A stretch of 40,628 nucleotides of DNA from Roseococcus sp. Its GTDB lineage: Bacteria > Pseudomonadota > Alphaproteobacteria > Acetobacterales > Acetobacteraceae. Positions 1-40,628 of this stretch are shown one piece after another. The position numbers and the translations under genes were made by a program. Location of the stretch: assembly GCF_019747315.1 (NCBI RefSeq), contig NZ_JAIEQY010000156.1:1-40628 (forward strand), read 5' to 3'. How positions within the stretch are numbered: the stretch's first letter is position 1; each line of letters starts with the position of its first letter. The notes beneath the pieces were generated by a model. It ran no database searches. It worked only from the letters and a program-made list of their open reading frames with translations, and was not told the DNA's origin.

Positions 1-288
1 CGGTGCGGCGGTGGGCACCACGGGGCGCGGTGGGGGCGTGGGGGCAGGCGGCGCCGCCACGGCGCGGCCCGTGCCGGTGAAGTTCTGCCTCTGGCGCTGC
101 TGGCGCTGGGCGCGCTCCACGCGATCGCGCGACGTGCCGACCGGCGCGGCGGAGAGGTTGGTGGGCGTGTCGCGGTCCTGCGCGAAGGACCGCGGCTGGC
201 CGGCCACCACGCCAGGAGGGACCGCCTGCGCCCGGGCATCGCCCAGGCAGGCCATCATGGCTAGTGCAAAAAATGCGACAATCTTCAT
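1..288 (-). CDS. Secreted protein, N-terminal part only (C-terminus beyond window edge)
   Basis: Minus-strand ORF starting at ATG 288, absent from the ORF track because it runs off the edge. Reads MKIVAFFALAMMACLGDARAQAVPPGVVAGQPRSFAQDRDTPTNLSAAPVGTSRDRVERAQRQQRQRQNFTGTGRAVAAPPAPTPPPRPVVPTAAP. It has a clear Sec signal peptide and a Pro-rich tail. Confidence 0.6.
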   Translation of the reverse strand, partial: MKIVAFFALAMMACLGDARAQAVPPGVVAGQPRSFAQDRDTPTNLSAAPVGTSRDRVERAQRQQRQRQNFTGTGRAVAAPPAPTPPPRPVVPTAAP

Positions 289-473
289 CTGGCAGCCTCC
301 AGCGCGGGATATAAACACCCAGGCCAGGGCAGTTCCAGTCTTAACTTTGGCGCAAACTGATGAAAAAAGCGCCGAATGCAGAAGTTCCGGGGGCGGATGC
401 TCGCAAAAGGGCCTCCGGCGGCTGGGGCCATTGGCCCCAGACCCCTTGAGTTTTCAGGGATTTTCCGCCGCCT

Positions 474-1604
474 TCAGACGCTTTGCAGCAATCCTGCGAA
501 CAGCTTGGCACGGGGCGCCATGCTGCTGACGATCACATGCTCCTCCAGCGTATGGGCCTGGGCGCCGATGATGCCGAGGCCGTCCAGCGTCGGAATGCCC
601 ATCGCCCCCGTGAAATTGCCATCCGAGCCGCCGCCCGAGGATTGATGCGGCAGCGCGAAGCCCAGGCGCTTGGCAATACCCTCCGCCGTGGCGTGCAGGG
701 CCATCACCTTCGCATCCGGCTCCCAGACCGGGCGCGTCACGCCGCGCCGCACCTCCAGCGACACGTCATTCCCGGTCGCCTTGCGGTTCAGCATGATCTC
801 GACGGCGGCATCCAGATCCTCCTGCCGCTTGGCCATGGAGAGCGCCTCGGCGTCGCAATAGGTGGCCACGCAATTCACCCATTGCCCGGCATGGATCACG
901 CCGACTGAGAAGGTGCAGGCCTCGGTCGTCATCTCCTCGATGGCGATGACCTGCTTGCACATCTCGCGAATGGCGCTGCGGCCCTCGCCCAGACGGGCGC
1001 CGGCATGGGAGGGCTTGCCGGTGGTGCGCAGGTTGAAGCGCGCGATGGCGTAGCGGCCGGTCACCACACCGCCATCGGGGCGCGCAGGCTCGGGCACCAG
1101 CACGACCGAATGGCGCGCGGCCTCGGCCTCGATCAGGTCCCGCGTGGAAGGGCTGCCCACTTCCTCATCGGGCGTCAGCAGGACGGTCACGGGCTTGGAG
1201 GTCGCGATGCCGGCCATGGCCAACTGGCGGATCGCCTCGATCGCCAGGTAGGTGCCGCCCTTCATGTCCTGGATGCCGGGGCCGAAGGCCTTGTCGCCCT
1301 CGCGCTTGAAGGGCAGGCCATTCGCCAGCGTGCCGATGGGGTGCACCGTATCCAGATGCGCCATCACGAGGATGCCGGGCTCGTTGGACGTGTGGGGGAA
1401 GCGGGCGCGCACGCAATCGCCGAAGCCCATCCGGCCGGGAATCGTCTCGACGGTGGCACCCATCAGCGCGAGGTGCCGCGCGGCCAGCGCCATCATGCGG
1501 TTCACGGCGGCGGCGTCATGCGTCGGGCTTTCGCACTCCACCCAGGTGCGGAGGCCGGCGAGCATCGCCTCATTGTCGAAGGGCAGGTCGAGCTTGGCTT
1601 CCAT
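474..1604 (-). CDS. M20/M25/M40 family metallopeptidase (glutamate carboxypeptidase/ArgE-DapE-like)
   Basis: 376 aa. Motifs ILVMAHLDTVHP, GPGIQDMKGGTYLAIEA, LLTPDEEVGSPSTR and SSGGGSDGNF are typical of M20 metal-binding sites. Confidence 0.9.
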   Translation of the reverse strand: MEAKLDLPFDNEAMLAGLRTWVECESPTHDAAAVNRMMALAARHLALMGATVETIPGRMGFGDCVRARFPHTSNEPGILVMAHLDTVHPIGTLANGLPFKREGDKAFGPGIQDMKGGTYLAIEAIRQLAMAGIATSKPVTVLLTPDEEVGSPSTRDLIEAEAARHSVVLVPEPARPDGGVVTGRYAIARFNLRTTGKPSHAGARLGEGRSAIREMCKQVIAIEEMTTEACTFSVGVIHAGQWVNCVATYCDAEALSMAKRQEDLDAAVEIMLNRKATGNDVSLEVRRGVTRPVWEPDAKVMALHATAEGIAKRLGFALPHQSSGGGSDGNFTGAMGIPTLDGLGIIGAQAHTLEEHVIVSSMAPRAKLFAGLLQSV

Positions 1605-1654
1605 GGAAGTCCCTTTTCGTGTCGCATGGCGTCATCGCCGTGAAGGAACACAGG

Positions 1655-2401
1655 ATGCGTCTGCTCGTCGCCAATGCCAACACCACCGAGGCCATCACGG
1701 CGATGTGCGCCGAAGCCGCGCGCGCCGCCGCCAGCCCGGGCACCGAGATCATCGCCGCCACGCCGCGCTTCGGCCCTGAGGTAATCAGCAGCCGGGCCGA
1801 GAACATCATCGCGGGCCATGCCCTGCTGGCCCTTCTGGCCGAGCATGCGGGCCAGGTCGATGGCGTGGTGCTGGCGGTCAGCCATGACACGGCGCTGGAA
1901 GCCGCGCGCCAGCTCATGCCCTGCCCGGTGGTGGGCATGACCGAGGCCGCCTGCTTCACCGCCTGCCTGGTGGGCGGGCGCTTCGGCCTGGTCACCTTCG
2001 GCGGCGTCGAGACCTATCGCGAGCGGATCGCGCAGCATGGCCTGGCCTCGCGCCTCGCCGCGCTGATCGGCGTGGATGCGACGCCGCAGGAAAGCGTGCG
2101 CGACCCGGACGGCGTCCAGCGCAAGGTGATGGCGGGCATCGCGCGTGCCGTGGCGGAAGGGGCGGAGAGCGTGATCCTCGGCGGCGCGGCACTGGCCGGC
2201 TACGCCGCGCGGATGCAGGCCGAGGCGCCCGTGCCGCTGCTGGACGGCATGGCCTGCGGCGTGAAGCTGGCCGAGATGCTGGTCACGCTGAAGCTGCCCA
2301 AGCCCAGCGCTGGCAGCTTTGCCCCGCCACGCGGTCGGAACAGCATCGGCCTCTCACCGGAATTGGCGGCGATGCTCAGCGCCCCAGCCGCGTCAGCCTG
2401 A
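1655..2401 (+). CDS. Aspartate/glutamate/hydantoin racemase family protein
   Basis: MRLLVANANTTEAITAMCAEAAR...TPRFGPEVISSRAEN...VLAVSHDTALEAAR...PVVGMTEAACFTA: Asp/Glu/hydantoin racemase fold. The first ATG with a good N-terminus is at 1655, not 1619. Confidence 0.85.
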   Translation: MRLLVANANTTEAITAMCAEAARAAASPGTEIIAATPRFGPEVISSRAENIIAGHALLALLAEHAGQVDGVVLAVSHDTALEAARQLMPCPVVGMTEAACFTACLVGGRFGLVTFGGVETYRERIAQHGLASRLAALIGVDATPQESVRDPDGVQRKVMAGIARAVAEGAESVILGGAALAGYAARMQAEAPVPLLDGMACGVKLAEMLVTLKLPKPSAGSFAPPRGRNSIGLSPELAAMLSAPAASA

Positions 2402-3239
2402 GATTCACAAGTCCCGCCACCACCACCAGGGCGCCGCCCATCACCGTGGTCCAGGGCAGCGGCTCGGCGAAGACCAACACGCCCAGCGCCGCGGCAAAGA
2501 CCAGCTGGAGATAGGCCAGCGGCTGCAACCGGCTGGCCTCCGCCATGTCCAGCGCGCGGATCAGGAAGTAATGGCCGAGCGTGCCGGAGATGCAGAGCAG
2601 CCCCATCCAGCCCCAATCGGCGAAGGCGATGGGCGTCCAGACCCAGGGCGTCAGCAGCGTGACCGCCACGGCGCCGGCCAGGCCCGTGTAGAAGAAGCTG
2701 GTATCCGGCGGGTCATCCCGCGCGACAAGCCGCGTGATCAGCCCATAGGCCGCGAAATTGAGTGCCGCGACCAGCACCAGCAGCGCGGCGGGGGTGAACA
2801 TCCCCGGGCCCGGCCGCAGGATGAGCAGCACGCCGAGCGCGCCGACCAGGATGGTGAGCCAGCGCATCAGCGTCACGCGCTCGCCCAGCACGGGTCCGGC
2901 CAGCGCGGTGATGATCAGCGGGTAGCAGGCGAAGATGGCATGCGTCTCGACCAGGCCCAGCAGCTTGAAGGCGTTCACGATCATCCAGACCTGCACCACC
3001 AGCATCACGCCGCGCAGGCATTGCACCACGGGCCGCTTGCTGCGGATGACGCGGCCGAGACCGCCCGGCGCGCGGGCCGCGCGCAGCACCACGAAGCCCG
3101 CGAAGAACCAGTAGCGGATCAGCAGGATGCCCAGCACCGAATAGATCTCGGCCAGGTAGCGCGAGATGGCGTCCTGGCAGCCGAAGACGAACATGGCCGC
3201 CACCATCAGCAGCAGGCCCTTGCGATTGTCCTGGGCCAA
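2376..3239 (-). CDS. DMT family (EamA) transporter
   Basis: 287 aa hydrophobic protein with two EamA-like repeats (MFVFGCQDAISRYLAEIY..., AEASRLQPLAYLQLVFAAALGVLVFAEPLPW). Apparent TTG start. Confidence 0.85.
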   Translation of the reverse strand: MAQDNRKGLLLMVAAMFVFGCQDAISRYLAEIYSVLGILLIRYWFFAGFVVLRAARAPGGLGRVIRSKRPVVQCLRGVMLVVQVWMIVNAFKLLGLVETHAIFACYPLIITALAGPVLGERVTLMRWLTILVGALGVLLILRPGPGMFTPAALLVLVAALNFAAYGLITRLVARDDPPDTSFFYTGLAGAVAVTLLTPWVWTPIAFADWGWMGLLCISGTLGHYFLIRALDMAEASRLQPLAYLQLVFAAALGVLVFAEPLPWTTVMGGALVVVAGLVNLRLTRLGR

Positions 3240-3256
3240 GGAGGGGGCCAGCGCGC

Positions 3257-4693
3257 TTACTCCGCGGCCATTCGGGCCGCGTCAACTTCCACCTGCTTTT
3301 CGTCATAGGCGCAGAGATCGCCATAAAGCCGCGGCATGTCCTCGGCGAAGAGGTTGCGCGTGATGCCGGCGGCCACGCGTGGCGCCGAGATGGCCATGGC
3401 GTTGATGGAGCTGCCGGCCGGGCCGAAGCTCATCGTCGTGCCGATGCCGAACAGGTGGATGCCGGAAATCCAGGGCGTCTCGCCCGGGCGCTTCTCCACG
3501 AAGGCGCTGTCGGCGTTGAGATAAGGGTAGCAGGCCAGGCGCGGATTGGCTTCCTGTGGGGGCGGTGTGTAACGATCCCCCCAGGTGGCGATGTTGTCGG
3601 CGCAATGGGCGAGTTCCGGGCGCGCGGCGGCATCCATCCGCACGCCGGTGCCGGTGATGCAGTAATCCGCCGTGAACTCCCCGCGCGGGGTGGTCAGCAC
3701 CACGCGGTCGCCTGCCATGCGCGCCGCCTGCCACTCGCCCTCGGTGTGCAGGCGGAAATTCGGGAAGCGGATCACGCGGTCATAATGATCCTGCGCGAAG
3801 CCCTCGCGCATGCCCAGCACATGGGACATGAAGCGCCAGCGCCATTCATCGCTCATCTCGCCCATGTGGCGCAGGAAGCCGGCGAAGGTCAGCCAGCGAT
3901 AGGGCTGCACCACCATGAGCTCGGCCCGGCGGCAGAAGATGTGCACCTCGGCCGCGCCCGCCTCCAGCGCGACGGCGGCATTGTCGAAGGCCGAGGCGCC
4001 GGCGCCCAGCACCGCCACCACCTTGCCGCGCAGGGCGGCGAAATCGATCATCTCATTGGTATGTGCGCGGAATTCGCGCGGGAGGGCCGCGATATGCTGC
4101 GGCATCCACCAGGCGCCGATCCCCTCCTGCCCCGTGGCCAGCAGGACCTTGCGGGCATGCATCGGGCCTTCGCTGGTCTCGATGCGAAAGGCGGGCAGGC
4201 CGTCATCCGTGGTGGCGGGCGTGACGGCGCCGGCCTCCACGCCATTGCGCACCGGCACGCCGGTGACGCGGCGGAACCACAGCAGGTAGTCGTTCCAGGA
4301 TTCCTTCGGGATCCAGCGCATCGCCTCCCAATGCGCCGTGCCGAAGCTCGCCTCATGCCAGGATTGGTAGGTGAGGCTGGGCAGGCGGAGGTCCGGGCCG
4401 GTCATGTCCTTCAGGCTGCGCAGCGCGCGCATGCGGCCATAGGTGGTCCAGGGCCCCTCGCGCCCGTAATCCGCGCGGTCGAGGACCAGGATATTGTCCA
4501 CCCTGTCCCGCTTCAGCGCATGCGCCACGGCCACGCCGCATTGCCCGCCGCCGATAACCAGCACATCGAGCGCCGGCGCACCGCCCACCGTCTTCGGCAC
4601 CAGCCAGGGCGCCCTGGGGTGGCCGGTCAGGTCCAGGTCACGCGCCACATCGGCTTCGAGTTCGGCAAGGGTGCGGGGTGCGGGCATGGGCAA
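3257..4693 (-). CDS. FAD/NAD(P)-binding oxidoreductase, flavin-containing monooxygenase-like
   Basis: 478 aa. Dinucleotide-binding motifs DVLVIGGGQCGVAVAHAL and VVAVLGAGASAFDNAAVAL. Confidence 0.85.
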   Translation of the reverse strand: MPMPAPRTLAELEADVARDLDLTGHPRAPWLVPKTVGGAPALDVLVIGGGQCGVAVAHALKRDRVDNILVLDRADYGREGPWTTYGRMRALRSLKDMTGPDLRLPSLTYQSWHEASFGTAHWEAMRWIPKESWNDYLLWFRRVTGVPVRNGVEAGAVTPATTDDGLPAFRIETSEGPMHARKVLLATGQEGIGAWWMPQHIAALPREFRAHTNEMIDFAALRGKVVAVLGAGASAFDNAAVALEAGAAEVHIFCRRAELMVVQPYRWLTFAGFLRHMGEMSDEWRWRFMSHVLGMREGFAQDHYDRVIRFPNFRLHTEGEWQAARMAGDRVVLTTPRGEFTADYCITGTGVRMDAAARPELAHCADNIATWGDRYTPPPQEANPRLACYPYLNADSAFVEKRPGETPWISGIHLFGIGTTMSFGPAGSSINAMAISAPRVAAGITRNLFAEDMPRLYGDLCAYDEKQVEVDAARMAAE

Positions 4694-4764
4694 AGCCTAG
4701 GCAGCGGAGAGGCGGCGCGCAACGCGATTGCTGCACTGCGGCGCGATATGGCAATGTTCGCGCC

Positions 4765-5694
4765 ATGGCCAAGAGCATGATGCTGCCGGACTCTGCCGAA
4801 CCGCGCGCCTTCTGGCGTCGCTGGGAGCTGCCCACCTGGGGCGTGGCCGTGGCGATCTACGCCAGCTGGGCCACGCTGCTGATTTGGCACGAAGCCGTGC
4901 CCTGGCCGATCGAGGCGCTGCTGGCCGCCTATATCCTCGCCTGGCATTTCTCGCTCCAGCATGAGGCGATCCATGGCTGGCGCAGCCTGCCCGGCTGGCT
5001 GCGCACCGCCATCGTCTGGCCGCCCATTGGCGGCTGGTGGCCCTTCGAGCTCTACAAGCGCAGCCACAGCAAGCACCACCGCAACACCCACCTCACCTAC
5101 CCCGGCGAGGACACGGAGACGCAGTACCACAAGCGCGAGGATTGGAGCGGCTATACGCCGGCCTTCCGCGCGGTGCTGCTGTTCAACCAGACGCTGCTTG
5201 GGCGCCTCACCGTCGGGCCCATCCTGCGGCTGCGCAAGCTGGTGCTGGTGGAGAGCGGCAAGCTGAAGCAGGGCGATTTCTCGGATGTGCCGATCTGGCT
5301 GGGCTTTTTCGTCGGGCTGGCCGCCGTGCTCTGGTTCGTCACGCAGGTGGCCCACATGCCCATCTGGCATTACTACCTGGTGTGGGTGCTGCCGGGCATT
5401 TCACTCGGTCTGCTGCGCGCCTTCATCGAGCATCGCTGGGGCGAGAAACCGGGCGAGCGCACCGCCTCGGTCGAAAGCAACTGGGTCTTTGGGCTGCTCT
5501 TCCTGTGGAACAACCTGCACATCGTGCACCACCTCTACCCCACCCTCTCCTGGTTCGAGATTCCGGGATTCTGGAAGCGCAACCGCGAAAAGCTGCTGGC
5601 CCATAACGGGCATTTCGTGTTTCGCGGCTATTTCCAGATCGCCCGGCGCTGGCTGGTGAAGCCGGTCTTCGTGCCCATCCATCCCGCGCGTTAA
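4765..5694 (+). CDS. Fatty acid desaturase family protein
   Basis: Histidine boxes HEAIHG, HSKHHRNTH and HIVHHLYP, multiple TM segments. Start taken at MAKSMMLPD (4765). Confidence 0.9.
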   Translation: MAKSMMLPDSAEPRAFWRRWELPTWGVAVAIYASWATLLIWHEAVPWPIEALLAAYILAWHFSLQHEAIHGWRSLPGWLRTAIVWPPIGGWWPFELYKRSHSKHHRNTHLTYPGEDTETQYHKREDWSGYTPAFRAVLLFNQTLLGRLTVGPILRLRKLVLVESGKLKQGDFSDVPIWLGFFVGLAAVLWFVTQVAHMPIWHYYLVWVLPGISLGLLRAFIEHRWGEKPGERTASVESNWVFGLLFLWNNLHIVHHLYPTLSWFEIPGFWKRNREKLLAHNGHFVFRGYFQIARRWLVKPVFVPIHPAR

Positions 5695-5743
5695 GCCTTT
5701 ATTTTGCTTGAATGACAGGCCGCGTGATGCCAAGTGCGGGGCG

Positions 5744-6025
5744 ATGATCGAACTCCGCCCCTCACGCCGCCGCAAGGCCATTGGCATTGGCTGCCTGTGC
5801 CTCGGGCCGGTTGGACTGATCCTGCCCATCCTGCCGGGCTTCATCTTTGTGGGCCTCGGCACCTTCATCCTGCGCGACCAGTATGTCTGGGCCTATCGCG
5901 GCGTCAGCGTGATTGACCGCCGCTGGCCGCACCTGCTTCCCGGCATCGAGGCCCGTGAGGAAAAGGCGATGGCCTGGGGCGACCGGCAGATCGACCGCGT
6001 GCGGGGCGTCTTCCGCCGCGGCTGA
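5744..6025 (+). CDS. Small membrane protein (PGPGW/DUF454-like)
   Basis: MIELRPSRRRKAIGIGCLCLGPVGLILPILPGFIFVGLGTFILRDQYVW...: one or two TM segments with an LPILPGF motif. Confidence 0.55.
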   Translation: MIELRPSRRRKAIGIGCLCLGPVGLILPILPGFIFVGLGTFILRDQYVWAYRGVSVIDRRWPHLLPGIEAREEKAMAWGDRQIDRVRGVFRRG

Positions 6026-6033
6026 GCGGCGCC

Positions 6034-7332
6034 CTACCCCCCATAGCCCAGCAGGAGCCGCGGCAGCGTGAGCGAGACGGCCGGCCAATAGGTGGTGAGC
6101 GCCAGCGCCACCAGGATGGCGCCCCAGAAGGGCCAGATGGTGCGCATCACCTCCTCGATGCGGATCTGGCCGATGGCACAGCCGACAAACAGCACCGCCC
6201 CCACCGGCGGCGTGGTCAGCCCCAGCCCCAGATTCATCATCATCACCATGCCGAACTGCACCGGGTCCATGCCGATCGCCACCACCACCGGCAGGAAAAT
6301 CGGCGTCGTGATCAGGATCAGCGCCGCCATGTCCATGACGCAGCCCATGAGCAGCAGACAGAGATTGATCAGCAGCAGGATCACGATGGGATTGCCGCTG
6401 ATGGCGAGCATGCCGTCCGTCAGCAATTCCGGCAGGCGGTACATGGCCAGCAGCCAGGCAAAGGCGGTGGCGGTGCCGACCAGCAGGAACACCACCGCCG
6501 TGGTGCGCACGCTGGTGCGCACGGCGAGGACGAAACTCTCCCAGGGCAGCGCGCGATAGACCAGCAGCGTCACCAGCAGCGCCCAGATGGCGCCGAAGGC
6601 AGCCGACTCCGTGACGGTGAAGACGCCGGAGAGCACGCCGCCCAGGATGATGACGGCCGTGAGCAGCCCCGGCAGCGCATCCACGAAGGCCCAGAGCAGA
6701 TGCCGGAACCCCTTCCAGCCATCGGCCGGATAGCCCCGCCGCACCGCCATCACATAAGCCGCAAGCGCCAGCAGCAGGCACATCATGATGCCCGGCACGA
6801 TGCCCGCGATGAACAGCGCCGAGACGGAAATCCCGCCGCCCGCCGCCAGCGAATAGAGGATCATGTTGTGGCTGGGCGGGATGAGGATGCCCGCGATGCT
6901 GCTCGTCACCGTCAGCGAGACGGCATAATCCACGCCATAGCCCTTGGCCTTCATGGCCGGGATCAGGATGGTGCCGGTCGCCGAGGTATCGGCCACGGCC
7001 GAGCCCGAAATGCCGCCGAACAGCATCGAGGTGGAGACATCCACCATGCCGAGGCCGCCCCGCATCCAGCCGACGGCCGCCGAGGCCAGCCCCACCAGCC
7101 GCCGCGCGATGCCGCCATGCAGCATGATCTCGCCCGCGAAGATGAAGAAGGGGATCGCCAGCAGCGAGAAGATGCTCATGCCCGACGCCATCTGCTGGAA
7201 GGCGACGGCGGGGTTCAGCCCTTCGTAGAGAAAGCCCGCGACCGCCGCGATGCCGAGGCAGAAGGCCACCGGAACGCCGGCCATGAGGCCCACCGCGAAG
7301 ACGGCGAAGATCAGGAAAAGCCCGGGTTCCAC
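6034..7332 (-). CDS. TRAP transporter large permease (DctM)
   Basis: GTG start at 7332: VEPGLFLIFAVFAVGLMAGVPVAFCLGIAA...SGSAVADTSATGTILIPAM...LIPPSHNMILYS: typical DctM motifs. Confidence 0.92.
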   Translation of the reverse strand: MEPGLFLIFAVFAVGLMAGVPVAFCLGIAAVAGFLYEGLNPAVAFQQMASGMSIFSLLAIPFFIFAGEIMLHGGIARRLVGLASAAVGWMRGGLGMVDVSTSMLFGGISGSAVADTSATGTILIPAMKAKGYGVDYAVSLTVTSSIAGILIPPSHNMILYSLAAGGGISVSALFIAGIVPGIMMCLLLALAAYVMAVRRGYPADGWKGFRHLLWAFVDALPGLLTAVIILGGVLSGVFTVTESAAFGAIWALLVTLLVYRALPWESFVLAVRTSVRTTAVVFLLVGTATAFAWLLAMYRLPELLTDGMLAISGNPIVILLLINLCLLLMGCVMDMAALILITTPIFLPVVVAIGMDPVQFGMVMMMNLGLGLTTPPVGAVLFVGCAIGQIRIEEVMRTIWPFWGAILVALALTTYWPAVSLTLPRLLLGYGG

Positions 7333-7337
7333 GTGCG

Positions 7338-7877
7338 CTACTCCAAGAAGGCGGCGGCGATGCCGCGCTTTTCGGGCGCCTCGGGCGAGAAGATGTCGAG
7401 CAGCACCTGTTCGATGGCGAAGAGCACCATCAACAGGCCGCCCGCCACCATCGGCGCATAGGTCCAGCCCTGGCTGATGCCGAGCAGCGGGATCTTGAAG
7501 GGGCCCACCATCTCGACCAGCTCCCAGGACCACCAGGCCATGCCAGCGCCGAAGAGGCCCATCAGCACGTCGCAGCCCAGCGCCACCCAGCGCTGGCTGC
7601 GCTCCGGCAGCGCCTCGCGCACGCCCAGCACCGAGAGGTGGAAGCGCTCGCGCACGCCCACGGCCGCGACCGGCATGGCGATGGAGAGGATGGCCAGTGT
7701 CGCGACGCGCTCGATCCAGGTCGGCGTGTCGTTCAGCACGTAGCGGCCGAAGACCAGCCAGCCCATCATGCCCACCAGCACCACCAGCGCGATGCCGGCC
7801 ACCGCGATGGTCACCCAGGACAGCGCGCCCAGCGCCCGCGAAAACAGCGCGAGCGCGGGCGGAAGCGGCCGGCTCAC
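7338..7877 (-). CDS. TRAP transporter small permease (DctQ)
   Basis: 179 aa, four TM segments, position between DctP and DctM genes, motif FGRYVLNDTPTWIERVA. Confidence 0.9.
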   Translation of the reverse strand: MSRPLPPALALFSRALGALSWVTIAVAGIALVVLVGMMGWLVFGRYVLNDTPTWIERVATLAILSIAMPVAAVGVRERFHLSVLGVREALPERSQRWVALGCDVLMGLFGAGMAWWSWELVEMVGPFKIPLLGISQGWTYAPMVAGGLLMVLFAIEQVLLDIFSPEAPEKRGIAAAFLE

Positions 7878-8854
7878 CGCAATTCGCGGATGCTGCGGAC
7901 CAGGCCGCTCAGCGCAGGGGTCGCCGCGTATTTCGCGTAGACCGGCTCCATCAGCGCAGCCCAGGGGGCGCGGTCATTGATCTCGATGACCGTCACGCCC
8001 GCCGCCACCACGCGCTGGCGGCTGACCTGCTCACGCTCGGCCCAGAGGCGGCGCTGCAGGGCGGCCGATTCCAGCGCGGCCGTGCGCATCATCGTGCGGT
8101 CCGCCTCGCTCATCCGCTGCCAGCGCTGGCGGGAGACGGCCAGCACCTCCGGCACGTTGGAATGCTCGGTGGTGGAGTAGAAGCGCGCCACCTCGAAATG
8201 GCGGGTGCTTTCGTAGGAGGGCCAGTTGTTCTCTGCGCCGTCGATCACGCCGGATTGCAGGCTGGTGAAGACCTCGCCGAAGGGCAGCGGCGTGGGGTTG
8301 GCGCCCAAGGCCCGCATCAGGTCGATCCAGAGGTCGGAGGTCTGCACGCGGATTTTCATGCCGCGCAGGTCAGCGGGCGCCCGCACCGGCCGCGTGGTGT
8401 AGAGGCTGCGGGCACCCGCGTCATACCAGGCGAGCGCGATGATGCCGATCGCCTCCAGCTCCCGCGCGATCGCCTCGCCCGCCACGCCATCGATGGCGCG
8501 CTGCATGTGCGCCACGTCGCGGAACAGGAAGGGCAGCGTGACCACGTTGGTCGAGGCCGCCAGGTTGTTGAAGGGCGAGAGGTTGAAATTGGCGAAATCA
8601 ATGGTGCCCAGGCGCATCTGCTGGATGGCCTCATCCTGCTGGCCGAGCTGCGCCGAGTGGAAGGTGCGCATGCGGATGCGGTTGTTGCTGCGCTCCCCCA
8701 CCATGCGGGTGAAGGCATCCATGGCCTGGCCGTTCGGGTAATCGGCGGCGTGGATGTTCCAGCCGCGCCATTCCTGCCCCGTGGCAGGCAAGGCGGCGGG
8801 AAGGGCGGCGAGCACGAGCATCGCGCAGGCGGTCAACAAGCGTCGGGCTGACAT
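7874..8854 (-). CDS. TRAP transporter substrate-binding protein (DctP)
   Basis: MSARRLLTACAMLVLAALPAALPATGQEWRGWNIHAADYPNGQAMDAF...: signal peptide and DctP fold motifs (FGEVFTSLQSGVIDGAENNWPSY). Start set at 8854; overlaps DctQ by 4 nt. Confidence 0.92.
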   Translation of the reverse strand: MSARRLLTACAMLVLAALPAALPATGQEWRGWNIHAADYPNGQAMDAFTRMVGERSNNRIRMRTFHSAQLGQQDEAIQQMRLGTIDFANFNLSPFNNLAASTNVVTLPFLFRDVAHMQRAIDGVAGEAIARELEAIGIIALAWYDAGARSLYTTRPVRAPADLRGMKIRVQTSDLWIDLMRALGANPTPLPFGEVFTSLQSGVIDGAENNWPSYESTRHFEVARFYSTTEHSNVPEVLAVSRQRWQRMSEADRTMMRTAALESAALQRRLWAEREQVSRQRVVAAGVTVIEINDRAPWAALMEPVYAKYAATPALSGLVRSIRELR

Positions 8855-8943
8855 GGACTTCTCCTCAAACCGGGTGCTGGCGCACCTCTCATGGGTAAAC
8901 TGCAATAGCAGTTGGGGAGCTTGGCGCAGTCCGGGGGCGCGCG

Positions 8944-9675
8944 TCAACGCGGCTTTTTGGCCCCCGCCGCCAGCACCCCATTGGTCACCAGCGAGCGCAG
9001 GACATGCTGGCGCATCCGCGCCTCGGCCAGCGCCGCGTCGCGCCGCCTGAAGGCGACGACGATGCCGCGATGCTCAGCGAGGGATTTTGGCAGGTCGCGC
9101 GGGGTGCTGCCCACGGCGCGGTGCTGGCCGCGGTGGTCATAGGCCCGCAGCGAGGCGAGGGACCGGGCCAGGAAGGCATTGCCCGCCGCTGCATGGATCA
9201 GCGCGTGGAATTCCTCATTCGCCGCATCCAGCGCGGCGGTGTCGGCCGCCGCCGTCCCTTCGGCCATGCGGCGCAGCAGCGCGGCCAGGGCCGCAAGGCC
9301 CGCGGCGTCCAGCCGTTCGGCCGCCAGCGCGGCGGCCACGCCCTCAAGCGCGGCGCGGATGCGGCCGAGTTCGGCGAGCTGCCCGGGCCCCAGCTCGGCC
9401 ACCACCGTCCCGCTGCGCGGCAGGGTGAGGACCAGCCCCTCGCGCTCCAGCCGGCGCAGCGCCTCGCGCACTGGCTGGGCGGAGATGCCGAAGGCGGCGG
9501 CCAGGCCGCGCTCGGAAATCTTGCGGCCCGGCGGCAGCGCGCCCTGGATGATGGCGTCCCGCAGGCGGCGAAAGGCCTGCTCGCCGAGCGAGAGCCCCTC
9601 CACCTCGGCGAGTGGCGCTTCCCAGGCACGACCAGGCGGGCGACCAGGCGGCTGAGCAGAAGGGCGGGGCTGCAT
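8944..9675 (-). CDS. GntR family transcriptional regulator (FCD domain)
   Basis: wHTH: LGEQAFRRLRDAIIQGALPPGRKISERGLAAAFGISAQPVREALRRLEREGLV, then an FCD helical domain. Upstream of the TRAP genes. Confidence 0.9.
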   Translation of the reverse strand: MQPRPSAQPPGRPPGRAWEAPLAEVEGLSLGEQAFRRLRDAIIQGALPPGRKISERGLAAAFGISAQPVREALRRLEREGLVLTLPRSGTVVAELGPGQLAELGRIRAALEGVAAALAAERLDAAGLAALAALLRRMAEGTAAADTAALDAANEEFHALIHAAAGNAFLARSLASLRAYDHRGQHRAVGSTPRDLPKSLAEHRGIVVAFRRRDAALAEARMRQHVLRSLVTNGVLAAGAKKPR

Positions 9676-9714
9676 GGCGTCAGTGATAGCGAGGGGGTGG
9701 GCCGGGTGAAAGTC

Positions 9715-10215
9715 TCAGCCGCCGCGCCGCGCCAACTCGGCCCCAAGGTTGGCCCCGAGGTTGGCCCACAGCCCGGCCGGGCAGGCGCCGGAACTGGCCA
9801 CTGCCAGGCCGAAGAGCGCGGGGCGTGGCCCGAGGCCGAGCCCCCCGGCCAGATGGCCGGAAAGTTGCCGCCAGCGCCCGCGCTCCGGCGGCGTCGGGCT
9901 GAAGGCGTTGCCATCCAGGAAACGCGCGCGCTCGCCCCAGGCCTCGCGCAGCACGTCGATATATGGGCCCCCGGGGGGAAGCAGCGCCACTTCCAGCCGG
10001 CAGGCGCCGCGCTGGAAGCCCTGCGCGGCAAAGGAACCGTCGGCCAGCAGCGCGGCTTCGCCCAAAGGCTGCCAGCCGGCCTCGGCGAGGCTCCGGGCCA
10101 GGCTGCCGGAGGCCTCGGCCTGCGGCCCCAGGGGCTGGGTGCGCGCGCGGTCGAGCCTCAGGGCGAAGCCCAGCGCCAGCACCAGGGCAAGGATCCACGG
10201 GAGCGACCTAGGCAT
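9715..10215 (-). CDS. Small N-terminally anchored protein encoded after the exosortase (candidate exosortase-associated/EpsI-like accessory)
   Basis: MPRSLPWILALVLALGFALRLDRARTQPLG...: one N-terminal TM and a soluble remainder. ATG overlaps the exosortase stop (ATGCCTAG). Confidence 0.55.
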   Translation of the reverse strand: MPRSLPWILALVLALGFALRLDRARTQPLGPQAEASGSLARSLAEAGWQPLGEAALLADGSFAAQGFQRGACRLEVALLPPGGPYIDVLREAWGERARFLDGNAFSPTPPERGRWRQLSGHLAGGLGLGPRPALFGLAVASSGACPAGLWANLGANLGAELARRGG

Positions 10216-11029
10216 CGGCACTCGCTTGCAGCACGGCCACGCAGAGCAGGCCGAAAAGATTGGTGCCCAGCACGCCATGCCCCCAGCCATAGGCCAGCGG
10301 CGACCAGGTCAGCAGCATCAGCCGCAGCAGGTTCAGCACGACCAGGATCACCACGAGCGCAAGAAGGGGGCGCAAAAGGGGCCGGCCCGCGCCCTCGGCC
10401 CGGCGCATCACCAGCAGCGCCAGCACCGCCGGCGGCAGGAAATGCGCGATGGAGCAGCCGGCCAGCACGGCGATGCCATGGCCATCCGGCATGCGCAGCA
10501 CCGCCCCGGCCAGGGTCAGCCCCGGCTCCAACCCGGAGAGAAGGGCATGGGTGGCCCAGGCCTCCAGATGGGTCAGCGCGCTCAAGGCCTCCTGGCCCAG
10601 GGCGCCGCCCAGCGGGATGGCGCCAAGCCCCGCCATGCCGATCGCGCCCCAGCGTGCCGCGCCGCGGCTGTACCAGGCGACGGCCGTGCCCATCAGCACC
10701 AGCGCGAGCGCGGCGACGAGGGTGGAGGGCAAAAGAAGCAGGCCGGCGCAGAGCGCCCCGGCCCAGGATGGCGCATGGAGGTCGCCCGCTTGCGCGCCGC
10801 GCCGCAGGGCCTCCAGCGAGGCCAGGAGGGCCATGAGGTCCAGCGGGCCCAGCCCGTTCAGGGCCAGCAGGGCGGCCGGTCCCGACTCACGCAGGGCCAG
10901 CGCCAGCGGGCCGAGCTGCAGGCTCAGCCAGGCAGCCAGCAGAAGGGCCAGGGCGAGCCCCGCCTCTCGCCCCAGGCCAGGCTCGGGGATTCGCAGCCAG
11001 CGAGGCAATGCGCGAGAGGCGGTGGCCAT
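10208..11029 (-). CDS. Exosortase/archaeosortase family protein (divergent)
   Basis: 273 aa polytopic protein. Candidate catalytic residues: Cys192 in VLAGCSIAHFLPP (codon 10456-10454), Arg236 in VLNLLRLMLLTWSP (10324-10322), His251 in YGWGHGVLGTNLFGL (10279-10277). Start overlaps the upstream stop (TGATG). Confidence 0.82.
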   Translation of the reverse strand: MATASRALPRWLRIPEPGLGREAGLALALLLAAWLSLQLGPLALALRESGPAALLALNGLGPLDLMALLASLEALRRGAQAGDLHAPSWAGALCAGLLLLPSTLVAALALVLMGTAVAWYSRGAARWGAIGMAGLGAIPLGGALGQEALSALTHLEAWATHALLSGLEPGLTLAGAVLRMPDGHGIAVLAGCSIAHFLPPAVLALLVMRRAEGAGRPLLRPLLALVVILVVLNLLRLMLLTWSPLAYGWGHGVLGTNLFGLLCVAVLQASADA

Positions 11030-11805
11030 CAGCCGGCGGCCTTGGCGCGCCGCCGGCGCCACAGGCCAAGCAGGCCGAGCAGCAGCGGGGAGCCCGCCAC
11101 CGGCGCGGCATTCACCGGCACGCTGACGGTCTGCGGCCCGGTCTGCGGGCCGAGCTTCGCGAGGTCGGTGGGCGTGATCGCCTGGGTCTGCGTGGAGTAG
11201 GCGATCATGTTGAACTCGAAAGCGGGCAAGCTGCTGCTGAAGACCACGCGGTTGAAACCTGTGTCGCCATTGAAGTTGAAATTGGCGAAATAGGTCCCCG
11301 TCGCCGCCTGGCTGCCATTCGGGTTGAGCGTCACGTCGCGCCCGCTCACGGAATCCACGAGCCGGCTGCCATTGTAGAAGGACAGCGTGTTGTAGCTGTC
11401 CACCGAGCCCCACATGATGCCGAAATACTGCTGGTTCTGGGCGTAGTTGATGGTGATCGCACCGCCCGGCTGGGTGGCGAAGTAATTGCGGCTCTCGATC
11501 CCCGTCGGCGTCCAGGGCGCGGCGGTGATGCCCGCCACATTGCCCATGTAGATGCCGGAGGTGCCGGAATAGCTGATCGAGCCCGCACTGGAATCACTCC
11601 CGAAGCGCACCGTCTCCTGGCTCACCAGTCCCGGCCGATCACCGGCGCCGAGGTCCAGCAGGTTCACCGTGCCGGATTGCGCGACGCTGGTGAGGCTGGT
11701 GGACATGGTGACATTGTCATTCGCCACGGCCTGCCGGGTCAGGCCCAACTGGCCGGCCAGGACGCATGGCGCAAGCGCCAGCCCCCAGCTCCATTTGCGT
11801 TGCAT
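11029..11805 (-). CDS. Exosortase-dependent surface protein (PEP-CTERM-like, variant sorting signal)
   Basis: 258 aa. N-terminal signal MQRKWSWGLALAPCVLAGQLGLTRQAVAN; internal motif QQYFGIMWGSVDSYNTLSFYNG, shared with exosortase-dependent surface proteins; C-terminus SVPVNAAPVAGSPLLLGLLGLWRRRRAKAAG (short motif, TM, Arg cluster). Confidence 0.8.
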   Translation of the reverse strand: MQRKWSWGLALAPCVLAGQLGLTRQAVANDNVTMSTSLTSVAQSGTVNLLDLGAGDRPGLVSQETVRFGSDSSAGSISYSGTSGIYMGNVAGITAAPWTPTGIESRNYFATQPGGAITINYAQNQQYFGIMWGSVDSYNTLSFYNGSRLVDSVSGRDVTLNPNGSQAATGTYFANFNFNGDTGFNRVVFSSSLPAFEFNMIAYSTQTQAITPTDLAKLGPQTGPQTVSVPVNAAPVAGSPLLLGLLGLWRRRRAKAAG

Positions 11806-11829
11806 GTGTCAGGCCTTTCCCGAAGTGAT

Positions 11830-11847
11830 GCCCCCATGATTGGGGGC
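11830..11847. promoter_or_regulatory. Perfect hairpin in the leader of the surface-protein gene
   Basis: gcccccaTGATtgggggc: 7-bp stem, 4-nt loop, 24 nt upstream of the ATG at 11805, with no T-tract on either side. Confidence 0.4.
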
Positions 11848-11895
11848 TCCGCGCAGGGGAAGGGGCAAGGCCCATGCCGTCGCTGCCTGCGAATC

Positions 11896-12381
11896 TCAGC
11901 GCAGGCTGCGCAGGCTCCGCTCCGCCTGGCGGCGCAGGGCGATGAGGATGGGCTGCACCACGGTGCCCTGGGTAAAGGCGCTGCCCCATTCGCTGCTGTC
12001 CACACCCAGCACGAGAAGGTTGGGCCGCAGCTGCGCCACACAGGCCGGCGGCTGGGAGACCGGGCCGCCCACCGCCGCCGGCTGGCAGGCCGGCAGGCCC
12101 TGGAGCAATTGCCAGGCCTGGTCGGTCGCCACGATGGCGCGGTTCAGCTCATCCAGCTCATAGGTGGCGGTGGGTGCGCCGAGCCGCATCACCCGGATTT
12201 CCGCGCCGATTTCGATGCGCAGGCTGCGCAGGTCGGGCCGCGTGAGCCCGGCATCGAGCGTCTCGATCAGCCGCGCCACGCTGAGGCGCAGCTCCGGCAC
12301 GCCGGCCTGGGCCGGGGCGAAGGGAAGGGTGAGGGCCAGGCCCAGCAGAAGGGCGCGGGTGGCTTGGGCGATCATGATCAT
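11896..12381 (-). CDS. Secreted hypothetical protein
   Basis: 161 aa with Sec signal MIMIAQATRALLLGLALTLPFAPAQA and two Cys. Co-directional, 90 nt upstream of the surface-protein gene. Confidence 0.6.
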   Translation of the reverse strand: MIMIAQATRALLLGLALTLPFAPAQAGVPELRLSVARLIETLDAGLTRPDLRSLRIEIGAEIRVMRLGAPTATYELDELNRAIVATDQAWQLLQGLPACQPAAVGGPVSQPPACVAQLRPNLLVLGVDSSEWGSAFTQGTVVQPILIALRRQAERSLRSLR

Positions 12382-12545
12382 CTCCGATCCAGTTCCCCAT
12401 CGCGGGGTGTTGCACCGGCCTGCCGCCGCTTGCCGCCAGCCTCACGACCGGCATCCCGCGACAGGCCGAGAGAATGGCGGGGTATCAGCAAGGAACGGGC
12501 CACGGACGCATCCGTGCGGTGCCGGAGCACCACCAATCCACTTGC

Positions 12546-12556
12546 ATTGTATACAG
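12546..12556. promoter_or_regulatory. Palindromic candidate GntR/FCD operator
   Basis: attgtatacag, containing perfect palindrome tgtataca, immediately upstream of the gntR start. Confidence 0.5.
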
Positions 12557-12578
12557 CGATGCATAATGCTTGCTGCGC

Positions 12579-13286
12579 ATGTCGGCCACCAAGCTCCCTC
12601 CCGAAGCGCCGCGCGCCAGCGCCGTGGACGTCGCCTATGAGGCGCTGCGGGGCATGCTGCTGCTGTATGAGCTGCGCCCCGGCGAGCGGTTGAACGAGGT
12701 TCACCTAGCCGAACGCCTCGGCCTTTCCCGCACGCCCTTGCGTGAGGCGTTGAACCGCCTGGCGGCCGAGCGCCTGCTGGTGGCCCGCGGCGGCCAGGGC
12801 TTCTTCGTGCGCGACCTCGACCTGCGCGAGGCGATGGACCTTTACGAATTGCGCGAGGCGCTGGAAGCCACCGCCTTCCGCCTGGCCTGCGAGCGCGCGA
12901 CGCCCAGCGCCGTGGCGGCGCTGGGCCGTTCCTGGCGCGCGCGGCATCGCCAATTGGCCCGCGCGCAGGACCGTGCCGCGATGGTGGCGGAGGATGTGCG
13001 CTTCCATGAATCGCTCTGCGCCCTCGCCGCCAATGCCGAGCTGCTGCGTGCGCTGAACGAGGTGAATGCGCGCACCACCTTCATCCGCTGGGCCTATGCT
13101 ACCGGCCCCCGCCCCGAGCTGAACCTGGACGAGCATGACGCGCTGCTGGAAGCGCTGGTGGCGCGTGATGCCGCGGCCGGCGCCGAGATCCTGAAGCGCC
13201 ATATCGGCCGCCGCGCTGAGGCCTTGACCACCTTGCTGGCGCCCGCGCGCGCCTTTCCGATCACCCCCCGCAGGAGGACTCCCTGA
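12579..13286 (+). CDS. GntR family transcriptional regulator (FCD domain)
   Basis: AYEALRGMLLLYELRPGERLNEVHLAERLGLSRTPLREALNRLAAERLL wHTH plus FCD domain. ATG at 12579 preferred over TTG at 12570. Confidence 0.9.
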   Translation: MSATKLPPEAPRASAVDVAYEALRGMLLLYELRPGERLNEVHLAERLGLSRTPLREALNRLAAERLLVARGGQGFFVRDLDLREAMDLYELREALEATAFRLACERATPSAVAALGRSWRARHRQLARAQDRAAMVAEDVRFHESLCALAANAELLRALNEVNARTTFIRWAYATGPRPELNLDEHDALLEALVARDAAAGAEILKRHIGRRAEALTTLLAPARAFPITPRRRTP

Positions 13287-13795
13287 TGCCCGATACCCCC
13301 ATGCCGATGGCCCCGCTCGTGGTCGTCCAGCCCGACGACGCGCGCTCCTTCTGGCAGCCCGTGCCGGCCAATGGCTTCGTGCGCTGCATGCTCGCCTCCA
13401 ACGAAATCGGCGGCGAGACGCCCTTCTCCATGGGCACGCAGTTGGTGGATGCCGGCTGCTTCGTGCGCGAACATGTGCACCCCGACAATGAGGAAGTGAT
13501 CTTCGTGCTGGAAGGCGGCGGCGAGGCGCTGCTCGACGGCAAGGACAAGGTGCCGATGGTGAAGGGCACCTGCATCTACATCGGCAAGGGCCGCGCGCAT
13601 CGCTTCCAGGCGAGCGACGATGCGCCGATGACCTTCATGTGGCTGATGATGCCCGGCGGCCTTGAGACCTTCTTCGCCCGCATCGGCCGCGAGCGGAAGC
13701 CGGCCGACCCACAGCCGCCGAATTTCCCGCGCCCCGTGGATGTCCTGCAGATCGAGGCCGAGACGGTCTTCGGCACCTTGCCGCCGAAAGCCTGA
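13286..13795 (+). CDS. Cupin domain-containing protein
   Basis: MGTQLVDAGCFVREHVHPDNEEVIFVLEGGGEALLDGKDKVPMVKGTCIYIGKGRAHRFQ: cupin motifs 1 and 2. Confidence 0.88.
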   Translation: MPDTPMPMAPLVVVQPDDARSFWQPVPANGFVRCMLASNEIGGETPFSMGTQLVDAGCFVREHVHPDNEEVIFVLEGGGEALLDGKDKVPMVKGTCIYIGKGRAHRFQASDDAPMTFMWLMMPGGLETFFARIGRERKPADPQPPNFPRPVDVLQIEAETVFGTLPPKA

Positions 13796-13799
13796 CCGC

Positions 13800-14114
13800 A
13801 TGATCGTCGAGGAGCGGGACTACCGCATGAAGCCCGGCAAGCTCGGGCTGTTCGTCGCCACCTATGAGAAGCACGGGCTGCCCTTGCAGGTGAAGTATCT
13901 GGGCAAGTTCCTGGGCTATTTCACGACAGAGATCGGCGAGTTGAACCACGTCGTCGCCCTCTGGGGCTATGAGGGGCTGGATGACCGCGCGCGCCGCCGT
14001 GCCGCCATGCTGGCCGACCCGCAATGGCAGGAGTATCTGGGCATGGTCGCGGATTACCTCGATGTGCAGAACACGCGCATCCTCACCCCCTCCAGCTTCT
14101 CGCCGATCCAATGA
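13800..14114 (+). CDS. NIPSNAP family protein
   Basis: MIVEERDYRMKPGKLGLFVATYEKHGLPLQVKYLGKFLGYFTTEIGELNHVVALWGYEGLDDRARRR: NIPSNAP signature. Confidence 0.88.
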   Translation: MIVEERDYRMKPGKLGLFVATYEKHGLPLQVKYLGKFLGYFTTEIGELNHVVALWGYEGLDDRARRRAAMLADPQWQEYLGMVADYLDVQNTRILTPSSFSPIQ

Positions 14115-15049
14115 GCGCTTTGCCAAAGGTGGCGCTGATCGGCGCCGGCACCATCGGCACGGCCTGGGCCGTGGTCTTCGCCCGCGCCGGCTGCACCGTC
14201 CGCGTCTGGGATGGCGATGCGGCCGCGCTGGACCGCTTTCCGGCGCGCGCAGCTGCCGTGTTCGAGGCGCTGGAAGGCTCGGCCATCGCCGGCCTGCCGG
14301 GCGGCCTGTCCCGCATCACCACCCATGCCGACCTCGCCGAGGCCGTGGGCGATGTGGATTGGGTGCAGGAACAGGTGAAGGAGGACCTCGCGATCAAGCA
14401 GGAGGTCCTGCCGCGCGTCGAAGCCGCGATGCGGCCGGATGCCATCCTCGCCACCTCCACCTCCGGCCTCTCCCAGGCGGCGCTGGCCTCCGTGCTGGCG
14501 CGGCCCGATCGCTTCATCGTGGTGCATCCGCTGACGCCGCCCTTCCTGCTGCCGGTGACGGAGATCGTGACCCATCCCGGCACCTCGGAGGCGACGCTGG
14601 CCGAGGCCTATCGCGTCATGGAGGCGGTGGGGCAGAAGCCGATCCGCGTGCATGGCGAGATCAGCGGCTTCGCGATGAACCGCATCCAGGCCGCCATGCT
14701 GAATGAGATGGTGGCGCTGGTGCGCGATGGCGTCATCAGCGCCCAGGATGCCGATACCACGCTCACCCACGGCTTCGGCCTGCGCTGGGCGGTGATCGGC
14801 CCCTTCGCCGGCGTGGACCTGAACGCGCTGGGCGGCATCCGGCAATACATGGAGCTGTTCGGCTATATCCTGGACGATGTGGCGAAGGATCGCGGCGCCG
14901 CCCAGGCGCTGACGCCCGCCGCGGTGGACAAGCTGGAGGCGGGCTTGCGCGCGCAACTCCCGCTCACCGAATTGCCCGCGCGCCAGAAGCGGCGGGACCG
15001 TGCCATCGCCGCCTTGCGCGGCCACCTTGAGAAGGCGGGCCGCCCGTGA
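14111..15049 (+). CDS. 3-hydroxyacyl-CoA dehydrogenase family NAD-binding protein (L-carnitine dehydrogenase / lambda-crystallin-like)
   Basis: VALIGAGTIGTAWAVVFARAGCTVRVWDGD Rossmann motif; VVHPLTPPFLLPVTEIVTHPGT; GFAMNRIQAAMLNEMVALVRDGVIS. Confidence 0.88.
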   Translation: MSALPKVALIGAGTIGTAWAVVFARAGCTVRVWDGDAAALDRFPARAAAVFEALEGSAIAGLPGGLSRITTHADLAEAVGDVDWVQEQVKEDLAIKQEVLPRVEAAMRPDAILATSTSGLSQAALASVLARPDRFIVVHPLTPPFLLPVTEIVTHPGTSEATLAEAYRVMEAVGQKPIRVHGEISGFAMNRIQAAMLNEMVALVRDGVISAQDADTTLTHGFGLRWAVIGPFAGVDLNALGGIRQYMELFGYILDDVAKDRGAAQALTPAAVDKLEAGLRAQLPLTELPARQKRRDRAIAALRGHLEKAGRP

Positions 15050-15570
15050 AAATCATCCTGGCCGGCATCGATGCCGTGAACCTGGTGCTGAAATACGTCC
15101 TTGCCCTGTTGCTGGTGATGATGACGGTGGGGGCACTCGGCCAGGTGGTGGTGCGCTTCGTCCTGCCGCTGCTGGGCTTCAATGTCTCGGCCGCCTGGAC
15201 GGAAGAGGTGGCGCGCTTCTCCATGATCTGGACGGTCTTCCTGGGCGCGGCCTGGGCGCTGCGGCATGGCGAGCTCATCGCGCTCGACCTCGTGACGCAT
15301 GCCGTGCCGCGCGTGCTGGGCATGGCGATCAAGGTGCTGGCCTATCTGGCCTGCGCCGCCTTTGCCGTGCTGCTCATCGTCCTCGGCCTGGAATTCGCCG
15401 AGATCGGCGAAATCGAGACGAGCCCGGTGCTGGGCCTGTCGAAATGGTACGTCTTCATGTCGCTCCCTGTCGGCGCGGCCCTGATGGTGATGAACATCGC
15501 GGGCTTCCTGCTCGCTTGCATCATCGAGGGCAGTGACCCGCGCGGCGCGCTCGATGCGGTAGGGGACTGA
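15046..15570 (+). CDS. TRAP transporter small permease (DctQ)
   Basis: 174 aa, four TM, motif NVSAAWTEEVARFSMIWTVFLGAAWALRHGE. GTG start overlaps the upstream stop. Confidence 0.9.
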   Translation: MKIILAGIDAVNLVLKYVLALLLVMMTVGALGQVVVRFVLPLLGFNVSAAWTEEVARFSMIWTVFLGAAWALRHGELIALDLVTHAVPRVLGMAIKVLAYLACAAFAVLLIVLGLEFAEIGEIETSPVLGLSKWYVFMSLPVGAALMVMNIAGFLLACIIEGSDPRGALDAVGD

Positions 15571-15573
15571 GCC

Positions 15574-16845
15574 ATGGTCGGAACCGCCATTGCCCTGATG
15601 GTCATGTTCGCCGCCGCGGTGCCGATCGGCTTCGCGCTGGGCATGGCGCCGCTCATCGCACTCGACGCGCAGCGCATCCCGCTGATCGTCATCGCCCAGG
15701 CCGCGCTGGAGAGCCTGGACAGTTTCACCCTGCTCGCCATCCCCTTCTACGTCATGGCCGGGCGCATCATGCTGGCCGGCGGCATGGCCACGCGCCTCGT
15801 GGGCCTGGCCGCGGCACTTGTGGGCTGGGTGCGCGGTGGATTGGGCGCGGCGGGCGTGCTGACGGCGATGTTCTTCGCCACCATCAGCGGCTCCTCCTCG
15901 GCGACGGCCGCGGCCATCGGCTCCATCCTCGTGCCCGAGATGACGAAGCGGAACTACCCCAAGCCCTATGCGGCGGCCATCGTCGCGGCCTCGGGCGAGA
16001 TCGGCGTCATCATCCCGCCCTCCATTCCCATGGTGATCTATGCCGTCACGGTGAGCGAGAGCATCGGCTCGCTGTTTCTCGCGGGAATTATCCCGGGCCT
16101 GCTCATCGGCTTCAGCCTGATGGCGCTGATCATCGTGCAATCCAGCATGCGCGGCTATGGCGACCCAACGCGCTTCGCGCCGCGCGAGATCGCGCGCGAT
16201 GTGTGGGCCGCCACGAAGCGCGCGGCGCTCTCGCTCCTCATGCCCATCATCGTGCTGGGCGGCATCTATGGCGGCATCTTCACCGCGACCGAGGCCGCCG
16301 TGGTGGCGGCCGTCTATGCGCTGATCCTCGGCCTCTTCGTCTACAAGGAGCTGAAATGGCGGCAGTTGCCGGACATCCTGGCGGGCAGCGCCAAGACCTC
16401 GGCCATCGTGCTGATCATCGTCGCCTTCGCGAGCGTCTTTGCCTATGTGCTCACGACCTATCAGGCGCCGCAGGCCGTGGCCGCCTGGCTGACCGCCATC
16501 ACCGCCAGCCCGCTGATCTTCCTGCTGCTGGTGAACGGCTTCCTCTTCTTCGTCGGCATGTTCATGGAGACGCTGGCGGCCATCATCATCCTGGCGCCGG
16601 TGCTGGCGCCGGCGGCCATCGCCTTCGGCATTGATCCGATCCATTTCGGCGTGATCGTGGTGGTGAACCTGGCTGTCGGCATGGTGACGCCGCCGGTGGG
16701 GGTGAACCTCTTCGTCGCCTGCAGCATCAGCAAGCTCAGGATGGAGCAGTTGATGCCGCCGCTCATGCCCTTTCTCGCCTGCCTCGTGCTTTGCCTGCTC
16801 ATCATCACCTATGTGCCCGCGCTGTCCCTGGCGCTGGTGCGATAA
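15574..16845 (+). CDS. TRAP transporter large permease (DctM)
   Basis: 423 aa; FATISGSSSATAAAIGSILVPEMTKRNYPKPYAAAIVAASGEIGVIIPPSIPMVIYAV. Confidence 0.93.
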   Translation: MVGTAIALMVMFAAAVPIGFALGMAPLIALDAQRIPLIVIAQAALESLDSFTLLAIPFYVMAGRIMLAGGMATRLVGLAAALVGWVRGGLGAAGVLTAMFFATISGSSSATAAAIGSILVPEMTKRNYPKPYAAAIVAASGEIGVIIPPSIPMVIYAVTVSESIGSLFLAGIIPGLLIGFSLMALIIVQSSMRGYGDPTRFAPREIARDVWAATKRAALSLLMPIIVLGGIYGGIFTATEAAVVAAVYALILGLFVYKELKWRQLPDILAGSAKTSAIVLIIVAFASVFAYVLTTYQAPQAVAAWLTAITASPLIFLLLVNGFLFFVGMFMETLAAIIILAPVLAPAAIAFGIDPIHFGVIVVVNLAVGMVTPPVGVNLFVACSISKLRMEQLMPPLMPFLACLVLCLLIITYVPALSLALVR

Positions 16846-16864
16846 CCATCAGGAGAATCCCAAG

Positions 16865-17851
16865 ATGATCGCCCTTCCCCGCCGCACCCTGGCCCTTGGC
16901 GCAATCGCCACCCCCTTCGTCGCTCGCGCGCAAGGCGTGACGGAGTTGCGCCTGGGCCATGTGCTCTCCGAGCAATCCTCCTATCACGTGGCTGGGACCA
17001 AGCTCTCCGAGCTGGTCGAGCGGCGCACCAATGGCCGCGTAAAGATCAATGTCTTCGCCAACTCCGCGCTCGGCGGCGAGCTGCGGCTGATCCAGTCCGC
17101 GCGCACCGGCGCGATCGACCTGATGTTCAACAGCCAGCCCTCGCTGGAAAACACCATCCGCGACATGGGCGTGCTCTCGTTGCCCTGGCTCTTCGACAGC
17201 TATGAGCAGGCCAACCGGCTGATGCAGGGGCCGATGGGCCAGCGCCTGCTGACGCTGCTGGAGCCTGTGGGCATGATCGGCCTCTCCTGGTTCAACCTGT
17301 TCGAGCGCAGCGTGCTGACCAACCGGCCCTTCACCAACCTGGCGGAAGCGCGCGGCCTGAAGATCCGCGTCATCCAGTCGCCCGGCTATGTGGAGGCCTA
17401 TCGCAGCCTCGGCATGCAGCCCACGCCGACCGCCTATGCCGAGCTCTTCCTCGCGCTGCAGAACGGCGTGGTGGATGCAGCGGAACTCGCGCCCGACCAG
17501 ATGATCGCCGACCGCTTCGTGGAGGTGATCCGCAACTACATCCTCACCAGGACGCACCAGCTGCCCTCCGTGCTCATCGCCGCGCGCTCGCGCTTCACCG
17601 CGCTGCCGGCCGATGTGCAGACGGCCATTCGCGAGAGCGTGCCGGCCGCGATCACCGAGGGCCTCGCCTATTACAACCGCTTCCGCGAGGAAAGCTTCGT
17701 CGAGGTGCGCCGGCGCGGGATCAACATCATCGAGCCCGACCTCGCCCCCTTCAAGGCGGCGGCGCGCCCGGCCTATGACACCATCCTGGCCAATGCGCCC
17801 AATGGCCGTGCCCTGCTGGCCGAGATCGAGGCCGCGAAGGCCCGCGCTTGA
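16865..17851 (+). CDS. TRAP transporter substrate-binding protein (DctP)
   Basis: MIALPRRTLALGAIATPFVARAQGVTELRLGHVLSEQSSYHVAGTKLSELVERRTNGRVKINVFANSALGGE. Confidence 0.93.
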   Translation: MIALPRRTLALGAIATPFVARAQGVTELRLGHVLSEQSSYHVAGTKLSELVERRTNGRVKINVFANSALGGELRLIQSARTGAIDLMFNSQPSLENTIRDMGVLSLPWLFDSYEQANRLMQGPMGQRLLTLLEPVGMIGLSWFNLFERSVLTNRPFTNLAEARGLKIRVIQSPGYVEAYRSLGMQPTPTAYAELFLALQNGVVDAAELAPDQMIADRFVEVIRNYILTRTHQLPSVLIAARSRFTALPADVQTAIRESVPAAITEGLAYYNRFREESFVEVRRRGINIIEPDLAPFKAAARPAYDTILANAPNGRALLAEIEAAKARA

Positions 17852-18633
17852 GGCTGACCCGGCCGGACGGCGCCGAACTCGCCGTCACCATCACGGGCGA
17901 GGGGCCGGGCCTGCTCCTCGTCTCGGGTCTCGGCGGCACCGCGGCCTTCTGGTCGAAGCTGGTGCCGGCGCTGGCGCCGCATTTCCGCGTGGCGGTGCTG
18001 GACCAGCGCGGCGTGGGCGCCAGCACGCGCGGCACGGCGGAGGTGAACATCACCACGCTGGCCGAGGATGCGGCGGCGGTGGCGGCCGCGCTCGGCGGGC
18101 CGGTCGCGCTGTGCGGCCATTCCACCGGGGCGGCCATCGTGCTGAGCATGGCGGCGGGGCGCATGTGCGACGTCTCGCGCCTCGTGCTCTCGGCCGGTTG
18201 GCTGAAGCCCGATCCCTATCTGCACGCGCTGTTCACCACGCGCCTGGCCATCCTGGAGCGCGCCGGCTACGCCGCCTATGAGCAGATGGGCCGCTTCCTG
18301 GGCTATCCGGCCGAGACGCTGGTCGCGGCCGGGGGCTTCGCCGAACCGGCCCTGATGTCCGAGGCGCGCGAGGCGGAGGAGCGCCTGCGCTGGTCCGAAC
18401 GCATCGGCGCGCTGCTGGGCTTCGACGGCACGGGGCTGCCGGCGCGCGTGGCGGTGCCGACGCTGGTGCTGGGCACGCCGGATGACGCCATCGTGCCGCA
18501 TCACCATCAGCGCGAAACGGCGCTGGCCATCCGCGGCGCCGCCTTCGCGCCCCTGGCCGATGGCGGGCATTTCTACCCGCAGACGCGGCAGGCCGCGTTC
18601 CTGGACCGGCTCTCGCCCTTCCTGCGCGGCTGA
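17848..18633 (+). CDS. Alpha/beta hydrolase
   Basis: LLLVSGLGGTAAFW...VLDQRGVGAS...ALCGHSTGAAIVLSMA nucleophile elbow; TTG start overlapping DctP stop. Confidence 0.88.
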   Translation: MRLTRPDGAELAVTITGEGPGLLLVSGLGGTAAFWSKLVPALAPHFRVAVLDQRGVGASTRGTAEVNITTLAEDAAAVAAALGGPVALCGHSTGAAIVLSMAAGRMCDVSRLVLSAGWLKPDPYLHALFTTRLAILERAGYAAYEQMGRFLGYPAETLVAAGGFAEPALMSEAREAEERLRWSERIGALLGFDGTGLPARVAVPTLVLGTPDDAIVPHHHQRETALAIRGAAFAPLADGGHFYPQTRQAAFLDRLSPFLRG

Positions 18634-18775
18634 CGCGCCGCGGCAGCGATGCAACCCCGTGGATGGCCTGCGGTTAAAGCCTGACCCGCCACGGTGGACA
18701 CACCGGGGCGCGATCAGTCCCCCGGCGCTGTGATCACGATCCAGCGGCCCGGAATCGCGGCGAGAGGAGTTCCCC

Positions 18776-19777
18776 ATGCAGCTGTCCCGAAGCGCCAAGC
18801 GCGTCTCCGGCACCCCCGGCATCATGATCGGCGTCGCCGTGGCGCTGGGCGCCATGGCCACCTTCAACTACGCCATGGGCCGCCGGGCCGAGCGCCGCAA
18901 TCCGCCATCGGGGCGCTTCGTGCAGATCGAGGGGGTTCGGCTGCACTATGTCGAACGCGGCGAGGGCCCACCCGTCATCCTCCTGCACGGCAATGGCGCC
19001 ATGGTGGAGGATTTCGTGATCAGCGGCGTGCTGGACAGGTTGTCCCGCCACCATCGCGTCATTGCGTTCGACCGCCCCGGCTTCGGCCATAGTGACCGCC
19101 CGCGGGACCGCGTCTGGAGCGCGGCGGAGCAGGCGCGGCTGATCCGCGCGGCGCTGCGCCTGCTGGATGTGCGGCAGCCCATCATCCTGGGGCATTCCTG
19201 GGGAACCATGGTCGCGCTGGAGATGGCCTTGGCGCGCCCCGATGACACGGCCGGGCTGGCGCTGGTCTCGGGCTATTACTTCCCGACCCTGCGCCTCGAC
19301 GTGCCCCTTCTCTCGCCGCCCGCCATCCCTGTGGTCGGCGATGTGCTGCGTTATACGATCTCGCCCCTGCTGGGGTGGCTGCTCGCGCCGCTGATCTTCC
19401 GCAAGCTGTTCGGCCCGGCGCCGGTCACGCGGGATTTCCGGTCGCGCTTCCCGCTGGCAATGGCGCTGCGGCCCTGGCAGATCCGCGCGAGCGCGGGTGA
19501 TACGGCCCTCATGGTCCCGGGTGCGGCGGCGCTGGCCGGGCGCTATGCCGAGCTGGAGATTCCCGTGACGATCATCGGCGCGCCGGGTGACCGGATCGTG
19601 GATCACGAGGCGCAGGCCGGGGCGCTGCACCACACGCTTCCCCATAGCGACCTGGCGCGGATCGAAGATGCGGGACACATGCTGCACCACACCCGGCCCG
19701 AGGCCGTCGTCAGCGCCATCACGGAAATGGCCGCGGCACTGGGCCAGCGTGACGCATCGCCGGCTGCCTCAGGCTGA
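18776..19777 (+). CDS. Alpha/beta hydrolase
   Basis: VRLHYVERGEGPPVILLHGNGAMVEDF...FDRPGFGHSDRP...ILGHSWGTMVALEMA...DAGHMLHHTRPE; N-terminal TM. Confidence 0.9.
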   Translation: MQLSRSAKRVSGTPGIMIGVAVALGAMATFNYAMGRRAERRNPPSGRFVQIEGVRLHYVERGEGPPVILLHGNGAMVEDFVISGVLDRLSRHHRVIAFDRPGFGHSDRPRDRVWSAAEQARLIRAALRLLDVRQPIILGHSWGTMVALEMALARPDDTAGLALVSGYYFPTLRLDVPLLSPPAIPVVGDVLRYTISPLLGWLLAPLIFRKLFGPAPVTRDFRSRFPLAMALRPWQIRASAGDTALMVPGAAALAGRYAELEIPVTIIGAPGDRIVDHEAQAGALHHTLPHSDLARIEDAGHMLHHTRPEAVVSAITEMAAALGQRDASPAASG

Positions 19778-19788
19778 GACGCGCCGCT

Positions 19789-20649
19789 TTACCGAAAGGC
19801 CCAGCGCACCGCCCGCGCCACGCCCAGCGTGCCGGCCCGCAGCAGCGGCCGGCCCAGCACCGGGTTGGAGAGCCCATGCATCCGCCGCGCCCAGTCGGGC
19901 AGCAGGTCGATCGCGGCCTGATTGCCCAGCACGTGCAGGGGGGCCGCCAGGGGGGCCGCGCTGGCAGGTTGCAGCAGGAAGCGGCGCACCTCCCGCGTGC
20001 GGGCATCGCTGCGCAATTGCGGGCGGTAGCTGGCGACCAGTCGCAGCGCGGTGGCGCGGTCGCGCGGCACGGGGGCCGCGCCGAGGCCTTCGGCCACCTG
20101 CGCCATCTCGGCGAAATAGCGATCCTGGTCGGCCAGCGACATGCGCGGCTCCACATAGCGGCGCCAGGCGCTGAGGAAGCTCGTCGCCTCCGTCACATGC
20201 ACCCAGGCCAGCAGGGCGGGGTCATTGGCCCAGTATTCGGTCCCATCGGGCAGGGTGCCGCGCACCTGGGCATGAATGCCACGCACCCGCGCCATCACCG
20301 CGCGCGCCTCCTCCGGCCCGCCATAGGTGGTGAGTGCGATGAAGCGGGCTGTGCGGCGCAGCCTGCCGTGCAGATCCTCGCGGAAATTCGAATGGTCCCA
20401 GACGCCGGCCAGCACCGCCGGGTGCAGCATCTGCAACAGCAGCGAGGAGATGCCACCCACCATCATCGAGGTGACATCGCCATGCACGCGCCAGGCGACG
20501 GAGCCGGCGCCAAACAGCCCATCCGGGCGGCGGCGCACGGGTGCCTCGCCCCGGGCGCGGTCATTGAACAGCGCCACCACGCGCGTGGTGATGGCGTCCT
20601 TGATCGGTTGGGTGGGGGCGCGCGGCGTCTCGCGATTCATCGGTTTCAT
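19789..20649 (-). CDS. Oxygenase MpaB family protein (DUF2236)
   Basis: FGAGSVAWRVHGDVTSMMVGGISSLLLQMLHPAVLAGVWDHSNFREDLHGRLRRTARFI...LLAWVHVTEATSFLSAWRRYV. Confidence 0.88.
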   Translation of the reverse strand: MKPMNRETPRAPTQPIKDAITTRVVALFNDRARGEAPVRRRPDGLFGAGSVAWRVHGDVTSMMVGGISSLLLQMLHPAVLAGVWDHSNFREDLHGRLRRTARFIALTTYGGPEEARAVMARVRGIHAQVRGTLPDGTEYWANDPALLAWVHVTEATSFLSAWRRYVEPRMSLADQDRYFAEMAQVAEGLGAAPVPRDRATALRLVASYRPQLRSDARTREVRRFLLQPASAAPLAAPLHVLGNQAAIDLLPDWARRMHGLSNPVLGRPLLRAGTLGVARAVRWAFR

Positions 20650-20717
20650 ATGGGGCGGTGCGCGCCGGGGGCCAGCCCGCCTTGCGCCAAGGGGGCTTTG
20701 CCACCATCCCTGCCGGC

Positions 20718-21401
20718 ATGAATCCCGAAGAACCCAGACCTGCGATCATCATCGGCACCGGCGGCATCGGCGCGGCCCTGGCGGCGGCGCTGGAGCAGCG
20801 CGGCCAGCCCGTGCGCCGCCTCGGCCGCCGCACCACGCCCGCCCTCGATCTGCTGGATGAGGCCAGCATCGCCCGCGCCGCGGCCGAGATCGGGCCCGGG
20901 CTGCGGCTGGTCGTGGATGCCACGGGCTTCCTGCATGATGCGCGCTTCCAGCCGGAGAAGAGTTTTCGCCAGCTGGACCCGGCGCATCTGGCCCATAGCT
21001 TCGCCCTCAACGCGACCGGCCCGGCGCTGCTGATGAAGCATTTCCTGCCGCTGCTGGCGCGCGAGGGGCGGGCGGTCTTCGCCACGCTCTCGGCCCGGGT
21101 CGGCAGCATCGCCGACAACCGGCTGGGCGGCTGGACCAGCTATCGCGCCGCCAAGGCCGCGCTGAACCAGATCATGCGCAACAGCGCCATCGAGGTGGCG
21201 CGCAGCCGGCCCCAGGTCATCTGCGTGGCGCTGCATCCGGGCACCGTCGCCACGCCGCTCTCCGACCCCTTCGCCAAGGCCGGGCTGGAAGTGCAGGCGC
21301 CCGAACAGGCGGCCGAGCGGCTTCTGGAGGTGATCGAGGGGCTCAGCCCGTCACAAACCGGGCTGTTCTTTGACCATCACGGCAAGCCCATCCCCTTCTG
21401 A
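20718..21401 (+). CDS. SDR family oxidoreductase
   Basis: AIIIGTGGIGAALAAALEQRGQPVRRLGRR... with SYRAAKAALNQIMR (YxxxK). Confidence 0.88.
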   Translation: MNPEEPRPAIIIGTGGIGAALAAALEQRGQPVRRLGRRTTPALDLLDEASIARAAAEIGPGLRLVVDATGFLHDARFQPEKSFRQLDPAHLAHSFALNATGPALLMKHFLPLLAREGRAVFATLSARVGSIADNRLGGWTSYRAAKAALNQIMRNSAIEVARSRPQVICVALHPGTVATPLSDPFAKAGLEVQAPEQAAERLLEVIEGLSPSQTGLFFDHHGKPIPF

Positions 21402-21405
21402 ACCC

Positions 21406-22158
21406 TCACATCACCACGCCGCCGCCATCCACCACATAGGTCGCGCCGGTGACGAAGGAGGCATCGTCCGAGGCGAGGAAGATGATCACCTGCGCCACCT
21501 CCTCCGGCTGGCCGAGTCGGTTCATCGGGCAGCGGGCGTTCAGCACGCGCTTGAACTCCTCGGGGTCCGCGGCATTGGCGATCATGCGGTCGAAATAGGG
21601 GCTGCCGATCGGGCCGGGGGCCACGGCGTTGACGCGGATGTTCTCGCCCACATGGTCCAGCGCCATGGCGCGGGTCAGGCTGTCCACGGCACCCTTGCTG
21701 GCCACATAGGTCACGCGGTCCTTCAGGCCGATGATGGCGATGTTGGAGGCGGTGTTGACGATGGCACCGCCACCCTGCGCCCGCATCACCGGCACCACAT
21801 GCTTGGCGCAGAGGAAGACGCCCTTCACATTGACGTCGAACAGCGCCTGCCAATCCTCCTCGCGCGTGCTCACGACATCGCCAGTGATGCCGTAGCCGGC
21901 ATTGCTGCACAGGATATCGATGCGGCCGAAGCGGGCCAGCACCTCCTCCACCATGCGGGCGCAATCGGCGCTGCTGGTGACATCCATGCCGATGGCGAGG
22001 CCCGCGGCCCCCAGCATCGCCACCGTCTCCTGAGCCGCCTCCAGGTTGCGGTCGGCGACGGCCACCTGCGCCCCCTCCCGCGCGGCGAGCAGCGCGGTGG
22101 CACGGCCGATGCCGCTGCCGCCGCCGGTGATGAGCAAGGTCTTGTTCGCGAGGCGCAT
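21406..22158 (-). CDS. SDR family oxidoreductase (3-oxoacyl-ACP reductase-like)
   Basis: MRLANKTLLITGGGSGIGRATALLAAREGA...SNAGYG...YVASKGAVDSLTRAMALDH...VVDGGGVVM. Confidence 0.92.
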   Translation of the reverse strand: MRLANKTLLITGGGSGIGRATALLAAREGAQVAVADRNLEAAQETVAMLGAAGLAIGMDVTSSADCARMVEEVLARFGRIDILCSNAGYGITGDVVSTREEDWQALFDVNVKGVFLCAKHVVPVMRAQGGGAIVNTASNIAIIGLKDRVTYVASKGAVDSLTRAMALDHVGENIRVNAVAPGPIGSPYFDRMIANAADPEEFKRVLNARCPMNRLGQPEEVAQVIIFLASDDASFVTGATYVVDGGGVVM

Positions 22159-22199
22159 GGATGAAGCTTCTCCGGGTGGTTTCGCCCGGGAGCATGCCC

Positions 22200-23216
22200 T
22201 CAGCCGCCGAGTTCCGCCAATTCCCGCTCCAGCGCCGCGATATCGGCGCGAAGCTGCACGAGATGGGCGTCACGCTGGGTGATCTCGGCCTCGCTCTTCA
22301 GCTTCCAGCCAAAGGCCGCGGTGATGTCCTGGCGCTTCCGGCGGATCTGCTCGCGCAGATCAACCCGCCGGGCGGCGCGCTCCGGCGGCTCGGGCTCGGG
22401 GTCCGGCGGCGCGTGGTGTTGCGCGAAATAGGACTGGTGCTCCTCGGGCTTCCCGCGCATCCCCCGCTCCTCACCCTCCCCCGCCTCCTCTTCTTCCTGG
22501 TAGTCCGACCACAGCGCACCACGGGCGGCCAGCCCGCCGAAGAGCTGGATCAGCGCCGACCAGCGCAGCGCAGCCAGGCGCTCGGCCGCACGGTTGCGCC
22601 GGCTGCCGCCGCGCAGCGTCCAGTCACGCGCATGGCTCAGCGCCTCGGCAGCGCGGCGGAAGGCGCGGGCGGCCTGAGGGCCATATTCGAGGTCGAGATA
22701 CTCCGCCACATCCTCCAGCGCGGCGCGGCCGCGCAGGGCGCGGCGATACTGCCGCCAGCCCGACATGACTGCCCGCGCCTGGATGCGGGCCTCCAGCCGG
22801 TCCAGGGCCCGCAGGCTGAAGGCCTCGGCGAACCAGTCCCAGGCCCAGGCCAGGTGATAGCCGAGCCAGCGTGCCGCCTCGGCCAGCCAATGGGCGTGGC
22901 GGCGCAGGCGGAAGGCGGCCCAGAGCGGCATGAACAGCGCGATCGCCAGGGCCGGCGGGGCCGGCGTGCCGGCCAGGGCCAGCAGCACGACGACCGGCAA
23001 GGCGGCGAGGAGCACGGCATCCACGGCCAGGGTCAGCATGGTGGCCAGCTTGGCGCCCAGCCGGCGCGGCGCCGCGTGCTGCCGGCGCAGCATGGCGCGG
23101 GAGCGCTCCAGCACGGCCCGCGCCTCCGGATGCGAGTCGGCAAGGCCGCTGCGTTCCAGCTGGGCGATCAAGAGGCGCAATTCCTGCACCGAATGCGCGG
23201 TGCGCGTGACCGACAC
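22200..23216 (-). CDS. Hypothetical membrane/coiled-coil protein
   Basis: 338 aa. Central TM pair (AVLLAALPVVVLLALAGTPAPPALAIALFMPLWAAF), Arg-rich helices, acidic linker, C-terminal coiled coil. Confidence 0.65.
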   Translation of the reverse strand: MSVTRTAHSVQELRLLIAQLERSGLADSHPEARAVLERSRAMLRRQHAAPRRLGAKLATMLTLAVDAVLLAALPVVVLLALAGTPAPPALAIALFMPLWAAFRLRRHAHWLAEAARWLGYHLAWAWDWFAEAFSLRALDRLEARIQARAVMSGWRQYRRALRGRAALEDVAEYLDLEYGPQAARAFRRAAEALSHARDWTLRGGSRRNRAAERLAALRWSALIQLFGGLAARGALWSDYQEEEEAGEGEERGMRGKPEEHQSYFAQHHAPPDPEPEPPERAARRVDLREQIRRKRQDITAAFGWKLKSEAEITQRDAHLVQLRADIAALERELAELGG

Positions 23217-23279
23217 GGGACCCTCCGGGGGGCAGGCCAGCCCCTGGCCCCACTTGCCACAGGGAGGATGAGAGTTCGG

Positions 23280-23849
23280 TTAAGGCGCGCGCGAGAGGCT
23301 GGCCTGGCGCAGCGCCTCGCGCTCCTCGGCCAGGACCGCGAAATACTCCAGCAGGTGAAGCCCGGCATATTTGACCACCAGGATGGCCGGGATGCTGACC
23401 GCCGCGCGGTTGTAGCACAGCGCGGCCTCGTTGAAGGCCTCGCCCGCCAGGGCGATTTCGGCATCCAGCTCCTCGAAGCTGGCCCGGATGCGGCGAAAGG
23501 TCAGCTCCGCGCCCAGCTCCGGATGGGTGCGCTCCAGGTCGAGCACGCGCTGCATCGCGGTGGCCAGATGCAACTCGGCCCGCCCCGTGGCGTCGGGCGA
23601 GAGATCCGCCCCGAGGGCAGCGTTGCGGGCCTGCAGCAGCGTGTCGGTCAGCTTTTTCTGCTTCGGCAAATGGGCCAGCACCAGCTGGATCAGCGGGGCG
23701 ACCAGGTCATGGCGCTGCCGCAGCAGCATTTCCAGCGGGTCCCAGGTCGCGATCGCGGCCCGCCGCATGCCCGACAGGCGAACATGGGTCAGGGCGATCC
23801 AAAGGCCCAGCACCACCAGGATCGCCGGGATCAACCACTCCAGGGGCAT
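23280..23849 (-). CDS. LemA-like membrane protein
   Basis: One N-terminal TM then helices: RRAAIATWDPLEMLLRQRHDLVAPLIQLVLAHLPKQ...EAFNEAALCYNRAAVSIPAILVVKYAGLHLLEYF. Confidence 0.7.
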   Translation of the reverse strand: MPLEWLIPAILVVLGLWIALTHVRLSGMRRAAIATWDPLEMLLRQRHDLVAPLIQLVLAHLPKQKKLTDTLLQARNAALGADLSPDATGRAELHLATAMQRVLDLERTHPELGAELTFRRIRASFEELDAEIALAGEAFNEAALCYNRAAVSIPAILVVKYAGLHLLEYFAVLAEEREALRQASLSRAP

Positions 23850-24022
23850 GCGTGTCTCCAGTTTGACGGCGAAAGCTAGCCCTGGCGGCGGGTTGCGGAA
23901 AGGGCCGCTGAGGCGCGACCGGCGCCGATCCTCCCTTGCCTTCGCGCCAGGGATGACCTAACTCGCCTGCTTCAACGGCTGGGCAGCCATCGCCGCCTGC
24001 CGCATCCCGGAAAGCCCCGATC

Positions 24023-24250
24023 ATGAAGCCCGACACCCACCCCGCCTATCACGAGTTGACCGTCATCATGACCGACGGCACCACCTTCAAGACCCGCACC
24101 GCGGGCGGCAAGCCGGGCGACACGCTGCGTCTCGACATCGACCCGAAGAGCCACCCCGCCTGGACCGGCGTGCAGCGCATCATGGACACGGGCGGCCAGG
24201 TCGCCAAGTTCAACAAGAAGTTCGCCGGGATCGGCATGCGCAAGGGCTGA
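24023..24250 (+). CDS. rpmE: 50S ribosomal protein L31
   Basis: [75 protein letters not shown]. Confidence 0.95.
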
Positions 24251-24277
24251 AAGCCCTGACAGCGCTGGGTTTTTGAG

Positions 24278-24307
24278 CCGCCCTGGCCCTCCCGCCAGGG
24301 CGGTTTT
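24278..24307 (+). terminator. Rho-independent terminator after rpmE
   Basis: ccgccctgg-ccctcccg-ccagggcgg-tttt. Confidence 0.9.
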
Positions 24308-24338
24308 GTTGTGCGGTTTTTGGTGTGTCGCGCGCCCT

Positions 24339-24370
24339 CTTGAAACCGCGCGCCGCAGCTTCCACCTCTT
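24339..24370 (+). promoter_or_regulatory. Candidate heat-shock (RpoH/sigma32) promoter
   Basis: CTTGAAA (24339-24345), 15 nt, then tCCACCTctt, upstream of hsp20. Confidence 0.5.
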
Positions 24371-24374
24371 GCTA

Positions 24375-24482
24375 GCCGAGGCGCCGTCAGGGCCTTGGCG
24401 TGGATCCGACGGAGGCCTCGCCCATTCGGGGAGGCTGGCGACGGACCGCTCAACCCGGACCTTGCTACCGCAGGAGGTTCTT
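24375..24482 (+). ncRNA. ROSE-like RNA thermometer in hsp20 5' UTR
   Basis: Multi-hairpin leader (cgaggc...gcctcg). The last hairpin pairs CCUU(G)CU (24460-24466) with the SD AGGAGG (24472-24477) across loop ACCGC, with a bulged G as in the ROSE UUGCU motif. Confidence 0.7.
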
Positions 24483-24968
24483 GTGAACGCTGTTGATTTC
24501 TCCCCCCTTCTCCGCACCGCCATCGGCTTCGACCGCTTCGCACGTCTGCTCGACGGCGCGCGCGTCCAGTCCGAGGCGCCGGCCTATCCGCCCTACAACA
24601 TCGAAGTCACGGGTGAGGACAGCTACGTGCTGACCATGGCCGTGGCCGGCTTCGGCCCCGATGACATCGAACTCGTGGTGCGCGAGGACACGCTGCACAT
24701 TGCCGGCAAGGCGCCCCAAGGGTCGCATGGGGCGGAGGGCGAGGCCCGCCGCTACGTGCATCGCGGCATTGCCGGCCGTGCCTTCGAGCGCCGCTTCGTC
24801 CTGGCCGACCACCTGGTCGTGCAGGGGGCGCATATCGAGAACGGCCTGCTGCATGTCGCGCTCCAGCGCGTGGTGCCGGAGGCGTTGAAGCCCCGCCGCA
24901 TCCCGATCGCGAGCGGCACGCCACGCCCCGTCGCGTCGGGCCCGGTGGCGATCGAACAGGCCGCCTGA
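24483..24968 (+). CDS. Hsp20/alpha-crystallin family small heat shock protein
   Basis: YPPYNIEVTGEDSYVLTMAVAGFGPDDIELVVREDTLHIAGKA...RRYVHRGIAGRAFERRFVLADHLVVQGAHIENGLLHVAL: alpha-crystallin domain. GTG start. Confidence 0.94.
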   Translation: MNAVDFSPLLRTAIGFDRFARLLDGARVQSEAPAYPPYNIEVTGEDSYVLTMAVAGFGPDDIELVVREDTLHIAGKAPQGSHGAEGEARRYVHRGIAGRAFERRFVLADHLVVQGAHIENGLLHVALQRVVPEALKPRRIPIASGTPRPVASGPVAIEQAA

Positions 24969-25003
24969 GTGAAACGGGGGAGGGGCGCCTCGGCCCCCCT
25001 CCC

Positions 25004-25201
25004 TCACCCGCCTGGCTTGCGGAAGAAGGCCTCGGCCGCCGCGCGCTGATGGGCCCGGGCCGCGATGGCGGCCTCCGCCCGCGCGATTTCCGCCCGCAAC
25101 TCCCCGATATAGGCCCGCAGGTCATCCTCGGCCCAACCCTCCAGCAGGGCGGGCTGGAAGGCGGTGCGGGGCCGTGGGCGTGGCTCATCCTCGAAGATCA
25201 T
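25004..25201 (-). CDS. DUF1192 family protein
   Basis: MIFEDEPRPRPRTAFQPALLEGWAEDDLRAYIGELRAEIARAEAAIAARAHQRAAAEAFFRKPGG. Confidence 0.85.
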   Translation of the reverse strand: MIFEDEPRPRPRTAFQPALLEGWAEDDLRAYIGELRAEIARAEAAIAARAHQRAAAEAFFRKPGG

Positions 25202-25313
25202 ATGTCCCTCCTTGCGTGACAGGGCTTGGCCCGGGCCGGGGGGACCAGTATAGGGCATGCACAGCCAGGGTGCGCCAATGGGCCGCCCTCCCCCAATCCT
25301 TGGAACCATTCCC

Positions 25314-25886
25314 ATGGCCCAGCCCCTGATGCCCAAGGCCACCGCCGTGTGGCTGATCGAAAAGACCTCCCTCTCCTTCGAGCAGATCGCCGACTTCGTC
25401 CAGATGCACCCGCTGGAAGTCCAGGCCATCGCGGATGGCGAGGTGGCGCAGGGCATCATCGGCTATGACCCGGTGGCGAACATGCAGGTGACGCGTGAGG
25501 AGATCGCCCGGTGCGAGGCCAATTCCTCCGCCCGGCTGGTGCTTTCCGCGACGGCGGCGCCGCTGCCCAAGGGGCGCGGCAAGGGCGGGCGCTACACGCC
25601 GGTGGCCAAGCGCAATGATCGGCCGGACGGCATCGCCTGGCTGCTGCGCAACCACCCGGAGCTGCCGGACACGCAGATCGGCAAGCTGCTCGGCACCACC
25701 AAGGAAACCATCCAGAAGGTGCGCGACCGCAGCCACTGGAACAGCGCAAACATCAAGCCGCGCGACCCCGTGATCCTCGGCCTGTGCACCCAGAGCGCGC
25801 TGAACGTCGCCGTTTCCGCCGCGCAGGAGAAGCTGCGGGCGGAGGGCATCGCCATCCCCGCACCGCTGCCCGTCGAGCAGGACTGA
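25314..25886 (+). CDS. DUF1013 family protein (TrcR-like)
   Basis: MAQPLMPKATAVWLIEKTSLSFEQIADFVQMHPLEVQAIADGEVAQGIIGYDPVANMQVTREEIARCE...: conserved alphaproteobacterial DUF1013. Confidence 0.9.
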   Translation: MAQPLMPKATAVWLIEKTSLSFEQIADFVQMHPLEVQAIADGEVAQGIIGYDPVANMQVTREEIARCEANSSARLVLSATAAPLPKGRGKGGRYTPVAKRNDRPDGIAWLLRNHPELPDTQIGKLLGTTKETIQKVRDRSHWNSANIKPRDPVILGLCTQSALNVAVSAAQEKLRAEGIAIPAPLPVEQD

Positions 25887-25907
25887 GCCTGCTGCCGCCC
25901 GCCGGCC

Positions 25908-26078
25908 TCAGTTGGCGCGGCGCAGCTTTTCCATCTCTTCCTTCAAGTGCAGCTTTTCCAGCTTGAGCTTGACCAGTGCCGCATCGTCGGGGCGCGGGCG
26001 GGCGCCTTCGCTTGCAATGCGCGCCTCGATACTGGCGTGGCGGGTTTCCAAGGCGCGAATCCTGGGGGCATGCATCAT
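25908..26078 (-). CDS. DUF465 (YdcH-like) small protein
   Basis: Below ORF-track cutoff. Minus-strand translation MMHAPRIRALETRHASIEARIASEGARPRPDDAALVKLKLEKLHLKEEMEKLRRAN. Confidence 0.85.
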   Translation of the reverse strand: MMHAPRIRALETRHASIEARIASEGARPRPDDAALVKLKLEKLHLKEEMEKLRRAN

Positions 26079-26256
26079 GCGGTGGCATCCTTCTGGAGTT
26101 TGCCCCGGGTGGACGCCCGGGGCGCATCACCTTGATGCGCGGTCTGTTGCGGCCGCGCCCAGGCATGCTATCCCCATATGGCCGGCAAAGGGAAAAGATT
26201 TGATTTCGGCTGCCGGGCCGATTTAGCCCTTGCGATCAGGATGGCGGCACACACGG

Positions 26257-26457
26257 ATGCACCAAGACCGCGAAGCCCTGCTGCGCCGCCTGCATGAATT
26301 GCGCAGCGAACACCGGGATCTCGACACCGTCATCGCGCGGATGGAGACCGGCATCGGCGACCAGCTGCAGATGCAGCGCCTGAAAAAGCGCAAGCTGAAG
26401 CTGAAGGACGAGATCGCCTGGCTCGAGAGCCAGCTCGTCCCCGATATCATCGCCTGA
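26257..26457 (+). CDS. DUF465 (YdcH-like) small protein
   Basis: [66 protein letters not shown]. Confidence 0.88.
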
Positions 26458-26470
26458 CAGGACCAGGACC

Positions 26471-26959
26471 ATGGCGGAAAGCACGCCCCAAGTGGGCGTC
26501 ATCATGGGCAGCCGCTCCGATTGGGAGACGATGCGCCATGCCGATGAAACACTGGCGGCGCTGGGCATCGCGCATGAATGCCGCGTCGTCTCCGCCCATC
26601 GCACGCCGGAGCGGCTGTTCGACTATGCGCGCACGGCCAAGGGACGCGGCGTGCAGGTGATCATCGCCGGCGCCGGCGGGGCGGCGCACCTGCCGGGCAT
26701 GGCGGCGAGCATGACGCCGCTGCCCGTCCTCGGCGTGCCGGTCGAGTCCCATGCGCTGAAGGGGATGGATTCCCTGCTCTCCATCGTGCAGATGCCGGGC
26801 GGTGTGCCGGTGGGCACGCTGGCCATCGGCAAGGCGGGGGCGATCAACGCGGCGCTGCTCGCGGCCAGCATCCTGGCCCTGGCCGACCCCGCTCTGGCCG
26901 AGCGGCTGGAGGCCTGGCGCGCCCGGCAGACCGAGGGCGTGCCGCATGACCCGGCCTGA
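26471..26959 (+). CDS. purE: 5-(carboxyamino)imidazole ribonucleotide mutase
   Basis: [21 protein letters not shown]...[14 protein letters not shown]...[17 protein letters not shown]. Confidence 0.96.
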
Positions 26960-28073
26960 GGCCCTTCCGCTGGGGGCCACCATCGGCATCCTGGGCGGCG
27001 GGCAGCTGGGGCGCATGAGCGCCATGGCCGCGGCCCGCCTGGGCTATCGCTGCCATATCTTCGCGCCCGAGGCGGAATCGCCCGCCCGGCAGGTGGCGGC
27101 CGAGGCCACCATCGCCGCCTATGATGATGTCGAGGCCCTGCACCGCTTCGCCGCGGCGGTGGATGTCGTCACCTATGAATTCGAGAATGTGCCCGCGGCC
27201 ACCCTGGCCGCGCTGGAGGGCCGCGTCCCGTGCAGGCCTGGCCCGCGCGCCCTGGCGATCTGCCAGGACCGCCTGGCCGAGAAGCGCTTCCTGGCCGAGG
27301 CCGGCGTGCCGGTCGGTCCCTGGCGGGCGGTCCATAGCCCCGAGGAACTGACCGCCGCCCTGGCCGAAATCGGCCTGCCGGCGGTGCTGAAGACCACCCG
27401 CCTGGGCTATGACGGGCGCGGCCAGGCCGTGCTGCGCCGGCCCGAGGACGCCCTGCCCGCCTATGAGCGGCTTTCGCCCAGGCCCCTCATCCTGGAGGCC
27501 TTCATCCCCTTCACCGCCGAGATCTCCGCCATCGCGGCGCGCGGGCTGGATGGGTCGGTCGCGAGCTATGACGCGGTGGAGAACCAGCACCGGCATCATA
27601 TCCTGGACCTCTCCTTTGCCCCGGCCCGCCTGCCGGAGGCGGCCGCGCGCGCGGCGCGGGCGAATGTCGCCCGCGTGGCCGAGGCGCTGGAACTGGTGGG
27701 GCTGGTGGCGCTGGAGATGTTCCTGCTGCCGGATGGATCCCTGCTGGGGAATGAGATCGCGCCCCGGCCGCATAATTCCGGGCACTGGACCATGGATGCC
27801 TGCGTCTGTGGGCAGTTCGAGCAGCATATTCGCGCCGTGGCCGGCCTGCCGCTTGGCCCCGTCACCCGGCATGCCGATGCGGTGATGCGCAACCTGGTCG
27901 GCCCCGAGGGGCTGGCGGCCTGGCCGGGCCTGCTCGCCCGGGGCGATGTGGTGGCGCATTGGTACGGCAAGGCGGAGGCCAAGCCCGGCCGCAAGCTGGG
28001 ACATGCCAACCGGCTTTTGCCCCTGGATGCCCTGGCGGCGCTGGACGATGTGACCGCTTGTGACGGAATATGA
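26946..28073 (+). CDS. purK: 5-(carboxyamino)imidazole ribonucleotide synthase
   Basis: [31 protein letters not shown]...[10 protein letters not shown]...[17 protein letters not shown]. Confidence 0.96.
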
Positions 28074-28257
28074 CCCTGTGTCCCAAAAGCCCAGGGCGAA
28101 TGTGGCCTTTAGGCAACAGGCCCCGGGAAATGCTTGGCAGGGTGGTGCATTTGCCGAGCCACTGGTGTTAGTGTGCTTTCACGCAGCGAGGATTCTCATC
28201 CGCCGGATGTGCCGCGCAGCGACCGAACAAACGAGTTTGATTTTAAGGAGAACGAGG

Positions 28258-29364
28258 ATGAGCCTCAAGAAGGCCCTTTTGGCCGCGACTGTTCTGTCGC
28301 TGCCCGTGGCCGCCCAGGCGCAACCTGTCTCGGGCCTCTACCTGGGCGCGGGCGTGGGTGCGAACTACCGCGAGAACAACTCCGTCAACCCGCGCCTGTC
28401 GCCGTCCGGCATCCTGACCGGTCAGGTCGGCCTGGACACCGACTGGGGCTGGGCCGGCGTTGCCAGCCTCGGCTGGGGCTTCGGCAACGGCCTGCGCGCT
28501 GAACTCGAAGTCAACATCCGCCAGAACTCGGTGAGCTCGGGCAACATCGCGACGCCGTCCGGCACGCGTTCCGCCACGTCGACCGGCGGCCAGATCTATC
28601 AGTACGGCCTGATGGGCAACGTGTTCTACGACATCCAGACCGGCTGGCGTCCGGGCGGCATCGGCATCACCCCGTACATCGGTGGTGGCGTTGGCGTCGT
28701 GATGAGCGACTGGCGCAATGTTCGCGGCAGCGGCACCGGCGGCCTGATCACGATCGACGACACGGCCAACAACTTCGCCTACCAGGCGATCGGTGGCGTG
28801 GCCTTCGGTGTGACGCCGGCCCTGTCGCTGACCCTCGAATACCGCTTCTTCGGCTCGGCGCAGCCGGACATGGGCATCCGTGGCACGGCGACCTCCGGCG
28901 TGAACGCCGGCCGCTCGGCGATGGGCCGCTATGACGGCGACAACTACAACCAGACCATCCTGGCTGGTATCCGTTACGCCTTCAACACGCCGACCCCGGC
29001 CCCCGTCGTTGCCCCGGCTCCGGCCCCGGCCCCGGCCCGCACCTTCCTGGTCTTCTTCGACTGGGATCGCGCTGACCTGACCGACCGCGCCCGCCAGATC
29101 ATCGCCGAAGCGGCCACGAACGCCCGTACGGTCCGTTCGACCCGCATCGAGGTGTCCGGCCACGCCGACCGCACCGGCACCGCGGCCTACAACCAGCGCC
29201 TCTCCGTCCGCCGCGCCGAAGCGGTGGCCGCCGAGCTGGTTCGCCGTGGCATCGCCCGCAACGAAATCACCGTCCAGGGCTTCGGTTTCGACCGTCCGCT
29301 CGTCCCGACGGCGATGGGTGTGCGCGAGCCGCAGAACCGCCGCGTCGAGATCGTCCTGCGCTAA
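28258..29364 (+). CDS. OmpA family outer membrane protein
   Basis: Signal peptide, beta-barrel (GLYLGAGVGANYREN), Ala-Pro linker, and C-terminal OmpA domain TRIEVSGHADRTGTAAYNQRLSVRRAEAVAAELVRRGI. Confidence 0.93.
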   Translation: MSLKKALLAATVLSLPVAAQAQPVSGLYLGAGVGANYRENNSVNPRLSPSGILTGQVGLDTDWGWAGVASLGWGFGNGLRAELEVNIRQNSVSSGNIATPSGTRSATSTGGQIYQYGLMGNVFYDIQTGWRPGGIGITPYIGGGVGVVMSDWRNVRGSGTGGLITIDDTANNFAYQAIGGVAFGVTPALSLTLEYRFFGSAQPDMGIRGTATSGVNAGRSAMGRYDGDNYNQTILAGIRYAFNTPTPAPVVAPAPAPAPARTFLVFFDWDRADLTDRARQIIAEAATNARTVRSTRIEVSGHADRTGTAAYNQRLSVRRAEAVAAELVRRGIARNEITVQGFGFDRPLVPTAMGVREPQNRRVEIVLR

Positions 29365-29392
29365 GCAGGACGTCTCCTTCGCGAGACTTCGA

Positions 29393-29420
29393 AAGGGGCA
29401 GCTTCGGCTGCCCCTTTTTT
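29393..29420 (+). terminator. Rho-independent terminator after the ompA-like gene
   Basis: aaggggcagc-ttcg-gctgcccctt followed by a T-run. Confidence 0.92.
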
Positions 29421-29448
29421 GTTGCCTGCGCGGCGCCGGGCGCCGGAC

Positions 29449-29477
29449 AAAAAAAGGGCGGTCCCGAAGGACCGCCC
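29449..29477 (-). terminator. Rho-independent terminator for the minus-strand gene
   Basis: aaaaaaa + gggcggtcc-cgaa-ggaccgccc: on the minus strand, a stem followed by a T-run. Confidence 0.9.
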
Positions 29478-29499
29478 TGTCTTTGGACTGGCGTGAGGC

Positions 29500-30027
29500 T
29501 CAGCGTGGCGTCGCGGGCTGGGCCGGGCGCTGCGACTGGTTGTTGGCCTGGCGCGTCGTCGCCGGGCGGGCCGGGCATTCCGGCGTGGTCAGCACCTGGT
29601 GAACCTGGCGCTCCACCGAGATCCGGGCCAGATCGGCCGCGCTCGTCGCCGTCATCGCCGCCTGGAAGAGGGGCGCCTGTTCACGGCAGAAGAAGCTGCC
29701 ACGCGCGATGCTCATCTGCGACTGCCCATTGGCCAGCTGCGTGATGTACTGGTCCAGCTCGCGCTGGTGCTGCCCGCCGGCCGTGCGCCGGAAATGCGCC
29801 GCCACGCCGCGGAAGGCGGTGGCAACGTCATTCTGGTACTTCCGGACGAAGGCGTTGTAGTCATCCTGCAGGCCGCAGGAGAGCGCGGCCACCATCAGCT
29901 GGCTCTGCAGCGCGCGAATGTCGAAGGCGGTCTTCTCGGCAGGCTGCACGCAGACCTGTGCCGAGGCGATGACCGGAAACATGACCAAGGCCGAGACGCC
30001 GGCCAGAAGGCTTCGTGAAGGCGTCAT
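29500..30027 (-). CDS. Secreted hypothetical protein
   Basis: 175 aa, MTPSRSLLAGVSALVMFPVIASAQVCVQPAEKTAFDIRALQSQLMVAALSCGLQDDYNAFVRKYQND...: Sec signal and three cysteines. Confidence 0.8.
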   Translation of the reverse strand: MTPSRSLLAGVSALVMFPVIASAQVCVQPAEKTAFDIRALQSQLMVAALSCGLQDDYNAFVRKYQNDVATAFRGVAAHFRRTAGGQHQRELDQYITQLANGQSQMSIARGSFFCREQAPLFQAAMTATSAADLARISVERQVHQVLTTPECPARPATTRQANNQSQRPAQPATPR

Positions 30028-30148
30028 TCCGCCCAATCTCCCGATATGGTGGGCCAGCCCCCGGCGCCCGGGGAATCCGGGCGATACGGCGCGACTCGGC
30101 CAGAACAGAGCGCCCTTTACACGCTCGCGCGCCGGGCGCGAAGCCTGA

Positions 30149-30706
30149 TCAGGCGGCTTTCGGCCTTGGCTTAGGCAAATCTTGCAAGCGTCTGTCAAGG
30201 AACGACAAAACTTCCTCGATTTCTGGCCGCATGGGACGCATCCAGAAGGCGAGCGTGGCCGAATAGACGGCCGCCAGCGTCGCGCGGCGCGTGTACCAGG
30301 AGAAATCAGCCGAGTTGTCCCCCGCGGCGTGCCATATGGCAGAGGCGGTGCGGGCCAGGAGGCGCAGGCCAAGCGGCGCATTCCAGGGCAGGGCCAGCGT
30401 GGCCAGGGCGGCGCGCAGCGCCTCACGGTCCGGCTCCAGCAGGCGCAGGCGCAGTTCCACCACGCGGCGGATGCGTGCGGGGGTGCGCAGGTCGGACAGA
30501 TCCTCGACCGCGGCGGCCGCGTCCATCCGCGCATCCACCAGGCCCAGCCAGGCCTCGATCGCGCCGGGCACGCCACGGGGGAAGGCGCTGGACAGGAGTT
30601 CCGCCGATTCCCCGCAATCGGCCAACGCGCGGCGCAGCGTCTGCCGGCTCCAGCCTTCCGTCCCGGCGCGGCGCACCGCGGCCTCGATCCACAGCGCCTC
30701 ACTCAT
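30149..30706 (-). CDS. COQ9 family protein (ubiquinone biosynthesis)
   Basis: 185 aa, [16 protein letters not shown]...[20 protein letters not shown]...FLDRRLQDL. Near rpsU, as in other alphaproteobacteria. Confidence 0.85.
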
Positions 30707-31203
30707 GCGTCGTCCTCCGTGAGGCGGGCCAGCTCCTCGATGAAGCCCAGTCGGGTCAGGTCGCTCATGCGCATCAGGTAGAAGATGCCGTCCAGATGGT
30801 CATTCTCATGCTGCAGGACGCGGGCGGAGAGGCCCTCGGCCTCGCCCTGGACGGGCTTGCCGTTCTGGTCGAGCCCGCGCCACGCCACGCGGGCGGGGCG
30901 CTCCACGGCGCCGCGCAGGCCGGGGATGGAGAGGCAGCCTTCGAAACCCGTGGACCGCTCCTCGCCGATCGGGGTGATCACGGGATTCATCAACACGCGC
31001 AGCTCCTGCCCCTCGCGCCAGAGGAAGAGGCGCAGCGGCGCATGCACCTGTGGCGCGGCCAGGCCGATGCCGCCCGCATCCACCAGCGTTTCCGCCATGT
31101 CATGGACCAGGCGGCGGATCTCGGGCGCGGTCGGGTCGGTCACCTCCTCGGCGCGGCCGAGCAGGACCGGGTGCCCCATCCGGGCAATCTTCAGAATGGC
31201 CAT
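30703..31203 (-). CDS. def: Peptide deformylase
   Basis: [18 protein letters not shown] and QHENDHLDG motifs. Confidence 0.95.
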
Positions 31204-31299
31204 GCCGCGCTTCCCTTCCCCCGTGATGTGGGTTCATTTTTCCCGCATGCGAGGGCTTCCCGCCAGGGGGCGCGCTGTGATATGCGCTGTGCACGGCCA

Positions 31300-31319
31300 C
31301 GGGGCGGATCCACGCCCCG
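31300..31319 (+). promoter_or_regulatory. Hairpin in rpsU leader
   Basis: cggggcg-gatcca-cgccccg, 40 nt before the rpsU GTG. Confidence 0.35.
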
Positions 31320-31359
31320 GGGCATTGCGTCGTTTTCGGCCATCAGGAGATTCGCCCGC

Positions 31360-31563
31360 GTGCAAGTCGTCGTTCGGGATAACAATGTTGACCAGGCGCT
31401 CAAGGCGCTCAAGAAGAAGCTGCAGCGCGAAGGCGTGTTCCGCGAGATGAAGCTTCGCCGGCACTATGAGAAGCCCTCCGAGCGCCGCGCGCGCGAGGCG
31501 GCCGAGGCCGTTCGCCGCGCCCGCAAGGTCGAGCGCAAGCGCATCGAGCGCGAAGGCTTCTGA
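31360..31563 (+). CDS. rpsU: 30S ribosomal protein S21
   Basis: [70 protein letters not shown] start. Confidence 0.95.
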
Positions 31564-31586
31564 TCTTCGGTGAGCGCCGGGTTTGA

Positions 31587-31617
31587 GCCGCGTCGGGCTG
31601 GGCCCGCCGCGGCTTTT
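31587..31617 (+). terminator. Rho-independent terminator after rpsU
   Basis: gccgcg-t-cgggc-tgg-gcccg-c-cgcggc-tttt. Confidence 0.8.
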
Positions 31618-31622
31618 GGCGT

Positions 31623-32597
31623 TCAGCCCTCCGCGCGGATATTCGCCTCGCGCACCAGGGTCGCGTAATTCGCGTATTCACGCGCCAGCAGCGCCTGGGT
31701 CTGCGCCGGGCTGATCGGCGCCGAGGGAACCGTGCCCACGCCGCGCAGCCTGTCCTGCACGGACGGCCGGTTCAGCACCACCTGCCAGGCCGTGGCGATG
31801 CGCGCCAGGACCGGCTCCGGCAGCCCGCGCGGGGCGATGGCGATATACCAGGAATCCACATCCGCCCCCTGGATGCCTTGCTCGCCCAGCGTGGGCAGGT
31901 CGGGCAATTCCAGCGCCCGCGTGCTCCCGACGGCGGAGAGCGCGCGCAGCCGTCCCTCGCGCAGATGCGGCGCGGCCAGTCCGGCCGGCAGCACCGCGGC
32001 ATCAATGCGCCCGGCGATGAGGTCGACCACGCCCGGTGGCAGGCCGCGGTAATCCACCGCCGTCATGCGGATGCCCTGGGCGCGCTGGATCACCTCCACC
32101 GCCATATGGGCGAAGGTGCCATGGCCCGGACGGAGATAGTTCAGCCGCCCCGGCTCGGCCCGTGCCGCCGCCACCAGCGCGGCCACGCTGGTCAGGGGCG
32201 AGTTGGCCGGCACCACCAGCACCGAGACGGCATGGGACACCTTGGCCAGGCCCTGGAAGGCGTCCACAGGGTTGAAGGGCTGCGGCGTGAGCAGCGGGCC
32301 CACGACATGCCCGAGCGAAGCCAGCAGCCAGCTATATCCATCGGCCGGGGACTGGATGAGGTTTTGCGCCGCGATCATCCCTCCCGCGCCGGTGCGGACA
32401 TCCACCACAACCGGCTGGCCGAGCTCCGCCGCCAGGTCTTCGGAAACGGCACGGATCACGAGGTCAATGATGCCGCCGGCCGGGAAAGGCGAGATGAAGC
32501 GGATGGGCCGCTGCGGGAAGGCCTGTGCCAGGGCGGGCGCGGCCAGGAGCGTGGCAGCGCCGGCCAGCAAGGTTCGGCGGGGGAGGAGGAGGCTCAT
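31623..32597 (-). CDS. Tripartite tricarboxylate transporter (Bug family) substrate-binding protein
   Basis: QAFPQRPIRFISPFPAGGIIDLVIRAVSEDLAAELGQPVVVDVRTGAGGMIAAQ: Bug signature. Confidence 0.93.
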   Translation of the reverse strand: MSLLLPRRTLLAGAATLLAAPALAQAFPQRPIRFISPFPAGGIIDLVIRAVSEDLAAELGQPVVVDVRTGAGGMIAAQNLIQSPADGYSWLLASLGHVVGPLLTPQPFNPVDAFQGLAKVSHAVSVLVVPANSPLTSVAALVAAARAEPGRLNYLRPGHGTFAHMAVEVIQRAQGIRMTAVDYRGLPPGVVDLIAGRIDAAVLPAGLAAPHLREGRLRALSAVGSTRALELPDLPTLGEQGIQGADVDSWYIAIAPRGLPEPVLARIATAWQVVLNRPSVQDRLRGVGTVPSAPISPAQTQALLAREYANYATLVREANIRAEG

Positions 32598-33502
32598 GCG
32601 GCTGCGCTATCCTTCAGGGCATCATAGAGGGAACTGAGACGGGCGGTGAGCGGGCCGGGCAGGCTGCCGGGCAGGGTTCGCCCGTCCACGCCACGCACGG
32701 GCGTCAGCCCGCCGAAAGTGCCGGTCACGAAGGCCTCGTCCGCCGTCAGGATGTCCTTCAGCACGAAATTGCCCAGGGTGAGCGGGATGCCGTTGGCGCG
32801 GCAGAGATGGATCACATTGGCGCGCGTCACCCCGTGGAAGCAGTAGTCGCCGGTCGAGGTGAAGACCTCGCCGCGCCGCACCCAGAAGAGGTTGGTGGCG
32901 TTGCAGGAGGAGATGAAGCCGTGCGGGTCCAGCATCAGCGCCTCATCCGCGCCGGCCTTGATGGCCTGGATCAGCGCGGTGATGAGGTTCAGCCGGCTGT
33001 GCGAGTTCAGCCGCATGTCGAACATGTCGGCCGGCGTGCAGCGGATGCTGGAGGTGAAGAGCGTCAGGCCGCGGGTGCGGATCTCCGGGCTCGGCAGCTT
33101 CCATTCGGCGATGATGGCGATGGTGGCAGGGCCGATGGTCTGGCGCGGATCCTGGTTTGGCGTCTTCTTCAGGCCGCGCGTCACCATGAGGCGGATATGG
33201 ACGCCATCCTCCATGCCATTGGCCCGCAGCAAGGCCCAGAGCGCCTCCACCACGCCCTGTCGCGTCAGGCCGATATCCAGGTCGATGGCGGCGGCGCCCT
33301 CGAAGAGCCGGTCCAGATGGGCGTCGAGGAAGACGAGCTTCCCCTTGTGCAGCCGGATCCCCTCCCAGACGCCATCGCCCAGGACGAAGCCCGCATCAAG
33401 GATGGAGACCTTGGCCTCGGCGCGCGGCACGAGCGCGCCGTTGAGCCAGACGAGCACCGTCGCGTTGCGCGGATCCGCGCTGAAATCCTGGCTGCCGGCC
33501 AT
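32594..33502 (-). CDS. Aminotransferase class IV (branched-chain / D-amino acid transaminase-like)
   Basis: VLGDGVWEGIRLHKGKLVFLDAHLDRLFEGA...EALMLDPHGFISSCNATNLFWVRRGEV...TADEAFVTGTFGGLTPV. Confidence 0.92.
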   Translation of the reverse strand: MAGSQDFSADPRNATVLVWLNGALVPRAEAKVSILDAGFVLGDGVWEGIRLHKGKLVFLDAHLDRLFEGAAAIDLDIGLTRQGVVEALWALLRANGMEDGVHIRLMVTRGLKKTPNQDPRQTIGPATIAIIAEWKLPSPEIRTRGLTLFTSSIRCTPADMFDMRLNSHSRLNLITALIQAIKAGADEALMLDPHGFISSCNATNLFWVRRGEVFTSTGDYCFHGVTRANVIHLCRANGIPLTLGNFVLKDILTADEAFVTGTFGGLTPVRGVDGRTLPGSLPGPLTARLSSLYDALKDSAAA

Positions 33503-33519
33503 GGGGGACGCGCTCCTGC

Positions 33520-33540
33520 AATGGTGAAAAAATCACCATT
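33520..33540. promoter_or_regulatory. Perfect inverted repeat, candidate operator
   Basis: aatggtga-aaaaa-tcaccatt, 18 nt upstream of the aminotransferase start codon. Confidence 0.55.
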
Positions 33541-33590
33541 ACGGTATGGAGGGATACGGGCAGCGTCAACGCGCCGGCGTGGGCGACGCC

Positions 33591-34340
33591 TCAGCCGAGC
33601 CCGAGCTGGACCGAGAGATTGCGCAGCGACAAGAGGATGATCGCGCAGCCCACGATCATCATGAGCGGCCGTTCCGGCAGCCTGCGCGTGACCATCGCCG
33701 CGAGCGGCGCCGCCAGGACACCCCCCAGCACCAGGCCCAGGATGATCGGCCAGAGCTCCAGACCGATGGTCGCGACGAAGACGCCCGTGATGGCCGTCGT
33801 CACGAAGAACTCCGCCGCGTTGGTCGAGCCGATCACGGTACGGGCCGCGTTCCCCCGGCCGATCAGGGTCGAGGTGACGAGCGGACCCCAGCCCCCGCCG
33901 CCGATGGCATCCAGGAAGCCGCCGCCGAAGCCCAGCAGGGTGACGCGGGGCGGCTGGTCGGGCAGCGGCACTGGTGGGCGAAGCGCGCGGCGAAGGATGA
34001 TCGCCCCCATCACAAGCAGATAGGCGCTGACCACCGGCTTCACATGGGCGACGGGCAGATCCGTCAGCACATAGGCGCCCAGCACCCCGCCCAGCATGCC
34101 GGGAATGGCCAGGCGCAGCATCAACCGCGGAATCACATTGCCGGCCCGCCAATGCGCCACGCCCGAAGCGCCGGTGGTGAACATCTCCGCCGCATGAACA
34201 CTGGCCGAGGCCATCGCCGGCGGGACCGACATGGAAAGCAGGACAGAGGTGGCGGCCAGCCCATAGGCCATGCCGATGGCGCCATCCACCATCTGCGCGA
34301 CGAAGCCCACGATGATGAAGAGCAGGATGTCCTCAACCAT
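33591..34340 (-). CDS. TauE/SafE family sulfite/sulfonate exporter-like permease
   Basis: MVEDILLFIIVGFVAQMVDGAIGMAYGLAATSVLLSMSVPPAMASASVHAAEMFTTGASG...GGGFLDAIGGGGWGPLVTSTLI. Confidence 0.9.
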   Translation of the reverse strand: MVEDILLFIIVGFVAQMVDGAIGMAYGLAATSVLLSMSVPPAMASASVHAAEMFTTGASGVAHWRAGNVIPRLMLRLAIPGMLGGVLGAYVLTDLPVAHVKPVVSAYLLVMGAIILRRALRPPVPLPDQPPRVTLLGFGGGFLDAIGGGGWGPLVTSTLIGRGNAARTVIGSTNAAEFFVTTAITGVFVATIGLELWPIILGLVLGGVLAAPLAAMVTRRLPERPLMMIVGCAIILLSLRNLSVQLGLG

Positions 34341-34395
34341 GGGGCGAAGGGCCGGTGCTTCGCATCGGGACCATGTTCCATATCCCAACGCAAAA

Positions 34396-34418
34396 GGGGA
34401 AGCGCAATGCGCTTCCCC
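34396..34418 (-). terminator. Rho-independent terminator for the pnt operon
   Basis: 10-bp stem ggggaagcgc-aat-gcgcttcccc preceded by aaaa on plus, i.e. a TTTT tail on minus, just after the pntB stop. Confidence 0.85.
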
Positions 34419-34450
34419 CCAGGTTCAACGCCGGAAGATGGCCGGCGGTG

Positions 34451-35854
34451 CTACCGCTGCAACGCCTGCACGATCTCCTGCGTCACCTTCTTGGCGTCGC
34501 CGAAGAGCATCATGGTGTTGGGGCGGAAGAACAGCTCATTGTCCACGCCGGCATAGCCGCTGGCCATGCCGCGCTTCACGAAGAACACCGTCTTCGCGCG
34601 CTCCACATCCAGGATGGGCATGCCGTAGATGGCGCTGGACTTGTCGGTCTTGGCGGCCGGATTGGTCACGTCATTCGCACCGATCACATAGGCCACATCC
34701 GCTTCCGCGAATTCCGGGTTGATCTCCTCCAGCTCATGCACCTCTTCGTAGGGCACATTGGCCTCGGCCAGCAGCACGTTCATGTGGCCGGGCATGCGGC
34801 CCGCCACCGGATGGATGGCGTAGGAGACCTCCACGCCTTCCTTCTTCAGCAGGTCGGCCATCTCGCGGACCACCTGCTGCGCCTGGGCCACCGCCATGCC
34901 GTAGCCCGGCACCACGATGATCTTCTGCGCGTTCTTCATGATGAAGGCCGCATCCTCCGGCGAGCCGGCCTTCACCGGCGCGCGGTCGGCATTGCCGCCG
35001 CCCGCGGCGGCCGCGCCGCTCTCGGTGCCGAAGCCGCCCAGCAGCACGTTGATGATCGAGCGGTTCATCCCCTTGCACATGATGTAGGAGAGGATGGCGC
35101 CCGAGGCGCCGACCAGCGCGCCGGTCACGATCAGCAGCAGGTTGCCGATGGTGAAGCCGATGCCCGCCGCCGCCCAGCCGGAATAGCTGTTCAGCATCGA
35201 GACGACCACCGGCATGTCCGCGCCACCGATCGGGATGATCAGCAGGAAGCCCAGCGCGAAGGACAGGATGGCGATCACCCAGAAGAGGAAGGGCGAGCCC
35301 GTCAGGACAAACAGGAAGATCAGGAAGACCAGCACCCCGCCCAGGATCGCGTTCAGCCGGTGCTGGTTCGCGAACATGATGGGCGCACCCGACATCCGGC
35401 CATCCAGCTTCAGGAAGGCGATGACCGAGCCCGAGAAGGTGATGGCGCCGATGGCGAGGCCCAGCGACATTTCCAGCAGCGAGGCGCCCTTGATGTTGCC
35501 CGGAACGCCGATGCCGAAGCTCTCTGGGCTGTAGAAGGCCGCCGCCGCCACGAACACCGCCGCCAGGCCCACCAGGCTGTGGAAGGCCGCGACAAGCTGC
35601 GGCAACGAGGTCATTTGGATGCGATTGGCCAGCACCGTGCCGATCGAGCCGCCAATGGCGAGGCCCGAGATGATCAGCACGAAGCCGCCGAAATCCATGC
35701 CGGAATTCAGGATGGTGGCGACGATCGCCACCCCCATGCCGATCATGCCGTATTGGTTGCCCTTGCGGGACGTCTCGGGGTGAGACAGGCCGCGCAGCGC
35801 CAGGATGAAGAGGACGGAAGCCGCCAGGTAGGCGAGGGTCGAGATCGTCGCCAT
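34451..35854 (-). CDS. pntB: NAD(P) transhydrogenase subunit beta
   Basis: MATISTLAYLAASVLFILALRGLSHPETSRKGNQYGMIGM...VPGYGMAVAQAQQ...HPVAGRMPGHMNVLLAEANVPYE...VIGANDVTNPAA. Confidence 0.95.
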   Translation of the reverse strand: MATISTLAYLAASVLFILALRGLSHPETSRKGNQYGMIGMGVAIVATILNSGMDFGGFVLIISGLAIGGSIGTVLANRIQMTSLPQLVAAFHSLVGLAAVFVAAAAFYSPESFGIGVPGNIKGASLLEMSLGLAIGAITFSGSVIAFLKLDGRMSGAPIMFANQHRLNAILGGVLVFLIFLFVLTGSPFLFWVIAILSFALGFLLIIPIGGADMPVVVSMLNSYSGWAAAGIGFTIGNLLLIVTGALVGASGAILSYIMCKGMNRSIINVLLGGFGTESGAAAAGGGNADRAPVKAGSPEDAAFIMKNAQKIIVVPGYGMAVAQAQQVVREMADLLKKEGVEVSYAIHPVAGRMPGHMNVLLAEANVPYEEVHELEEINPEFAEADVAYVIGANDVTNPAAKTDKSSAIYGMPILDVERAKTVFFVKRGMASGYAGVDNELFFRPNTMMLFGDAKKVTQEIVQALQR

Positions 35855-35858
35855 CGGT

Positions 35859-36257
35859 TCAGCCCTTCTTCTTCTGGAACATGGCGAGCATCCGGCGCGT
35901 GACCATGAAGCCACCGAAGATGTTCACGGCGGCCAGCGTCACGGCGAGGAAGCCGAAGAAGCGCGCCGCATCGCTCTCGGCCGCCGCGGCCGCCAGGATG
36001 GCACCCACCACGATCACGGAGGAGATGGCGTTGGTCACGCCCATCAGCGGCGAGTGCAGCGCCGGCGTCACGTTCCAGACGACGTAGTAGCCCACGAAGC
36101 AGGCCATCAGGAAAATGGTCAGCATCAGCAGGAAGGGCTCGACCACCTGCGCCACGGGCGCGGCGGCCTCGGCGGCGCGGCGGGCGAATTCCGCCAGTTC
36201 CTGCGCGCGGACCGCGAGATCGGCGGCCTTGTCGGCGATTTCGGAGTGGGTGCTCAT
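35859..36257 (-). CDS. pntAB: NAD(P) transhydrogenase subunit alpha, membrane part
   Basis: 132 aa; [38 protein letters not shown]. Confidence 0.93.
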
Positions 36258-36270
36258 CGGGGCTCTCTCC

Positions 36271-37386
36271 TCAGGCCGTGAAATTCTTGTGCACGACGGC
36301 GCCGCCGCGCGTCAGCGTGACGCCGGCCACGATGTCATCCTCGGGCGGCAGCTTCGGCGCCTTGGCTTCCTTGTCCCAGAAGGTGGTCAGGAAGGTCAGC
36401 AGGTTGCGCGCGTAGAGGGCGCTGGCGGCGGCGGGAATGCGGCCGGGCCAGTTGGTGAAGCCCAGCACCTTCACGCCATTGGGCGTCACGATCATCTCGC
36501 CCGGCACGGTGGCCGCGCAATTGCCGCCGGCATCGGCGGCGATGTCCACGATGACGGCGCCCGGCTTCATGCTGGCGACCATCTCGGCCGTGACGAGCGT
36601 GGGCGCGCGGCGGCCCTGCACCAGCGCCGTGCAGATCACGATGTCCTGCTTGGCGATGTGCGCGGCGACCACCTCGGCCTGCTTCGCGTAGAACTCGGCC
36701 GAGAGCTGCTTGGCATAGCCGCCCGAGGTCTGGGCCGCCTTGCTCTCCTCATCCTCGTAGCCGACGAAGCTGGCGCCGAGGGACTTGATCTCCTCCTTGG
36801 CGGCGGGGCGCACATCCGTCGCGGAAACACGGCCGCCCAGGCGGCGCGCGGTGGCGATGGCCTGGAGGCCGGCGACACCCGCGCCCATGATGAAGGCATT
36901 GGCGGCGGGGATGGTGCCGGCGGCCGTCATCAGCATGGGGAAGCCGCGGTCGAAGGTCTCGGCGGCCTCGATCACCGCGCGATAGCCCGCGAGGTTCGCC
37001 TGGGAGGAGAGCACGTCCATGCTCTGCGCGCGGGTGATGCGGGGCAGCAGCTCCATGGAGCAGGCCTCGATCCCGGCGGCGGCATAGGCCGCGGCGGCCG
37101 CGGCATCCGCGCCCAGCGTGCCGATGAGCAGCGTCCCCTGGGGCAGCTTGGCCTCGGGCGCGCGTACGGCGAAGACGATGCCGGCGCCCTGGAGGGTCGC
37201 CTCGGCGCTGTCCGCCAGCTCGGCGCCGGCGGCGGCATATTCCGCATCCGGGAAACCGGAGGCCAGGCCTGCGCCCGCCTCCACCGCAACGCTGAGGCCG
37301 AGGCCGATCAGCTTCTTGACCGTTTCCGGCGTGGCGGCGACGCGGCTTTCGCCGGCCCGCCTTTCCTTGAGAACCGCGAGGCGCAT
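36271..37386 (-). CDS. pntAA: Re/Si-specific NAD(P)(+) transhydrogenase subunit alpha, soluble part
   Basis: [30 protein letters not shown]...[41 protein letters not shown]. Confidence 0.95.
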
Positions 37387-37536
37387 ACCGTGCTCCGAAA
37401 GGATAATCCGCGCTCCTTAGTCATGCCGGGCGGGGATGCGCAAGCGGGGGCGCGCCATTTCCCGAGTGGAATATTCGGGAATCGGCGACGTCGCGGGAAA
37501 AAGGCCCAAAACATGAGCAAGGCGGCCCTTTCGGTT

Positions 37537-38748
37537 TCAGCCGCGTGCGCGCCGGGCCTCATGCAGCAGCAGCAGCCCCATCAGGGCCAGGCCGGCTCCC
37601 GCCATCAGGGCCATGGCCCAACGCGGGCCCAGCCCATCCGCCAGCGCGCCGATCGCCAGCACGCCAAGCGGCCCCATGCCGATGCAGGTGGTGACCAGCC
37701 CCAGCACGCGGGAGCGGATCTCGGGCGGCGCCGCGGTCATCACCACCGAGGTCTGCATCGCCGCGAAGCGCGCCGTGCCCAGCCCGCCCAGGGCCAGCAG
37801 CGCCCAGGCCAGGGCATAGCTGCCGCTGAAGGCCACCAGCACCAGCAGCACGAGGAAAGCCAGGGAGCCCACCACCAGCGGCCCCGGCCCGGGCGGGGTG
37901 CGGCGCCCCAGCGCCAGCCAGAGCCCGCCGACCAGCGCCCCCAGCGGCTCCGCCGCCGCCAGCAGCCCGATCGCCGCGCTGGAGGCGGAGAAGGCCAGGC
38001 CGCCAAAGGCCGGCAGGATGGAATTGTAGCAGAAGCCGAAGACATTCATCACCAGCGTGACGCCCAGCACGAGCCGCAGGGCGGAAAGGCTGAGGACCAG
38101 GCGCAGCGCCTCGCCGATGCCCTCCAGCGGGCTGCCGGTGGCGTGGCGCGGCGGCGTGCCGTTGACGCGCGTCACCAGCCGCAGCGCCACCAGATGCAGC
38201 AGGCAGGCGATGCCGGCCGCGACGGCGATGCCCGCGAATTGGTAGACCACCCCGCCCAGCAGCGGCCCCACGGCGCGGGTGGTGCTGCCGGTGAGCGTGT
38301 CCAGCGCAATGGCGGGCACCAGGTCACCCGGCGGTGCCGCATCCGCGGCCATGCGCCGGCGCGTCGCCATCTCGCCCGCCCAGGCCAGGCCGGCGAGGAA
38401 GCCTTGCAGCATCAGGTGCCAGGGGGCGAGCCAGCCGAGCACGGCCAGCAGCGCCACAGCGCCGGCCCCCAGGGCGGAGCTGGCCTGCAGCGCGATCAGC
38501 AGGCGCCTGCGGTCCATGCGCTCGGCCAGGGCGCCGGCGACGGCGCCCAGCAGCATCATCGGCAGGGCGCGCATCATGGCCACCACCGAGACCGCGAGGG
38601 CGGAGCCCGTCATCTCGAAGGTCCAGAGGCTGGCGGCGAGCAATTCCAGCCAGCGCATGGCATTGGCGATGCCGCCCAGCATCCAGAGGCGGCGGTAATC
38701 GGGCGTGTGCAGGAGACGCCGCAGAGTCGCGGTGTCAGGCCGGCTCAT
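37537..38748 (-). CDS. MFS transporter
   Basis: 403 aa, 12-TM-like; GAVAGALAERMDRRRLLIALQ MFS loop motif. Confidence 0.88.
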   Translation of the reverse strand: MSRPDTATLRRLLHTPDYRRLWMLGGIANAMRWLELLAASLWTFEMTGSALAVSVVAMMRALPMMLLGAVAGALAERMDRRRLLIALQASSALGAGAVALLAVLGWLAPWHLMLQGFLAGLAWAGEMATRRRMAADAAPPGDLVPAIALDTLTGSTTRAVGPLLGGVVYQFAGIAVAAGIACLLHLVALRLVTRVNGTPPRHATGSPLEGIGEALRLVLSLSALRLVLGVTLVMNVFGFCYNSILPAFGGLAFSASSAAIGLLAAAEPLGALVGGLWLALGRRTPPGPGPLVVGSLAFLVLLVLVAFSGSYALAWALLALGGLGTARFAAMQTSVVMTAAPPEIRSRVLGLVTTCIGMGPLGVLAIGALADGLGPRWAMALMAGAGLALMGLLLLHEARRARG

Positions 38749-38872
38749 GGGTCCGGGGTTTCAACATCCTGGCTTTTGGTTCCGCCCTGCGCCTTGGTTG
38801 GCGCCATCATGGCCCGCGCAGGCCGTGCCTGAAAGTGGGGCCTTGAGTGCGGGGGCCTTTAAAGCGCGCGGC

Positions 38873-39301
38873 TCAGCCGGCCGCGCGCGCCGCCCCCTGG
38901 ATGCGCCCCAGCACCGCCATCACGCCATTGCGGCGGGAGAGGCTGAGATGCTCGCCCAGGCCGAGGCGGGTGAGGAATTCGGCATCGGTCGCCAGGATCT
39001 CGGCGGGCGTGCGGCCGTTCAGCACGCGCATCAGCAGGGCCAGCAGGCCCTGCACGAAGGCGGCATCGCTGCCGGCGCGAAATTGCAGCCGCCCATCCTC
39101 CAGCCGCGAGACCAGCCAGACGCGCGACTGGCAGCCGGAGACGCGGTTGGCCTCCACCATCTCCTCCGGCGTCAAGACCGGCAATTCGCGCCCCATCTCC
39201 ATCAGGTAGCGATAACGATCCTCCCAATCGTCGAAGAGGGAGAAACCCTCCTCGAGATCGGTGATGACCTCCTCCACGCTGGAGGTGGCGGCGAGATTCA
39301 T
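38873..39301 (-). CDS. sufE: SufE family protein
   Basis: DWEDRYRYLMEMGRELPVL...NRVSGCQSRVWLV...FRAGSDAAFVQGLLALLMRVLNGRTPAEIL. Confidence 0.93.
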   Translation of the reverse strand: MNLAATSSVEEVITDLEEGFSLFDDWEDRYRYLMEMGRELPVLTPEEMVEANRVSGCQSRVWLVSRLEDGRLQFRAGSDAAFVQGLLALLMRVLNGRTPAEILATDAEFLTRLGLGEHLSLSRRNGVMAVLGRIQGAARAAG

Positions 39302-40482
39302 GTGGACTTGGCGAAGACGACGAGAGCTTCGCTGGCGGCGAGCTTGTCGATCTTCTCGATGGCCGCGTATTCGGCCGCCAGGCGCTCCAGCGCCTGCTCA
39401 TAGATCTGCCGCTCGCTGAAGGACTGGTCGGGCTGGCCGGCATTGCGCTGCAGGTCGCGCACCACCTCGGCGATCTGGATGGGATCGCCGCTGTTGATCT
39501 TCGCCTCGTATTCCTGGGCGCGGCGGGACCACATGGTGCGCTTGATGCGCGCGCGGCCCTTCAGCGTGTCGATCGCCGCCTCGAACTCCTTGGGCGTGAA
39601 CAGCTTGCGCAGCCCGGCCGTGGGAACCTTGTTGACCGGCACGCGCAGCGTCATGCGGTTCTCGTCGAAGGTGACGACGATCATGTGGTGGTCCATGCCG
39701 GCCACCTCGATCACCTCGATGCCCTGCACGGTGCCGACGCCATGCGTCGGGTAGACCACATGATCCCCGGCCTTGAACTCGACCTTGGGTCCGGGCGGGC
39801 GGGGCGGTGTCGCCTGGCCCTCGGCGAAGCCGGGGCGGCCGGGGCTGCGCACGGCAAAGGAGGGCGGCATGTTGGGCCGGCCCATGGGGGGGCGGGGTGA
39901 CATGGGGTTGCTGTTGTTCCGGATCGGCATGTTCGGCGGCGCCGCGACCACGATGGAGGGGCGTGCGGAGGCGGGCTCGGGCGCCGGCGGGGCGGCGACC
40001 GGCACATTGACGGGATTTTCCGCCTGGGGGGCGGCGCTCGCCTTTTCCGCGGCGGGTTTGACGGGGGACTTGGCCTCGGGGGCCTTGCTTTTGGTCACTG
40101 GAGGAAGGGTTGCCTTGCTGCTGGATGCTGGGGTGGCCTTGCCCGCCTTCGCGGGGCCGGGCTTTGGGGATGGGGCACCGGCCTTGGACGGGCCCGGCCT
40201 GGCGGCGGGCCTTGGCGTCTCGGCCTTGGCGGCTGCCGGCTTCGCGGGAGTGGGCTCCAAGGGCGCGGGCTTCGTCACCGTGGATTTCGCTGCCGGGGCC
40301 TTCCCTGCCGGTGCCTTCGCCTGGGCCGGGGCGGGTTTCGGGACGGGCTTGGCGGCCGGCTTCTTCACCGGCTTCGCGGCCGGCTTGGCCTTGGCGACGG
40401 GCTTCGCCGCGGGCTTGGCCTTGGCAGCCGGCTTGGCCTTCGCGACAGGCTGGACCGGCTTCTTCCGGGATGACGGGGCCAT
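39298..40482 (-). CDS. CarD/CdnL family transcriptional regulator with long K/A/P-rich N-terminal extension
   Basis: C-terminal VEFKAGDHVVYPTHGVGTVQGIEVIEVAGMDHHMIVVTFDENRMTLRVPVNKV...LKGRARIKRTMWSRRAQEYEAKINSGD. N-terminus MAPSSRKKPVQPVAKAKPAAKAKPAAKPVAKAKPAAKP.... Stop overlaps the sufE start. Confidence 0.9.
   Translation of the reverse strand: MAPSSRKKPVQPVAKAKPAAKAKPAAKPVAKAKPAAKPVKKPAAKPVPKPAPAQAKAPAGKAPAAKSTVTKPAPLEPTPAKPAAAKAETPRPAARPGPSKAGAPSPKPGPAKAGKATPASSSKATLPPVTKSKAPEAKSPVKPAAEKASAAPQAENPVNVPVAAPPAPEPASARPSIVVAAPPNMPIRNNSNPMSPRPPMGRPNMPPSFAVRSPGRPGFAEGQATPPRPPGPKVEFKAGDHVVYPTHGVGTVQGIEVIEVAGMDHHMIVVTFDENRMTLRVPVNKVPTAGLRKLFTPKEFEAAIDTLKGRARIKRTMWSRRAQEYEAKINSGDPIQIAEVVRDLQRNAGQPDQSFSERQIYEQALERLAAEYAAIEKIDKLAASEALVVFAKST
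40330..40460. repeat. Degenerate tandem repeat encoding AKPAAKP units
   Basis: Repeated cttggccttgg/cgggcttcgccgcgggcttggcc units, coding on minus for (A/V)AKAKPAAKP repeats. Confidence 0.7.
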
Positions 40483-40628
40483 GGGGCGCTCTGCTCCTGC
40501 ATGCCGAGGACGGACTCGGAACTCGTCCGCTGCATCAGGTCCAGCCCGGGGCAGCAGCGTATCCGTTGTCATCCTGTAGCACAAAAAAGCACCCTGGTCA
40601 CGCCCGGCGAGGCGGCGGCCGGGGTGGG

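Follow-up and report, generated by a model that had tools for sequence, protein, structure and literature searches.

One exosortase usually has many targets, scattered around the genome. Partly for this reason, the chemistry of exosortases and the destination of their products are, to our knowledge, still poorly established. The invariant residues of EpsH are C-x-G, N-x-x-R and H-x-x-x-G (Haft et al. 2006, PMC1569441), and some EpsH proteins are fused to EpsI (PMC1569441). In 2011, Haft and colleagues gave the name 'dedicated systems' to cases in which a sortase, exosortase or rhombosortase has just one target, and noted that the two are then often neighbours (PMC3237569).

We analysed a stretch of 40,628 nucleotides from Roseococcus sp. 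(contig NZ_JAIEQY010000156.1, hereafter the window) that holds a candidate for such a system. Four co-directional minus-strand genes, read from 12381 to 9715, encode a secreted, a tail-anchored, a polytopic and a one-TM protein. The first, SEC (11896..12381), is a 161-residue protein with a signal peptide and no family found. SUB (11029..11805; 258 residues) has a signal peptide, an Npun_F0296 domain at residues 63-198 and a C-terminal sorting tail, and is the putative sole substrate. XRT (10208..11029; 273 residues) is polytopic and exosortase-like. EAP (9715..10215; 166 residues) is an exosortase-associated protein with one TM and two family-invariant cysteines. The SUB stop overlaps the XRT start (TGATG at 11031-11027), and the XRT stop overlaps the EAP start (ATGCCTAG at 10215-10208). 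The earlier note had given the four genes and both overlaps correctly to the base. We consider it very probable, on the sequence comparisons below, that this unit is a self-contained one-enzyme-one-substrate exosortase system, in which XRT would recognize and process the adjacent SUB through its tail.

The four open reading frames are genuine genes. In other genomes, homologues of all four keep this gene order. In SUB and XRT, substitutions relative to the three nearest relatives are concentrated at third codon positions (against locus L016, 53/34/92 differences at positions 1/2/3 in XRT and 17/26/65 in SUB), and of the six reading frames across the XRT gene just the coding one stays open in the window and in all three of these relatives. 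An antisense open reading frame over the XRT gene (10277-11197, plus strand) was rejected, being closed in some relatives. Searches for sigma-70 promoter-like sites, terminator-like sites and tRNA found none.

SUB matches the Npun_F0296 exosortase-dependent domain model NF050191 well above its cut-off (E = 1.4e-22, 80.7 bits, cut-off 29) and is single-copy in its own genome. Its signal peptide, like those of the partner proteins, was judged by eye. Its tail (residues 223-258; 11032..11139, minus strand; VPVNAAPVAGSPLLLGLLGLWRRRRAKAAG) was delimited by an alignment of close-homologue tails and a tail-profile match. The motif NAAPVAGSP (11112-11086, minus strand) is followed by a short hydrophobic stretch and RRRR. 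The motif-TM-Arg tail described by the earlier note is indeed present, with the refinement that a few more residues lie beyond the basic cluster and the hydrophobic stretch is only about 14-17 residues long. Written as a pattern, the tail is NAAP(V/I/L)A(G/A)SP, then a hydrophobic stretch of short length, then RRRR; it is not PEP. Among close homologues the aligned tails retain N-x-A-P-x-A-x-S-P-L-L and RRRR, and those of more distant homologues read PAPLPALAASPLG, PAPMPEIGSTPLG and PAPLGLPGATPAG. No NCBIfam C-terminal sorting model reached its cut-off on any scanned tail.

What might SUB do? In Nostoc, motility, biofilm formation and scytonemin production all require cyanoexosortase B, and Npun_F0296 is among the PEP-CTERM proteins upregulated in Nostoc hormogonia (PMC12188702). 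This hints that SUB has a role at the surface or in the matrix. The SUB domain also occurs inside giant open reading frames of 2821-4396 codons in four genomes (L074-L077, in G429, G461, G415 and G439); these carry SGVxFxDxNxDGVQ-type repeats and are apparently large adhesins.

Proteins of the Npun_F0296 type were matched in 51 of 398 genomes of the family. The eight strongest SUB homologues in this survey (E < 1e-70) all abut XRT, so that the enzyme and the 258-residue protein do co-occur in the homologous neighbourhoods. A partner with a signal peptide and a motif-hydrophobic-basic tail adjoins XRT in all ten substrate-domain loci and in two further loci, L051 and L052. None of the ten Npun_F0296 proteins beside XRT has P-E-P in its tail. 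Among 18 complete C-termini of Npun_F0296 proteins elsewhere, 13 have P-E-P, three P-A-P and two neither, most being of VPEP type (P-E-P beside XRT versus elsewhere, 0/10 versus 13/18: Fisher p = 2.5e-4 without correction for kinship). In L051 and L052, XRT is fused to EAP, and its neighbour, transcribed divergently, is a choice-of-anchor A protein (TIGR04215, E = 1e-26). This protein is unrelated to SUB, but its tail is related (PAP...GSSPLG...RGRLRR): the two tails, PAPMLPPGSSPLGLAVLAWFGRGRLRR or PAPAPLPLLGSSPLGMLVLAWFGRGRLRR, resemble those of SUB homologues. Because the tails beside XRT are free of PEP and a related tail sits on an unrelated protein, the tail goes with the adjacent enzyme and not with the passenger domain.

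A tail-profile search of six genomes gave exactly one strong match in each (E ≤ 1e-17). Second-best matches had E values of 0.008 or worse, that in the window's genome being 0.58, and the better of these weak matches, on inspection, were not tails of the SUB kind. The profile derives from the very tails that it finds and only part of the first-look candidates were scored, so that a second target with a looser tail may have escaped. At this depth the SUB-type tail occurs once in the window's genome, and far-off identical tails were not found.

XRT could be exosortase-like and still not be dedicated: it might act on PEP-CTERM proteins too, or a canonical exosortase might also process SUB. The window's genome (G000) encodes a separate canonical PF09721 exosortase with a PEP-CTERM neighbour and has two strong PEP-CTERM tails, and both kinds of tail share the order of motif, hydrophobic stretch and arginines. 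XRT and a canonical exosortase also occur together in G014. However, tail type follows the adjacent enzyme. Moreover, XRT and the SUB-type tail are present in four genomes (G015, G019, G024 and G035) in which no PF09721 exosortase was matched, which argues that XRT is independent of the canonical enzyme, and most genomes with a PF09721 exosortase are without XRT. We regard the shared-substrate reading as unlikely. The word 'dedicated', used by the earlier note, suits XRT with its one target; it does not suit the cell as a whole, where a canonical exosortase and PEP-CTERM targets coexist.

The canonical exosortase gene in the window's genome (L001, G000:C390, about 1408-2300, minus strand) is interrupted in frame by a TAG stop, early in its protein. 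Either a broken gene or a mistake in the assembly could explain this. If the gene is truly broken, XRT is the only intact exosortase found in that genome.

Is XRT an exosortase? Its sole library match is the exosortase/archaeosortase signature TIGR04178, below the cut-off (E = 0.014, 15.6 bits, cut-off 23); it has no Pfam match, and it falls below the cut-off of every exosortase model searched. Its homologues were collected from relatives, a family survey and a class survey. Two of them (L049 and L061) exceed the TIGR04178 cut-off (24.6 versus 23), and a distant relative (G040:C111) passes PF09721 (26.9 versus 25.7). Several match XrtH, XrtR, XrtS, CrtC and ArtE over the catalytic region, far under the cut-offs (best sub-threshold subfamilies XrtH, 25.4 versus 86, and XrtS, 27 versus 145, with XrtR and cyanoexosortase C as well), and no scanned homologue reaches the cut-off of any named exosortase subfamily. 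The enzyme was found in at least 14 of 398 Acetobacteraceae genomes and at least 8 of 385 genomes of the class survey, both lower bounds with six first-look candidates scored per genome.

In an alignment of 19 XRT homologues, the most divergent of which is 18% identical to the XRT of the window, the only invariant columns are G183, C192 (10456-10454), L203, N233 and R236 (10333-10331 and 10324-10322), and H251 and G255 (10279-10277 and 10267-10265; all minus strand). The family thus keeps five of the six EpsH invariants: C, NxxR and HxxxG. The glycine two residues past the cysteine is not kept (C-S-I/V/L, C-A-T and others). When the XRT family profile was aligned by hhalign to a profile of 22 canonical exosortases taken from relatives (E = 6e-5 in local mode and 5e-7 in global mode), the Cys, Asn-Arg and His positions of the two coincided. 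Hydropathy indicates about 6-8 transmembrane segments, where about eight helices are expected of the superfamily. AlphaFold2 models from three-sequence alignments are of low confidence (mean pLDDT 45 for XRT, which is modelled as all-helical, and 40 for SUB), and a PDB sequence search with the XRT profile gave no match. We conclude that XRT probably forms an unnamed, divergent subfamily of the exosortase/archaeosortase superfamily; we do not file it under XrtA because of the absent C-x-G glycine and the model scores.

That XRT is instead a relative that lacks catalysis or acts in another way (as a chaperone, an exporter or a polysaccharide-linked membrane protein), drifted from the exosortase fold, with SUB simply membrane-anchored, would fit the incomplete C-x-G and the lack of a family model at cut-off for the window protein but is highly improbable, because drift would not preserve the exosortase catalytic set that mainly makes up the invariants across 19 proteins (down to 18-25% identity), and in the tail it is the motif, not hydrophobicity alone, that is conserved.

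The reading of the locus as a dedicated single-substrate exosortase unit, put forward in the earlier note, is therefore supported on the three counts on which it could have failed: no non-exosortase family matched the 273-residue protein, its homologues keep company with the 258-residue protein, and the tail-profile search gave no second strong match in the genome.

More distant relatives of XRT (L054, L055, L056, L057, L060, L061 and L065) adjoin short proteins with other tails (PAPLxxxGxP, VPGPLEGVGLP, ELPAxxFGWATLG); those scanned matched no library model at cut-off. There are possibly several further enzyme-tail codes beside these relatives.

EAP is suggested to act as part of the enzyme, since EAP and XRT form one open frame in four loci (L050, L051, L052 and L053). 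Across 14 EAP homologues the invariant residues are one Gly and two Cys (RGAC, GACP). Profile comparison of EAP with fused canonical EpsI regions did not detect homology (E = 0.32). SEC matched no family in the libraries searched. Its homologues lie upstream of the SUB gene in L014-L017, L048 and L049 and on the opposite strand in L053; L018 has no SEC, and none was found in L050-L052. It is a frequent, non-obligatory periplasmic partner. One genome with an intact unit (G019) also carries a second, frameshifted XRT copy with an EAP gene and no SUB (L019, G019:C21, 6382-7391).

The unit lies between two GntR/FCD regulators, upstream at 12579-13283 (plus strand) and downstream at 8947-9675 (minus strand), each adjoining a TRAP island (DctP/DctQ/DctM). 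A Pfam scan of 30 other open reading frames of the window found no polysaccharide-biosynthesis gene, in line with the earlier note's remark that local EPS biosynthesis genes are missing. One related locus (L015) shares both flanks with the window and another (L014) the downstream side. A third, L016, comes from a congeneric genome in two contigs and has only 9778-12387 in common with the window, which is the unit itself. The orthologues of the flanking GntR genes lie far apart in G005 and G015 (single- and two-contig genomes), and a search for a simple empty site through them did not yield one. The unit thus behaves as a block, but its present site is not reducible to a clean insertion. The insertion between GntR/TRAP islands, proposed by the earlier note, is therefore only partly borne out, by the unit being on its own in a relative. 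The window's assembly is fragmented (407 contigs), but the unit is not an artefact of this, because it is also present in G015, which has two contigs (98% complete, 1% contamination). Elsewhere in the window, three open frames (18148-18630, plus; 22161-23876, plus; 26847-28004, minus) have coding-like base composition and no Pfam match.

How might the system work? Following the exosortase/archaeosortase model of export, anchoring, thiol attack and transfer (PMC1569441; PMC7157517), SUB would be exported through Sec, to judge from its signal peptide, and its C-terminal hydrophobic stretch would keep it anchored in the inner membrane. The standard tripartite layout would place RRRR in the cytoplasm and NAAPxAxSP at the periplasmic face. 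XRT would then recognize the tail, with Cys192 attacking and Arg236 and His251 assisting. By analogy with archaeosortase A and EpsH, the C-terminal peptide would be released and SUB passed to an acceptor, and thereby freed for the outer envelope or surface. EAP would work as part of the enzyme, where it may shape the active site, present the acceptor or receive the product.

The nature of the acceptor invites a more tentative proposal. Archaeosortase A transfers its substrate to lipid. Because the system is one-to-one and no exopolysaccharide genes lie nearby, an acceptor other than exopolysaccharide may apply here. It is conceivable, though we would not favour it strongly, that XRT belongs to a separate alphaproteobacterial exosortase branch with the tail code AP...(A/G/S)(S/T)P, an often-fused Cys partner and a non-exopolysaccharide acceptor, such as a lipid, with EAP aiding transfer.

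With one enzyme, one substrate and a partner in a three- or four-gene unit, this is close to a minimal system for studying cleavage, the acceptor and the role of the partner, and the more so as some genomes carry the unit with no other exosortase detected. XRT-type proteins would otherwise stay 'hypothetical', because current models mostly miss the family.

Set against known systems, XRT resembles EpsH/XrtA (TIGR02602, TIGR03109, PF09721) in being polytopic with C, NxxR and HxxxG, in its tripartite substrate tail and in having a single-TM partner that is encoded downstream or fused to the enzyme (EpsI for EpsH, EAP for XRT). Unlike EpsH/XrtA, it lies under all model cut-offs and its C-x-G lacks the Gly. 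It differs from the XrtA/PEP-CTERM system in its tail (NAAPxAxSP, not PEP), in having a single adjacent target and not many scattered ones, in having no EPS genes found nearby and in an EAP that is not detectably EpsI. The link to the TIGR04178 superfamily lies in sub-threshold hits to the catalytic region in several homologues and in two homologues above the cut-off; unlike XrtH, XrtR, XrtS and cyanoexosortase C, the homologues scanned reach no named-subfamily cut-off. The folded part of SUB belongs with the NF050191 Npun_F0296 proteins, whereas most Acetobacteraceae members read elsewhere have VPEP-type tails and those adjoining XRT do not. As in the dedicated systems, the single target is encoded next door, but the enzyme subfamily and the tail motif are not those of the rhombosortase (GlyGly-CTERM) examples (PMC3237569). 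For the XRT subfamily, the tail and EAP we found no library model and no description in the literature searched, which did not include the 2012 exosortase survey. The layout is therefore already known, whereas these three components are new to the libraries that we searched.
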